The translations under genes and the position numbers were made by a program. Under the pieces are notes generated by a model. It did no database searches. It was given only the letters and a program-made list of their open reading frames with translations, and had not been told where the DNA came from. This document shows positions 1 through 64,000 of a stretch of DNA of 64,000 bases, piece by piece. Position 1 is the first letter of the stretch; every line of letters starts with the position of its first letter. This DNA comes from Gammaproteobacteria bacterium (GTDB lineage: Bacteria; Pseudomonadota; Gammaproteobacteria; Steroidobacterales; UBA11654): positions 1 to 64,000 of the forward strand of contig PBDY01000019.1 of NCBI GenBank assembly GCA_002717445.1. Reading direction: 5' to 3'.

Positions 1-423
1 ATCCGCAATCATTCCGCCATAATAACTAACTGCACAGTCGAATTTTAATTTGGCTGCTGCAATATGACTAAGCATTCCACCATAGCAATAGCCAACAACG
101 GCTGTTTTTGATCCTAAATGAAGTCTGGCTGCATTGATATCCATCATCGCAAACTCATCATCAAGTCTAATTTTATAGCCAACCCCTTCTTCAATTTGTG
201 TGTACTCAAGTGTGATGTTTTTTTCAAAACGATCATAGATAGCAGGAGCGACAACGTTATATCCATTGGTTGCAAATTCCTCGCAGACATTCTGAATATG
301 GTCTGTGATTCCAAATATTTCTTGAATAATTACGATATTACCAATCGGACCATTTGCTTTAACGGAATAAGCATCTAATTCATGCCCATCTTCTGCTTTT
401 AATTTTATCCACTGACTGTTCAT
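1..423 (-). CDS. Dienelactone hydrolase family protein, partial (runs off the window start)
   Basis: Reverse-strand translation from ATG at 423: MNSQWIKLKAEDGHELDAYSVKANGPIGNIVIIQEIFGIT...GSKTAVVGYCYGGMLSHIAAAKL; nucleophile-elbow motif GYCYGG typical of DLH. Not in the ORF track because it is truncated. Confidence 0.85.
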   Translation of the reverse strand, partial: MNSQWIKLKAEDGHELDAYSVKANGPIGNIVIIQEIFGITDHIQNVCEEFATNGYNVVAPAIYDRFEKNITLEYTQIEEGVGYKIRLDDEFAMMDINAARLHLGSKTAVVGYCYGGMLSHIAAAKLKFDCAVSYYGGMIAD

Positions 424-486
424 CTGATGAATACCTCTTTAATAGGTTGTTTACCTACTAATGATTTTATTAGAATGGAGATTGAT

Positions 487-1320
487 ATGAAAGTTGAAAA
501 CAAAAGAGTCGTTATCACAGGGTCTGCAAATGGCATCGGATCATCCTTAGCGCGTGCCTTCAGAGAAAGAAATGCAAAATCAATAGTTTTGGTTGATCTG
601 GATGAATCTAACAATGAGAAGCTTGCCAACGAAATCAATGGAATTCCATATAGGGCTAATGTTGGCAATGAAGATGAGATAATCAATCTGATTGAGTTCG
701 CCAATCAAAAGATGAATGGCATTGATATATTCTGCTCAAATGCAGGCATTTCTGGTACAGGCGGTTTACTGAATGCCTCCAATGATGATTGGAATAACAT
801 CTGGAACATTAACGTCATGTCTCATATACATGCGGCCAAACATTCATTACCAATCATGCTGGAACAAGGGGAGGGTTATTTTATGAATACTGCATCTGCT
901 GCAGGATTACTCACTCAACTTGGTGCCGCAGGGTACTCGGTTACAAAATCAGCTGCTGTCAGTTTTGCAGAGTGGTTGAAGATCACATATGGCGAACGAG
1001 GGATTGGCGTATCCTGTCTGTGCCCACAAGGCGTCAGAACGCCTATGGTCGAAGATGCACCTGAGATTGTTGGTTCTCTTGTCAGTATCGATGGTTTATT
1101 GGAACCCGATGATGTAGCCAATGAGGTCATCAAAGCCATTGAATCAGATCAATTCCTAATCACGCCGCATCCTGAAGTACTGGAATATATGAAGATAAAA
1201 GCAAGTGATCCAGATCGGTGGATAAATGGCATGCAGTCTCTAACAAAACAATTGATCGATGCATTTCCTGACGCAAAGAACATGTTGAGAGATTTGGAAT
1301 ATGAGGACGAATCAGACTGA
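487..1320 (+). CDS. Short-chain dehydrogenase/reductase (SDR)
   Basis: TGSANGIG nucleotide-binding motif, NAG motif, YSVTK catalytic motif; ATG at 487 (MKVENKRVVITG) is a better start than 427. Confidence 0.9.
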   Translation: MKVENKRVVITGSANGIGSSLARAFRERNAKSIVLVDLDESNNEKLANEINGIPYRANVGNEDEIINLIEFANQKMNGIDIFCSNAGISGTGGLLNASNDDWNNIWNINVMSHIHAAKHSLPIMLEQGEGYFMNTASAAGLLTQLGAAGYSVTKSAAVSFAEWLKITYGERGIGVSCLCPQGVRTPMVEDAPEIVGSLVSIDGLLEPDDVANEVIKAIESDQFLITPHPEVLEYMKIKASDPDRWINGMQSLTKQLIDAFPDAKNMLRDLEYEDESD

Positions 1321-2442
1321 TAGGTTGTTTAGTACCATTGGCAAGGCATCGATATATCTTTGCACATCAGATAAGTTACCCATGCTCACTCTTGACCAAT
1401 TATGGAACTCACCATATTTACCCCTAACGAGAATATTTTGCTTCAACATTTCATCTCTGAAATCATTAGCATCAAACTGACCTAAATCAACAAAAATAAA
1501 ATTTGTCTCAGATGGCAAATAACTGAGTCCGTTAAAAGTCAGACCTGATTGCACCATATCTTTTGCTTCATTGATTTTAGATCTAGAGAAATTTATGAAA
1601 TTTTTATCGTTATATGAGGCAATTGCTGCCGAGACTCCCGCCATGGATAGCGATGCTTCGCCTGTTCCGTTTATTTTGATTTGATTAACAACGTCGGGTT
1701 GTCCAATCATATACCCAACCCTTTGACCAGCTAAACCATAGATTTTTGAAAATGTTCTAGAAATGGCAACGTTGTGTCCATCTCTCACCAGATCAATCAT
1801 TGTGTTTCTTTCCGGATCAGTTGTGATTTCATTATAAGCTTCATCGATAACCACAAGGGTTTTTTGAGCCATTCTCTTTACTGTTTCTCTGAGAACATCA
1901 GGATCAAGCATCATTCCAGAAGGGTTGTTTGGATTCACAATAAAGACTGCAGAAATTGTATTTCGTGTCAAAGACTCTATTGACTCAAGATCTATGCTTA
2001 GGTCTTTATTGTCTTTTACTTTTATAATTCTAGCACCAGAATTCTTCGCCAACTGAAGATGAATGTCATAGGTCAGTCCTGTTGAAAGGATAGGGCCTTT
2101 TCGCCCAGAAACTTGAGACAAGATAGTTAATGCTTGAGTTGAACCAGCACTGATTGCAACGTTGCTTGTATCAATTCGATTGTATTCAGCAATCATGGAT
2201 TTTAAATAATCGACCAGATGGTCTGGATAATAAGCTCCTTTGAATGAAGAAGTATTTATCGCTTCTATGGCACGCTCACTTGGACCATAGTAATTTTCAT
2301 TCCAGTGGAGTCTTGCCAAACCTTCCTTAGGACCGTAATCCAGGGTTTGAGCCAATAATGGCATTGGAATGATGTTGGACGATATTCCAAGCCCTGTTAA
2401 TTGGACGGTATTTTTAATTATTTGTCTTCTGCTTAAAATCAT
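1312..2442 (-). CDS. Histidinol-phosphate aminotransferase-like PLP enzyme with N-terminal twin-arginine signal
   Basis: Fold-type I aminotransferase motifs (NPNNPSG, DEAY, RTFSKIYGLAGQRVGY); N-terminus MILSRRQIIKNTVQLTGLG resembles a Tat signal. Confidence 0.85.
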   Translation of the reverse strand: MILSRRQIIKNTVQLTGLGISSNIIPMPLLAQTLDYGPKEGLARLHWNENYYGPSERAIEAINTSSFKGAYYPDHLVDYLKSMIAEYNRIDTSNVAISAGSTQALTILSQVSGRKGPILSTGLTYDIHLQLAKNSGARIIKVKDNKDLSIDLESIESLTRNTISAVFIVNPNNPSGMMLDPDVLRETVKRMAQKTLVVIDEAYNEITTDPERNTMIDLVRDGHNVAISRTFSKIYGLAGQRVGYMIGQPDVVNQIKINGTGEASLSMAGVSAAIASYNDKNFINFSRSKINEAKDMVQSGLTFNGLSYLPSETNFIFVDLGQFDANDFRDEMLKQNILVRGKYGEFHNWSRVSMGNLSDVQRYIDALPMVLNNLSV

Positions 2443-2548
2443 GATTTAAGAGATTAACTTTTTTCAACTATTAATGCTATATTGAATGAAACTTGTATGT
2501 GCCTAAGATAGGCCCTTTTTTATAAATGGGGGTATTGCCCCTGCCTCC

Positions 2549-2833
2549 TTGATGTCTCTAAAAAAACCAACAGAATTTCAAAAAGATGTATGGAGTACCA
2601 TTGATAAGATACCGCATGGTAAAACCATTACATACAAAGAATTGGCAATTTCAATAGGTCGCCCCAATGCTTATAGAGCAGTGGCTAATGCATGCGGCAA
2701 AAATCCGAATCCAGTCAGCACCCCTTGTCATAGAGTTGTCTCATCCAGTGGGAAAATTGGAGGATACTCTGGCAGCGGTGGCATTGAGAAGAAAAAAGCC
2801 TTACTAAAAAAAGAGGGTGTGATATTTGACTAG
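2549..2833 (+). CDS. Minimal methylated-DNA--protein-cysteine methyltransferase domain (MGMT family)
   Basis: 94 aa with PCHRVVSSSGKIGGYSGSGGIEKKKALL; active-site PCHRV conserved. Confidence 0.88.
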   Translation: MMSLKKPTEFQKDVWSTIDKIPHGKTITYKELAISIGRPNAYRAVANACGKNPNPVSTPCHRVVSSSGKIGGYSGSGGIEKKKALLKKEGVIFD

Positions 2834-2925
2834 TAAGGCAATGAATAAACAATAAGGCTACCCAAGATACAATTCACTAACATTAAGTAATCTATTAGTA
2901 TGTATTCCTTGTTAAGGAGCAAAAT

Positions 2926-3804
2926 ATGAGAGATTTTAAAGGTAAGACCGCAGTTATCACTGGTGCTGCAAGCGGCATAGGCTTCGCACTAGCTGAGAAA
3001 TTTGCCAATGAGGGAATGAATATTATCCTCGCTGATATAGAACAGGGCACCCTGGATATTGCTGTATCCAAAATATCAAAACTCGGTGTTGAGGCGCATG
3101 GAGTGACGGTAGATGTCATGGATAAAAATGCCCTTAATCATCTGTTTGATGAATCGGTAAAGGCATTTAAAAATGTCCATATCCTCTGTAATAATGCTGG
3201 TGTTGCAAGCACTGCTGATGCAAACGGTATATGGGAACTGGATGAAAGTGACTGGGAATGGGTATTGGGCGTAAACTTCTATGGAACGCTCTATGGAATG
3301 CAAGCATTTATCCCTCATATGCTAAATCACAAAGAAGAAGGGCATGTTCTGAATACAATATCACTCGCTGGTATTTTACCAGGAGAAGCAATCTATGGCG
3401 TCAGCAAGCATGCCGCTTTAGCATTGAGTGAATCGATGTGGCAAGGATTAAAAAATGTTAAATCAAACATTGGGGCGTCGGTATTGTGTCCAGGCTTTGT
3501 AAATACGAACATTATTGAATCAAACAGAAATAGGCCTGATCATCTGCCCACGGAGAATAAAACAAACTTTCTCCTGAAGAAACTTGCTTCTTCAGTCCTA
3601 AAACGAGGCAAAGAGCCAACCGAGATTGCTGATATAACGATAGAAGCCATTAAAGACAATAAATTCTATATCCTTCCTCACACCAGCTATGATGAAATGA
3701 TTGAGGAAAGATACAAAAGGATTCTTTCAAGAACGGAACCGCAAGAAGCTGATATGCAAGAAATCTTGAAAGGCACCCTGTTGGGTGAAAAAGGTGAGTG
3801 GTAA
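2926..3804 (+). CDS. Short-chain dehydrogenase/reductase (SDR)
   Basis: TGAASGIG, NNAG, YGVSKHA motifs; RBS-like aaggag upstream of the ATG. Confidence 0.9.
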   Translation: MRDFKGKTAVITGAASGIGFALAEKFANEGMNIILADIEQGTLDIAVSKISKLGVEAHGVTVDVMDKNALNHLFDESVKAFKNVHILCNNAGVASTADANGIWELDESDWEWVLGVNFYGTLYGMQAFIPHMLNHKEEGHVLNTISLAGILPGEAIYGVSKHAALALSESMWQGLKNVKSNIGASVLCPGFVNTNIIESNRNRPDHLPTENKTNFLLKKLASSVLKRGKEPTEIADITIEAIKDNKFYILPHTSYDEMIEERYKRILSRTEPQEADMQEILKGTLLGEKGEW

Positions 3805-4949
3805 CCTTGCATAAAATTCTTAAATTCATAGTCATTATGATCATTGGACTGTTTTTATCGTTCATTGCTTTCCTTGCATATTTATTCATCACGCAAGCCA
3901 ATGTCGAGCAAGTTAGTTATATAAAAGGGTGTAATTCAGATAACGTTTTAACGGTTTATTGCAATTTTCAGAATCCAGAAGATTTGGCAGCAATGCCAGA
4001 TGACGAAAATATACTGGTTTCCGAATTTGGCGCAATCATTCCTTTGAGCCCAATGAATATTGCAGGGCGATTTTCATTATTGAATACAAAAAGCGGTAAC
4101 CGACATATTTTAGAAATCAATAGAGGAAAAGACAGATGGGGGAGCGATGACTGCGAAAGAAATAGTTTTATTTTCTCGCCACATGGAATTGACATCAATC
4201 AGCGAATAAGTGGAAGCCATCAATTGGCTGTCGTAAACCATATGCCAAATGAGACCATTGAAATGTTTGAACTGATTCAGAACGATGGCCAATGGTCATT
4301 GCTCTGGAATGGTTGTATCGCAGCACCTCCTCATGGGTACTTTAACGATGTCGCGCTGAAAACGGACGGCTCTTTTTTTGTGTCACAGATGTACGATAAA
4401 GAGACGTCATTGTTGAAACTGGCAGTGCTTGATAGCACAAAAGGGCACACAGGATATGTTTACCATTGGACCAAGGAAAACGGTTTTAAAAAAGTCATCA
4501 ACACAGACGGGGCATTTCCCAATGGTGTGGAGCTATCTGATGATGAAGAAAGCCTCTTTGTTAACTATGCCTTTGGTAATAAAACATCAAAGTACAATTT
4601 TAAATCCAAGAAAATAGAAGCCAATTTTAATATCAATGGTATTCCTGACAACATTACAATTGATGGCGATTATTTATGGGTAGGCGGACAAGACCATAGC
4701 GGCCTTGATAGTCTCATTTATTGTGGGGCATTTGCACATGAAATCTTTGAGGATCCTGAGGTCAACCAATGCCCACTTCCTTTTGCAGCCTATAAGCTTA
4801 ATCAATCCGATTTATCACTTGTTGAAGCATTCGAATACTCAAACACCGTAATGGGAGCGGCAACAGTGGCATTGTCGCTTAATAAAAAACTGTATTTCGG
4901 CACATATCATGGCGATCGAATCGCATCAGTAGATCTAACTAAGGAGTAA
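3798..4949 (+). CDS. Membrane-anchored SMP-30/paraoxonase-like beta-propeller protein (candidate lactonase/esterase)
   Basis: N-terminal hydrophobic anchor (FIVIMIIGLFLSFIAFLAYLF); PHGI, NDVA and PNGVELSDDE motifs as in SMP-30/PON propellers. Confidence 0.7.
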   Translation: MVTLHKILKFIVIMIIGLFLSFIAFLAYLFITQANVEQVSYIKGCNSDNVLTVYCNFQNPEDLAAMPDDENILVSEFGAIIPLSPMNIAGRFSLLNTKSGNRHILEINRGKDRWGSDDCERNSFIFSPHGIDINQRISGSHQLAVVNHMPNETIEMFELIQNDGQWSLLWNGCIAAPPHGYFNDVALKTDGSFFVSQMYDKETSLLKLAVLDSTKGHTGYVYHWTKENGFKKVINTDGAFPNGVELSDDEESLFVNYAFGNKTSKYNFKSKKIEANFNINGIPDNITIDGDYLWVGGQDHSGLDSLIYCGAFAHEIFEDPEVNQCPLPFAAYKLNQSDLSLVEAFEYSNTVMGAATVALSLNKKLYFGTYHGDRIASVDLTKE

Positions 4950-4951
4950 CT

Positions 4952-5956
4952 ATGAAAGCATATTTATGCAGAGAATATGGACCCATATCTTCACACAAAA
5001 TAGAAACCATCGATGTTCCTATACCCAATGACAATGATGCACTGATAGAGGTTTATGCGGCTGGAGTCGCTTTTCCTGACGTCCTTGTGGTTCAAGGTTT
5101 GTATCAAATTAAACCCGAATTTCCATTTTCACCCGGTGGTGAATTCACAGGCGTTATAAGAGAAATTGGATCAAAGGTTAAAGGATGGAAAGAAGGCGAT
5201 AGAGTCATTGGATTCAAAGGCAGCGGTGGATTTGCTGAATATGCCCTATGCAATCAATTCAATATCATGCCCTTACCCGATTCAATGGATTTTCTAACCG
5301 GATCAATTTTTCCATTGAATTATGGAACCTCGATCCATGCATTCAAGCAGCGCGCAGAACTTCAACCGAGTGAAAACGTACTGATCATGGGCGCAGCAGG
5401 AGGACTGGGTATATCAGCCATACATGTAGCAAAAGCAATGGGAGCCAGAGTGATTGCTGCTGCATCAGAGACTGAAAAATTAGAATTATGCAAAGAAGCC
5501 GGCGCAGATGAAACCATTCTGTATTCAAAAGACTTAAGCAATAGCGATGACCAAAAAACTTTTTCGAGAAAAATTAAGGAACTGACAAATGGAAACGGCG
5601 TTGATGTCACATTCGATCCAGTTGGAGGGCATTACGCAGAGCCGGCATTAAGAGCGATGGCATGGAAGGGGCGATACCTCGTCATTGGGTTCACATCGAG
5701 CATTCCTAAAATTCCACTCAATTTAGCATTGCTCAAAGGTTGCCAGATAGTCGGTGTATTTTGGGGAAGTTTTTGCATAAGAGAAGCCATGGTGAATGCA
5801 CAAAACTTTAATGCATTGTTTGAAATGCATGCAAAAAAACTGATTCAACCAAAAGTTGAAAAAATATACTCTCTTGATCGAACCGTCGAAGCCATAGAGT
5901 CACTTGCAACTCGACAAGCCAGGGGTAAAGTTGCGATTCAAATAAAAAGTGAATGA
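4952..5956 (+). CDS. Zinc-independent NADPH:quinone oxidoreductase-like MDR family protein
   Basis: Motifs PGGEFTGVIREIGSKVKGWKEGDRV and GAAGGLGISAIHVAKAMGARVIAA. Confidence 0.9.
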   Translation: MKAYLCREYGPISSHKIETIDVPIPNDNDALIEVYAAGVAFPDVLVVQGLYQIKPEFPFSPGGEFTGVIREIGSKVKGWKEGDRVIGFKGSGGFAEYALCNQFNIMPLPDSMDFLTGSIFPLNYGTSIHAFKQRAELQPSENVLIMGAAGGLGISAIHVAKAMGARVIAAASETEKLELCKEAGADETILYSKDLSNSDDQKTFSRKIKELTNGNGVDVTFDPVGGHYAEPALRAMAWKGRYLVIGFTSSIPKIPLNLALLKGCQIVGVFWGSFCIREAMVNAQNFNALFEMHAKKLIQPKVEKIYSLDRTVEAIESLATRQARGKVAIQIKSE

Positions 5957-7212
5957 ACTCAAAATATAAATACCTCATTCTTTTATATCTAACGACACTC
6001 AATGTTCTCAGTTTCATTGATAGACAATTGCTCGTCAGCTTTTCTAATTTCATAGTCCCTGACTTAGGGCTAAGCAATACTCAGTTTGGGATACTGACTG
6101 GTTTGGCATTTATCATTTTCTATTCAGTGATGGGCGTAATGATGGGCGCGATTGCAGATCGCATTCACAGACCGAAATTCATGGCCATTGGGGTAGCACT
6201 TTGGTCTTTACTCACTGCAGCTACTGGAATGGCTAAAAGCTTCTGGATGCTACTTATACCGAGGATTTTCATAGGTGTAGGTGAATCGATTCTTACACCG
6301 ACAGCAATTTCTTACATGTCGGATTATTTTCCACGACGAAACATGGGTTTTGTGGCTGGATTCTACTATATTGCTGTCCCACTCGGTGTGGCGCTGTCAT
6401 TTTTTATAGCGGGTTATTTGGGTCCAATATGGGGCTGGAGAAATTGCTTTTATGCACTTGGGGCATTTGGTTTGATCATGGCATTGTTTACCTATTTCTT
6501 TAGAGAATCAGACAATCGTATCGAACAACTAAGCCTAACGGGTGGTGGATTGAGCACCAATATTGATGCAATCAAAGAATCCTTTCATGAGTTGAGAAAA
6601 ATAATTAAAGCGAATCCGTCCCTTAGGCTAACTATTTATGGCGGCATTGCAGTCAACTTTATTCTTGGAGCCACCGTTTTTGATCAACTATGGTTGGTCA
6701 ACGACAAGGGTTTTGATAGGGCAGAAATACTTCTTGTCACAGGTGCAATTGGATTGCCTGCTGGAATCATGGGCAATCTATTTGGCGGAATAGGGAGTGA
6801 TTATTATGTTAGAAAAACAGGAAAGGGTAGACAGATTTTCTTATTTTGGTGCATGTTGATATTCACTCCATTCATTCTTTTATATCGACTGACAGATGAT
6901 ACTGGAACATTATTTTTTACTTTGATGTTTTTGGGCTTTTTTCAATGGGGAACGCTTTACGGTCCCATAACATCTGCTGTACAAGAAATGGCCCCAGAGA
7001 AACATAAGGCGGTTGTCTTGGCTTATTATATTTTCATGGTCAATTTGATAGGACTTGGATTTTCGACAACCATGGCAGGTGTGATGATTGATGCATTAAT
7101 TGCATACGATATAGACAATCCTTACTCAGTAACAATCATAACATTCCAAGTCCTGGCTACCGCATGTCTTCCATTGTTTTATTTTGCAGGAAAGAGAAGA
7201 TCAATAAATTAG
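5953..7212 (+). CDS. MFS transporter
   Basis: 12-TM-like hydrophobicity; FIDRQLL and GAIADRIHRPKFMAIGVALWSL MFS motif; overlaps the preceding stop. Confidence 0.9.
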   Translation: MNSKYKYLILLYLTTLNVLSFIDRQLLVSFSNFIVPDLGLSNTQFGILTGLAFIIFYSVMGVMMGAIADRIHRPKFMAIGVALWSLLTAATGMAKSFWMLLIPRIFIGVGESILTPTAISYMSDYFPRRNMGFVAGFYYIAVPLGVALSFFIAGYLGPIWGWRNCFYALGAFGLIMALFTYFFRESDNRIEQLSLTGGGLSTNIDAIKESFHELRKIIKANPSLRLTIYGGIAVNFILGATVFDQLWLVNDKGFDRAEILLVTGAIGLPAGIMGNLFGGIGSDYYVRKTGKGRQIFLFWCMLIFTPFILLYRLTDDTGTLFFTLMFLGFFQWGTLYGPITSAVQEMAPEKHKAVVLAYYIFMVNLIGLGFSTTMAGVMIDALIAYDIDNPYSVTIITFQVLATACLPLFYFAGKRRSIN

Positions 7213-8666
7213 TTCTTGTTGAAGATTAATTCTTCGTCTTCTACTTTCCCGTATCTAAGATGAAATACGTCTTTTATGTAATTCTGAGTATTTTTCCAAG
7301 GATCTCTGTCACCTTGCCGGGGAAAAAGATGCACGGAGCGTGTGACGTAACCCGAGTTGAAATCCAACCATGAACCATCTTCTCCAATTTCAGCATTGGG
7401 CGACGGAGTGGCAACACTATAATTATGTTTATCCATGTAATTGAGTATTTTACAGGTGTATTCAGCTGTTAAATCGGCTCTTAAAGTCCATGAGGCATTT
7501 GTGTACCCAAACGTCCAAACCACATTAGGAACATTGCTCACCATCATGCCTTTGAATGTCATAGCCTTGGAAAGATCAATTATTTTGTCATCAACCGATA
7601 TTTCAATATTGCTGCACACCATTAATTTCAGACCGGTAGCAGTAACAATGATGTCTGCTGGCAGTTCTTCTCCCGATTTGAGTTTAATGCCATCGGGTGT
7701 AAACGAATCGATGTGATCGGTGACCACGGATGCCTTACCTTTGTTAATGGCATCGAATAAGTCGCCATCTGGGACCAAGCAGAGACGTTGCTCCCATGGA
7801 TTATAAGAAGGAGTAAAGTGCTTAGCTATATCATAGCTTGGATCCAGTTTTTCTTCGACGACACCGATCAGGAATTGTTTGATTTGATCAGGATATTTCC
7901 TTGCTCTTTTAAAGAACCATGATTGCAATTGGATGTTTTTCCAACGCATGACGAAGTAAGAGACTGTTTTACCCATAAATTTCCTAAAAATTGAGCCAAG
8001 CGGATCGATATTCGGTCTCACCATGTAATATGTGGGTGAACGTTGCAGCATGGTGATATGTTTGGTCTCATTTGCCATTGAAGGGATCAGTGTAACTGCA
8101 GTGGCTCCACTGCCGATGACCACAACATTTTTGTTTTTATAATCAAGATCTTCAGGCCAGTGTTGAGGATGGACAATTTTTCCACTGAAAGTATTCTGGC
8201 CTTGGAAATGAGGATCATGACCATTTTCATAATCATAATAGCCGACGCAAAAGTATAGAAAATTGCAGGTGATTGAGTTTTCTTTATCGTCATTTTTATT
8301 TTGGTAGGTCACATACCATCTGGACTCACTGGAATTCCAAGATGATTTCATGACGTGAGAATTAAATTGAATTTTATCTCTGAAACCATTCTCATCCACA
8401 ACTTCATTCAGATAGTCCAAAATGGCATCACCATCAGCAACCACTTTTTCTCCTTTCCATGGCTTAAAGCGGAAACCCATGGTAGTCATATCGGAGTCAG
8501 AACGAATGCCAGGGTATTTAAACAGGTCCCAGGTGCCCCCGAGCTTTTTTCTTGATTCAAGAATCTTGAATGTTCGATTGGGGGATTTTTTCTTTAGATA
8601 ATAACCAGCACCTATTCCAGAGATTCCCGCTCCGATAATTAGCACATCTATATGTTCTTGGCTCAT
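7209..8666 (-). CDS. Flavin-containing (Baeyer-Villiger type) monooxygenase
   Basis: GAGISGIGAGYYL FAD site, FSGKIVHPQHWP (BVMO fingerprint FxGxxxHxxxWP), GSGATAVTLIP second Rossmann site. Confidence 0.92.
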   Translation of the reverse strand: MSQEHIDVLIIGAGISGIGAGYYLKKKSPNRTFKILESRKKLGGTWDLFKYPGIRSDSDMTTMGFRFKPWKGEKVVADGDAILDYLNEVVDENGFRDKIQFNSHVMKSSWNSSESRWYVTYQNKNDDKENSITCNFLYFCVGYYDYENGHDPHFQGQNTFSGKIVHPQHWPEDLDYKNKNVVVIGSGATAVTLIPSMANETKHITMLQRSPTYYMVRPNIDPLGSIFRKFMGKTVSYFVMRWKNIQLQSWFFKRARKYPDQIKQFLIGVVEEKLDPSYDIAKHFTPSYNPWEQRLCLVPDGDLFDAINKGKASVVTDHIDSFTPDGIKLKSGEELPADIIVTATGLKLMVCSNIEISVDDKIIDLSKAMTFKGMMVSNVPNVVWTFGYTNASWTLRADLTAEYTCKILNYMDKHNYSVATPSPNAEIGEDGSWLDFNSGYVTRSVHLFPRQGDRDPWKNTQNYIKDVFHLRYGKVEDEELIFNKN

Positions 8667-8841
8667 TTCTATGGTTACTTCTAATTGATAAGATTGTAAT
8701 ATATCTTATTCACTATGTGTTGTTACTTTATTAATGTTTAGTCAATAACGTTAATCAATTACCGATGATAAGCAGATGTGATATTTGATCAATACTAAGA
8801 ATGATGCGATCGAATAAATATTTAATTAAATTTCTCAAAGC

Positions 8842-10380
8842 ATGAACTATTTAGTCTTAGCAAGAAAGTGGCGTCCCAAGAGTTTCTCAGAAGTCTCGGG
8901 TCAAGATCACGTTGTAAAGGCCATCCAAAATTCTCTAAAACAGAATAAAGTTCATCACGCTCTATTATTCACAGGCACAAGAGGAGTAGGGAAAACAACG
9001 ATAGCGAGGTTGTTTGCCAAATCACTCAATTGCGATGAGGGGATTACCCCTGAGCCATGCGGCAAATGCGAGTCCTGCGTGTCAATCGATGAAGGAAATT
9101 TTATGGATTTGATCGAAGTTGACGCAGCCTCACAAAGGGGAATAGATGACACGAGAGACCTGCTCGAGAATACGCAATACACGCCCACAGTGGGAAGGTA
9201 CAAGGTTTATTTAATCGATGAGGTGCATCAGCTCACAAAAGAGGCGTTCAATGCTCTTTTGAAAACTCTTGAAGAGCCACCAGAGCACATGAAATTTTTA
9301 CTGGCCACAACAGAAAGTGAAAAGATTCCGATCACTGTCTTGTCCAGGTGTTTAAAGTTTAATTTAAAAAAAATATCCGAAGAGCAGATAGCATCTAGAA
9401 TGAAAGAGATACTCGATGCTGAAAAGATTGAATACGAGGATGGTGCACTATCAATCATCAGTAAGTCTGCCGATGGGAGCATGAGGGATGCATTGAGTTT
9501 ATTGGATCAAGCGCTCGCCTATGAGAATTATAAGCTATCCGAGATCAATGTGATCGACATGCTTGGATTGATTGACAATAAGCATGCTCTCTCAATCGTT
9601 CAATCAATCCTCAGTCAAGATGCAGACACACTCAAAAATCAACTTGAAGAATTGGATTCAAAATATCCTAATTACAATGATGTCCTTGATAGTATTGCGA
9701 GCATCACGCAAGAAATCGCATATCTTCAGGTGCTCGATGCTTCAAAAGTTGCATCAGAACCTGAAATGATTGACTTATCAAACAATCATTCTCCCGAGCT
9801 CATACAATTGATTTATCAGATTGCAATAAACTCAAAACGCGACTTATCGATGGCTCCAAGCGCAAAAGAGGGATTTACGATGGCAGTTCTTAGAATGTAT
9901 GCGTTTCAGTTATCCGAATCACAGCCCGTTATCAATAAACAATCAAATACTGCACAAAAAAAAATTAAAGAATCAGAGCCACTGGTAAATGGCGAGTCAC
10001 AGCAAAGCAGTATTTCATCCAATAATTGGACAAAGGAAGTTGCAAATATGAACCTTAGAGGTGCAGTAAAACAACTTGCTGCAAATTGTTTCTTCGATCG
10101 AATGGATAACGATGTCCTCTATTTAAAAATTCACAGTGAAAACGAACATCAGATGATTGAACGAGCTGTCCAAGGATTAAATGCATACTTAACCAGTCAC
10201 TACAGCGGTATCAAAAAGATGGTCATTCAAATTGAAAAAGAAAATGGAAAGACATTGGCCGGTGAAGCAAAAATACAAAACGAAGAGCAAATCATTATGA
10301 ATAAATCAAGAGCCAGTTCAGACCCAGTGGTTCAAGAGTTTGTTGATCTATTTGACGCAACCATCGAAGAAAGTAAATGA
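8842..10380 (+). CDS. dnaX: DNA polymerase III subunit gamma/tau
   Basis: LARKWRPKSFSEVSGQ, GTRGVGKTTIARLFAKSLNC, Zn motif CGKCESC, DEVHQL. Confidence 0.97.
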   Translation: MNYLVLARKWRPKSFSEVSGQDHVVKAIQNSLKQNKVHHALLFTGTRGVGKTTIARLFAKSLNCDEGITPEPCGKCESCVSIDEGNFMDLIEVDAASQRGIDDTRDLLENTQYTPTVGRYKVYLIDEVHQLTKEAFNALLKTLEEPPEHMKFLLATTESEKIPITVLSRCLKFNLKKISEEQIASRMKEILDAEKIEYEDGALSIISKSADGSMRDALSLLDQALAYENYKLSEINVIDMLGLIDNKHALSIVQSILSQDADTLKNQLEELDSKYPNYNDVLDSIASITQEIAYLQVLDASKVASEPEMIDLSNNHSPELIQLIYQIAINSKRDLSMAPSAKEGFTMAVLRMYAFQLSESQPVINKQSNTAQKKIKESEPLVNGESQQSSISSNNWTKEVANMNLRGAVKQLAANCFFDRMDNDVLYLKIHSENEHQMIERAVQGLNAYLTSHYSGIKKMVIQIEKENGKTLAGEAKIQNEEQIIMNKSRASSDPVVQEFVDLFDATIEESK

Positions 10381-10985
10381 AGCACTTCAGTCCGATTCTA
10401 CAAGACCTTATTAATGCGTTTAAGGGATTGCCTGGTATCGGCGTTAAAAGCGCTCAAAGGATTGTTTTTAACCTGATTCAACACAATCAGGAAAAAGCCT
10501 TATTCCTGTCTGACACAATAAAAAATGCTTTAGAGAATATCAATGAGTGTTCAAATTGCAGAATGTATACAGATTCTGATTTATGTGAAATCTGCAGCGA
10601 TCCTCAAAGAGATTCAGCAATGTTATGTGTCATCGAATCGCCGGCCGATATGATAGCGATCGAAAATTCAATGTCATTTAACGGGAAATACTTTGTCCTC
10701 ATGGGTAAACTCTCTCCACTGGATGGCATTGGCCCTGACCAATTGAAACTGGACATGCTTGAGTCCATCGTAAAAGAGGGGGCCATCAGAGAAATCATTC
10801 TCGCAAATAGCCCAACAATTGAAGGCGAAGCAACAGCCTCATACATACTTGGTCTCATTGAAAATACAGACATAGAGGCGACAAGAATTGCTTACGGTGT
10901 ACCCATGGGTGGTGAGCTTGAATATGTTGATTCCAGTACACTGACACAAGCACTAAACAACCGTTCGTTGGTTTCTAAGAAATAG
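10377..10985 (+). CDS. recR: Recombination mediator RecR
   Basis: LPGIGVKSAQRI, zinc finger CSNCRMYTDSDLCEIC, Toprim domain; ATGA overlap with dnaX. Confidence 0.97.
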   Translation: MKHFSPILQDLINAFKGLPGIGVKSAQRIVFNLIQHNQEKALFLSDTIKNALENINECSNCRMYTDSDLCEICSDPQRDSAMLCVIESPADMIAIENSMSFNGKYFVLMGKLSPLDGIGPDQLKLDMLESIVKEGAIREIILANSPTIEGEATASYILGLIENTDIEATRIAYGVPMGGELEYVDSSTLTQALNNRSLVSKK

Positions 10986-11853
10986 TCTCTATGATCTTCA
11001 TATAATGTTTGTGACGTCGTTTCGATGATTCATCCAAAAGCATCATATCTTTCACAGAGCATTTAGGCTCACTGATATGAAGACAGTCCCTGTATTTACA
11101 TTCATTTCTTTTTGTGTCGATTTCTCTGAACCCGTTTTGAATGAGGTGTTTGTTTGTAACATCTGGGTGTAGATTCTCCATACCAGGGGTGTCAAAAAGG
11201 TAAATACCATCGTTCAAGATATGCAGCTTTGTGGTGGTGGTGGTGTGCCTTCCTCGTTTATTTTTTTCTGACAGCGTATTGGTCTTAATGGTTTCTTCTT
11301 GAATCAACCAATTAATCAAGGTGGACTTACCAACACCAGACTGGCCCAATAAAAGGGAGGTTTCATTTTTTAAAATACTCAAAAGATCAGCTTTATTCGC
11401 ATCTTTTATTGCTGAAACAATTGTGACCGGATACCCCAAGCTCTCATAATAAATAAGCTCTTTTTTTAATGAGTAATGTTCCAAGTCAGATTTATTGATA
11501 ACAATATTGATTTTGCATTCATTCATTTCAGCAATGAGTATTAATTTATCCAATAAAAATAAATTCGCTTTTGGCTGAGGAGACACAACGATTATTGCAT
11601 TGGTTACGTTATTAGCTATGTTTTGGATTGAACCATTGCCACTCATCTTTTTAAGGGAATTGTCTGCGTCCAAAACTTTATCAATGGTGCATTCATCTGA
11701 AATCAACTCATTACAAATCACACGATCTCCAATAACCAGATTGGACTGTTTTTGAATCAAGATAAATGACTGGAATCCATTAAGAGGGTTCCAACAGAGG
11801 CCTCTATTGCCATACAGCTCCGTTACGATTGATATGTTATTTGCAGTTGTCAT
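10975..11853 (-). CDS. rsgA: Ribosome small subunit-dependent GTPase RsgA
   Basis: Circularly permuted GTPase: NKSD, then GQSGVGKSTLINWL, DTPGM, C-terminal Zn motif CKYRDCLHISEPKC. Confidence 0.95.
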   Translation of the reverse strand: MTTANNISIVTELYGNRGLCWNPLNGFQSFILIQKQSNLVIGDRVICNELISDECTIDKVLDADNSLKKMSGNGSIQNIANNVTNAIIVVSPQPKANLFLLDKLILIAEMNECKINIVINKSDLEHYSLKKELIYYESLGYPVTIVSAIKDANKADLLSILKNETSLLLGQSGVGKSTLINWLIQEETIKTNTLSEKNKRGRHTTTTTKLHILNDGIYLFDTPGMENLHPDVTNKHLIQNGFREIDTKRNECKYRDCLHISEPKCSVKDMMLLDESSKRRHKHYMKIIETIS

Positions 11854-11903
11854 TAGTCAAGTTTTTTCAATTTGATTGTATAAGTTTGATAAAATCTGAC
11901 CCT

Positions 11904-12458
11904 ATGTCAAATTCTTCAAAACGCCTTATCTGGATAGACCTTGAGATGACAGGCCTCGATACGTTCAATGACTCGATCCTTGAAATTGCAACCGTTGTTA
12001 CAGATGCAGATTTAGAGATTGTTGCAGAAGGTCCTAATTTGGCCATATACCATGATGACGAAAGGCTTGATCAAATGGATGATTGGAACAAGAGGACCCA
12101 TTCTAGATCAGGCTTATTGGATAGGGTTAGATCATCAAACTTATCGATTAGAGACGCAGAAAAACAAACTTTGGATTTTCTAAAAAAGCTTACCAATAAG
12201 AAAGAAGCGCCATTGTGCGGAAATAGCATTTGCCAAGATAGGCGATTCATGGCCAGATTAATGCCTCAGCTAGAAGATCATTTTCAGTATCGTAACTTAG
12301 ATGTCACATCGATTAAAATCACTGCGCAACTTTGGGCGCCCGATATTTCAAGATCTTTTATTAAGAATTCAAACCATCTAGCGAGAGATGATATTTATGA
12401 TTCAATTTATGAACTGAGACACTACCGAAATCATTTTCTTAAGATTGAAAACGATTAA
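11904..12458 (+). CDS. orn: Oligoribonuclease
   Basis: WIDLEMTGLDTFNDSILEIATVVTDADL; GNSICQDRRFMARLMPQLEDHFQYRNLDVTS; ATG at 11904 preferred over 11829. Confidence 0.97.
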   Translation: MSNSSKRLIWIDLEMTGLDTFNDSILEIATVVTDADLEIVAEGPNLAIYHDDERLDQMDDWNKRTHSRSGLLDRVRSSNLSIRDAEKQTLDFLKKLTNKKEAPLCGNSICQDRRFMARLMPQLEDHFQYRNLDVTSIKITAQLWAPDISRSFIKNSNHLARDDIYDSIYELRHYRNHFLKIEND

Positions 12459-12829
12459 GTAAAAAATAGCCAAATATTTGAAATCAGCCCCACGGTAAAA
12501 ACAATGCTTCTCAAAGAGCCTTTATTTGTTATGTAAAAATAGCCGTGAAGCAATCTAGATAATAAAAAGACCATACAAAGCAGGTCAATCATTGACTGAT
12601 CATTTCCTATTTGGTGCGCAACAATCACAGCGGCTGCGAAAGCTGGAAATGTTTCATAACAATTCTGTTCAGCATTGTATGCATTTTTTGCCATTCCAGA
12701 CAATGATGAGATGTGATCTCGGGGTGATTCGTTATTGTATGTAACACTGCCTTCACCGTATTTTGAGACTCCAGCCCAAAAGATTGGCAAAAGCATACAG
12801 ATCAGCAAACAAATGTATCCAGTTGTCAT
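12455..12829 (-). CDS. MAPEG family membrane protein
   Basis: N/P-rich loop SPRD...GMAKNAYNAEQNCYETFPAFAAAVIVAH plus four hydrophobic segments. Confidence 0.85.
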   Translation of the reverse strand: MTTGYICLLICMLLPIFWAGVSKYGEGSVTYNNESPRDHISSLSGMAKNAYNAEQNCYETFPAFAAAVIVAHQIGNDQSMIDLLCMVFLLSRLLHGYFYITNKGSLRSIVFTVGLISNIWLFFT

Positions 12830-12869
12830 TTCGCTATGCTCCTTTTATAAATTATTGAATGGTTATATT

Positions 12870-13412
12870 ATGAACTTATATAACTATAATCTGTTATTAG
12901 TGAAAGACTACTTAAAATTTGAACAAAACTCTAAGCTGATATCGAATAAGGATATTGTCTCACTCTCTAAACTCAATGATCAGCTCACGGAGAATAATTT
13001 CAAACTCTTTAAGGAGCTCATTCTCGATTCAATACCAAAATGCAATCAAACCTCTGCAGGCGATAAATACAGTGTCACAACATATAGATTAACCAATTCA
13101 AGAATGCCATCCATTGAAGTCTGCATTGAAAATCTTTCAAAATATACAAAGCATGCATACTTGTGTATCGATCCAATGCAGAAAACAGGCAATGTTCACT
13201 TCAGGCCTTTCACTTTTCGTACAAAGATATACGTGGACGCCAAGCTTATTGAGGTCTATGACCTATCCGAGGAAACCGCTAACGAGCACTCAGAGTCCGG
13301 CATCTCAAAAAGCCTACTTAGAAAAACTGACATTGAGGAAAAAATCATTCTATCAACCATATTCAATGATTGGTTGAAAGAGCTGATTTCAGTAAATTAC
13401 CAATTATCATAG
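12870..13412 (+). CDS. DUF1249/YqiB-like protein
   Basis: By-eye resemblance to E. coli YqiB: YRLTNSRMPSIEVCIENLSKYTKHAYLCI...ARIYVDAKLIEVYD-like core, then ...IFNDWLKELI; ATG at 12870 preferred. Confidence 0.6.
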   Translation: MNLYNYNLLLVKDYLKFEQNSKLISNKDIVSLSKLNDQLTENNFKLFKELILDSIPKCNQTSAGDKYSVTTYRLTNSRMPSIEVCIENLSKYTKHAYLCIDPMQKTGNVHFRPFTFRTKIYVDAKLIEVYDLSEETANEHSESGISKSLLRKTDIEEKIILSTIFNDWLKELISVNYQLS

Positions 13413-14789
13413 ATGACAGCGAGATCACCACTTCAAAATAAAAGTTTTCGACAGCTGTTTATTGCTCAAATCATTGCATTGGTTGGAACTGGTTTTTCTA
13501 CCATTGCATTGGCTTTATTGGCTTATGATCTCGCATTGAATGAGGCAGGAAGGGTTTTAGGGATAGCCCTCGCCATCAAAATGGTCGCTTATGTTTTCTT
13601 TGCACCGATCATTGGAGGATTTGTGCACCGATTACCCAGAAAATTATTTTTAATCCTGATGGATGTATTCAGAGCCATTGTTGTTCTCATGATCCCATTC
13701 ATTAGTGAAATATGGCACATCTATGTATTGATTTTTGTTTTAAATTTATTTTCAGCAGGTTTTAAACCAGTTTTCCAAGCCTTGATTCCAGATATACTGA
13801 ATGATGAAAAGCAGTACGCTAAGGCGCTTGCATACTCAAGGGTTGCTTATGATTTAGAAAATATACTGAGCCCTACGTTTGCGGCCATTGCTTTGTTGTA
13901 CCTGAACTATGCAGGACTCTTTATGATTAATTCTCTTGCATTTCTGATTTCTGCAATCATCGTCTTTGGCACGCTTTTTCCAAGCGATAAAATCATTGAA
14001 CGCTCAGGCAACATCGTCGAGGAGGTGTCTTTTGGAATCCGTTCATATATGAAAACACCCAGACTGAGGGCTTTATTCATATTGTATTTTGGGATCGCAT
14101 TGGCAAGCTCGATGATTATCGTAAACACTGTGATCTACGTTAAAGACTACCTTTATCTATCGGATTCAACTGTGGCAGTTCTTATGGGAGCATCCGGACT
14201 AGGCTCCATGCTGATTGCTTTCATATACCCATCTCTCAATGAAAAGATGATTGATAAATACATTACTCAATTCGGTGTTTTGATACTGGCATTGGTCATG
14301 TTTCTTATGTCTTATGAACCGATCTACTTATTTTCGTTGTTGGTTTGGTTTTTAACAGGCATAGGATTATCGCTCTCGCAAATCCCATCTGGAAAGATTG
14401 TGAATATGTCTTCCAGTCCATCCGACAGAGCTGCGTATTTTACAGCGCAATTCTCATTGTCACATTTATCTTGGTTTTTTGGTTATTTGCTTGCTGGTCA
14501 ATTGGTATTTATTTTTGGATTTAGTTTTACCGCAACCCTGTTTTCAATGATCGTGATTGTGTGCCTCCTATTCAGTTTATTAATTTGGCCAAACGAAGAG
14601 AATAACAAACAGATGCTCCACACACATGAAAGGTTTACTCATTCGCACACTCACAGCCATGAAGATGATCACCATGAACATGACCACGATTCAGACAATG
14701 AAGAACATTCACATGATCATGAGCATATAGCCGTTACCCATGAACATAAGTTTTTTATAGATATTCATCACCAAAGCTGGCCAAAGTAG
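13413..14789 (+). CDS. MFS transporter with histidine-rich C-terminal tail (candidate metal exporter)
   Basis: Multi-TM MFS protein; C-terminus HTHERFTHSHTHSHEDDHHEHDHDSDNEEHSHDHEHIAVTHEHKFF... Confidence 0.88.
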   Translation: MTARSPLQNKSFRQLFIAQIIALVGTGFSTIALALLAYDLALNEAGRVLGIALAIKMVAYVFFAPIIGGFVHRLPRKLFLILMDVFRAIVVLMIPFISEIWHIYVLIFVLNLFSAGFKPVFQALIPDILNDEKQYAKALAYSRVAYDLENILSPTFAAIALLYLNYAGLFMINSLAFLISAIIVFGTLFPSDKIIERSGNIVEEVSFGIRSYMKTPRLRALFILYFGIALASSMIIVNTVIYVKDYLYLSDSTVAVLMGASGLGSMLIAFIYPSLNEKMIDKYITQFGVLILALVMFLMSYEPIYLFSLLVWFLTGIGLSLSQIPSGKIVNMSSSPSDRAAYFTAQFSLSHLSWFFGYLLAGQLVFIFGFSFTATLFSMIVIVCLLFSLLIWPNEENNKQMLHTHERFTHSHTHSHEDDHHEHDHDSDNEEHSHDHEHIAVTHEHKFFIDIHHQSWPK

Positions 14790-14803
14790 GGCAAAAGGGA
14801 ATG

Positions 14804-16885
14804 CTATGACTTCTTCTGAAGATTGGTCGAAGTCAATGACGAAGCACTCTGATGTTTCTGAATGATCATATCAATCATCACCAAATAGACTTCATTTAGT
14901 ATTGTTTCGTCACGAAAGTCATCAAAATCATAATTATCGGTATAACCCAACTCCGAGAGTTTTTGATTTCTTCTGTTCTCAACCTCTTCTTGCTTTGAAT
15001 TTCTTCTCTGCAGTCGTTTGTCATAATTGAGAGTGATCAAGTCAACCTCACTTTCTTTCTCAAAGTACGCTATTTCATCATTGATGTATTGAATTGCTGG
15101 GTTGTCTTTCTCTCTGATTTGATGATTGTTTGCTAAGATGTTCTTTGTGATCTCAAGACTGGAATCTTTCAAATAATTCAGTGATATAATCTGATCCCAC
15201 GGCAATGTATTGTCTTTATTTTCCTCTCCGACAAGAGATTCATCAATGAAAGAGGGCAATGTGATATCGGGAATGACACCCTTGTTTTGTGTTCCTGAAC
15301 CATTCACGCGATAAAACTTTGCGATGGTCAATGTCAGCTGGCCAAAGCCTCTTTCTGATTTATATCTCGAATAGCGATCCAGTGGATATAGATTTTGAAC
15401 AGACCCCTTACCGAAGGATTTCTGACCAATAACGAGTCCTCGAGAATAATCCTGTATCGCTGCTGCAAATATTTCTGATGCAGAGGCGCTGAATCTATCT
15501 ATCACTACCGAAATCGGTCCGTCGTAAATATTTCCAGGTATAGGATCGTCAATGACCTCAATATTATCCTCCATATCCTTGAGTTGGACAACAGGGCCTT
15601 CATCTATGAATAAGCCAGTAAGTCCGGTTGCTTCATCTAATAACCCCCCTGAATTCCCTCTGAGATCGATCACGAGGGCATCAATGCCAATCTCTTTAAA
15701 CTCATTAACGATTCTTCTGACATCAGAGGTGGTGCTTTTGTAGTCCTGATCGCCCCTTCTTCGAGCAGCATAGTCTTGGTAAAAGCCGGGAATCTTAATC
15801 ACGCCTATTTGATAGTCATGATCATTATCGTTGATTGTCTTAATAAAACTCGATGCCGCCTGTTCTTCTAAAGAGATCTCGTCTCTTGTTAAAGTAACTT
15901 CATATGGCATTGCATCACCTTCCTGGCTGGATGGCAATATTTTTAATGTAATCACTGATCCCTTGGGTCCTCGGATAAGTTTGACCACTTCATTGACGTC
16001 CCATCCGATGACATCAATTATTTTTTCGTCATCATAGACTCCAATAATTTTATCCAATGGCTTAATGGTTCCATCTTTAAATGCTGGACCGCCAGGAATC
16101 AGATCAACAATTTGAATAAAATCATCATTGGTCTGAAGTCTTGCACCTATTCCTTGGTATGAAAGACTCGTTTGTATCTCGTATTCTTCTGCTTCGGATG
16201 GATTGAGATAACTAGAATGAGGATCTAGATGATTCATGTAAGCATTGAGAAATATATTCAATACATCTTGTTCGTTATAGTCATTGATTCTCTTGATGAA
16301 ACGAAGATAGCGCTTCCTTAATGTTTCTTTTGCTGCTTCTATATCTTGTCCCGCAATAACAAGCGAGAGTAAATCATTTATGGTTTTTTTCGTCCATTCA
16401 GCATTAATGATGTCCTCATCATACTTCCATTTATTTTTTGTATTTCTAAATCGAAAGACATCGTCCGATTCAAAATCATTTGTTTTAGTAATGACTTGCA
16501 ACGAATGGTCAAGCCTTTGTTGCACTCGAAGGCGATAGGTAGAGAAGATATCGAAAACGGGTTTCAATTGGCCATCCCTCAATGAATCATCCAATTCATA
16601 TTTGTAGCGTTGAAAGTAGGTGATATCTGTTTGAGAGAAATACATCTTATTTCTATCCAACGTATTGATATATTCATTCAGTATTTTGATCGATGACTCA
16701 TTATTGGTTGATGATTGACTGTAATGAGCACGCTCACTGATTGCTGTTACCAAACGAGTGAGATATGCATCTTCTGCATCCAATTCAAGTATCTTTGGGA
16801 CACTGTGCTGATCACTGTCAGAATAAAGTTCTAGTGGAGTTAAAACGATGACTAGTGGAATTATAAACTTCAATAATATGACCAT
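14804..16885 (-). CDS. prc: Carboxy-terminal processing (tail-specific) protease
   Basis: PDZ-like YQGIGARLQ...IVDLIPGGPAFKDG; S41 motifs DLRGNSGGLLDEA and DRFSASASEIFAAAIQD, GKGSVQ; start at 16885 (MVILLKFIIPLVIV signal). Confidence 0.94.
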   Translation of the reverse strand: MVILLKFIIPLVIVLTPLELYSDSDQHSVPKILELDAEDAYLTRLVTAISERAHYSQSSTNNESSIKILNEYINTLDRNKMYFSQTDITYFQRYKYELDDSLRDGQLKPVFDIFSTYRLRVQQRLDHSLQVITKTNDFESDDVFRFRNTKNKWKYDEDIINAEWTKKTINDLLSLVIAGQDIEAAKETLRKRYLRFIKRINDYNEQDVLNIFLNAYMNHLDPHSSYLNPSEAEEYEIQTSLSYQGIGARLQTNDDFIQIVDLIPGGPAFKDGTIKPLDKIIGVYDDEKIIDVIGWDVNEVVKLIRGPKGSVITLKILPSSQEGDAMPYEVTLTRDEISLEEQAASSFIKTINDNDHDYQIGVIKIPGFYQDYAARRRGDQDYKSTTSDVRRIVNEFKEIGIDALVIDLRGNSGGLLDEATGLTGLFIDEGPVVQLKDMEDNIEVIDDPIPGNIYDGPISVVIDRFSASASEIFAAAIQDYSRGLVIGQKSFGKGSVQNLYPLDRYSRYKSERGFGQLTLTIAKFYRVNGSGTQNKGVIPDITLPSFIDESLVGEENKDNTLPWDQIISLNYLKDSSLEITKNILANNHQIREKDNPAIQYINDEIAYFEKESEVDLITLNYDKRLQRRNSKQEEVENRRNQKLSELGYTDNYDFDDFRDETILNEVYLVMIDMIIQKHQSASSLTSTNLQKKS

Positions 16886-16890
16886 GATTT

Positions 16891-17544
16891 TTAACTCGAA
16901 AAGAAACCGACTATTTGATCGGAGAGTCCATCGCACGCATTTAACTGTGTTCTAGCTAAAATAGGGATGGGTATCACGATGGCAGGGATCATTGATGTTC
17001 CTGTGACATTTGCACTGACATTGCCAACAGAGGTCTCTTGTGACAAATCCCAGACGGATGCATTGTATGCAGATGTATCATCCCACCAGGCAAAACCAAA
17101 ACAGCCACCTCCACCTGGTCCTGCAGCACAGGAGAGAGCGCCAGAACTGGCATTCGTTTTTGTTTCTCCTGTGATTTTTATGAGGTACTTAATCCTCATA
17201 TCAGTTAGTTTACTTTTGACAAGATCATTGTTTAGAATTTTTGGGAGATCTTCGATCGATTGGGGAGCGGTGCTAGGCTCAAACCATGGGTAAAAGAGAT
17301 TCTGAAACTGCTTTGTGGGTATGATTTCAAATGTATTTTGCTTTTTAGCAATGGAGCTATTGAGACAATCCATGAAATCCAATTCTGTTTGATTCCCAGC
17401 GTGATAGCTATTTGAGAGCAACACAATTGATTCATCGTCACTGATTGTGAATGCTGTATTAACCTCTTCATCCACACGAGTGGTTGAGCAACCAACAGTA
17501 AATAATAATGCGAGTAGAAAAGTATTTTTCTTCAGGATTCTCAT
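16891..17544 (-). CDS. Putative lipoprotein of unknown function
   Basis: MRILKKNTFLLALLFTVGCSTT lipobox; glycine-rich AAGPGGGGCFGFAWWDDTS motif. Confidence 0.7.
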   Translation of the reverse strand: MRILKKNTFLLALLFTVGCSTTRVDEEVNTAFTISDDESIVLLSNSYHAGNQTELDFMDCLNSSIAKKQNTFEIIPTKQFQNLFYPWFEPSTAPQSIEDLPKILNNDLVKSKLTDMRIKYLIKITGETKTNASSGALSCAAGPGGGGCFGFAWWDDTSAYNASVWDLSQETSVGNVSANVTGTSMIPAIVIPIPILARTQLNACDGLSDQIVGFFSS

Positions 17545-17545
17545 G

Positions 17546-18139
17546 TCAACTGATTGAATTAACAATATCTTTAATTTCGTCTTGCGTTTTAATACTGAGA
17601 TTGGCTCCAGTATCTCTAAGAGCTATTTGAATTGCTCTTGTAAATGCCTCATCAGCTTGAAAGGTGCCCGTCTCTTGTTCTCCATATCCAGTAATAAACC
17701 AATTATCAATTGATTGGTCCTTGTCATCTAGAATTTGAATATTGTATTTAAACCAAACCGAATATTTTTGATTCGCAGCCATTTGAGGAGTTAGATATTC
17801 AAATTTATCTAAACTGATATCAATACGAATAATTTTTGCAGACTTAGAATCTTCTGATTCAAAATCCACGAGAGAGAAGAATGATGAAAAGACATTTTGA
17901 AAGAGCTTCACTTGCGAGCTTCCGAAATTGATTTCTATGGAGGCTTCATTCCGCTGTACCTTCTCAGGTGAAAATATAAAGTTTTGCAGTTTTTCGTCAA
18001 ACACCAATCTGGCAGAGATGTTCTCATTTTTATTTACAAGCGGTGACGGAATATACGTGTCGATGATTAGGTTTTGGGATCCACAGCCAACCAAGAGTAA
18101 TGCTTGTAGGGCGATAATTTTTTTCACTGCATTATTCAT
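17546..18139 (-). CDS. Putative lipoprotein of unknown function
   Basis: MNNAVKKIIALQALLLVGCGSQ lipobox; adjacent to the lipoprotein above. Confidence 0.7.
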   Translation of the reverse strand: MNNAVKKIIALQALLLVGCGSQNLIIDTYIPSPLVNKNENISARLVFDEKLQNFIFSPEKVQRNEASIEINFGSSQVKLFQNVFSSFFSLVDFESEDSKSAKIIRIDISLDKFEYLTPQMAANQKYSVWFKYNIQILDDKDQSIDNWFITGYGEQETGTFQADEAFTRAIQIALRDTGANLSIKTQDEIKDIVNSIS

Positions 18140-18211
18140 ATGCAGTAACAGTATACGTGCGATTGAAATAATTTAGATGGTGTTTAAAAAAAATAATCGA
18201 AAGAAAAAAGA

Positions 18212-18835
18212 TCAATCGAGCGCATTTTCATTGAATGCTTCAATTGAGTCATCATCTGATTCTGATTCTGCATCCGGCCATATTTTTGTGAACTTTGTTC
18301 CTTCCAAGCTTAACCCTGCGATTAAACCTTTGTGTCCAAAGACAAATCCAACGATCGGATCTTGAGCTTCTGTCGAATCCAGTGAGCCCCCAGCTCCCAT
18401 GTCTAATATGGCAACAGAACCATCCACGCCCACTTGCCATCCCGAACTATATATGAAGTCATCCATGGCTTCATCGTCATAGAATAAAACGATCAGATCC
18501 TTGGAGCCAATACCTAACTGAAGTCCGAGGGAACCGCTGAAGGCTCTGTAATATTGAACTTTTATATTATCCACCACCAATGCACCTTCCCCGTATTCAA
18601 TGCCCAATACCAATCCGGCTTTGATCATTTTTGGGATAACCAAGATTCCTCTAGCACCATCAAGATACGTTTGCGCACCCTGAATTTCATTGGTAAAACG
18701 GTCAATGGCGCTTTCGATGGATGCATCGATTTCAGAGCTGCTTTTAGCATTGATATTTATTCCGAAGAGCATGATGAAAAGATATAGACATCCCAATGAC
18801 TTCGTATAAATATTTTTATGATGGTATGGTCTCAT
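18212..18835 (-). CDS. Exported Ysc84-like (lipid-binding SYLF domain) protein
   Basis: ARGILVIPKMIKAGLVLGIEYGEGAL...SLGLQLGIGSKDLIVLFYDDEAMDDF...GVDGSVAI pattern; N-terminal signal peptide. Confidence 0.8.
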   Translation of the reverse strand: MRPYHHKNIYTKSLGCLYLFIMLFGININAKSSSEIDASIESAIDRFTNEIQGAQTYLDGARGILVIPKMIKAGLVLGIEYGEGALVVDNIKVQYYRAFSGSLGLQLGIGSKDLIVLFYDDEAMDDFIYSSGWQVGVDGSVAILDMGAGGSLDSTEAQDPIVGFVFGHKGLIAGLSLEGTKFTKIWPDAESESDDDSIEAFNENALD

Positions 18836-18837
18836 TT

Positions 18838-19698
18838 TCAGTCCTTTAATATGTCTTTATATAAATCCGTTCTTCTGTCTCTGAAGAATCCCCATGATGA
18901 ACGATGTTCCTGAATTGAGTCAAGATCAAATTCGTGAATAATATATTCTTCTTTATCTCTGGAACACTCTTTCACTTTTGCACCTGTACCATCTGTAATA
19001 AATGAAGAGCCATAAAACGTCATTGAGAATCTTTCATTTTTCTCTGATCCGATCCGATTTGATGCTATAACTGGGAGTGTGTTCGCAGCCGAATGTCCTT
19101 GCATAACCAGCTGCCAGGAATCTCTGGAATCAAATTCAGGTGTATCTGGTTCGCTGCCTATTGCAGTCGGATAAAAAAGGAGTTCAGCACCATTAAGTGC
19201 CATAATCCTTGCTGCTTCAGGGAACCATTGATCCCAGCAAATACCTACACCAATTTTCGCATAGCGTGTTTCGAAGACTTTGAATCCAGTATTTCCTGGA
19301 TGGAAATAAAATTTTTCTTCATATCCAGGCCCATCTGGAATATGTGACTTCCTGTAAGGTGTGCTGATACTCCCATCTGCATCAATTACTGAGAGTGAAT
19401 TGTAAAAAGTATTATTGTCTTTTTCGAAAAAACTAATTGGAAGGACAACAGATAACTCTTTTGCAAGTCCTGCCATTTCATCTAGAAGTGGATTGTTTTC
19501 AAATGGTTTAGCCATATTGAACTCTTCCGGCTTATTCAGACAACAAAAGTAAACGGATTCAAATAACTCTTGTATTAAGATTATTTGTGCTCCTTTACTA
19601 GCGGCCTGAGTAATGAGTTTCTTTGCATTTGTGATATTTGCTTCAGAATCTCTGGTACAAGACATCTGAGTTGCTGCTACGGTGACTGTTTTGCTCAT
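18838..19698 (-). CDS. aguB: N-carbamoylputrescine amidase (carbon-nitrogen hydrolase)
   Basis: Nitrilase Glu-Lys-Cys triad regions (IQELFES, YRKSHIPDGPGYEEKFYFHPG, GVGICWDQWFPEAAR); adjacent to aguA. Confidence 0.94.
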   Translation of the reverse strand: MSKTVTVAATQMSCTRDSEANITNAKKLITQAASKGAQIILIQELFESVYFCCLNKPEEFNMAKPFENNPLLDEMAGLAKELSVVLPISFFEKDNNTFYNSLSVIDADGSISTPYRKSHIPDGPGYEEKFYFHPGNTGFKVFETRYAKIGVGICWDQWFPEAARIMALNGAELLFYPTAIGSEPDTPEFDSRDSWQLVMQGHSAANTLPVIASNRIGSEKNERFSMTFYGSSFITDGTGAKVKECSRDKEEYIIHEFDLDSIQEHRSSWGFFRDRRTDLYKDILKD

Positions 19699-19711
19699 AA
19701 TGGTATTTGAT

Positions 19712-20743
19712 TCATGTGATCAGTGGTTGTTGTTGTGTTATACAGTGCACGCATCCGCCGCCTTCTACAATTGGTCTACCCGGCACTGTTACTACACGTT
19801 TATTCTTAAATACATTTTGGATCTTTTCAATAGCATCGTCATCTTTAGCATCATTAAAAACAGGCATGACAATTCCGTTATTTGCAATATAAAAATTGAT
19901 GTATGACATTGGCAGTCTTTTACCTAAAAAGGAGTCGTAAGAAGGTTGGTCAATTTTCACGATCTCATAAGCTTTTCGTTTGATATCTTTAGCATTCTTT
20001 AATCGGCTTAAATTTTCCTTAAGCCTTTCGTGGTTGCTGTCCTCAGGATTGTCCTCATTCAAAGCAATAATGATACCGCCAGGTGCGAAACAGGCAAGGT
20101 TATCTATATGCCCTCCTGTGTCGTCATATTCAAGTGCTGCAATAAGCCATATAAAATTATCCACTCCAAGGTAATTGGATAGAATTTTTTCAGCATCTTT
20201 CTTATTAAGGCCTGGGTTTCTGTTTGTGTCTAAGAGTACATCTTCTGTAATCATCAATGTCCCCTTACCATCGGTGTGAATTCCTCCACCTTCCAAAATA
20301 ATGGGTGCATCGAAATATTTTGCTGACGTTAGATTGATGACCTGTTTAGCAACATTCTGATCATTTAAAAAATCAGGTCCTAGTAATTCACCATAATTGT
20401 TAAACTCCCAGTCTACGCCTCCGAGATTCTTGCCATCAGTTATGAAAGTAGGGCCGGTATCTCTACACCAGCTGTCATCAATCTGAAGATTATAAAGTCC
20501 AACGGATTGATCGATTAGATTTTTGCATTCTTCAGTATCTGAATCATTTGCAATGATCGTGATATTTTCAAAACGAGAAATTGCATTTGCAGCAGCAGCA
20601 TAGCCCATTCGCATTCTACTGGTATCGGGGTAGCGGTCTAAATCTAGTCCTGTTGGCCACATCATCCAGCATTGTTGGTGAACTTCCCATTCAGCTGGCA
20701 TCCAAAAACCCAAGTCTTTAGGATATTTTTTGAATTCATTCAT
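19712..20743 (-). CDS. aguA: Agmatine deiminase
   Basis: MPAEWEVHQQCWMMWP, DDSWCRDTGPTF, ILEGGGIHTDG, TGGHIDNLACF, GGGCVHCITQQQP. Confidence 0.95.
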   Translation of the reverse strand: MNEFKKYPKDLGFWMPAEWEVHQQCWMMWPTGLDLDRYPDTSRMRMGYAAAANAISRFENITIIANDSDTEECKNLIDQSVGLYNLQIDDSWCRDTGPTFITDGKNLGGVDWEFNNYGELLGPDFLNDQNVAKQVINLTSAKYFDAPIILEGGGIHTDGKGTLMITEDVLLDTNRNPGLNKKDAEKILSNYLGVDNFIWLIAALEYDDTGGHIDNLACFAPGGIIIALNEDNPEDSNHERLKENLSRLKNAKDIKRKAYEIVKIDQPSYDSFLGKRLPMSYINFYIANNGIVMPVFNDAKDDDAIEKIQNVFKNKRVVTVPGRPIVEGGGCVHCITQQQPLIT

Positions 20744-20758
20744 TTTTATAAGAATCTG

Positions 20759-21107
20759 TGGAGGCGGCGGGAATCGAACCCGCGTCCGCTAGCTATCCAT
20801 ATTATGATCTACATGCTTATCACTTTCTTTAGTTTTATATTTAAAGCACCGAAAGGAAGGTATCTTTAAACACGAGCTCTTATTTTTATTTAATCAAGAC
20901 GATTAGAGCAAATTGTCTTGACGAACTTGGATAATCGTCATTGATAAAGTCCTCCAAGTGAGATTCCATCAATGCCAGCTGGTTTATGCAGCTAGAGCGT
21001 AGTTGTTATTATTTGCAACTAAATTTTATTCAGATTTATTAACGAGAACTCTGAATCTCGACATGCACATAAAACTTCAACACCAACGTCGAAACCTTTG
21101 CGCCCCC
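20759..21107 (-). ncRNA. ssrA: tmRNA (10Sa RNA)
   Basis: Minus strand starts GGGGGCGCAAAGGTTTCGACG and ends GCGGACGCGGGTTCGATTCCCGCCGCCTCCA; acceptor GGGGGCG/CGCCTCC (one G.U); tag ORF GCA AAT AAT AAC AAC TAC GCT CTA GCT GCA TAA. Confidence 0.96.
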
Positions 21108-21164
21108 TATATTTAAAAAATCGAATACTATCCTAATGGAATAATGGGAATGAATAAAGTGATT

Positions 21165-22190
21165 CTATTCAATCTGTTTGTTGACTGATTCCTTAATCCA
21201 TTCAATGTAGTAGGGATGTGTCAGCAAACCTTTGGAATTGAAAACATAATCAAAACCTTCAAAATCCTTTTTAAGCTTTCTTTGGATTCCTTGCCCTGAC
21301 ATCAAATTAGAAACCATCAAGACGCGTTTGCCATCGTCTTCTGACATTTTCATGAATGTTTTAATGTCTTCTATATTTCTATTTCTTATCTCCTTTGGGG
21401 CATCATCCTGCAAGGTAAACGCCTTTATCGAATGAATGGAAGTGTATTTTTTGATGTATTGCCCGATATTATTCATTAGCTTCAATTCAATCTCATTGTC
21501 GCCTTCATCAATGGGACCATGTGCAATGATGATCAATGCTTCATTTGTAGGATCTGAGCTGATCTCATTGGTGTAATCCAATATTATTTTCTTGGCATAT
21601 AAATGATCGCTGATTGGATCAAGCATTATGATTTTTTCATTGTTTATTCTTTCAACGTCAGAATATGCATAATTGTCTTCAAGTTTAAAAATGTAATTCC
21701 ATTGTCTTACGAGAGTATTGTGAGGGCTACTGCTCACTGGAACAACGAAGATCTTCTCAACATTGTTGAGGATCATTTCGTTTACAGAACAAACCACATG
21801 GGATGATGTCATCATGCTCATGCCTATTGATAGAGTTGTTTGGTACTTTTTTGATAAATCCTGGACGCTATTGAATAAATCAAGATCACCGCCCGGCCCA
21901 TAACCATGTGCCATGATTAATACCCCATTTTTGGTCGAGCCTTCTGCTGATACAGGCCAATAATAATTTGGTCCCATCATTTTCATCATTCCCTTAATCT
22001 GGGCATTGCCCATAGTTCCCAAACCAGGCAATGATGTTCTTAGCTGGTCATAATTTCTATCCATATTGTGCTGCATCGTAGTCGGATAACGTTTTCCCAA
22101 TTCATCTTCAGAAACGTCACATTGACTCTTATTCATTGCTTGAATTGGGAATGAAAAGATGGTCAGAAATATCAGTAGGTATTTATTCAT
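21165..22190 (-). CDS. Exported CbiX/sirohydrochlorin chelatase-like protein
   Basis: Signal peptide MNKYLLIFLTIFSFPIQA; VLIMAHGYGPGGD and ALIIIAHGPIDEGDNE motifs resembling class II chelatase repeats. Confidence 0.6.
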   Translation of the reverse strand: MNKYLLIFLTIFSFPIQAMNKSQCDVSEDELGKRYPTTMQHNMDRNYDQLRTSLPGLGTMGNAQIKGMMKMMGPNYYWPVSAEGSTKNGVLIMAHGYGPGGDLDLFNSVQDLSKKYQTTLSIGMSMMTSSHVVCSVNEMILNNVEKIFVVPVSSSPHNTLVRQWNYIFKLEDNYAYSDVERINNEKIIMLDPISDHLYAKKIILDYTNEISSDPTNEALIIIAHGPIDEGDNEIELKLMNNIGQYIKKYTSIHSIKAFTLQDDAPKEIRNRNIEDIKTFMKMSEDDGKRVLMVSNLMSGQGIQRKLKKDFEGFDYVFNSKGLLTHPYYIEWIKESVNKQIE

Positions 22191-22220
22191 AGAATTATCT
22201 TACTTAAGCATAAACGCTTC

Positions 22221-22673
22221 TTATCTGTTCAGTTTTTTTAATCGGTCTGCTTGGCGTTTCCAGTCCCGTTCCTTGATCAGGGATCGTTTATCTTGTTTCT
22301 TTCTTCCTTTTGCAAGCCCAATAGAGACTTTTACATTACCATTCTTCCAATACATTGATAATGGTATCAATGTATGGCCTTTTTCATTAATCAACGTGCT
22401 AATTTTATTGATTTCTTTGCGATGCATGAGTAACTTTCTGGTGCGTGTTGACTCAGATTCATCGATGATATTTGAGCTGGCAAGAGGTGATATGTGAGCA
22501 CCAATTAGAAGCAGTTCAGAACCTTTAATTGTTGCATAACTTTCTTTGATATTTCCCCTGTTAGCCCTCAAGGATTTAACTTCCCAGCCTTTGAGTGAGA
22601 TTCCAGACTCGTATTCATCAATAATGAAGAAGTCAAAGCGAGCTTTTTTATTGTTAACGATTGTGTTTGCCAT
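22221..22673 (-). CDS. smpB: SsrA-binding protein SmpB
   Basis: NKKARFDFFIIDEYESGISLKGWEVKSLRANRGNIKESYA; KGRKKQDKR tail. Confidence 0.98.
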   Translation of the reverse strand: MANTIVNNKKARFDFFIIDEYESGISLKGWEVKSLRANRGNIKESYATIKGSELLLIGAHISPLASSNIIDESESTRTRKLLMHRKEINKISTLINEKGHTLIPLSMYWKNGNVKVSIGLAKGRKKQDKRSLIKERDWKRQADRLKKLNR

Positions 22674-22726
22674 AGTCAGCTAAATGCATTATTTTTATGA
22701 TTTCATATGCATATCATCTTCGATAA

Positions 22727-24103
22727 ATGAATAATCATCAAGGCAATCAGGAGCGAACCTCACTTCATGGTCAATGGTCTTCAAGACTGACATTCATTCT
22801 TGCAGTCACTGGCTCCGCTATTGGTTTGGGAAATATATGGAAGTTTCCTTACATCGCAGGGGAGAATGGAGGAGGGGCTTTTGTTTTAATATATTTGGTC
22901 TGCATTTTCCTAATCGGATTTCCAATCATGGTTTCTGAGCTCATGCTTGGGAGAAAGGGAAGGAGAAATCCCATCACATCAATGAAAATTCTTGGACAAG
23001 AAGAACATGGAAATCAAAATTGGAAATGGGTTGGTTTGATAGGGTTGACGGCTGGATTTATCATTTTGTCATACTACAGCGTAATTGCCGGCTGGACTTT
23101 GCATTATTTTAAAATGTCTTTATTGGGGGAATTATCAAATCTAGATAATGAGTCTGCACAGTCTATTTTTAACGAATTAACGTCTTCTGCAGCAACCCAG
23201 TTAATTTATCACACCGCATTCATGGCAATCACCATTGCAATCATTGCTAAAGGCATTAAAGAGGGACTTGAGCGGGCTGTAAAGCTCATGATGCCTGGAC
23301 TACTAATTATTTTGGTTATTTTGCTCTTCTATTCAATCTCTCAAGGAGATTTTATGGCAGGAGTGAACTTTCTACTAAAGCCTGATTTTTCAAAGGTAAC
23401 GTCACAAAGCATACTCGCAGCCATGGGACAAGCATTCTTTACATTGAGTCTAGGAATGGGTTGTATCGTGATGTATGGAGCTTATTTACCAAAAAATGAA
23501 TCCATCATTGGAACAACCACAACAATAATATTCTGCGATACACTCATCGCGCTATTGGCCGGCTTGGTAATTTTTCCCATTGTTTTTCAGTTTGGACTTA
23601 AGCCGACCGACGGTCCTGGATTGATATTTCTAACCCTACCACTTGCATTCAGTGAGATTTCAGGCGGTTATGTATTTTCTGGTTTATTTTTTATACTCTT
23701 GGCGTTTGCTGCTATCACCTCAGCATTGAGTTTACTTGAACCATCTGTTGCTTGGATGATTGAAAATAAAAACTATACGAGGGGAAAATCCGCACTAATC
23801 ATCGGAGTTTTGATATGGTTACTCGGATTATTATCCATTTTCTCATTCAATCTACTCTCCGGCCTTAGCTTCTGGAAAGGGACTCTGTTTGATAACCTTG
23901 ACTACCTATCAAGCAATATCTTGCTCCCTATGAGTGGACTGTTGTTTACAATTTTTGCAAGCTGGATCATGAAGAGGAAGCATTCTTTAGAAGAGTTATC
24001 CGATGTTTCGCGCCGCGTTTATAGCCTATGGAGATTTAGTGCGAGATACATTGCTCCAGTAGGGGTGATTTTAGTGTTTCTAAACGCAATTGGTATTATC
24101 TGA
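22727..24103 (+). CDS. Sodium:neurotransmitter symporter (NSS/SLC6) family transporter
   Basis: GSAIGLGNIWKFPYIAGENGGGAFVLIYL signature. Confidence 0.95.
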   Translation: MNNHQGNQERTSLHGQWSSRLTFILAVTGSAIGLGNIWKFPYIAGENGGGAFVLIYLVCIFLIGFPIMVSELMLGRKGRRNPITSMKILGQEEHGNQNWKWVGLIGLTAGFIILSYYSVIAGWTLHYFKMSLLGELSNLDNESAQSIFNELTSSAATQLIYHTAFMAITIAIIAKGIKEGLERAVKLMMPGLLIILVILLFYSISQGDFMAGVNFLLKPDFSKVTSQSILAAMGQAFFTLSLGMGCIVMYGAYLPKNESIIGTTTTIIFCDTLIALLAGLVIFPIVFQFGLKPTDGPGLIFLTLPLAFSEISGGYVFSGLFFILLAFAAITSALSLLEPSVAWMIENKNYTRGKSALIIGVLIWLLGLLSIFSFNLLSGLSFWKGTLFDNLDYLSSNILLPMSGLLFTIFASWIMKRKHSLEELSDVSRRVYSLWRFSARYIAPVGVILVFLNAIGII

Positions 24104-24104
24104 T

Positions 24105-24527
24105 TTGAAAAAATACTCGAGAACGTTCCCGATTTATCAGCCCGTTGATGACGTCTTTAATATACTTAACGATATTGATGGCTATGACTCATTCATACCA
24201 TTCTGTACTCACTCAAGAATCATTGATGAAAGGGACGATAAAATTACAGCATCACTGAGACTATCCTTTATGGGTACAAGCACTGAATTCATCACCGAAA
24301 ATAAATTTAAGACAAATGAATACATCGATATGCATTTAGTAAAAGGTCCATTTAGCTCATTTAAAGCATGTTGGCTTTTCATGCCTATCAATGAACAAGA
24401 AACGCAATTGACATTTAAAATGTCTTACTCAATTAGTAACCCAATCACTGAAGTGCTATTTTCAAAGAATATCAATCTGGTAAGCCAAAGAATTGTTGAG
24501 GCTTTTAAAAAAAAGATCGAAGCCTGA
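24105..24527 (+). CDS. ratA: RatA family (START/coenzyme Q-binding) protein
   Basis: Ends/pattern YQPVDDVFNILNDIDGYDSFIPFCTHSRI; gene order near smpB/bamE; TTG start at 24105 likely. Confidence 0.9.
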   Translation: MKKYSRTFPIYQPVDDVFNILNDIDGYDSFIPFCTHSRIIDERDDKITASLRLSFMGTSTEFITENKFKTNEYIDMHLVKGPFSSFKACWLFMPINEQETQLTFKMSYSISNPITEVLFSKNINLVSQRIVEAFKKKIEA

Positions 24528-24531
24528 TTGA

Positions 24532-24867
24532 TTAAATTTCTGGCCTAGTCAATACGTCTTTCTCAATCTTTGTCACTTTCTCATCATCGAAGTAGACCAC
24601 AAGCCAGTATCGTTGATCTTTGCTGGATGGGTCGGCATTCATCCTGTTCTGATATAGATAGATATAATCCCAGCGATCAGTTTGATATGGATTGCCCATG
24701 ACTGGTCCGCCTAGTAAATAACGAATCTGGCTTTTTGTCATTCCAACTTCAACTCTATCAATGTTTTCAATCTTGAGTAGATTTCCTTGCTGAAGATCTG
24801 GACGATAAACACAAGACGTGACTATAAGGCAGATTACGATTAATTTTACTAAATAATTCTTATGCAT
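24532..24867 (-). CDS. bamE: Outer membrane assembly lipoprotein BamE
   Basis: Lipobox VTSCVYRPDLQQGN; VEVGMTKSQIRYLLGGPVMGNPY. Confidence 0.95.
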   Translation of the reverse strand: MHKNYLVKLIVICLIVTSCVYRPDLQQGNLLKIENIDRVEVGMTKSQIRYLLGGPVMGNPYQTDRWDYIYLYQNRMNADPSSKDQRYWLVVYFDDEKVTKIEKDVLTRPEI

Positions 24868-25753
24868 TTCTTTTGTCGTGACCCCATAATAATTTTGACC
24901 TCAGTGTTTCATAATAGTCATAGTGGCTTGGATGAATAAATTCAACCGTGTCTTCAGATTGGCAGATCATAATACAATCTCCACTTGAAATCTCAGAAAT
25001 AATCTCACCATCTAAGCTGATTTCTATCATGTCATCGTTTTCATCCGTAAATTCAAGTTTGATAATGCAGTCAGAAGAAACAACCATGGGTCTATTGGTC
25101 AGTGTGTGTGGAGCAATTGGAACCAGTAAGAAGGTATCAGAGCTTGGATTTATTATTGGACCACCGCAACTCAAAGAGTATGCTGTAGAGCCAGTTGGAG
25201 TGGAGACAATATAGCCATCTCCTTCATTTGAATTTACATACTTACCATTGATTGTCGTTCGAACATTGATCATTCGCCCAGTTTTTGTTTTGTTGATAAC
25301 TAAATCATTGATTGCATGCCCGATGAATCGTTCATTTTGATTATTGACCACTGATACATTCAAGAGCATTCTCGATTCAGTTTGATAGTCACCTTGGATG
25401 ATTTCTTTCAGCGCATGAGAAACAAGATCTGGATTGATGTCAGTCAAGAAGCCCAATCGACCTTTATTTATCCCCGTGATTGGAACACTGTATTTACTAG
25501 CCAGTTTCGATGACTGAAGCATTGTCCCATCGCCACCAATGGAAACAATCATGTCCATATCGATTATGTTTTGTTCCTCAATCGACTGGATATTGGAAAT
25601 CTCAACTTGATCACTCGACTGAGAGTAGAAGAAGAACTCAAGACTCTGATCTTTAAATGAATCAGAAAGGTCTGCTATAAGCTCACTCAGATACTCATCT
25701 TTTAGAGAACCTGTAAATAGTATTTTATTAATTGAGACAATCATAGAATTCAA
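24860..25753 (-). CDS. nadK: NAD kinase
   Basis: SIGGDGTMLQSSK, GINKGRLGFLTDI, NEGDGYIVSTPTGSTAYSLSCGGPI. Confidence 0.97.
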   Translation of the reverse strand: MNSMIVSINKILFTGSLKDEYLSELIADLSDSFKDQSLEFFFYSQSSDQVEISNIQSIEEQNIIDMDMIVSIGGDGTMLQSSKLASKYSVPITGINKGRLGFLTDINPDLVSHALKEIIQGDYQTESRMLLNVSVVNNQNERFIGHAINDLVINKTKTGRMINVRTTINGKYVNSNEGDGYIVSTPTGSTAYSLSCGGPIINPSSDTFLLVPIAPHTLTNRPMVVSSDCIIKLEFTDENDDMIEISLDGEIISEISSGDCIMICQSEDTVEFIHPSHYDYYETLRSKLLWGHDKRNA

Positions 25754-25818
25754 ATAATTTAATCCATATATAATTTCTGATAAATTATACGATATCGTAT
25801 TGAATAAATCTTAGAACT

Positions 25819-26856
25819 ATGTCTAAAAAGAAGCTGACAACAAACCGAGCTGAAATGATCTTGACTGCCATCATTGATTCTTATATTGACGAAGGAACAC
25901 CCATAGGTTCAAAGAAGTTGGCATCAAATGAAGGATTTAACTTAAGCCCGGCCACTATACGAAATGTCATGTCAGATCTTGAAGATCTTGGATTCATCGC
26001 ATCACCGCATACATCCTCGGGAAGGATACCCACACCAAAAGGTTATCGTTTCTTTATAGATTCTTTATTGCAACTTCAACCCTTGGAGCAGGATGAATAT
26101 ACATCGATTGAAAATACTGTTTCTACCCTTATGCCATCAAATAAGGATCTTGCATTGAATGTTTCTAGTACGTTATCAAATATCACAAATCTCGCAGGAA
26201 TTGTCACTGTGCCTAAAAAAAAGAACAATATATTGAAAGAAATAGATTTTATACCGCTTTCTGATCAGAGAATATTGGCCATCATTGTCATTAATCAAAA
26301 AGATGTTGAAAACAAGATCCTTCAAATGAAACGAAATTACACAAGAGAAGAACTACAGCAGTCAGCAAATTATCTCAATCAAAACTATTCAGGAAGGAGT
26401 CTTGAATTTATCAAGGAAGATCTTTTGGGGCAGCTTAAAGAGACATCAGGCCTTGCAAAAACCTTAATGAATGACATCATTGATATTGCTGACGATGTAC
26501 TGACTACTGATGAGAATGATGATTATTATGTTACGGGTGAAAGCCATCTCATGGATCATGATGAGCTCTCTGATATTAAGCGCCTCAAAGCACTGTTCAA
26601 TGCCTTCAGTGAAAAACAAGAGTTATTAAATATCCTTGATAAAAGCCTCAGTACCAGCAATATACAGATTTTTATCGGCGAAGAATCTGGGTATAAGATA
26701 TTTGATAATTGTACTCTGATTACCGCTCCATACACCAATGAAGAAGGCTCTATTGGTGTCCTTGGTGTGATTGGGCCAACCCGAATGGCCTATCAGCGCG
26801 TTATACCGATTGTCGATGTGACAGCTAAATTACTCAGCAAATCATTGAAATCTTAA
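25819..26856 (+). CDS. hrcA: Heat-inducible transcription repressor HrcA
   Basis: LSPATIRNVMSDLEDLGFIASPHTSSGRIPTPKGYRFFID; IGEESGYKIF...; heads grpE-dnaK-dnaJ. Confidence 0.97.
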   Translation: MSKKKLTTNRAEMILTAIIDSYIDEGTPIGSKKLASNEGFNLSPATIRNVMSDLEDLGFIASPHTSSGRIPTPKGYRFFIDSLLQLQPLEQDEYTSIENTVSTLMPSNKDLALNVSSTLSNITNLAGIVTVPKKKNNILKEIDFIPLSDQRILAIIVINQKDVENKILQMKRNYTREELQQSANYLNQNYSGRSLEFIKEDLLGQLKETSGLAKTLMNDIIDIADDVLTTDENDDYYVTGESHLMDHDELSDIKRLKALFNAFSEKQELLNILDKSLSTSNIQIFIGEESGYKIFDNCTLITAPYTNEEGSIGVLGVIGPTRMAYQRVIPIVDVTAKLLSKSLKS

Positions 26857-26869
26857 TAATTGCCCATAT
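26844..26869 (+). promoter_or_regulatory. Candidate sigma32-type heat-shock promoter for grpE
   Basis: ATTGAAA - N11 - GCCCATAT close to CTTGAAA/CCCCATnT; overlaps the 3' end of hrcA. Confidence 0.5.
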
Positions 26870-26893
26870 ATATTTTTCATTCTAGGAGATCGC

Positions 26894-27466
26894 ATGACCG
26901 ATAATAATGAAAATGAAGTAATTGACGAAAAAGAACAGGACGATGATATAACCTCTGATTTATCTTCTGAAGATGAACATCAGGGTGATCAGGAACATCC
27001 CGATGGTGGCGAAAATCTTCAAGAAAAAATCGACGACCAATGGGATACAATTCTAAGACTGCAAGCTGAAACTGAGAATCTACGAAAGCGAAATATCAAA
27101 GATATAGAGAGTGCAGCAAAAGGCTCTATCGAAAGAGTCTTTCACGAAATCCTCCCTGTGATTGATAGTTTTGAGATCGGAATGACAATTGATACAAATT
27201 CAAACGATGGGATTGAGACGTTCATAGCAGGTCAACATGCGACCTATAAGCAATTTATTTCCATGCTTGATAAGTTTTCAATCGAGGTTATTGACCCCGA
27301 AGGTATGAAATATGACTCAGAAAATCACGAAGTCGTAAGCATGATTAATGATGACAATATAGAGCCTGGCTATATTGTAAATGTCATCCAGAAAGGTTAC
27401 AGACTTCAAAATAGATTGCTTAGACCTGCAAGAGTCATCGTTTCATCAGAAATAAAAAAAGACTGA
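26894..27466 (+). CDS. grpE: Nucleotide exchange factor GrpE
   Basis: LRLQAETENLRKRNIKDIE; ...HEVVSMINDDNIEPGYIVNVIQKGYRLQNRLLRPARVIVS. Confidence 0.97.
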   Translation: MTDNNENEVIDEKEQDDDITSDLSSEDEHQGDQEHPDGGENLQEKIDDQWDTILRLQAETENLRKRNIKDIESAAKGSIERVFHEILPVIDSFEIGMTIDTNSNDGIETFIAGQHATYKQFISMLDKFSIEVIDPEGMKYDSENHEVVSMINDDNIEPGYIVNVIQKGYRLQNRLLRPARVIVSSEIKKD

Positions 27467-27472
27467 TATTTC

Positions 27473-27498
27473 CTTGAAAAATAATAAAGCGGACATAT
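27473..27498 (+). promoter_or_regulatory. Candidate sigma32-type promoter upstream of dnaK
   Basis: CTTGAAA - N11 - GGACATAT. Confidence 0.4.
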
Positions 27499-27536
27499 AT
27501 ATCCGTTAGAACCTACTTAAAAATGGAGAAAACAAA

Positions 27537-29465
27537 ATGGGTAGAGTAATTGGAATAGATCTTGGTACAACCAATTCTTGCATTGCAGTAATGGATGGTG
27601 ATCAGGCCAAGGTTATTGAAAATTCAGAGGGTGATCGAACAACCCCATCAATCGTAGCTTATTCAAAAGAAGATGATCGAGTATTAGTTGGACAATCTGC
27701 AAAACGTCAAGCCATCAGTAATCCTGAGAATACGCTTTTTGCCATCAAAAGACTCATAGGAAGGAAGCACGATGACAGCGTTGTGAAGAAGGACGCTGAC
27801 AAAGCTCCTTATAAAATTGTTAAAGCAGACAATGGTGATGCTTGGGTCAGTGCAGGTGACAAAGAAATGGCTCCGCCTGCGATTTCAGCAGAGGTACTAA
27901 GAAAGATGAAAGAAACTGCCGAAAGTTACCTTGGCGAAAGTATTTCGGAAGCTGTTATCACTGTCCCTGCATATTTCAATGATTCCCAACGACAAGCAAC
28001 CAAGGATGCTGGAAAAATCGCAGGACTGGAGGTTAGACGGATCATCAATGAACCCACAGCAGCAGCTTTGGCATATGGAATGGACAAAAAGCGAGGCGAC
28101 AAGAAAATTGCCGTGTATGACTTAGGTGGTGGAACATTTGATGTATCGATCATAGAAATCGCAGATGTGGATGGAGAAAATCAATTTGAGGTATTGGCGA
28201 CAAACGGCGATACGTTCCTTGGCGGAGAAGATTTTGACATAAGAGTTATCGATCATTTACTGAGTGAATTTCAAAATCAAACAGGCATGGATGTGTCAAA
28301 AGATCCTCAAGCGGTCCAAAGGTTAAAAGAAGCTGCAGAGAAAGCAAAAATAGAGTTGTCTAATCAAGCTCAAACAGATATTAATTTACCATACCTGACG
28401 GCAGATGCATCTGGACCAAAACATTTGAATCTGACTCTGACAAGGGCAAAGTTGGAGTCTTTGGTTGAGGACTTAATCGTTCAAACCATAGAGCCCTGCA
28501 AAACAGCACTGAACGATGCTGGTTTATCTACAAGTGAAATCAATGATGTCATTTTAGTTGGCGGACAAACACGAATGCCAAAAGTACAAGACGAAGTGAA
28601 ATCATTTTTTGGCGTGGAACCTAGAAAAGATGTTAACCCAGACGAAGCAGTTGCTATTGGTGCTGCAATTCAAGGTGGTGTGCTCTCCGGAGATGTAAAA
28701 GATGTCCTACTATTAGACGTTACTCCATTGTCTTTGGGTATAGAAACGCTGGGCGCTGTTACGACAAAACTAATTGAGAAGAACACTACAATACCCACAA
28801 AAGCAGAACAAATATTCTCAACAGCAGAAGACAATCAAACAGCAGTTACAATTCATGTACTCCAAGGTGAACGTGAGCGCGCCCAAGACAATAAATCACT
28901 TGGACGTTTTGATTTAACAGACATTCCTTCAAAGCCAAGAGGGATGCCTCAAATTGAAGTTGCTTTTGACATTGATGCAAATGGAATCATCAATGTATCA
29001 GCCACAGACAAAGAGACCGGAAAAGAGCAGAAGATTGTCATTAAAGCATCCAGCGGTCTATCAGAAGACGAAATCGAAAAAATGATCTCTGATGCTGAAT
29101 CAAACGCTGACAGTGATAAAGATTTCAGACAACTGGTCGATATAAAGAATCAATCGGATCAGGTGATACATGCAACTGAAAAGTCACTAGACGAGCTGGG
29201 TGAAAAAGTCACCAATGAGGAGCGATCAAATGTCGAATCTGCATTGAATGACTTGAAGGAATCTCTTAAATCTGATGATAAGGATAAAATTGAATCCAAG
29301 CTTAAAGCATTGTCAGAGGCATCTGTTGGAATCGCTCAAAAGGCATTCGAAGAGGCCCAAGCCAATGCAAATGATGAGCCATCTAGTGATGACTCAGCAG
29401 ATGAGAATGTGGTTGATGCTGAATATGAGGAAGTTGATTCTGAAGAGAATAAAGATACTCATTAA
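27537..29465 (+). CDS. dnaK: Molecular chaperone DnaK
   Basis: [42 protein letters not shown]. Confidence 0.99.
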
Positions 29466-29484
29466 CTAAGCAGTATTAATACTT

Positions 29485-29517
29485 AATCAAACAGGGCATC
29501 AAAAACCCTGTTTGATT
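29485..29517 (+). terminator. Stem-loop between dnaK and dnaJ
   Basis: AATCAAACAGGG - CATCAAAAA - CCCTGTTTGATT: 12-bp perfect inverted repeat with 9-nt loop; no strong T-tract follows. Confidence 0.6.
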
Positions 29518-29533
29518 ATATTTGGGGAATGAA

Positions 29534-30670
29534 ATGAGCGAACAAGATTTATATCAAACATTGGGTGTCGAAAAGAACTCGTCAGATGCAGATATAAAGA
29601 AAGCTTACAGAAAGCTTGCGATGAAATATCACCCAGACAGAAATCCAGGAGACTCAAACGCTGAGCAACAATTTAAATCGATTCAAAAAGCATATGCTGT
29701 TTTATCAGACAAGCAAAAAAGAGCAGCATACGATCAATTTGGACATGCAGGAGTCAACCCACAAGGAGGTATGGGCGGTGGTTTTAACACTGGTGAAGCG
29801 TTCAATGACATATTTGGAGATGTTTTTGGAGATATTTTTGGAGGCGGAAGAGGGCAAGCTCGCCGATCATCTGCGCAACGCGGATCCGACCTTAAATACG
29901 AGATAAATCTCACCTTGGAACAAGCCGTTTTTGGTGACAAAATCAATATTGATATTCCTTCTTACAACCATTGCGACACTTGCCATGGTTCTGGAGCAAA
30001 AGAAGGTACATCAGCTACACGTTGTGTAAAATGTGATGGACGAGGTGCAGTGAGAGTCCAGCAGGGTTTTTTCACACTACAACAAACGTGTCCGCATTGT
30101 AGGGGCTCAGGAGAAACCATTAAAGACCCTTGTTTAGATTGTTCCGGCTCAGGACGAAAGAGATCCAATAGAACCATTTCAATCAAAATACCAGCAGGCG
30201 TTGATAACGCTGATCGTATTCGACTTTCTGGGGAAGGTGAAGCAGGCATCAAGGGTGGACCTTCGGGTGATCTGTATGTTGATGTGTTAGTTAAAAAACA
30301 CGACATTTTCGATAGAGACGGGAATCAACTCATATGCACAATACCGATCAGCTTTGGAAAAGCAGTGCTTGGTGGAAACGTCGAAGTCCCAACAATCGAT
30401 GGTGCAGTAAACTTAACAATCCCTTCCGAGACTCAATCTGGAAAAACGTTTAGGCTGAAAGGAAAGGGGATTCGATCTTATAGAGAAAATGTCATGGGAG
30501 ATCTCTATTGCACTGTTCAGGTGGAAACACCAGTTAGTCTCACTGATGAGCAAAAAGAAATGTTAAGAGGGTTTGATGATTCAATTAATAATAGCAATAC
30601 AGATCATCGCCCCAATAAAAAATCATGGACTGAAAGTGTCAGTCAGTTTTTTAAGCGAATGAGCGAATAA
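29534..30670 (+). CDS. dnaJ: Molecular chaperone DnaJ
   Basis: J domain with HPD; G/F region; four CxxCxGxG-like zinc motifs; ATG at 29534 preferred. Confidence 0.98.
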   Translation: MSEQDLYQTLGVEKNSSDADIKKAYRKLAMKYHPDRNPGDSNAEQQFKSIQKAYAVLSDKQKRAAYDQFGHAGVNPQGGMGGGFNTGEAFNDIFGDVFGDIFGGGRGQARRSSAQRGSDLKYEINLTLEQAVFGDKINIDIPSYNHCDTCHGSGAKEGTSATRCVKCDGRGAVRVQQGFFTLQQTCPHCRGSGETIKDPCLDCSGSGRKRSNRTISIKIPAGVDNADRIRLSGEGEAGIKGGPSGDLYVDVLVKKHDIFDRDGNQLICTIPISFGKAVLGGNVEVPTIDGAVNLTIPSETQSGKTFRLKGKGIRSYRENVMGDLYCTVQVETPVSLTDEQKEMLRGFDDSINNSNTDHRPNKKSWTESVSQFFKRMSE

Positions 30671-30736
30671 AAAACATTTTTTTGGTGACATCGGAACCAT
30701 TTGGCCCTAATATAATTCTGGTTCCAAACTTCTCTT

Positions 30737-30767
30737 GGGAAGGGCTCAAAAGTCCTTCCCTTTTTTT
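30737..30767 (+). terminator. Rho-independent terminator/attenuator between dnaJ and carA
   Basis: GGGAAGG-gctcaaaagt-CCTTCCC followed by T7. Confidence 0.75.
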
Positions 30768-30797
30768 AGAACCAAAACAGGTACTGAAGGAAGAAAT

Positions 30798-31901
30798 TTG
30801 AAAGACGCAATACTGACACTCGAAGATGGTACAACATTCTCAGGTAAGTCTATTGGTATTGATTCACATACAGTGGGTGAAGTGGTTTTTAATACTTCCA
30901 TGACTGGGTACCAAGAAATCATTACAGACCCGTCATACCATAATCAAATCGTCACCTTAACCTATCCTCACATTGGAAATACTGGAACCAATGACGAAGA
31001 TAATGAGAGTAGAAATTCATTCATCTCAGGTTTGGTTATCAGAGAAAGCTCACCAATTCCAAGTAACTGGAGAAATAAGCTCAGTCTAGAAGAGTTTATG
31101 GTAAGCAATCAAATTGTAGGTATATCTAATATTGATACGAGAAAACTGACCAATCACTTACGGAATCACGGATCCATGAATGCCTGCCTGAGTGCAGATG
31201 GGTTGAGTACGAATGATGCACTGTCTGAGGCAAAATCATTCCCAGGCCTAGCAGGCTTAGATCTTGCAAAAGTAGTTTCAACTAAATCTCCTTATGAATT
31301 CTCGCCGATCCTTGATTCATCAGATAATCAGTTTCATATTGTTGCCATAGACTTTGGCATTAAGGCAAATATTCTTAATCTATTGTCTCAAAACGGTTGC
31401 AAAATCACCGTAATTCCAGCTCAGTCAACATTTGATCAAGTAATGTCATACGATCCTGATGGGGTTTTCCTATCCAATGGTCCTGGTGATCCTGAGCCAT
31501 GTGGCTATGCAATTAAATGCATTAGAGAGCTTCTTCAGTCAAATATACCAATCTTTGGAATCTGTCTGGGCCACCAACTACTGGCTATCGCATCGGGTGC
31601 AAAAACTAAGAAAATGAAATTTGGTCATCACGGAGCCAACCATCCTGTGATCGACACTGAATCTGGAGTTGTGCACATCACAAGTCAGAATCACGGTTTC
31701 ATGGTGAATGAAAAGACTGTGCCAGAAAACGTAAGAATTACACATAAATCACTCTTTGATCAGTCCATCCAGGGGATAGAAATCACAGATAAAAACGCAT
31801 TCAGTTTTCAGGGCCACCCTGAAGCAAGTCCGGGTCCTCATGACATACAGCCATTGTTTGAAAAATTTATAACGAATATAAGAAATGCCAAAAAGAACTG
31901 A
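30798..31901 (+). CDS. carA: Carbamoyl-phosphate synthase small subunit
   Basis: [45 protein letters not shown] start at 30798 preceded by AGGAAG. Confidence 0.97.
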
Positions 31902-34900
31902 CATTGAGTCAATATTGATCATCGGAGCAGGGCCAATAATTATTGGCCAAGCTTGTGAATTTGACTATTCAGGAACTCAGGCGTGCAAAGCACTTCGCGA
32001 AGAAGGGTATAAAATCATCTTGGTCAATTCAAACCCAGCAACAATTATGACTGACCCAGAGGTTGCAGATTCAATTTATATTGAACCAATAAACTGGCAA
32101 ACGCTGGAAAAAATTATTGATATAGAACGTCCTGACGTCCTATTGCCCACGATGGGTGGTCAAACCGCACTTAATACGGCTCTTGATCTTGCCTCTAGAG
32201 GAATACTTGAGAAATACAATGTAGAGATGATTGGAGCGACGAAAGATGCAATTGATACTGCTGAAGATAGAGAGCTTTTTAAAAAAGCGATGAGCGAGAT
32301 CGATATCGATGTTGCAAAATCTGAAATTGCAAACACACTAGACGATGCGATCAGTATTGCAAATTCAATTAATTACCCTTTGATTATAAGACCATCTTTT
32401 ACACTAGGTGGCAGTGGCGGTGGCATTGCAAATAATGAAGATGAGTTAGTCACTATTGTTAAGCGTGGCCTTGAGTTATCGCCCACCACGGAAGTTTTAA
32501 TCGAAGAATCACTTTTGGGCTGGAAAGAATATGAAATGGAGGTTGTCAGAGATAAAAATGATAATGCCATCATTATATGCTCGATTGAAAATGTCGACCC
32601 AATGGGGGTTCATACAGGAGACTCCATAACCGTCGCACCTGCTCAGACACTGACCGATAAGGAATATCAGATAATGAGAAATTACTCTATTGCGATTCTC
32701 AGAAGAATTGGTGTCGATACTGGTGGTTCGAATGTTCAATTTGCGGTCAATCAAGACAACGGAAGAATCATCGTGATAGAAATGAATCCGAGAGTTTCTC
32801 GTTCATCAGCACTGGCCTCAAAAGCAACAGGATTTCCAATCGCGAAAATTGCTGCAAAACTTGCTATTGGGTATTCACTTGACGAGTTATCAAACGACAT
32901 AACCGGCGGACTTACGCCTGCTTCATTTGAACCCACAATTGATTATGTAGTCACAAAAATACCAAAATTTACATTCGAAAAGTTTCCAGGTGCTAACTCA
33001 ACACTCACGACACAGATGAAATCAGTTGGAGAAGCGATGGCATTTGGTAGAAACATTCAGGAGTCACTCCAGAAAGCGATCAGAAGCTTAGAAAATAATC
33101 ATGATGGATTTACCGACATTTCAGTCGAAGAAAATTTCGATCAGATGTTAATGAACCCTAATCCTGACCGAATATTATACGTGGCTCAAGCATTTAGAGA
33201 AGGCTACTCTTTAGAAGGCATTTACGAGTTAACAAAAATTGACCCCTGGTATTTGGCATACATTGAAGAATTGATGACAATTGAATCTGTGATCATTGAT
33301 TCGGATATCGAAACCATTGATCGAGATACGATGCATTCATTAAAATCCAAAGGCTTTTCGGATGCTAGATTAGCAAAGCTGCTCGCAGTCGATGAGAATG
33401 ATGTTAGAAAAATGAGGCTTTCAGAAAACATTCTTCCGGTCTATAAACGAGTGGATACTTGTGCGGCGGAATTTAAAACAACAACCGCATATTTATATTC
33501 AACGTATGACGATGAATGCGAATCATTCCCTTCTCCTAAAGATAAAATTGTCATACTCGGGGGCGGACCAAATAGAATCGGGCAGGGCATCGAATTTGAC
33601 TACTGTTGCGTTCATGCAGCCATGGCTGTTAGCGATGCCGGCTATGAATCCATAATGATCAATTGTAATCCAGAAACTGTATCCACAGACTACGACACTT
33701 CAGATCGGCTCTATTTTGAGCCACTCACCTTTGAAGATGTTATGTCGGTTATCGATCTTGAAAAACCAAAAGGCGTCATTGTTCAATTTGGAGGTCAGAC
33801 TCCATTGAAGCTCGCTCAGCAGCTCAAAGATGCAGGTGCTCCCATCATTGGCACACAACCAGAGTCTATTGATCAAGCTGAAGACAGAGAGCTATTTAAA
33901 AAAATGGTCCAGGAACTGGAATTATTACAACCATATAACGAGGTTGCTACAAATATAGATGAAGCGTTAAAGAATGCCCAAAAAGTTGAATACCCGCTTG
34001 TTGTGAGACCATCCTATGTACTTGGTGGAAGAGCGATGGAGATTGTTTATAGTGACGATGAGCTTGAAACATACATGAACGAGGCAGTAAAGGTTTCGAA
34101 TAAATCACCGGTCCTTCTTGATCATTTCCTAAACAAGGCCATAGAGGTAGACATCGATGCTGTTTCTGATGGTAACGATATCCTCATTGGAGGATTAATG
34201 GAACACATTGAGCAGGCAGGCGTTCACTCGGGTGACTCGTCGTGTTCTATTCCTGCTTTCAGTCTGACAAAGGAGATTCAGGATGAAATTGCTCAACAGA
34301 TGAAAGAATTTACAATGAGACTGGGTGTGATTGGCTTAGTAAACGCTCAGTTTGCAGTAAGAAAAGATAAAATATTTGTCTTAGAGGTCAATCCCAGAGC
34401 ATCCAGGACCGTACCATTTGTTTCAAAAGCAACGGGGCTTCAGCTGGCTAAAATTGCTGCAAAAGTTATGATCGGTATCAGCCTTAAAGAGCAAGGATGC
34501 CTTGATCAGGTTATCCCTGATTTTTATTCGGTGAAAGGACCGGTTTTCCCATTTAACAAGTTTCCTGATACGGATCCAATACTCGGACCAGAGATGAAAT
34601 CAACGGGAGAGGTGATGGGAACTGGAAAAACATTTGGAGAAGCTTACATAAAATCTCAGTATGCGGCAGGCATTCATATCCCGGACAAAGGTAAAGTGTT
34701 TATTTCAGTCAGAGAACCTGATAAAAACGAGAAACTCATTGAGTTAGGGAAATTCTTCATTAATGAAGAATTTAAAATCATAGCGACCACGGGAACAGCA
34801 ACGTTTTTGAAAAGACATGGCATCGAATGTCAACAAATTAATAAAGTTCGAGAAGGCTCACCCCATATCGTTGAACTCATTAAAGTAAAAGACATCGAAT

Positions 34901-35088
34901 TAATTGTAAACACAACTGAGGGGAAACAATCCATTCAGGAGTCTTTTTCAATTAGAGCGGAAGCGGTTATATCAGGCATTACTTACTATACAAGCCTTGA
35001 GGCAGCATATGCGACAATGTCATCGTTCGATTTTCTTGGAGATGTTTCAGTTAATCGACTTCAGGACTATAATGTAAAAGATGGATAG
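31885..35088 (+). CDS. carB: Carbamoyl-phosphate synthase large subunit
   Basis: [33 protein letters not shown]; duplicated ATP-grasp halves; overlaps carA by 17 nt. Confidence 0.99.
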
Positions 35089-35557
35089 AACAATAATGAC
35101 AGTTAGGGGAGCCGAGCTTCTCCGTGAAGAATTAAAAAAACTTAAGTCGGGTGATCGGCCTGAGATTATAAAAGCCATTGCAACAGCAAGAGAGTTTGGA
35201 GATCTAAAAGAAAATGCTGAATATCACGCCGCTAAAGAAAAACAAAGTTTTATCGAAGGTAGGATCAATGAAATAGAGTCAAAATTATCAAACTCTGAGG
35301 TTATTGATGTTACAAAACTTTCTGTTACTAACAAAGTTATTTTTGGAAGTACGGTCACAATCCTTAATTTGAAAGATGATGACGTCATCACTTATAAAAT
35401 TGTTGGTGAAGACGAGTCAGACGTTGAGAGTGGTTTACTGTCCTATAAATCTCCGTTATCAAAAGCAATGATAGGAAAAAGCAATGATGATTTGGTGGAA
35501 CTCATAACTCCTGAAATGACTCAAAACTTCCAAATTATAGATATTTCATATAATTAG
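35081..35557 (+). CDS. greA: Transcription elongation factor GreA
   Basis: [24 protein letters not shown]...[23 protein letters not shown]. Confidence 0.97.
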
Positions 35558-35560
35558 ATC

Positions 35561-36169
35561 ATGACGAATCGACACTGGAGAAAGTCTCAATCAGAGGACT
35601 TTTTTATAAAAGATTCTAGACGAAAAGGCTATAGGTCAAGATCCGTTTACAAACTTTCAGAAATTGATGATAGATTTAACATCTTTAAGAACGTCAAATC
35701 AGTCATCGACATTGGTTCGTGCCCCGGAGGATGGAGTGATTTTGCAAGACGTAGAATCAAAAAAGGGAAAGTCATTGCTATCGATATCAATGAAATGGAA
35801 CCGATCGGAGGCGTCACATTTATCCATGGAAGCATTGAAGATCAAACACTGCAAGACAATGTATTTGGACAAAACAACAAAGAAAAGTTTGATCTTATTA
35901 TTTCAGATATGTCACCCAACAAGTCAGGCAATAAGGTCAGCGATCAATATAAATTTTATAATATTGCAGATGGCATACTTGAATTCTCACAAAATGTTCT
36001 TATATCTAAGGGAGTGCTTGTAATGAAGGTTTTTATTGGCCATGGTTTTGAAGAATTTAAATCTGACCTGAAAGAGAATTTCGAAAGAGTTAGCTACTTT
36101 AAACCAAAGTCATCGAGACGAGAGAGCAGAGAAACCTACGTGATAGCTAAAAACATTAGGTATAATTGA
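35561..36169 (+). CDS. rlmE: 23S rRNA (uridine-2'-O)-methyltransferase RlmE/FtsJ
   Basis: RSRSVYKLSEIDDRF, DIGSCPGGWSDFA, SDMSPN. Confidence 0.95.
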   Translation: MTNRHWRKSQSEDFFIKDSRRKGYRSRSVYKLSEIDDRFNIFKNVKSVIDIGSCPGGWSDFARRRIKKGKVIAIDINEMEPIGGVTFIHGSIEDQTLQDNVFGQNNKEKFDLIISDMSPNKSGNKVSDQYKFYNIADGILEFSQNVLISKGVLVMKVFIGHGFEEFKSDLKENFERVSYFKPKSSRRESRETYVIAKNIRYN

Positions 36170-36172
36170 TTT

Positions 36173-38071
36173 ATGAATAATTTCTTTAAGAATACACTTG
36201 TCTGGATAGTCATTGCGATCGTGATGCTGTCCTTTTTCCAGTCTTTTTCGCCTAATACAATGAGGCAGCAGACACTGGATTATTCGACATTTCTAGAGTT
36301 AGTTAGGACTGGAAATGTCAGCGAAGTTGTTTTCGAGAACGAAATAATCAAAGCAAAAAGAATAAACGGTGATCGTTTTGTTACATATAATCCTGAAACC
36401 GATAACACAGCTTTGATAGGCGAATTAAATCGTTCTGGTGTGAACATAAGTGCGAGCCCACAGAAAGAGCAGAACTTATTCGTCAGCTTACTCATCAATT
36501 CTTTTCCGGTAATACTGCTAATAGGTGTTTGGATATATTTCATGCGCCAAATGCAAGGCGGCATTGGCGGTGGTCGCGGTGCCATGAGTTTTGGAAAAAG
36601 CAAAGCCAAATTATTGGGTGAAGACCAGGTGAAAGTAACATTTGCTGACGTTGCCGGTATTGAGGAAGCAAAGGAAGAAGTTGTTGAAATTGTGGAATTT
36701 TTAAAAGATCCATCAAAGTTCCAACGATTGGGTGGGAAAATCCCAAGAGGAGTCTTGATGGTGGGATCACCTGGGACAGGAAAGACACTTCTCGCTAGAG
36801 CCATTGCAGGTGAGGCAAAAGTCCCATTTTTCACAATATCGGGTTCAGATTTTGTAGAAATGTTTGTAGGTGTCGGAGCTTCCAGGGTCAGAGATATGTT
36901 TCAAGAAGCAAAAGGTCATTCTCCATGTATTATTTTCATCGATGAAATTGATGCAGTCGGCAGACAAAGGGGTGCTGGCTTAGGCGGTGGCCACGATGAA
37001 AGAGAGCAGACGCTTAATCAGCTTCTGGTAGAAATGGATGGATTTGAAGACAATGTTGGTGTCATAGTCATAGCGGCAACCAATCGTCCAGATGTATTAG
37101 ATGCTGCACTCTTAAGGCCTGGTAGATTTGATCGTCAAGTGGTTGTTCCATTGCCTGATGTCAGGGGCAGAGAGCAAATTCTTAAAGTTCATATGAGAAA
37201 AGTACCTCTTGATAAGAATGTAAAACCTTCAATCATCGCGAGAGGCACGCCGGGTTTTTCTGGGGCAGATTTGGCTAACCTAGTCAATGAATCAGCTTTG
37301 ATTGCGGCTCGAGGAAATAAAAAGCATGTAACGATGGATGACTTAGAAAAAGCGAAAGATAAAATCATGATGGGTGCAGAGAGAAGATCTCTGGTAATGA
37401 GTGAGGCTGAAAAAAAGCTTACTGCCTATCACGAAGCAGGCCATGCCATTGTTGGCCTTAATCTGGATGACCATGACCCTGTATATAAAGTAACAATTGT
37501 TCCCCGTGGAAGAGCGCTCGGAGTCACAATGTTTCTTCCCGAGGAAGATAAATACAGCATAAGCAAGAAGAGACTCATGGGTCAAATCACAAGCCTGTTT
37601 GGCGGAAGAGTTGCTGAGGAAATTATATTTGGCAAAGATGCAGTCACGACTGGTGCATCTAACGATATTGAGCGTGCAACAGAAATAGCGAGAAATATGG
37701 TCACAAAATGGGGCTTGTCTGACAAATTAGGACCTCTTGCCTATAGCGATGATGAAGGCGAAGTATTTCTTGGACGATCCGTCACACAAACCAAACATAT
37801 GTCAGATGGAACTGCTAAAACAATCGATGAAGAGGTGAGAAAAATAATTGACCATGCATACTCTGTAGCAACAAAAATTTTACAAAAACATAATCAAAGA
37901 CTGCATAACATGGCTGAAGCGCTTATGAAATATGAAACCATTGAAGAATCTCAGATCGCGGACATCATGAATGATAAGGAACCCAGACCGCCTGAAGATT
38001 GGAATTCGGATGATCATGACTCTGATGATCCTTCTACACCAAATATTGGTGATCCAGCAACACAACATTAA
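36173..38071 (+). CDS. ftsH: ATP-dependent zinc metalloprotease FtsH
   Basis: AAA+ [30 protein letters not shown] zinc motif. Confidence 0.99.
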
Positions 38072-38156
38072 GTTTCACGTTAACTCCATAAAAAATAATG
38101 GATTTAACAGTTGCCAAAGCTATACAATACACGCCTTTAGAATATAGTGACTTAAA

Positions 38157-39500
38157 ATGAGTACACAGATAGAAAAAGTTTTTGGCACAGATGGTATCAG
38201 AGGAAAAGTGGGCGAGCATCCCATGACTATTGATTTTGCCATGAGATTAGCATCATCAATTGCTAAAGTTATGACCCCCAATGGCGGGAAAGTTGCCATT
38301 GGTAAAGACACGCGAATTTCTGGATACATGTTTGAATCAGCTCTTGAGTCTGCTTTTGTAGCATATGGTCTTGAGGTAATACTGTTGGGCCCACTTCCAT
38401 CACCTGCTATTGCTTATTACACAATTCAACAAAATTGTGATTTTGGAATCGTCATCAGTGCTTCACATAATTCCTATGAATACAACGGGATTAAAATCAT
38501 TAACCACATGGGTGAGAAAATTGATCGTGAGATTGAAAGCATTATTGAATCCAAACTCTCGGACGCACCGATAACAAAAACTGCTGAAACATTAGGCAAG
38601 GCAAAGATTTCAAATACATCAAGAAGTCTTTATAAATCGCTATTGATGTCAATATTCGATGACATTGACCATCATTTACCTCTTAAGGGTTTTAAAATCG
38701 TCGTGGATGCATCAAATGGTGCCGCATATAAAATTGCTCCACAGGTGCTTCTGGATTTGGGTGCAGATGTCATTCCAATTGCGTGTTCACCCAATGGAAA
38801 AAATATCAATCTAGATTGTGGGTCGACACACCCAGAAATTCTTAAAAAAACAGTCGTTGCAACAGAATCGAATCTAGGAATAGGACTCGATGGTGATGCT
38901 GACAGAATTCTAATTGTCGATGAGCAAGGGGCAGTTTTAGACGGTGACCAGATTCTTTTTATCCTGGCAAATGCGAATATGAGTAATAAAACATTCAATC
39001 ATAAAGTTGTGGGAACAATTACCACAAATTCTGGTCTTGAAATGAAATTAAAAGACTTAAATATCGACCTATATCGTTCCGATGTTGGCGATAAGAATGT
39101 TTATTCCATGATGAAAAAAACGGGTGCCATCATCGGCGGTGAGTCATCAGGTCATATCATTAATTCTGAATATTCACCAACTGGCGATGCTCTTCTGACA
39201 GGCCTCATCATCATTAAGGAATCCATTATCAATAGTTTAAATATAAGCGATCTTGTGGCTGATCTTGAACTCTTGCCTGTATTGAATGAAAATTTAGATA
39301 TCGAAAATTTAAATAACATTACTGACGACTTCTTGCGCCATCTTGCAAATACGATCAATTCAGAGAATCAAGACGGAAGAGTGATAATAAGAGCGTCCGG
39401 TACTGAGCCGCTTATCAGGATATCGATTGAGAACACTGATCAAGTGACTTCAAATAGTCTTCTAAAGTTTATTGTCGATAGCATCAAAACAAATGGATAA
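38157..39500 (+). CDS. glmM: Phosphoglucosamine mutase
   Basis: FGTDGIRGKVG; SASHNSYEYNGIK; LDGDADR; RASGTEPLIRI. Confidence 0.98.
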   Translation: MSTQIEKVFGTDGIRGKVGEHPMTIDFAMRLASSIAKVMTPNGGKVAIGKDTRISGYMFESALESAFVAYGLEVILLGPLPSPAIAYYTIQQNCDFGIVISASHNSYEYNGIKIINHMGEKIDREIESIIESKLSDAPITKTAETLGKAKISNTSRSLYKSLLMSIFDDIDHHLPLKGFKIVVDASNGAAYKIAPQVLLDLGADVIPIACSPNGKNINLDCGSTHPEILKKTVVATESNLGIGLDGDADRILIVDEQGAVLDGDQILFILANANMSNKTFNHKVVGTITTNSGLEMKLKDLNIDLYRSDVGDKNVYSMMKKTGAIIGGESSGHIINSEYSPTGDALLTGLIIIKESIINSLNISDLVADLELLPVLNENLDIENLNNITDDFLRHLANTINSENQDGRVIIRASGTEPLIRISIENTDQVTSNSLLKFIVDSIKTNG

Positions 39501-40248
39501 AAAATATTTCATCGCTGCAAATTGGAAGATGAATGCCGACTTGTCATTCATCAATGAGTATTTCTCTGCATTTAAATCAGAGTTAGAAAACTCCAATGAC
39601 ATGATCATATGTCCACCGGATATATACCTTCAGTCTGTAATGGATAAAGCACCAAGTTTTATCAGTATTGGCGCTCAGAATATTTCTCAACATGAAGTCG
39701 GCGCTTTTACTGGAGAATGTTCAGGCCATATGCTTGCAGATCATTCAATTGAGTATGTAATCATTGGTCATTCTGAAAGACGTGAATATCATCGTGAAAG
39801 CAATGAAGAAATAAAATTAAAACTACTAAAGGCCATAGAAAATAATTTAATCCCTATTCTATGTATCGGCGAATCCATTGAGCAAAGAGAATCGGATCAA
39901 ACGTTCGAGGTCATAGGGCAACAAATAAGAAGAGTCTTGGATCGTGATATTCTATCAGCAGACACACAGTTCCTTATTGCTTATGAACCAATTTGGGCCA
40001 TTGGTACAGGCTTGACTGCAACGCCAGAAATGGCTAATGAAGTACATGCCTTCATTCAGTCCATATTGAATGAAATTCATTCATCCAAAATTATCCCTAT
40101 CTTATATGGCGGGAGCATGAAATCTTCAAATGCAAAAGAATTGCTTCAGATGGAGCATATTCATGGAGGTTTGATAGGTGGTGCATCTCTTGATGCTTCT
40201 GAATTTATAAAAATATATAATATTGCCGAGGAAATAAGAAATGGCTAA
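39493..40248 (+). CDS. tpiA: Triosephosphate isomerase
   Basis: AANWKMN, IGHSERREYHRE, AYEPIWAIGTG; ATG at 39493 preferred. Confidence 0.98.
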   Translation: MDKKYFIAANWKMNADLSFINEYFSAFKSELENSNDMIICPPDIYLQSVMDKAPSFISIGAQNISQHEVGAFTGECSGHMLADHSIEYVIIGHSERREYHRESNEEIKLKLLKAIENNLIPILCIGESIEQRESDQTFEVIGQQIRRVLDRDILSADTQFLIAYEPIWAIGTGLTATPEMANEVHAFIQSILNEIHSSKIIPILYGGSMKSSNAKELLQMEHIHGGLIGGASLDASEFIKIYNIAEEIRNG

Positions 40249-40573
40249 TGCAAATTCAATATTACTAAGCGTTCATGTAATCACTGCAATTGTGATTGTG
40301 GTATTGATTCTTTTACAAAAAGGAAAAGGTGCTGACATGGGCTCGGCATTTGGTGCCGGCGCATCCGGTACACTTTTTGGAGCCAAAGGATCTGCAAATT
40401 TTCTATCCAGAACAACAGCGGTACTTGCTAGTGTATTTTTTATCACCAGCCTTACGCTGGCCTATTTAAATAAAGGAACGGTTGTTTCTGATAGTGTTCT
40501 GGATCAAGTGGAATCACCAAATGTGGTTCCAAAAGAGACCATTGAAAGCGAACCTCAAATACCACAAGAATAA
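40241..40573 (+). CDS. secG: Preprotein translocase subunit SecG
   Basis: LLQKGKGADMGSAFGAGASGTLFGAKGSANFLSRTTA. Confidence 0.96.
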   Translation: MANANSILLSVHVITAIVIVVLILLQKGKGADMGSAFGAGASGTLFGAKGSANFLSRTTAVLASVFFITSLTLAYLNKGTVVSDSVLDQVESPNVVPKETIESEPQIPQE

Positions 40574-40583
40574 TTAGTCTCTA

Positions 40584-40666
40584 GCCGATGTGGTGGAATC
40601 TGGTAGACACGCTGTCTTGAGGGGGCAGTGGCGCAAGCTGTGCCGGTTCGAGTCCGGCCATCGGCA
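40584..40666 (+). tRNA. tRNA-Leu (anticodon GAG)
   Basis: Acceptor GCCGATG/CATCGGC, anticodon stem-loop CTGTC-TTGAGGG-GGCAG, long variable arm, T-arm CCGGTTCGAGTCCGG; CCA not encoded. Confidence 0.95.
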
Positions 40667-40766
40667 GAGTTTTATTTCACAGAAAATGACTAATATTTTG
40701 GATGATTGCATTTAAAAAATGATACAATTCATCGCGTTTTAAGACACATTTAGAGTTTCCATAGAG

Positions 40767-41123
40767 ATGCTTGAAAATTATCTGCCAATCGCAATTTTTA
40801 TTATCATAGCCGTCGTTCTTGGCCTATTGATGCTTGGTTTGGGTTTTCTCTTTGGGAAGGGCGCTAAGACGAAAGCTAAATTATCACCATATGAATGTGG
40901 ATTCGAAGAATTTGAAGACGCACGAATACCGTTTGATGTCAGATATTACTTAGTCGCAATTCTTTTTATTATCTTTGATCTTGAGATCGCATTCCTATTC
41001 CCTTGGGCTATTGCTCTTGATCAAATTGGTCATGTAGGCCTTATATCGATGGTTATTTTTCTTTTTGTTTTGGTTATAGGGTTTGTGTACGAGTGGAATA
41101 AAGGAGCATTGGATTGGGATTAG
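40767..41123 (+). CDS. nuoA: NADH-quinone oxidoreductase subunit A
   Basis: [42 protein letters not shown]. Confidence 0.97.
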
Positions 41124-41611
41124 ATGCTGATAACAATTTAATTGATCAACAAGGTCCCGGATTTATCATCACATCGGTTGATAAGCTTGTTAATTGGGCA
41201 AGAACAGGGTCAATGTGGCCAGTGACATTTGGTTTGGCATGTTGTGCCATTGAAATGATGCATGCAGGTGCAGCCAGGTATGATACCGATCGTTTTGGTG
41301 TCTTCTTTAGGCCCAGCCCAAGACAATCAGATGTCATGATTGTTGCAGGCACCTTGGTTAATAAAATGGCCCCTGCACTTCGAAAAGTATATGACCAAAT
41401 GGCTGAGCCTAAATGGGTTATTTCAATGGGATCATGTGCGAACGGAGGAGGCTACTACCATCATTCGTATTCAGTAGTTAGAGGTTGTGATCAAATTCTT
41501 CCAGTCGATATTTATGTACCGGGTTGCCCACCAACATCTGAAGCACTGATCAATGGAATTATAGAGCTTCAGGAAAAAATAAAAAAAGAAGAATCTGTAG
41601 CACATGGATAA
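41114..41611 (+). CDS. nuoB: NADH-quinone oxidoreductase subunit B
   Basis: [30 protein letters not shown]...[35 protein letters not shown]. Confidence 0.98.
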
Positions 41612-42254
41612 TCAGAGGAAAATAGAGATTCTAGAAAAAAAACTTGAAGCATATGATATTGATGTTTCATTGAATCAATCCAACCCCGAAATCAAAGTCA
41701 ATCGAGAACAGCTCATTGAAGTTTCTCATGCTCTGAAGAAAAATGAAGCCTATGAAATCCTAATCGATGTCATAGCAGTTGATTATCTTACATATGGGAA
41801 TGCTGACTGGAAAACCAATGATGCAACCCACACAGGCTATTCTCGTGCAGTAAAACCAACAATTATTCCAGACATAGATGATACATTCGAAGACAGATTC
41901 GCTGTTTTTTATCAATTGCTTTCTGTAACAGATAATCAGCGGCTCACCCTAAAAGTATTCGCATCAGAAAGCAATCCTCCAACCGTACCATCTCTTATCG
42001 ATATTTGGAGCAGTGCCGATTGGTTTGAAAGGGAAGCTTTTGACTTGATGGGCATTCATTTTGAAGGTCATCCCGATCTTCGAAGAATACTCACTGATTA
42101 TGGTTTTATCGGCCATCCATTTAGAAAAGATTTCCCAACCAATGGAAATCTTGAGGTTGTATATGATGAAAAAAAAGGTGAGGTGGTCTATCAACCTGTT
42201 TCAATATCAACTCGTCCAGGTGTGCCAAGGGTCATAAGGAATCAAAATGACTGA
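41604..42254 (+). CDS. nuoC: NADH-quinone oxidoreductase subunit C
   Basis: [42 protein letters not shown]; separate from nuoD. Confidence 0.97.
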
Positions 42255-43497
42255 AAGCAATCTCAAGCTTAATTTTGGTCCACAACATCCAGCAGCTCAT
42301 GGCGTTTTGAGATTAATCATGGAGATGGATGGTGAAGTGATTATAAATCTTGATCCTCATATTGGCCTTTTACATAGAGGCACTGAAAAACTGGCTGAAA
42401 TAAAACCATACAACCATTCCATTGGGTACATGGACAGAATGGACTATGTCTCAATGATGTGTTGTGAGCATCCTTACGTTTTAGCTATTGAAAGTCTTTT
42501 GGATATAACCCCTCCCAAAAGAGCCCAATACATTCGTGTGATGTTTGATGAAATCACAAGAATATTGAATCATTTATTATGGCTGGGTTGCCATGGACTA
42601 GATATCGGAGCTATGGCTTTATTTCTTTACTGTTTCAGGGAGAGGGAGGATCTATATGATGCATATGAGGCAGTTTCAGGCGCCAGAATGCATGCGACTT
42701 ATTATAGGCCTGGTGGTGTCTATCGTGACTTGCCGGAAGAGATGCCTCAATACAAAGCAAATAAATTTATATCAGAGAAGAAAGTTAAAAGGCTTAACTA
42801 TAATCGCGAAGGTTCATTGCTTGATTTTATCGAAGATTTCACAAATCGATTTCCATCTTTAGTGGATGAGTATGAAACATTGCTCACCGATAACCGCATA
42901 TGGAAACAAAGGACGGTCGATATTGGTGTTGTAACACCAGAAAGAGCAATGCAGCTTGGCTTTACAGGTCCTATGTTAAGAGGTTCTGGCATCGAGTGGG
43001 ATCTTAGAAGAAATCAAAGCTATGAAGTGTATGATGAGCTAGATTTTCTGATTCCGGTTGGTGTCAATGGCGATTGTTACGATCGTTATCTGGTCAGAAT
43101 CGAAGAAATGAGACAATCCAATATGATCATTCAACAATGCATCAGATGGCTCAGAGAAAATCAAGGCCCGGTCATGATCGGGGATCATAAATACAGACCA
43201 CCGAAGAGAGATTCAATGAAACATGATATGGAATCTTTGATATATCATTTTAAACACTTCACTGAAGGTTATTCTGTTCCCGAAGGAAACACCTATAAGG
43301 CCATTGAGCACCCAAAAGGTGAATTTGGTGTTTTCTTGCTTTCTGATGGTGCCAATAAACCATATCGATTAAAAGTCAGGGCGCCAAGTTTTGCCCATTT
43401 GGCAGCCATTGACGAAATGTCCAAAGGCCACATGTTGGCAGATGTAGTATCAATCATTGGAACCTTAGACATTGTTTTTGGTGAAATAGATAGATAA
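42247..43497 (+). CDS. nuoD: NADH-quinone oxidoreductase subunit D
   Basis: [22 protein letters not shown]...[14 protein letters not shown]. Confidence 0.98.
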
Positions 43498-43499
43498 AT

Positions 43500-43994
43500 A
43501 TGAACGAATTACTGACACCTGAAACAAAAAAAGAAATGGACCATTGGCTGAATAAGTTTCCAAAGGGAAAACAACGTTCCGCAATCATTGGGTCGCTTCA
43601 TGCCGTTCAACATCAAAACGAAGGGTTCTTAACATCTGAACTCATGGATGCAGTAGCCAATTATCTCGATGTACCAAAAATCCAAGTCTATGAAGTGGCA
43701 ACATTCTATTCAATGTTTCAAACAAAACCAGCAGGCAAACATGAAATCTCAGTCTGCACTAATATCTCATGCATGCTTAGAGGTTCCGATGCAATACTCA
43801 ATCATATTGAACATAAGCTGGGCATCAATGTTGGTGAATCAACGTCCGATGGAAAAATCTTCTTAAAAGAAGAAGAAGAATGCCTTGCTGCATGCACTGG
43901 GGCACCAATGATGATGGTGGATCACGTTTATATCGAAAATATAGACATAAAAAAGGTTGATGAAGTGATTGACAAACTGACCAGTAAATCATGA
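43500..43994 (+). CDS. nuoE: NADH-quinone oxidoreductase subunit E
   Basis: Thioredoxin-like 2Fe2S protein: VATFYSMFQTKPAGKHEISVCTNISCMLRG...CLAACTGAPMM. Confidence 0.97.
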   Translation: MNELLTPETKKEMDHWLNKFPKGKQRSAIIGSLHAVQHQNEGFLTSELMDAVANYLDVPKIQVYEVATFYSMFQTKPAGKHEISVCTNISCMLRGSDAILNHIEHKLGINVGESTSDGKIFLKEEEECLAACTGAPMMMVDHVYIENIDIKKVDEVIDKLTSKS

Positions 43995-45277
43995 GCAAAT
44001 TAAACCAAGTCATATATTCAAACATCAATGATTCAAATTCATGGACCATCGATGAGTATCTAAAACAAGGCGGATACTCTGTCTGGAAGGACATACTTGC
44101 AGATCAAGAAAATAAAAACAGTAACTGGATCATTGAGGAAGTTAAAAAATCCGGACTGAGAGGCAGGGGTGGTGCCGGATTTCCAACAGGCCTTAAATGG
44201 AGCTTCATGCCTAACAACGATGATCAAAAATACATCGTCTGCAACTCAGATGAGAGCGAACCGGGTACTTGTCATGACAGAGACATTCTCAAATACAACC
44301 CTCATGTGCTCGTTGAAGGAATGGCTATTGCTGCTTATGCGATTGGAGCAACCGTTGGATATAACTATGTCAGGGGTGAGTTCATGCTTGAATGTTACCC
44401 ACGCATTGAAGCTGCTGTGAAAGAGGCTTATGAAGCTGGCTTACTGGGAGGCAACATACTAGAGTCTGGCGTTGATTTTGATCTTTATAATTTTCTTGGG
44501 GCAGGCGCATATATTTGCGGAGAAGAAACGGGGTTGCTTGAATCTTTAGAGGGAAAACAAGGAAAACCCAGATTTAAACCACCATTTCCAGCCAATTTCG
44601 GACTCTATGGGAAACCCACAACTGTCAACAACACACAAACACTGGCAAGCATTCCGAAAATAATTGAGAATGGCTCAAAATGGTACTCTGACTTTGGAAC
44701 AGAAAAATCCCCTGGCACGCTTATCTTTTCAATCTCAGGACACATTAATAATCCAGGTAATTATGAACTCCCGCTTGGGCTGACTTTCAATGAAGTGATT
44801 GAGATAGCGGGCGGAATCTTGGATGAAAGAAAGCTCAAGGCAGTTATTCCCGGTGGTTCATCGACAAAAGTCCTTCCGGCAAAGATTATAGAAAACTGCA
44901 CCATGGACTACGAATCGCTTCAAAGTGCCGATTCTGCATTGGGCACTGGAGCTATGATCATTATTGCTGAGGACACTTGCATGGTTGAACTCTTAAAGAG
45001 AATATCAAGATTTTACTTTGCTGAGAGTTGCGGCCAATGCACACCGTGCAGAGAAGGAACAGGATGGCTTTATCGTATTCTAGATCGAATCACAAATGGG
45101 CAAGGTCTGTCAGGCGATCTGTCGTTGCTCGAAGACGTCGCTGGACGAATAGAGGGCAATACAATTTGTGCCTTTGGTGATGCTTCAGCATGGCCAGTTC
45201 AAAGCTTCTTAAAGCACTATCACCATGAATTTAAATACATGATCGAGAACAAAGGCAAATCAGTGGCAGCAGGATGA
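43991..45277 (+). CDS. nuoF: NADH-quinone oxidoreductase subunit F
   Basis: GLRGRGGAGFPTGLKWSFMP; ESCGQCTPCREGTGW. Confidence 0.98.
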   Translation: MSKLNQVIYSNINDSNSWTIDEYLKQGGYSVWKDILADQENKNSNWIIEEVKKSGLRGRGGAGFPTGLKWSFMPNNDDQKYIVCNSDESEPGTCHDRDILKYNPHVLVEGMAIAAYAIGATVGYNYVRGEFMLECYPRIEAAVKEAYEAGLLGGNILESGVDFDLYNFLGAGAYICGEETGLLESLEGKQGKPRFKPPFPANFGLYGKPTTVNNTQTLASIPKIIENGSKWYSDFGTEKSPGTLIFSISGHINNPGNYELPLGLTFNEVIEIAGGILDERKLKAVIPGGSSTKVLPAKIIENCTMDYESLQSADSALGTGAMIIIAEDTCMVELLKRISRFYFAESCGQCTPCREGTGWLYRILDRITNGQGLSGDLSLLEDVAGRIEGNTICAFGDASAWPVQSFLKHYHHEFKYMIENKGKSVAAG

Positions 45278-47412
45278 CTGATACAAAAAATAAAATCACA
45301 GTAACGATTGATGGAATCGAACACGATGCTCTTCCGGGTCAAATGCTTATAGAATTGACAGATCAAACCGGTACATATGTTCCACGATTCTGCTATCACG
45401 AAAAACTATCCATTGCTGCAAATTGCAGAATGTGTCTTGTTGAGGTAGAAAATTCTAATAGTGCATTGCCCGCATGCGCCACACCGGTCAGTGATGGCAT
45501 GATCGTTCATACCAAATCCAAACCTGCAAAAACGGCTCAAGAATCAACGATGGAATTCTTGCTGATCAATCATCCACTGGATTGTCCAATCTGTGATCAA
45601 GGCGGTGAATGCGAGCTTCAAGATTTGGCTTATGCCTATGGTAAAAATGATTCACGATTTGACATACAAAAACAAACAAAAAAGAATGATGATTTAGGGC
45701 CTCTTGTATCCACGGATATGACACGGTGCATTATGTGTACAAGATGTGTTCGCTTTGGCACTGAGATTGCCGGTATTCAGGAACTAGGAACCATTGGCAG
45801 AGGAGAGAGTTCCAATATCAGTACGTATGTATCCAAGACAGTGGACCATGAACTCTCTGGAAACATCATTGATTTATGTCCTGTAGGCGCCCTCAATAAC
45901 AAACCTTATCGATATACAGACCGAACCTGGGAGTTGGATCAAATTGAAAGCATCTCGCCTCACGATTGTGTTGGCACAAACATCATGATACATAAGAAAA
46001 ATGACATCATTCGCAGAATTGTTCCAAAGAATAACCCAGACATAAACGAAACATGGATTGCGGACAGAGACCGTTTTGGCTTCGATGGTATCTACTCAGA
46101 AGATCGTGCGATAAGCCCACAGCTTAGAGTTAATAGTGATCTTGATAATGTTAAAGTGGCCGATGCAATGGATCGTTCGGTGGACATGATCAAATCATGC
46201 TCAAATAATGGTCAATCAATAGGAGTATTGGTTTCACCCAATCTGTCCACAGAAGAGCAATATTTATTATCGGATTTTTGTCATCAATTAGGGATCAAAG
46301 CCATTGACTACCGACTGAGGCAGAGAGATTTCTCAGAAAAATCTGACAGGAGTTTTATTCCTCACATGAATATTAACTTATCAGACATTGATTCGATGAA
46401 AAACACACTCATCTTAGGTTCCGATCTGAGAAAAGAAACACCAATCCTTGCTCATCGGATAAAGAAATCAGCGGACAGCGGGTCATCGATTCACATCATT
46501 AACTCCCACGAATCGGAATACCACTTTCAGATTGGACAAAATATCATAAACGATGATTGGGTCAATGATATTGGCCGAGTACTAAAAGCTGCCATTAATT
46601 TGACAAAGAATCATTTGCCCAACAATATTGCTGATCATCTGGATACAATCGATGAACCATCAGTAAAGCACGAGGCAATAGCTGTATCCTTGTGTCAGAG
46701 TAAGAGCCTGATCATCATCGGTATTGGTGCGTATTCAGACAGCCAGTACCAAATCATTCGTTCGTATGCCCATATTTTATCATCCGTTTGTCAAACAAAT
46801 CTTTGCGAGATTTCTGAGGGCTCCAATATGATAGGCGCTTCTATCCATGGGTTGATTAACGAGTCAACTGATCAAACTCTAAACTTCTCAGAAATCATTC
46901 AAATGAACCACGATCTTTTGATCATGTATGGCATCGAACCTAACGATACGATATACCAAGCAGAGTTAATTGAATGCATGAAATCTACAAATAATCTTGT
47001 AGTCTTTACGCCATACATAAATGAATACTTCAATCAGCATGCGGACGTAATTATTCCAATAAAAACCCATTACGAGGGTACTGGCTCGATGATCAATCTT
47101 GAGCTGAGAAATCAGTCTTTTAATCATATTCAGTCGATGAGCGCTGATGAATTCAGCAATATTGAGTTGCTTATGTCCATGTATCAAGGCATGGGCATTC
47201 AATCATTATCTGTCAGCGAGATTAATGATTGTATTCAAAAAGGAATAGAAACCATTGCAATAACAGCTGAAAAAATATCAGAAATCCCAGACACGACTCT
47301 AACAACATTTCTTCCCAAGAAAGAAACCATTTTCAATATGTATAACACCGATAATGTTTTGAGACGATCTAAGCCGCTACAAAATACCAAAGAAGGATTA
47401 AGCAGCAAATGA
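45274..47412 (+). CDS. nuoG: NADH-quinone oxidoreductase subunit G
   Basis: 2Fe2S/4Fe4S N-terminus: [47 protein letters not shown]. Confidence 0.97.
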
Positions 47413-48479
47413 AGGAATTCTTATCATCGCTTTTATCATCCCTTGACCCTCAGTGGATGAGTCTCATATGGTCTTTATTTCAAATCGCTATCGTCACAGC
47501 CTGTCTCATCCTAACGGTTATTTTTTTAGTGTTTTTCGAAAGAAAAGTCATTGGATATATGCATTCTAGAGTAGGGCCGAACAGAGTTGGGCCAATGGGA
47601 ACGCTTCAATCGATTGCAGACACTATTAAATTGTTACTCAAAGAAGTGATCATTCCTGCTAAAGCCGATAAGTTCTTTTTTTTACTCTCACCGATTCTCC
47701 TACTTGTGCCGGCTTTAGCAGCATGGGCCGTAATACCTTTTAGTCCAGAATTCATCATTGCAGACATTAATGCTGGGCTTCTCTATTTACTAGCGCTGAC
47801 ATCCTTTGGTGTTTATGGTGTGATTTTAGGTGGCTGGGCATCCAATTCAAAATATGCTTTTCTTGGCTCAATGAGGGCTGCTGCACAAATGGTGGCATAT
47901 GAAATTGCCATGGGATTTGCATTGGTTGGAGTTCTGATGGCTAGTGGCAGCTTAAAGCTTGGAGAAATTGTTGCTGCACAATCGGGTGGTGTCCTCAGCT
48001 GGTTCTGGGTTCCATTGTTTCCGCTCTTTATTGTCTACTTTATTTCAGGTATTGCTGAAACAAACAGACACCCATTTGATCTTGCTGAAGGTGAGGCTGA
48101 AATCGTAGCTGGTTTTCATGTTGAATATTCAGGCATAGGATTTGCAATATTCTTCCTCGCCGAATACATCAATATGGCTCTAATATCAGTCTTAACATCA
48201 ATCTTGTTTCTCGGCGGTTGGGAAAGTTTCTTTGCCGGTCTTACCTTCCTGGAAGACTCTATACTGGCCTTTGTAGTTGAACCCAGTATTTTCTGGTTAT
48301 TGATAAAAGCACTATTCTTCTTGTTTGTCTTTGTTTGGTTGAGGGCATCATTCCCAAGATACAGATATGATCAGTTGATGTCTCTTGGATGGAAAGTATT
48401 GATCCCAATAACCATCGTATGGATAGGTGTTGAATGCGTGATGTATGTCATGCAGGTCGGTCCTTGGAGTGTCGCATGA
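47409..48479 (+). CDS. nuoH: NADH-quinone oxidoreductase subunit H
   Basis: [63 protein letters not shown]. Confidence 0.98.
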
Positions 48480-48961
48480 ATATGCTTCAGCTTTTAAAGA
48501 AACTATCGTTAATTGATTTCATCAAAGGCTTCATTGTCACGCTCAAAGCTTTTTTTAGACGCAAAGTCACTGTTCAATACCCTGAGGTAAAAACTCCACT
48601 CTCTCCACGGTTTAGAGGCAAACTGGCACTCATGCGATACGACAATGGCGAAGAACGATGCATTGCATGTAAATTATGTTCAGCCGTTTGCCCTGCTCAG
48701 GCAATCACCATTGAATCTGAAGAAAGAGCTGATGGGTCCAGACGAACCGTTAAATTCGAGATTGACGCATTCAAATGCATCTATTGCGGCTTCTGCGAAG
48801 AAGCTTGCCCAGTGGATTCCATTGTTGAAACAAATATCTTTGAGTATCACATGACAGAAAATCATCAGAGAATCCAAACAAAAGAGATGCTCCTAGCAAC
48901 TGGCGATCAACACAAAGATCAAACGATTAAGAATAAGAAAAAAGACTCGAGGTATAGATGA
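48476..48961 (+). CDS. nuoI: NADH-quinone oxidoreductase subunit I
   Basis: Two 4Fe4S motifs [12 protein letters not shown] and [15 protein letters not shown] at 48476 preferred over 48434. Confidence 0.97.
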
Positions 48962-49560
48962 TGTTACTAGAAATCATATTTTATGTATTTGCATCAGTCC
49001 TTATCTGTGCTTCATTGGGCGTTATACTGTTTAAAAATCCTGTTTACTCTGCGTTTTCACTTATATTGGCTTTCATCACAACGGGACTATTGTGGTTGCT
49101 CCTTGAAGCCGAGTTTCTGGCGATAGTGCTTGTCCTTGTTTATGTGGGCGCTGTGATGGTCTTATTCTTATTTGTGATAATGATGTTGAATATTAATATC
49201 GAAGAGGAAAATTCAGGATTTACCAAAATAGCACCTATTGCAATCTTTCTAGGGTTGGTCATAGCTGCAGAACTGATTGCATTGTTTTGGATTCAGTCTG
49301 ATCATTTTATCGGTGAAGCATCATTTTCAAGTTCAGATATATCTGCCAACAATACTCTGCTACTTGGGACAGAATTGTTTACTAAATATATCCTTTCGTT
49401 TGAGATTGCTGGTTTTATTCTTCTATTGGCAATTATTGTTTCTATTTCTCTGACACTTCGGTCAAGAAAAAATGTCAAAAAACAAGTTGCTAGAGACCAA
49501 ATATCGGCTGATCCAAAAAAACGAGTCAGGATGGTTGATATCAAAAAAGGAGACATGTGA
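48958..49560 (+). CDS. nuoJ: NADH-quinone oxidoreductase subunit J
   Basis: [51 protein letters not shown]. Confidence 0.97.
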
Positions 49561-49865
49561 TGGTTACGTTGCAATCATACTTAACCTTATCCGCCCTCGT
49601 TTTCTCAATCGGCATTACTGGCATTATAATCAATCGAAAAAACATCATTATCGTAATGATGTGTACGGAATTACTATTGATATCTGTGAATTTTAATTTC
49701 ATCGCTTTTTCACATCAATTACAGGATCTGTCGGGACAAGTCTTTGTCTTTTTTATTTTGACGGTTGCTGCTGCTGAAGCAGCAATCGGATTGGCAATTT
49801 TGGTTGCCTTATATCGCAACAAAAAATCAATTTCAGTCAGTGAACTGAATACACTGAGAAACTAA
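49557..49865 (+). CDS. nuoK: NADH-quinone oxidoreductase subunit K
   Basis: Small membrane protein with [24 protein letters not shown]...[17 protein letters not shown]. Confidence 0.97.
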
Positions 49866-49867
49866 CG

Positions 49868-51817
49868 ATGATCTTTGAGTACAGCCTAATTGCACTATTG
49901 TCTCCATTGGTTGGAAGCATTCTCGCTGCGTTTCTTGGAAAATCATTGGGAAAAACATTTGTCAATACTTCCACCATACTGGGGGTAATGATCTCTTTTG
50001 TCCTCTCTTGCATCTTGGCACTAGAGATATATCAAACATCCACCGTTCTTAATCAAAACATATACACCTGGTTGAATATTGGAAGCTTTTCGTTTCACAT
50101 AGGATTTCTCATCGATAATTTGACGGCCAGCATGATGGTTGTGGTTACCTTCGTTTCGCTTATGGTTCACATTTATACCATTGGCTATATGCATGACGAT
50201 CCTGGTTATCACCGTTTCTTTGCTTACATCAGTCTTTTTACATTTTCGATGCTGAGCTTAGTCATGGCCAATAACTTTCTGCAATTATTCTTTGGCTGGG
50301 AAGCGGTCGGAGTGATGTCTTACCTGTTGATTGGATTTTGGTACACCAAAGAATCTGCAATTAAAGCCAACCTAAAAGCTTTTTTGGTAAATAGAGTAGG
50401 GGACTTATCCATGATTCTTGGAATTGGCATAATATTCTCTATCACGGGCTCTTTGGACTACCAAACGACATTCTTTGAATCACAAAACCTAGCTCAAACC
50501 GAGCTATTCTTCATCAATGAATGGAACATCTCTGCTCTGACAGCTTCTTGCATGCTTCTATTTGGAGGAGCCATGGGAAAATCGGCACAAATGCCACTTC
50601 ATGTTTGGTTGCCCGACTCAATGGAAGGGCCAACACCGATCTCTGCTTTGATCCATGCTGCTACAATGGTCACGGCTGGAGTATTCCTCCTTGCTCGAAT
50701 GTCTCCTTTGTTTGAACTGTCATCCACTGCTTTATCGTTTGTGCTGATCATTGGTGCAACAACGGCACTCTTTACGGGGATACTCGGTTTAATTCAGAAC
50801 GATATTAAAAGAGTCATTGCTTACTCAACACTCTCTCAGCTTGGGTACATGGTCGCCGCTGCCGGAGTCTCCGCTTACTCCGTCAGTTTATTTCATTTAA
50901 TGACTCATGCCTTCTTCAAAGCGTTACTTTTCTTGGCAGCTGGATCTGTAATCGTTGCATTGCATCATGAGCAAGACATAAGAAAAATGGGAGGACTGAA
51001 AAGTAAACTTCCCATCACCTATGTGACCTCCTTGATCGGCTCTCTTGCCCTTATTGGTTTCCCAGGTTTTTCTGGATTTTTCTCTAAGGATGCATTGATT
51101 GAGGCAATCGGCCATGCAGATATATTTGGATCTGGATTTGCATACGCATCAGTGATAGTAGGAGTTTTTATCACTGCATTGTATTCATTCAGACTCTTCT
51201 TCAAAGTATTTCATGGAAGCATCAATGAACATCACAGTGATGTCAAAGAATCACCAGTGTCTATTACTCTCCCGCTCATATTGCTTGCGATTCCATCGGT
51301 CATGGTTGCATGGCCAACAGTGGGTCCAATGGTTTTTGGTTCTTACTTTGCCACTAGCATTGCACAACCTGATGCATATCAAATATTTGGTTATGAATAC
51401 TCCACTGCTTATGGCTTTTTGGTTCATGCATTCTCAGGCCCGGTAATATATATTGCAATGATGGGCGTACTTACAGCGTATGTTTTATATATTCAGAAAC
51501 CAAACATTCTTAAAGGTAAATCTTTTGAGTCAACATTCATTTATCGCCTTCTAGAGAATAAATACTATTTCGATGATTTATATGAAGAAGTTATTGCAAA
51601 ACAAGCACGAAATATCGGTCAAAGATTTTGGTCACTGGGAGACGTCAAAATCATTGATAATTGGATTGTGAATGGAACAGCTTATCGCATTGGAAATATT
51701 GCCAATCGAATCAAAGTCATTCAAACAGGGTACATCTACCACTATGTTTTGATGATGATCCTTGGTCTCGCAATCTTTTTGGGATGGACAATTATAAGTG
51801 CGGGGTATGCCTCGTGA
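49868..51817 (+). CDS. nuoL: NADH-quinone oxidoreductase subunit L
   Basis: FFGWEAVGVMSYLLIGFWY; GKSAQMPLHVWLPDSMEGPTPISALIHAATMVTAGVFL. Confidence 0.98.
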   Translation: MIFEYSLIALLSPLVGSILAAFLGKSLGKTFVNTSTILGVMISFVLSCILALEIYQTSTVLNQNIYTWLNIGSFSFHIGFLIDNLTASMMVVVTFVSLMVHIYTIGYMHDDPGYHRFFAYISLFTFSMLSLVMANNFLQLFFGWEAVGVMSYLLIGFWYTKESAIKANLKAFLVNRVGDLSMILGIGIIFSITGSLDYQTTFFESQNLAQTELFFINEWNISALTASCMLLFGGAMGKSAQMPLHVWLPDSMEGPTPISALIHAATMVTAGVFLLARMSPLFELSSTALSFVLIIGATTALFTGILGLIQNDIKRVIAYSTLSQLGYMVAAAGVSAYSVSLFHLMTHAFFKALLFLAAGSVIVALHHEQDIRKMGGLKSKLPITYVTSLIGSLALIGFPGFSGFFSKDALIEAIGHADIFGSGFAYASVIVGVFITALYSFRLFFKVFHGSINEHHSDVKESPVSITLPLILLAIPSVMVAWPTVGPMVFGSYFATSIAQPDAYQIFGYEYSTAYGFLVHAFSGPVIYIAMMGVLTAYVLYIQKPNILKGKSFESTFIYRLLENKYYFDDLYEEVIAKQARNIGQRFWSLGDVKIIDNWIVNGTAYRIGNIANRIKVIQTGYIYHYVLMMILGLAIFLGWTIISAGYAS

Positions 51818-53313
51818 TTCTGGATTTAATGATATGGTCCCCAATCATGGTTGGGTTGATCATGCTTTTCATAAACGAGAAACACTCATCAATTGTATAT
51901 TGGGTATCTGTCATTTCTTCACTATTAATATTCGGTTTGAGCTTATATGCTCTGTCATTATTTGATGACAGCGGATCTGCAATCCAATTCGAGCTGAACA
52001 CCTCTTGGATCGAGCGATTCAATATCAATTATCACCTTGGCGTCGATGGAATATCTTTTCCTCTTATTCTTTTAACGACATTCATTACACCCATTGTTTT
52101 ATTCACTGCCAGAACTTCAAATAAAACAAATCTTCACCAATATCTTGCGTCATTTCTAATCCTTGAGGGATTAATGATTGGAGTATTCAGTGCACTGGAT
52201 GCGTTTTTGTTTTATGTCTTCTGGGAAGCCATGCTCATACCCATGTTCATCATCATTGGGGTATGGGGCGGCAAAAACCGCGTGTATGCAACAATCAAAT
52301 TCTTCCTGTATACATTCCTAGGTTCTGTTTTTATGTTGATAGCAATCATTTATCTCTATATCAGCACTGGATCATATTCGATATTTGATTTTTATAATCT
52401 TGATCTATCAAGAATTGAACAAGTATTGATATTCTTAGCTTTCTTGTTTGCTTTTGCCGTTAAAATTCCAATGTGGCCAGTGCATACATGGTTACCCGAT
52501 GCTCACGTCGAAGCGCCGACTGGCGGTTCTGTCATTTTGGCAGCAATACTCCTAAAAATGGGTGGTTATGGATTGCTGAGATTCAGCCTACCAATAACCC
52601 CAGATGCATCCAATGAATTGTCTCAAATCATGGTTGTATTGTCTTTGATTGCAATCATATACATTGGCATGGTTGCACTATCTCAAACCGATATGAAGAA
52701 ACTCATTGCATATTCTTCTGTTGCTCATATGGGTTTTGTAACGTTAGGAACATTTGTGGTTTTTCTTAATCATGAAAATATCTCATCAGATAACATGACT
52801 CTAGCCATCAGCGGATCGATGATACAGATGGTCTCTCATGGCTTAATATCAGGTGCTTTATTTCTATGCATAGGTGTTATGTATGACAGAATTCACAGTC
52901 GAGAGATAGACGACTATGGGGGTGTTGCGTTATCAATGCCAAAATTTGCTGGGCTCATGGTCTTTTTTGCACTTGCCAATGCTGCTTTACCAGGCACATC
53001 TGGTTTTGTGGGCGAAGTCTTGGTAATTTTTGCTAGTTTAAAGGTTAATTTCTGGATTGCATTTTTATCGGGGTCAACGTTAATCATCGGTGCAGCTTAT
53101 ACACTATGGATGATTAAAAGAGTCATTTTTGGTCAAATTACCAATGAAAAGATCAGTGATATTGATGATCTTAACGTCACTGAATTCATTCCTCTAATGA
53201 TTCTGGCAGTTATGGTTATAGCCATGGGAATATACCCAGAGCCCCTAATGAAACTGATGCATGATTCACTCATCGGTTTATCAGAGACTGTGATTAAGGG
53301 TGCAGGATTATGA
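51814..53313 (+). CDS. nuoM: NADH-quinone oxidoreductase subunit M
   Basis: HLGVDGISFPLILLTTF; VPMWPVHTWLPDAHVEAPTGGSVILA-like; GTG start at 51814 overlapping nuoL stop (track ORF start 51661 is too far upstream). Confidence 0.96.
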   Translation: MILDLMIWSPIMVGLIMLFINEKHSSIVYWVSVISSLLIFGLSLYALSLFDDSGSAIQFELNTSWIERFNINYHLGVDGISFPLILLTTFITPIVLFTARTSNKTNLHQYLASFLILEGLMIGVFSALDAFLFYVFWEAMLIPMFIIIGVWGGKNRVYATIKFFLYTFLGSVFMLIAIIYLYISTGSYSIFDFYNLDLSRIEQVLIFLAFLFAFAVKIPMWPVHTWLPDAHVEAPTGGSVILAAILLKMGGYGLLRFSLPITPDASNELSQIMVVLSLIAIIYIGMVALSQTDMKKLIAYSSVAHMGFVTLGTFVVFLNHENISSDNMTLAISGSMIQMVSHGLISGALFLCIGVMYDRIHSREIDDYGGVALSMPKFAGLMVFFALANAALPGTSGFVGEVLVIFASLKVNFWIAFLSGSTLIIGAAYTLWMIKRVIFGQITNEKISDIDDLNVTEFIPLMILAVMVIAMGIYPEPLMKLMHDSLIGLSETVIKGAGL

Positions 53314-54743
53314 CATTCAATATCATTGGATTTATTTTGCCGGAAATCACAATTGCTTTCGGCATATGTACTGTAATATTAGTCAATAGTCTTTCAAAGA
53401 AGGCCTCTATTGGCCTAATACACTCACTCATACTGTTCTTCTTGGTATTAGCGTTATTTTTCTCCTTTGTCAGTCTAGAGATACCCGATAGGATCATCTT
53501 CAACGGGCACTATATGATTGACTCCTTTGGTACCAATCTGAAGATCATTGCACTGATAGCTGCAATTCTGGTTCACCTAACATCTGTTAAGTCAAAGCAG
53601 AACATCAAAAATGAAATCTTCCTCGTTCAATTATTTGCAACATTAGGGGTACTGATTCTTTGTTCGGCTCACAACCTTCTTACTGTTTATCTTGGTTTGG
53701 AAACATTAACCTTGTCCATGTATGGGATAGTCGCCTCCAATAGAAGTTCAGTCGATGCCACCGAATCGGCCATGAAGTTCTTCATATTGGGCGCCATTGC
53801 GTCTGCAATATTTTTATACGGCATATCAATACTCTATGGTGTCACTGGAACCTTATCGCTCGATTCACTTAAGGAATTAGTAATCATATCGTCCCTAGAA
53901 ATTCGAATTGCCGTGGCATTCATCGCTTGTGGAATTATATTTAAATTTGGTGCTTTCCCATTTCATAGCTGGGTCCCAGATTCATATCAAGGCTCTAATA
54001 CAACAGCAGCAATCTATATCTCATCTGTACCTAAGCTTGGTGCTTTTGCATTAATATCGAGATTATTCTTGGATGCTCTAAATGCCATGAGTGAGTTTTG
54101 GTCAGTTCTCATCTTGTCTGCAGGACTTTTTTCAATAATCATTGGCAACTTAATTGCATTGATGCAAATCAATCTCAGACGAATGTTGGCATATTCAGCA
54201 ATTGGCCATATAGGTTTTGTTCTATTGTCATTTTCAATAGTCAGTGACACCGGAGTCAGCGCATCCCTAACTTACTTGCTGATGTATTTAATTATGACAA
54301 TCGCAGCATTTGGATTAATTGAGTCCATTGCTTCAGAGGATCATCAACATATTGAACTGAGTGACTTAAAGGGACTGAGCAAATCACACCCATCCGTTGC
54401 CTTCATGCTCTTATTTTGTATGTTCAGCATGGTAGGAATTCCACCATTTATCGGTTTTTATGCAAAGTGGATGGTTCTATCAGAACTCATCTACAATGAC
54501 TGGATCTGGCTTGCAATAATAGGGGTAATCATGTCGGTGATTGCAGCCTACTTTTACTTAAGAGTTGTTTGGTTTATGTATTTCGAAAATGCCGACCAAC
54601 CAATAGAGAACAAAGGGTTAAAAAACACTCAATCTATAACAACCCTATTATTATCTCTCATGCTTTTTCTCATCGGGCTTTACCCCAATCCAATCATTGA
54701 TTACACACGCATCATTATTTCTTCATTTCTATTGATAGATTAA
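53310..54743 (+). CDS. nuoN: NADH-quinone oxidoreductase subunit N
   Basis: GLETLTLSMYGIVA; FKFGAFPFHSWVPDSYQGSNTTAAIYISSVPK. Confidence 0.97.
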   Translation: MTFNIIGFILPEITIAFGICTVILVNSLSKKASIGLIHSLILFFLVLALFFSFVSLEIPDRIIFNGHYMIDSFGTNLKIIALIAAILVHLTSVKSKQNIKNEIFLVQLFATLGVLILCSAHNLLTVYLGLETLTLSMYGIVASNRSSVDATESAMKFFILGAIASAIFLYGISILYGVTGTLSLDSLKELVIISSLEIRIAVAFIACGIIFKFGAFPFHSWVPDSYQGSNTTAAIYISSVPKLGAFALISRLFLDALNAMSEFWSVLILSAGLFSIIIGNLIALMQINLRRMLAYSAIGHIGFVLLSFSIVSDTGVSASLTYLLMYLIMTIAAFGLIESIASEDHQHIELSDLKGLSKSHPSVAFMLLFCMFSMVGIPPFIGFYAKWMVLSELIYNDWIWLAIIGVIMSVIAAYFYLRVVWFMYFENADQPIENKGLKNTQSITTLLLSLMLFLIGLYPNPIIDYTRIIISSFLLID

Positions 54744-54771
54744 TCAAAAAAGATTAGTATCTTCCCACAGA

Positions 54772-54848
54772 TGCGGGGTGGAGCAGTCTGGCAGCTCGTC
54801 GGGCTCATAACCCGAAGGTCGCAGGTTCAAATCCTGCCCCCGCTACCA
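54772..54848 (+). tRNA. Initiator tRNA-fMet (CAT), metY-like position before rimP-nusA-infB
   Basis: 77 nt; anticodon stem TCGGG-CTCATAA-CCCGA with three G:C pairs; T-loop GGTTCAAATCC; encoded CCA; 1-72 position unpaired. Confidence 0.96.
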
Positions 54849-54859
54849 ATTATTTGGTT

Positions 54860-54885
54860 AGGCCCCTTCTGGGGCTTTATTTTTG
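54860..54885 (+). terminator. Rho-independent terminator/attenuator after tRNA-fMet
   Basis: aGGCCCC-TTCT-GGGGCTt followed by T-rich TATTTTTG. Confidence 0.75.
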
Positions 54886-54894
54886 TGTATGTGA

Positions 54895-55347
54895 ATGAAT
54901 GAAATAAGAAAAAACTTAGAAGAAACATTGCTTGATCTAATAAACGGAAAAGGATTCGAGTTGATCGAAATTGAGCAGCGCAGCCTTAGGAAAGGCGTTA
55001 AGATTGTTATTTATATTGATCATGAGCTGGGCATTGTAATGGACGACTGTGTTTCAATATCAAAGATGTCTGAAGACATCATCGATGAATTCATAGATCC
55101 TGAAAGCTATGAATTAGAAGTTTCGTCTCCAGGGCTTGATAGGAAATTAATTAAGAAAGAGGATTTTGACCGATACAAAGGAAAGACAATCAAAATTAAA
55201 CTAAAAGAAAAAATGAATGATCGCAAAAATTTTAAAGGGGTGCTTGCTGACAGAAGAGGGGACTTGGTCTTTCTAGAAGATGACGAAGTGTTTGAAATTC
55301 CAATGGATAGAATTGACATATGTCGAATTGTTCCACAATTTAATTAA
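54895..55347 (+). CDS. rimP: Ribosome maturation factor RimP
   Basis: GFELIEIEQRSLRKGVKIVIYIDHELGI...DDCVSISKMSEDIIDEFIDPESYELEVSSPGLDRKL. Confidence 0.96.
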   Translation: MNEIRKNLEETLLDLINGKGFELIEIEQRSLRKGVKIVIYIDHELGIVMDDCVSISKMSEDIIDEFIDPESYELEVSSPGLDRKLIKKEDFDRYKGKTIKIKLKEKMNDRKNFKGVLADRRGDLVFLEDDEVFEIPMDRIDICRIVPQFN

Positions 55348-55361
55348 AGAGGTGAATATAA

Positions 55362-56870
55362 ATGATCACGGATATCATTAATGTAGTTGACACACTATCT
55401 GAGGCAAAAGATGTCGAAAGAGATGTAATTTTCGAAGCCATTGAAAATGCATTGGAATCAACTACTAAGAAAAAATACACAGAAAACATGGATGTTAAAG
55501 TCACCATTGATCGTGAGTCTGGTGATTATAAAACATATCAGAGATGGATGGTTTTTGCTGATGACTCCAGAGAGTTAGAAGATCCAGACTATGAGCTAAG
55601 AATGCTTGATGCCGTTGATATCGATAAAGATGCCAGAGAAGGTGAATATATCTATCAGGAGATTGAGTCTGTTGATTTAGATAGCAGAATAGGAGCTCAA
55701 ATAGCAAAGCAAGTCATTGTTCAAAAAGTAAGAGAAGCAGAGAAAAAGAAAGTCATTGATCTTTATCATGATCGTTTAGGTGAAGTCTTAAGTGGTGTTG
55801 TAAAAAGGGTTGATCGGAATGGTTTTTACGTGGATGTTGGGAATAACGCTGAAGCATTTTTACCCAGAAGAGAATCCATAGCAAAAGAGGCCATTCGGCC
55901 TCAAGACAGAATCAAGGCTCTATTAAAGGATATTAATGATGATATGAAAGGACCTCCGCTGATATTATCCAGGGTGAGTCCGGGGTTTTTAATCGAGTTA
56001 TTCAAAATAGAAGTTCCCGAAATCAATCAAAACTTAATCGAAATCGTGGCGGCTTCAAGAGATCCTGGTTCAAGGGCTAAAATTGCAGTTAGGTCAGACG
56101 ATAAGAGGATCGATGCTGTTGGTGCTTGTGTAGGCATGCGAGGGTCAAGAGTGCAATCCGTCTCAAATGAATTAAATGGTGAGAGAATAGACATTATTTT
56201 ATGGTCAGAAAATACCGCCCAGTTTGTTGTGAATGCAATGTCACCAGCAAACGTCGTATCAATCGTAGTCGATGAAGAAAATCAAAGCATGGATATTGCT
56301 GTTGAAGAAGCTAAATTATCACAAGCAATTGGTAAGGGAGGTCAGAATATTAGACTCGCAAGCGAATTGACTCAATGGAAACTCAATGTTCTGAGTGAAA
56401 CTGAAGCATTGGAAAAAGACGACGAAGAAATACAAAAAGTTACTGATTTATTTGTAGAATCACTATCAGTGGGTGAAGATGTAGCCATACTTCTCGCACA
56501 AGAAGGCTTTACCACAATTGAGCAAGTGGCATATGTCCCTGTAACTGAGCTTCAAAAAATACAAGGCTTTGATGAAACACTTGTTAACGAACTAAGGGAG
56601 AGAGCTCAAGATCAACTTCTGCTAGAGGCAATTTCAACAGAAGAGAGTCTTGAAGAGCATGGCCCGTCTGATGACTTATTAGCGCTTAATTCTGTCACAG
56701 AAGAATTGGCATATTCGCTTGCTCGTGCAGGAATTAATACTAAAAATCTTTTGGCAGAACAATCAGTCGATGAGTTGATTGAAATAGATGAAATCAATGA
56801 AGAAATGGCATCTTCCATGATATTAGAAGCCAGAGAAGATTGGTTTAAAGAAGGCAAAATAGAGAGTTAA
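55362..56870 (+). CDS. nusA: Transcription termination/antitermination protein NusA
   Basis: S1/KH domains: RDPGSRAKIAVRSDDKRIDAVGACVGMRGSRVQSVSNELNGERIDIILW; C-terminal acidic repeats. Confidence 0.98.
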   Translation: MITDIINVVDTLSEAKDVERDVIFEAIENALESTTKKKYTENMDVKVTIDRESGDYKTYQRWMVFADDSRELEDPDYELRMLDAVDIDKDAREGEYIYQEIESVDLDSRIGAQIAKQVIVQKVREAEKKKVIDLYHDRLGEVLSGVVKRVDRNGFYVDVGNNAEAFLPRRESIAKEAIRPQDRIKALLKDINDDMKGPPLILSRVSPGFLIELFKIEVPEINQNLIEIVAASRDPGSRAKIAVRSDDKRIDAVGACVGMRGSRVQSVSNELNGERIDIILWSENTAQFVVNAMSPANVVSIVVDEENQSMDIAVEEAKLSQAIGKGGQNIRLASELTQWKLNVLSETEALEKDDEEIQKVTDLFVESLSVGEDVAILLAQEGFTTIEQVAYVPVTELQKIQGFDETLVNELRERAQDQLLLEAISTEESLEEHGPSDDLLALNSVTEELAYSLARAGINTKNLLAEQSVDELIEIDEINEEMASSMILEAREDWFKEGKIES

Positions 56871-56888
56871 AAAAATTAGGAATTAATT

Positions 56889-59309
56889 ATGTCTACCACA
56901 ACAGTATCTAAATTAGCAACGGCACTTAAGATTGAGCCTGAAAAACTGATTGCTCAACTCAATGATGCCGGAATCATTGTCTCAGTTGAAACAGATACCA
57001 TCACCAATGATCAAAAATTAACTCTTTTGAATCATCTCCGAGGAAGTCATGGAACAAAGACAGAGATTAAATCGCCAAAAAAACTGACTGTTAACAGAAG
57101 GTCGCAAAGTGAATTAAAGCTTTCAGGTGGTTTTGGTACATCAAGAACAGTGAATGTTGAGGTCAGAAAAAAGGCGACCTATGTGAATAAGGATTCTTTA
57201 TTAGAAGAGGCTAAAGAAGCAGAGGAAATAGAAAGGCTGGCCAAAGAAGCTGCAGAGAAAGAAGCGCAAGAAGATGCAAAAAGAAAAGTTGAGGAAGCTA
57301 AGTCCACAGAGTTAAATCCTCAAGCAGAACAAGTTGCTGATCCCATTCAAGCCCCTGAATCTCAAAATATCAATGATCCTATTAAAGATAAAGCAAAGAA
57401 GAAATGGAAAAAAACTAAACATGAAAAACCATCGGATCCATTTGAAATGAAGGAGCTTCATGTTAAAGGCAATGTTAAAAGAAGAAAAAAGAGACAAGTC
57501 AGGCGATCAGTAAATTTATCATCAATAGATCAATCACATTCATTTGAAAAACCCACACAGCCGGTTGTTAAATCCATTGAAATTCCAACTTCAATTTCAC
57601 CACAAGAGATTGCTCAGAAACTTGCCATGAAAGTCAGCGAGGTTATTTCTGTGATGATTGGTCAAGGCATTATGGCAACTGGAAACGATCACATCGATCA
57701 AGATACTGCGATTTTAGTTATTGAGGAGCTTGGTCACAAAGCTATACCAATGGATGAAAGATCTGTCGAGGATTCTGTATTTGATGAACAGATCAATGAA
57801 AATGATGCACTCAAACGACCGCCCGTTGTTACGATAATGGGCCATGTCGACCATGGAAAAACTTCATTACTTGATTATATAAGAAAATCTAAAGTGACCG
57901 ACGGCGAAGCTGGCGGAATAACTCAACACATTGGAGCCTATACCATCGATGTTAAAGAACAGCGAATAACTTTCCTAGATACTCCAGGGCATGCAGCATT
58001 CTCACAAATGAGATCGAGGGGAGCAAATATTACCGATATTGTGATTTTAGTTGTTTCTGCTGACGATGGTGTGAAACCTCAAACAGAAGAAGCTATTGAG
58101 CATGCGAGAAATGCTGACGTTCCCATCATTGTTGCGATCAATAAAATTGATAAACCTGAAGCCAATCCAGAGAAAGTTAAGAATGAATTAATGGGTCTTG
58201 AGATTATTCCTGAAGAATTAGGAGGCGATGTATTATTCGTAAATGTTTCTGCGCTCAATGGGGATGGTGTTGACCATTTACTTGAATCCATTCTTTTGCA
58301 ATCTGAAGTCCTTGAATTAACCGCACCGTTTGAAGGCAGACCAATTGGAAGCGTAATTGAATCTGGAGTTGAGAGTGGCAAAGGTCCTGTTGCAACTGTC
58401 CTTGTCAGTGAAGGTAGATTAAACAAAGGGGATTTAGTTATTGTTGGTGAGGAGTATGGAAAGGCGCGAATTCTACTGAATGAAATGGGCGAAGAACTGA
58501 CTGAAGCAAACCCATCTATGCCTGTAAAGGTCTATGGGTTATCGGGAGCACCCAATACAGGTGATGAGCTCAGACAAGCAGATTCAGAAAGGCAAGCTAA
58601 AGAGATCAGCGATTCCAGAAAAGAAAATAGAAAGAAAAATACTCTTAATGAAAAACAAGCACAGAAGATGAAATCTTTTATGGAATCTTCCGGTACAGAC
58701 AAAAAAGTTATCTCCGTGATGATTAAGGCAGATGTAAGGGGAAGCGCTGAAGCCATCAAAGATTCATTATTGAATCTCTCAAATGAAGAAGTCGACGTTG
58801 ATATCATCTCAAACTCAATTGGAGGAATTACAGAATCTGACCTAAACCTTGCAGATGCATCAAATGCTTTTGTCATTGGATTCAATGTACGCGCTGATAA
58901 TACAGCGAGAAAGTTGCTCAAAGATTCATCTGTTGAAGTCAAGTACTACAGCATAATTTATGAAACCATCGAAGACATCAGTAACATGATCTCTGGCTTA
59001 TCTGCTCCTATTATTAGAGAAGAGATTTGTGGTTTAGCAGAAGTCAGGGATGTTTTCGATTCACCATCATTAGGTAAGATTGCCGGGTGTTTGGTGATTG
59101 ATGGAACCGTCATTAGAGCAAATCCTATTCGAGTACTGAGAGACAACACTGTTATTTACGAAGGTGAGCTTGAATCCTTAAGACGATTTAAAGATGATGT
59201 CAATGAGGTAAAATCGGGGACAGAATGTGGCATTGGTGTAAAAAACTACAACGATGTAAAAGTTGGTGATCAAATCGAATGTTACCGAACGATAGAAGTC
59301 AAAAAATAA
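56889..59309 (+). CDS. infB: Translation initiation factor IF-2
   Basis: [45 protein letters not shown]. Confidence 0.99.
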
Positions 59310-59310
59310 G

Positions 59311-59676
59311 ATGGGAAATGATTTTTCCATCAATTCAAGAGTTGAGTCAAAAATTCATAGAATCATTAGCGAAACAGTCATTCACGACATCAAAGATCCA
59401 AGGTTAAAAAATGTATCCATCAATGAAGTTAGGTTATCGAGTGATCTTAGCCATGCAAAAATTTATTGTTCACCAATAGGAATATCTGAATCCGATTCCA
59501 ATAAAGTAATTGGCTTAATGACTAAGGCATCAGGGATTTTTAAAAGAAATATCGGGCAAAGAGTTTCACTAAAAAAAATACCTGAACTGAATTTTATCTT
59601 CGATGATCATGAGAAATACGCCAATCAGCTTTCAGATTTAATTGATAGCACTATAAAAAATGACTCAGAAAAATAA
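59311..59676 (+). CDS. rbfA: Ribosome-binding factor A
   Basis: Position plus KIHRIISETVIHDIKDPRLKNVSINEVRLSSDLSHAKIY. Confidence 0.95.
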   Translation: MGNDFSINSRVESKIHRIISETVIHDIKDPRLKNVSINEVRLSSDLSHAKIYCSPIGISESDSNKVIGLMTKASGIFKRNIGQRVSLKKIPELNFIFDDHEKYANQLSDLIDSTIKNDSEK

Positions 59677-60559
59677 TATTGACGGGATTCTTCTTTTGGA
59701 TAAGCCAACGATGATGAGCTCCAATCAAGCAATCCAAAGGATTAAGAAAAAATTTAATATCAATAAGCTCGGCCATACAGGTACTCTAGATCCTCTAGCA
59801 ACAGGACTATTGCCAGTCTGCATGGGTAGAGCAACCAGGGTTTCTCAATTCTTGATCGATTCAGATAAAACATACCAAGCAACAATAAGACTGGGAATAA
59901 AAACCTCCACCGGGGATAAGGAAGGGGAAATCATTGAAAAAGCGCCGTACGATATACCTAATGCTGGTTCTAAGATTGGTGAAATACTAGAATCGTTCAT
60001 CGGAAAGCAAAACCAAATACCACCAATGTTTTCTGCTCTGAAACATAAAGGGCAAAGATTATATAAATTAGCAGCAAAAGGAATAGACGTCCAAAGAAAA
60101 CCCAGGTCGATACACATCCATTCAATTCATTTAATCTCCTTTGAGAGCGATTGCCTTGAGTTAATAATAGAGTGCAGTAAGGGCACTTATATAAGAACTC
60201 TTGCTGAGGATATAGCCGCCAAATTAAACACAGTAGGACACATTGATCAACTTCGTAGATCAAATATTAAATGCTTCAATGAACAAAGCATGTTCACTTT
60301 AGAGGAGATAATTAGCTCAGAGATTATTGAGCCTTTTCTATTGCCTATGGATACGCCATTGAAACATTTCATAAAAACGAAAGTTAGCGAATCAGAATCG
60401 TCAATGTTTTCGAATGGTTTGTCTATTTCAAAAAACCTAAATTCTATCGATGGCGATCATTACATAAGAGTTTATGATGCAAAAAGTATATTTCTTGGAT
60501 TGGCACAATATTCCGATGGTTTTCTAAAACCTAAAATGGTTTTTAACAATACGAATTAG
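59660..60559 (+). CDS. truB: tRNA pseudouridine(55) synthase TruB
   Basis: DGILLLDKPTMMSSNQAIQRIKK; GHTGTLDPLATGLLPVCMGRATR. Confidence 0.97.
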   Translation: MTQKNNIDGILLLDKPTMMSSNQAIQRIKKKFNINKLGHTGTLDPLATGLLPVCMGRATRVSQFLIDSDKTYQATIRLGIKTSTGDKEGEIIEKAPYDIPNAGSKIGEILESFIGKQNQIPPMFSALKHKGQRLYKLAAKGIDVQRKPRSIHIHSIHLISFESDCLELIIECSKGTYIRTLAEDIAAKLNTVGHIDQLRRSNIKCFNEQSMFTLEEIISSEIIEPFLLPMDTPLKHFIKTKVSESESSMFSNGLSISKNLNSIDGDHYIRVYDAKSIFLGLAQYSDGFLKPKMVFNNTN

Positions 60560-60630
60560 TTCATTAACTTGTTGTTGTAATGATTAAACTATGTAGAATA
60601 GCGACTTGAAATTATTAAAAAATACAAGAT

Positions 60631-60900
60631 ATGACAATAGATACAGATAAAAAAAGAGAAGTTATTGATAAATATAAAACTTCTGATCTGGATACTGGTT
60701 CTCCCAATGTCCAAATTGCGCTGTTGACTCAAAAAATTGAATCGCTAACGAATCATTTTAAAATTCATAAAAAAGACAATCATTCTCGTAGAGGACTATT
60801 AATGATGGTTAACAAGAGAAGAAAACTACTTGATTATCTCAAATCAAAAAACTTTTCAAATTATAAGCAATTAATATCTGATCTTGGATTGAGAAAGTAA
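60631..60900 (+). CDS. rpsO: 30S ribosomal protein S15
   Basis: [50 protein letters not shown]. Confidence 0.98.
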
Positions 60901-60943
60901 GTCATATCAGCGGTCAACTGACCATACAAACAAAGGAAAATCA

Positions 60944-63025
60944 GTGAATCATATAACAAAAGAGATCATAATCAATGATCAAAAAATTACCCTCGAAACA
61001 GGAAAAGTAGCGAGACAAGCAAATGGATCAGTCGTTGCATCATGTGACGGCACTACTGTTCTTGCAACCGTTGTAGCAAAAAGAGAAGCAGCTGAAAATC
61101 AAAGCTGGTTCCCGCTTTCTGTAAACTATCAAGAAAAAACGTATGCGGCTGGAAAAATTCCGGGTGGATTTTTCAAGAGAGAAGGCAGGCCATCGGAAAA
61201 AGAAACGCTTATTTCAAGACTGATAGATCGGCCGTTAAGACCATCCTTTCCAGATCATTTTCTCAATGAGGTACAAGTCGTTATAACCGTAATGAGCCTT
61301 AATCCTGAAGTTCAAACAGATGTTCTATCTATGATTGCGGCCTCAGCAGCATTATCAATCTCAGACATACCGTTTAATGGACCCATTGCAGGTGTTCGCG
61401 TGGGCTATATTGATAACAAGCCTGTAATCAACCCAACAGTTTCTGAAATGACTGACTCTGCACTTGACCTAATGGTAGCAGGAACAACGGATGCAATTCT
61501 TATGGTTGAGTCAGAAGCAAAAGAGCTTTCAGAAGAAGTCATGCTGGATTCTGTTATGAAAGGTCATGATGAAATAAAGAAAATCATTGATGGTATTAAC
61601 GAATTAGTTAATGAAGCCGGCAAAGATAAATGGATTCTTGAGCAAGCAGAAGAAGATGAGACTTTAAAAAATAAAGTTATTGAGATTGCAGGCTCTGATA
61701 TTGAAAATGCATATGCGATTGTTGAAAAATCAGAAAGATCAAATCGTCTCGCAGAAATCAAGCAAAGTACGATTGATCAAATCACTGAATCAGATGAGGA
61801 AATCTCAAAGGATGACATTGCGTCAGAAATTAAAAAAGTCGAGAAACAAACCGTTCGATCAAAAATACTCAATGGTGAGCCTAGAATCGATGGTCGAGAT
61901 ACAACAACAGTTCGAGACATCAATGTTGAAATTAACGTCCTAGAAAGAACTCATGGATCGGCCCTGTTTACTCGGGGGGAGACGCAATCTATCGTTGTCA
62001 CAACTTTGGGGTCAGAACGATCATCACAAATCATTGATGCCCTAGAAGGTGAATACAAAGACAAATTTATGTTGCACTATAATTTCCCACCATACTCAGT
62101 AGGTGAAATTGGTTTCATGGGCTCTCCAAAAAGAAGGGAGATCGGGCATGGCAAGTTAGCTAGAAGAGCCTTAGAAGCCGTTCTACCCAAAATGGATGAA
62201 TATCCTTATACCATTAGAATCGTATCAGAGATCACAGAATCTAATGGCTCAAGCTCTATGGCTACTGTTTGCGGATCCAGTCTTTCATTAATGCATGCTG
62301 GAGTACCCATTAAGTCACACGTTGCAGGTATCGCCATGGGGTTGGTAATGGAAGGAGATCAGTATAAAGTATTGACCGATATTTTAGGCGATGAAGATCA
62401 CCTTGGAGATATGGACTTTAAAGTTGCAGGAACCGATAGCGGCATTACAGCTCTTCAGATGGATATCAAGATTGCCGGGATCACTGAGGAAATCATGAAA
62501 GATGCACTTAGCCAAGCAAAAGATGCAAAAAATCACATTTTAGAAATAATGAATCAAGCAATATCAGCGCCCTCAGAAGAGTATTCGCCTTATGCCCCAT
62601 CTATCATCAGTATAACTGTCCCTAAAGACAAGATTAGAGATGTAATTGGTAAGGGTGGAGCCACGATTAGATCGATCACTGAGGTGACCGGTGCCCAAGT
62701 TGATATCAATGATGACGGCATTGTAACAATCGCATCTGTGGATCAAGAATCAGGTCAAAAAGCAAAAGAGAAAATAGAATTACTTACAGCTGACGTAGAA
62801 GTGGATAAGATCTACGAAGGAAGGGTTGCAAAAATAATGGATTTTGGTGCCTTTGTGACAATACTACCAGGCAAAGACGGCTTGGTTCATATCTCAGAAA
62901 TCTCTGAAGAACGTGTCGAATCGGTAGAAGATGTGCTCAGCGAAGGGCAGGTCATTCAAGTAAAAGTTATCGAAGTGGACCGACAGAACCGAGTTAGACT
63001 TTCTATGAAAGCAATAAAAGACTGA
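60944..63025 (+). CDS. pnp: Polyribonucleotide nucleotidyltransferase
   Basis: RNase PH repeats, [36 protein letters not shown] and S1 domains; GTG start. Confidence 0.98.
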
Positions 63026-63031
63026 TAATTA

Positions 63032-63490
63032 TTATCTCGAATCTTTAAACTGCTTTTCTGTAATTTCTCTTCTCTCTTGTGCTTCAAGAGTGTAAGTTGC
63101 AACGGGTCTTGCCTCTAGACGTTTTAATCCAATTTCTTCACCCGTTTCCTCGCAATAACCAAATGTCCCTTCGTCTATTTTTACTAGTGAGATTTGTATC
63201 TTTCTAAGCAGTTTTCTTTCTCTGTCACGTGTTCGAAGTTCTAATCCAAATTCTGATTCTTGAGTAGCTCTATCATTAGGATCAGCAAGATTGTTACTAT
63301 CCTTTTTCAAATGCTTCACGGTTTCTTCAGCTTCGATCTCTAACTGCTGTTTCCATGCCAAAAGAAGCTTTCTGAAATGTGTTTGCTGCGGTTTAGACAT
63401 GTACTTTTCTCGAGCTTTCTTTTTATAGGGTTTTATCCCAAACTGTTCGAGTAATGAACCGTATTCTTTTTTTGTTTTTTTTCGTGGCAT
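63032..63490 (-). CDS. dksA: RNA polymerase-binding protein DksA (single-cysteine variant)
   Basis: KIDEGTFGYCEETGEEIGLKRLEARPVATYTLEAQERREITEKQ; coiled coil DPNDRATQESEFGLELRTRDRERKLLRKI. Confidence 0.93.
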   Translation of the reverse strand: MPRKKTKKEYGSLLEQFGIKPYKKKAREKYMSKPQQTHFRKLLLAWKQQLEIEAEETVKHLKKDSNNLADPNDRATQESEFGLELRTRDRERKLLRKIQISLVKIDEGTFGYCEETGEEIGLKRLEARPVATYTLEAQERREITEKQFKDSR

Positions 63491-63562
63491 TGGTCTAGTA
63501 TTTATAAAAGAAGAAAAATTATACCCTGATAATTTAATTTGTGAACAGTTATATACTGTTGA

Positions 63563-63949
63563 TTACTTAATTTTATTCTTTGGTGTCCATTCAGTGTTTT
63601 GGTGTTTGAATTCAATATCGGTGTAGATTCCACCGCGAACATTAAACTTTGACTTAAAATGTAAGTACCTGGGCGTTAGCAATTCCATCAAATGTTCATA
63701 TATACGACCTGTTACAGCTTCGTGGTAAGCACCTTCGTCACGATATGATGCCATGTACAACTTTAGAGATTTTAGTTCAACACAGTGCCTATCAGGCACA
63801 TACTCTAGAAACATTTTTGCAAAATCAGGCTGCCCCGTCATTGGACACAAACAAGTAAATTCAGATATTTTTGTCTTGATTAAGAAATCATGTTCGATAT
63901 TTGGATTATCAAATCTTTCCAAAATGTTGTGTCTACTTTTTTGATTCAT
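63563..63949 (-). CDS. queF: NADPH-dependent 7-cyano-7-deazaguanine reductase, unimodular type
   Basis: EFTCLCPMTGQPDFA, VELKSLKLYMASYRDEGAYHEAVT; 128 aa. Confidence 0.94.
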   Translation of the reverse strand: MNQKSRHNILERFDNPNIEHDFLIKTKISEFTCLCPMTGQPDFAKMFLEYVPDRHCVELKSLKLYMASYRDEGAYHEAVTGRIYEHLMELLTPRYLHFKSKFNVRGGIYTDIEFKHQNTEWTPKNKIK

Positions 63950-64000
63950 TCTTTTGCCTCATTTTTTCAATTTATTAATGTATATAAGAAACAATATATT

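Follow-up and report, generated by a model that had tools for sequence, protein, structure and literature searches.

In Escherichia coli, the gamma form of DnaX arises by −1 ribosomal frameshifting at an A_AAA_AAG heptamer, which is accompanied by an upstream SD element and a downstream stem-loop. Transcriptional slippage has been described for dnaX of Thermus thermophilus (Larsen et al. 2000, as described in PMC1088944 and PMC5009743). Opinions differ on whether gamma is important beyond a few model bacteria; a 2012 review held that most bacteria beyond enterics and Thermus are without dnaX frameshift signatures and may not make gamma (PMC3290774). Here, we describe a dnaX gene with a candidate slippage site of the Thermus type. 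The gene lies in a 64,000-nucleotide stretch of gammaproteobacterial DNA (the window; its genome is referred to as G000), and its features are as follows.

8842..10380, plus strand: dnaX, full-length tau frame, 512 amino acids (TIGR02397, 430.9 bits, E 1.7e-129)
9541..9912, plus strand: domain III (DNA_pol3_gamma3), residues 234-357 (Pfam PF12169, E 1.5e-14)
9956..9964, plus strand: candidate slippage run (A9) across codons 372-375, conserved intact in all five subclade species
9966..9968, plus strand: TAA closing the −1 frame, reached when the mRNA has gained one A; 375-amino-acid product
9979..10374, plus strand: domain V (DNA_pol3_tau_5, alpha-binding), residues 380-511 (Pfam PF12170, E 3.8e-13)
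9986..9988, plus strand: TAA closing the +1 frame, reached after loss of one A or gain of two; 381- to 382-amino-acid product

The dnaX reading frame comprises 512 codons, from the ATG at 8842 to the stop codon that ends at 10380. The first-pass annotation had pointed to an uninterrupted A9 within it, and both sequence and frame were as claimed: codons 372 to 376 read CAA AAA AAA ATT AAA, with codon 372 (CAA) at 9955-9957. A −1 shift leads directly into AAT TAA and the +1 frame holds seven sense codons before its stop, matching the product of about 375 residues and the early +1 closure that had been proposed. By computation, one added A yields 375 amino acids ending in QKKN, one lost A yields 381, and two added A's yield 382. 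The site had also been placed just past domain III; the Pfam matches bear this out and show that the run precedes domain V as well. A9 occupies the short linker between the end of domain III (residue 357) and the start of domain V (residue 380) and therefore separates the part common to tau and gamma from the tau-only part, domain III being the last domain that tau shares with the predicted gamma. As in the Thermus-type arrangement, the predicted short product keeps domains I to III and is devoid of the alpha-binding domain V. Two further features of that arrangement are present, namely, at least nine consecutive A's on the dnaX sense strand with tau in the zero frame, and a nearby stop in each shifted frame (TAA at 9966-9968 and TAA at 9986-9988).

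Two further observations concern the surroundings of the site. A second long A-run is found inside dnaX (A8 at 9366-9373, codon 175); it also occurs in the congener G004 and is absent from the four sister species of the subclade. Downstream, a gene that is recR-like by sequence extends from 10377 to 10985 and has 4 bases (ATGA) in common with the end of dnaX. Translation of slipped transcripts would end approximately 390 to 410 bases 5′ of the recR-like start, and translational coupling may thereby suffer a polar effect.

Conservation was assessed across nine species of the genus with dnaX. Five of them (G000, G002, G003, G005, and G008, the last also present as contig L036) form a subclade with 100/100 support. 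All five share an identical A9 plus ATT AAA and an intact −1 stop, while the preceding codons and some of those following have diverged, as had been anticipated for a site whose run and adjacent stop outlast the surrounding linker. Retention of the run by relatives extended to eight of the nine genus members and broke down in G004, where the linker holds no A-run of any kind despite the A9-bearing congeners. In G001 and G007, the site reads GAA AAA AAA ACA GTA AAA, so that A9 is followed by an immediate stop in the +1 frame (CAG TAA), and G009 carries A9 in a different codon phase, with both shifted frames closed. The dnaX linker of G041 (L008, family f5), a relative of A9 carriers, is also without an A-run; together with G004 (locus L026), it represents a natural loss that can be compared for tau-only replication. 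An A7 in G010 (L064) is out of position for a homologous site, at 44 codons past domain III; its sequence is TCT AAA AAA AGT GAC, and the −1 frame there reads AAG TGA directly. Locus L038 (PALS01000057.1), titled "Euryarchaeota archaeon isolate SAT38," contains a dnaX that is 79% identical over its full length to the gammaproteobacterial gene of the window and is probably a mislabeled or contaminated bin.

Conservation of this kind might involve no recoding at all, the run simply following from A-rich codon usage and from a lysine-rich linker (QKKIKKSEP) kept for protein reasons. The peptide [QE]KKIK is indeed conserved across the subclade, and AAA accounts for 67% of Lys codons in G000. Long A-runs were surveyed in a sample of 1.22 Mb of this genome (40% GC), taken in stretches, in which simple ORF calls predicted 1,046 genes (1.05 Mb). 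Expected numbers came from synonymous codon shuffles within genes, which keep the protein and the codon set of each gene but not the dinucleotides across codons. Against these shuffles, runs of nine or more A's were depleted about 12-fold in the predicted genes (5 observed versus approximately 59 expected). All five were A9 and none was longer; shuffle means were 38.4 for runs of nine and 20.6 for runs of ten or more. Runs of 6 to 7 A's were not depleted, and runs of 8 were only slightly so. Selection against slippage thus starts at A9 in G000, with dnaX among the five exceptions; long A-runs are thus costly in this genome, yet dnaX retains one. Selection against slippage-prone long runs has been reported for many bacteria (PMC1088944).

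Comparison of G000 with sequence stretches from two sister species gave a median protein identity of 85% and an identity of 44% at fourfold-degenerate sites, which is near saturation. A8 runs were kept in 17 to 18% of orthologues, and the dnaX A9 was kept in both species. The other A9 genes of G000 were considered as equally conserved cases and dismissed, as comparison with G008 was possible for just two of them, neither of which has the run there. Depletion of A9 and decay of other runs rule out chance in AT-rich DNA as the source of the dnaX run, and the same two results stand against an origin of the run in codon usage and linker composition.

The run is also found beyond the genus, in counts that include related species and hence do not represent independent events. 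Among 48 dnaX genes of relatives, which were not selected for a run, 13 A9-A10 runs fall within a 16-codon zone lying 5 to 20 codons past domain III, and only 2 runs of A9 or longer occur outside it in 26,333 codons. The recurrent site sits 8 to 14 codons past domain III, and its carriers come from families f1, f5, f6, and f14, with a GC content of 55 to 57% in two of them. When the order was searched with a pattern that takes the domain III end as its anchor, A9 was detected in 10 of 396 genomes, and most of the order is without the A-run by this search. The pattern allowed a gap of 15 to 45 and passed over the subclade of the window, where the gap is 49; a wider gap was used to search the class. 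In the class search, 15 of 369 sampled genomes of Gammaproteobacteria, from 11 genera, carried the run and a backward-pattern control gave 0; since some DnaX do not match the anchor, the class-wide numbers are minimum values. Given G004, G041, and the majority of the order, many relatives would do without the short form or make it in another way.

Applied over the phylum, a looser anchor pointed to family f122, which spans more than 110 genera and which we infer is probably the GTDB family Burkholderiaceae; the DnaX of one member is 57 to 61% identical to named betaproteobacterial DnaX. The run was present in 62 of 121 f122 genomes (backward control, 1 of 121), at locus GC contents of 0.54 to 0.72. 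In G501, an f122 genome of 66% GC, the dnaX A9 is the sole A-run of at least eight in 255 genes, and in the one f122 genome measured, AAA makes up 28% of Lys codons. Persistence of the run in such backgrounds again speaks against a by-product of A-rich codon usage. Another match to the looser pattern, L225 (G879), could not be established as dnaX and was discarded. L205 (G636, family f145) shows an inverted layout at an A10 run: the zero frame stops 12 codons past domain III, and with one additional A a tail of 142 residues resembling the tau C terminus becomes readable.

Because the pattern searches select for the run only, the fate of the shifted frames provides an independent test. Of 16 lineage representatives, 15 had a stop within 8 codons in each shifted frame, whereas the other linker codons in these genes gave an expectation of 5.2 (P of approximately 5e-5). 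In this set, +1 closure was significant alone and −1 closure was not (P of 0.17 to 0.19). At 35 f122 loci, the median distance to a stop was 5 codons in the −1 frame and 1 codon in the +1 frame, compared to a background of 37 and 35 for other codons of the same genes, and both frames were closed within 10 codons at 34 loci versus 2.3 expected. A constraint on the linker peptide does not entail such closing of both shifted frames, and we regard the absence of recoding as very unlikely. Even less credible, in our estimation, is a safety function unconnected to gamma, in which ambush stops have been selected to end accidental slippage quickly beside a run kept by chance; it, too, predicts hidden stops by slippery runs and is in line with the tight closure, and it does not account for a run that is kept, or gained anew, at a single place and purged elsewhere.

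The direction of the shift bears on the mechanism. Among carriers, the start of the run falls in each of the three codon phases, and the frame that holds the nearer stop, −1 or +1, varies. Heterogeneous shift direction among orthologues is a published sign of transcriptional realignment (PMC3711429). The window site does have the layout expected of an E. coli-type programmed −1 ribosomal frameshift, in which transcription is faithful and tandem tRNA-Lys slips on A AAA AAA into AAT TAA: the slippery heptamer is in frame, one sense codon and an adjoining −1 stop follow, and the subclade conserves that stop. Furthermore, the one tRNA-Lys found in G000 (in a search of about 80% of an 84%-complete assembly) has the anticodon UUU, an arrangement that eases ribosomal slippage on AAA in E. 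coli. However, the E. coli heptamer A_AAA_AAG is absent, and A_AAA_AAA is reported to be far less shift-prone than it in that organism (PMC5009743). Seven bases would be enough for ribosomal frameshifting, yet the runs comprise 9 to 10. Moreover, −1 frameshifting predicts a −1 stop alone, whereas G001/G007, f5, f6, and f122 have their immediate stop in the +1 frame, and +1 closure is the significant one.

Stimulatory elements of the ribosomal mechanism were likewise undetected. Folding upheld the first-pass observation that no strong stem-loop lies downstream, as no stable structure was seen at the window site (MFE of −5.8 kcal/mol, z of 0.36), and no conserved SD-like element was found either. 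Such elements, sought 3 to 16 nt upstream of the run, occurred at 0 of 7 genus loci and were nearly absent across three site sets (0/7, 1/17, and 1/35 loci). Mean downstream fold z values reached only −0.5 to −0.75 across locus sets, with a genus mean of −0.75, and downstream structure at A9 sites appears weak at most. A hairpin picked out by eye in some relatives (CCATT...AATGG) was not supported by folding in the window and is absent in G003. Taken together, dual-frame closure, three phases, and shifting stop direction point to RNA polymerase slippage, and we consider ribosomal frameshifting on a faithful transcript unlikely. The initial preference for transcriptional slippage is supported, with the nearest stop lying in either frame and both frames closed in related lineages.

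The run, its position and conservation, dual-frame closure, genome-wide avoidance, and recurrence in other families were all obtained by computation. From these results, A9 is quite probably a selected transcriptional-slippage site of the T. thermophilus dnaX type, and the case that these bacteria would derive long and short DnaX from one gene is strong at the sequence level. Direction-independent closure, variable phase, and the absence of stimulators favor Thermus-type slippage over E. coli-type frameshifting. As to the occurrence and level of slippage and the function of the short form, we infer the following course. RNA polymerase would slip on A9/T9 to give mRNAs with 9, 10, 8, 11, etc., A's. 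Transcripts with 9 (or 9+3n) A's would encode tau, and all other counts would lead to a shifted-frame stop within 1 to 7 codons and a gamma-like protein of 375 to 382 residues. With domains I to III and without the alpha-binding domain V, this form would be able to join clamp loading. Some −1 shifting by ribosomes at the same A AAA AAA may contribute.

Beyond this locus, we think it reasonably likely that a poly-A transcriptional-slippage device by which dnaX yields gamma is widespread among Gammaproteobacteria sensu lato, many f122 genera among them, and has been kept or has re-evolved many times. If so, a mixed long/short DnaX clamp loader would be under selection far beyond enterics and Thermus. 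A selected, dual-closed A9 in many families argues against the view put forward in PMC3290774, and it points to species in which the gamma question can be tested. The literature searched yielded no report of A9 slippage sites in gamma- or betaproteobacterial dnaX, although others may exist. The type of mechanism is already known from Thermus; its breadth outside Thermus, unreported in that literature, was unexpected. An earlier survey of slippage runs excluded sites whose slippage truncates the product (PMC1088944) and the GeneTack survey targeted ORF pairs (PMC3711429), and both would therefore miss such sites.

In comparison with known systems, the window site shares with E. coli and enterobacterial dnaX the gene, the outcome, and the single codon before a −1 stop; it differs in having A9 in place of A6G, in that an SD-like element and a strong stem-loop were undetected, and in the closure of both frames. 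The Chlorobi-type split dnaX of a GeneTack cluster (PMC3711429) also has poly-A at the tau/gamma boundary with inferred slippage, but the slip is required there for the longer product, whereas here the zero frame encodes tau; L205 (G636), in which tau would need the slip, resembles that type in its inverted arrangement. Relative to T. thermophilus dnaX, the host is gammaproteobacterial, the run comes right after domain III, and slippage is predicted from sequence. With T. thermophilus, the window's dnaX has in common an A9 within a single tau frame, nearby stops in both shifted frames, and a short product that contains the clamp-loader domains.
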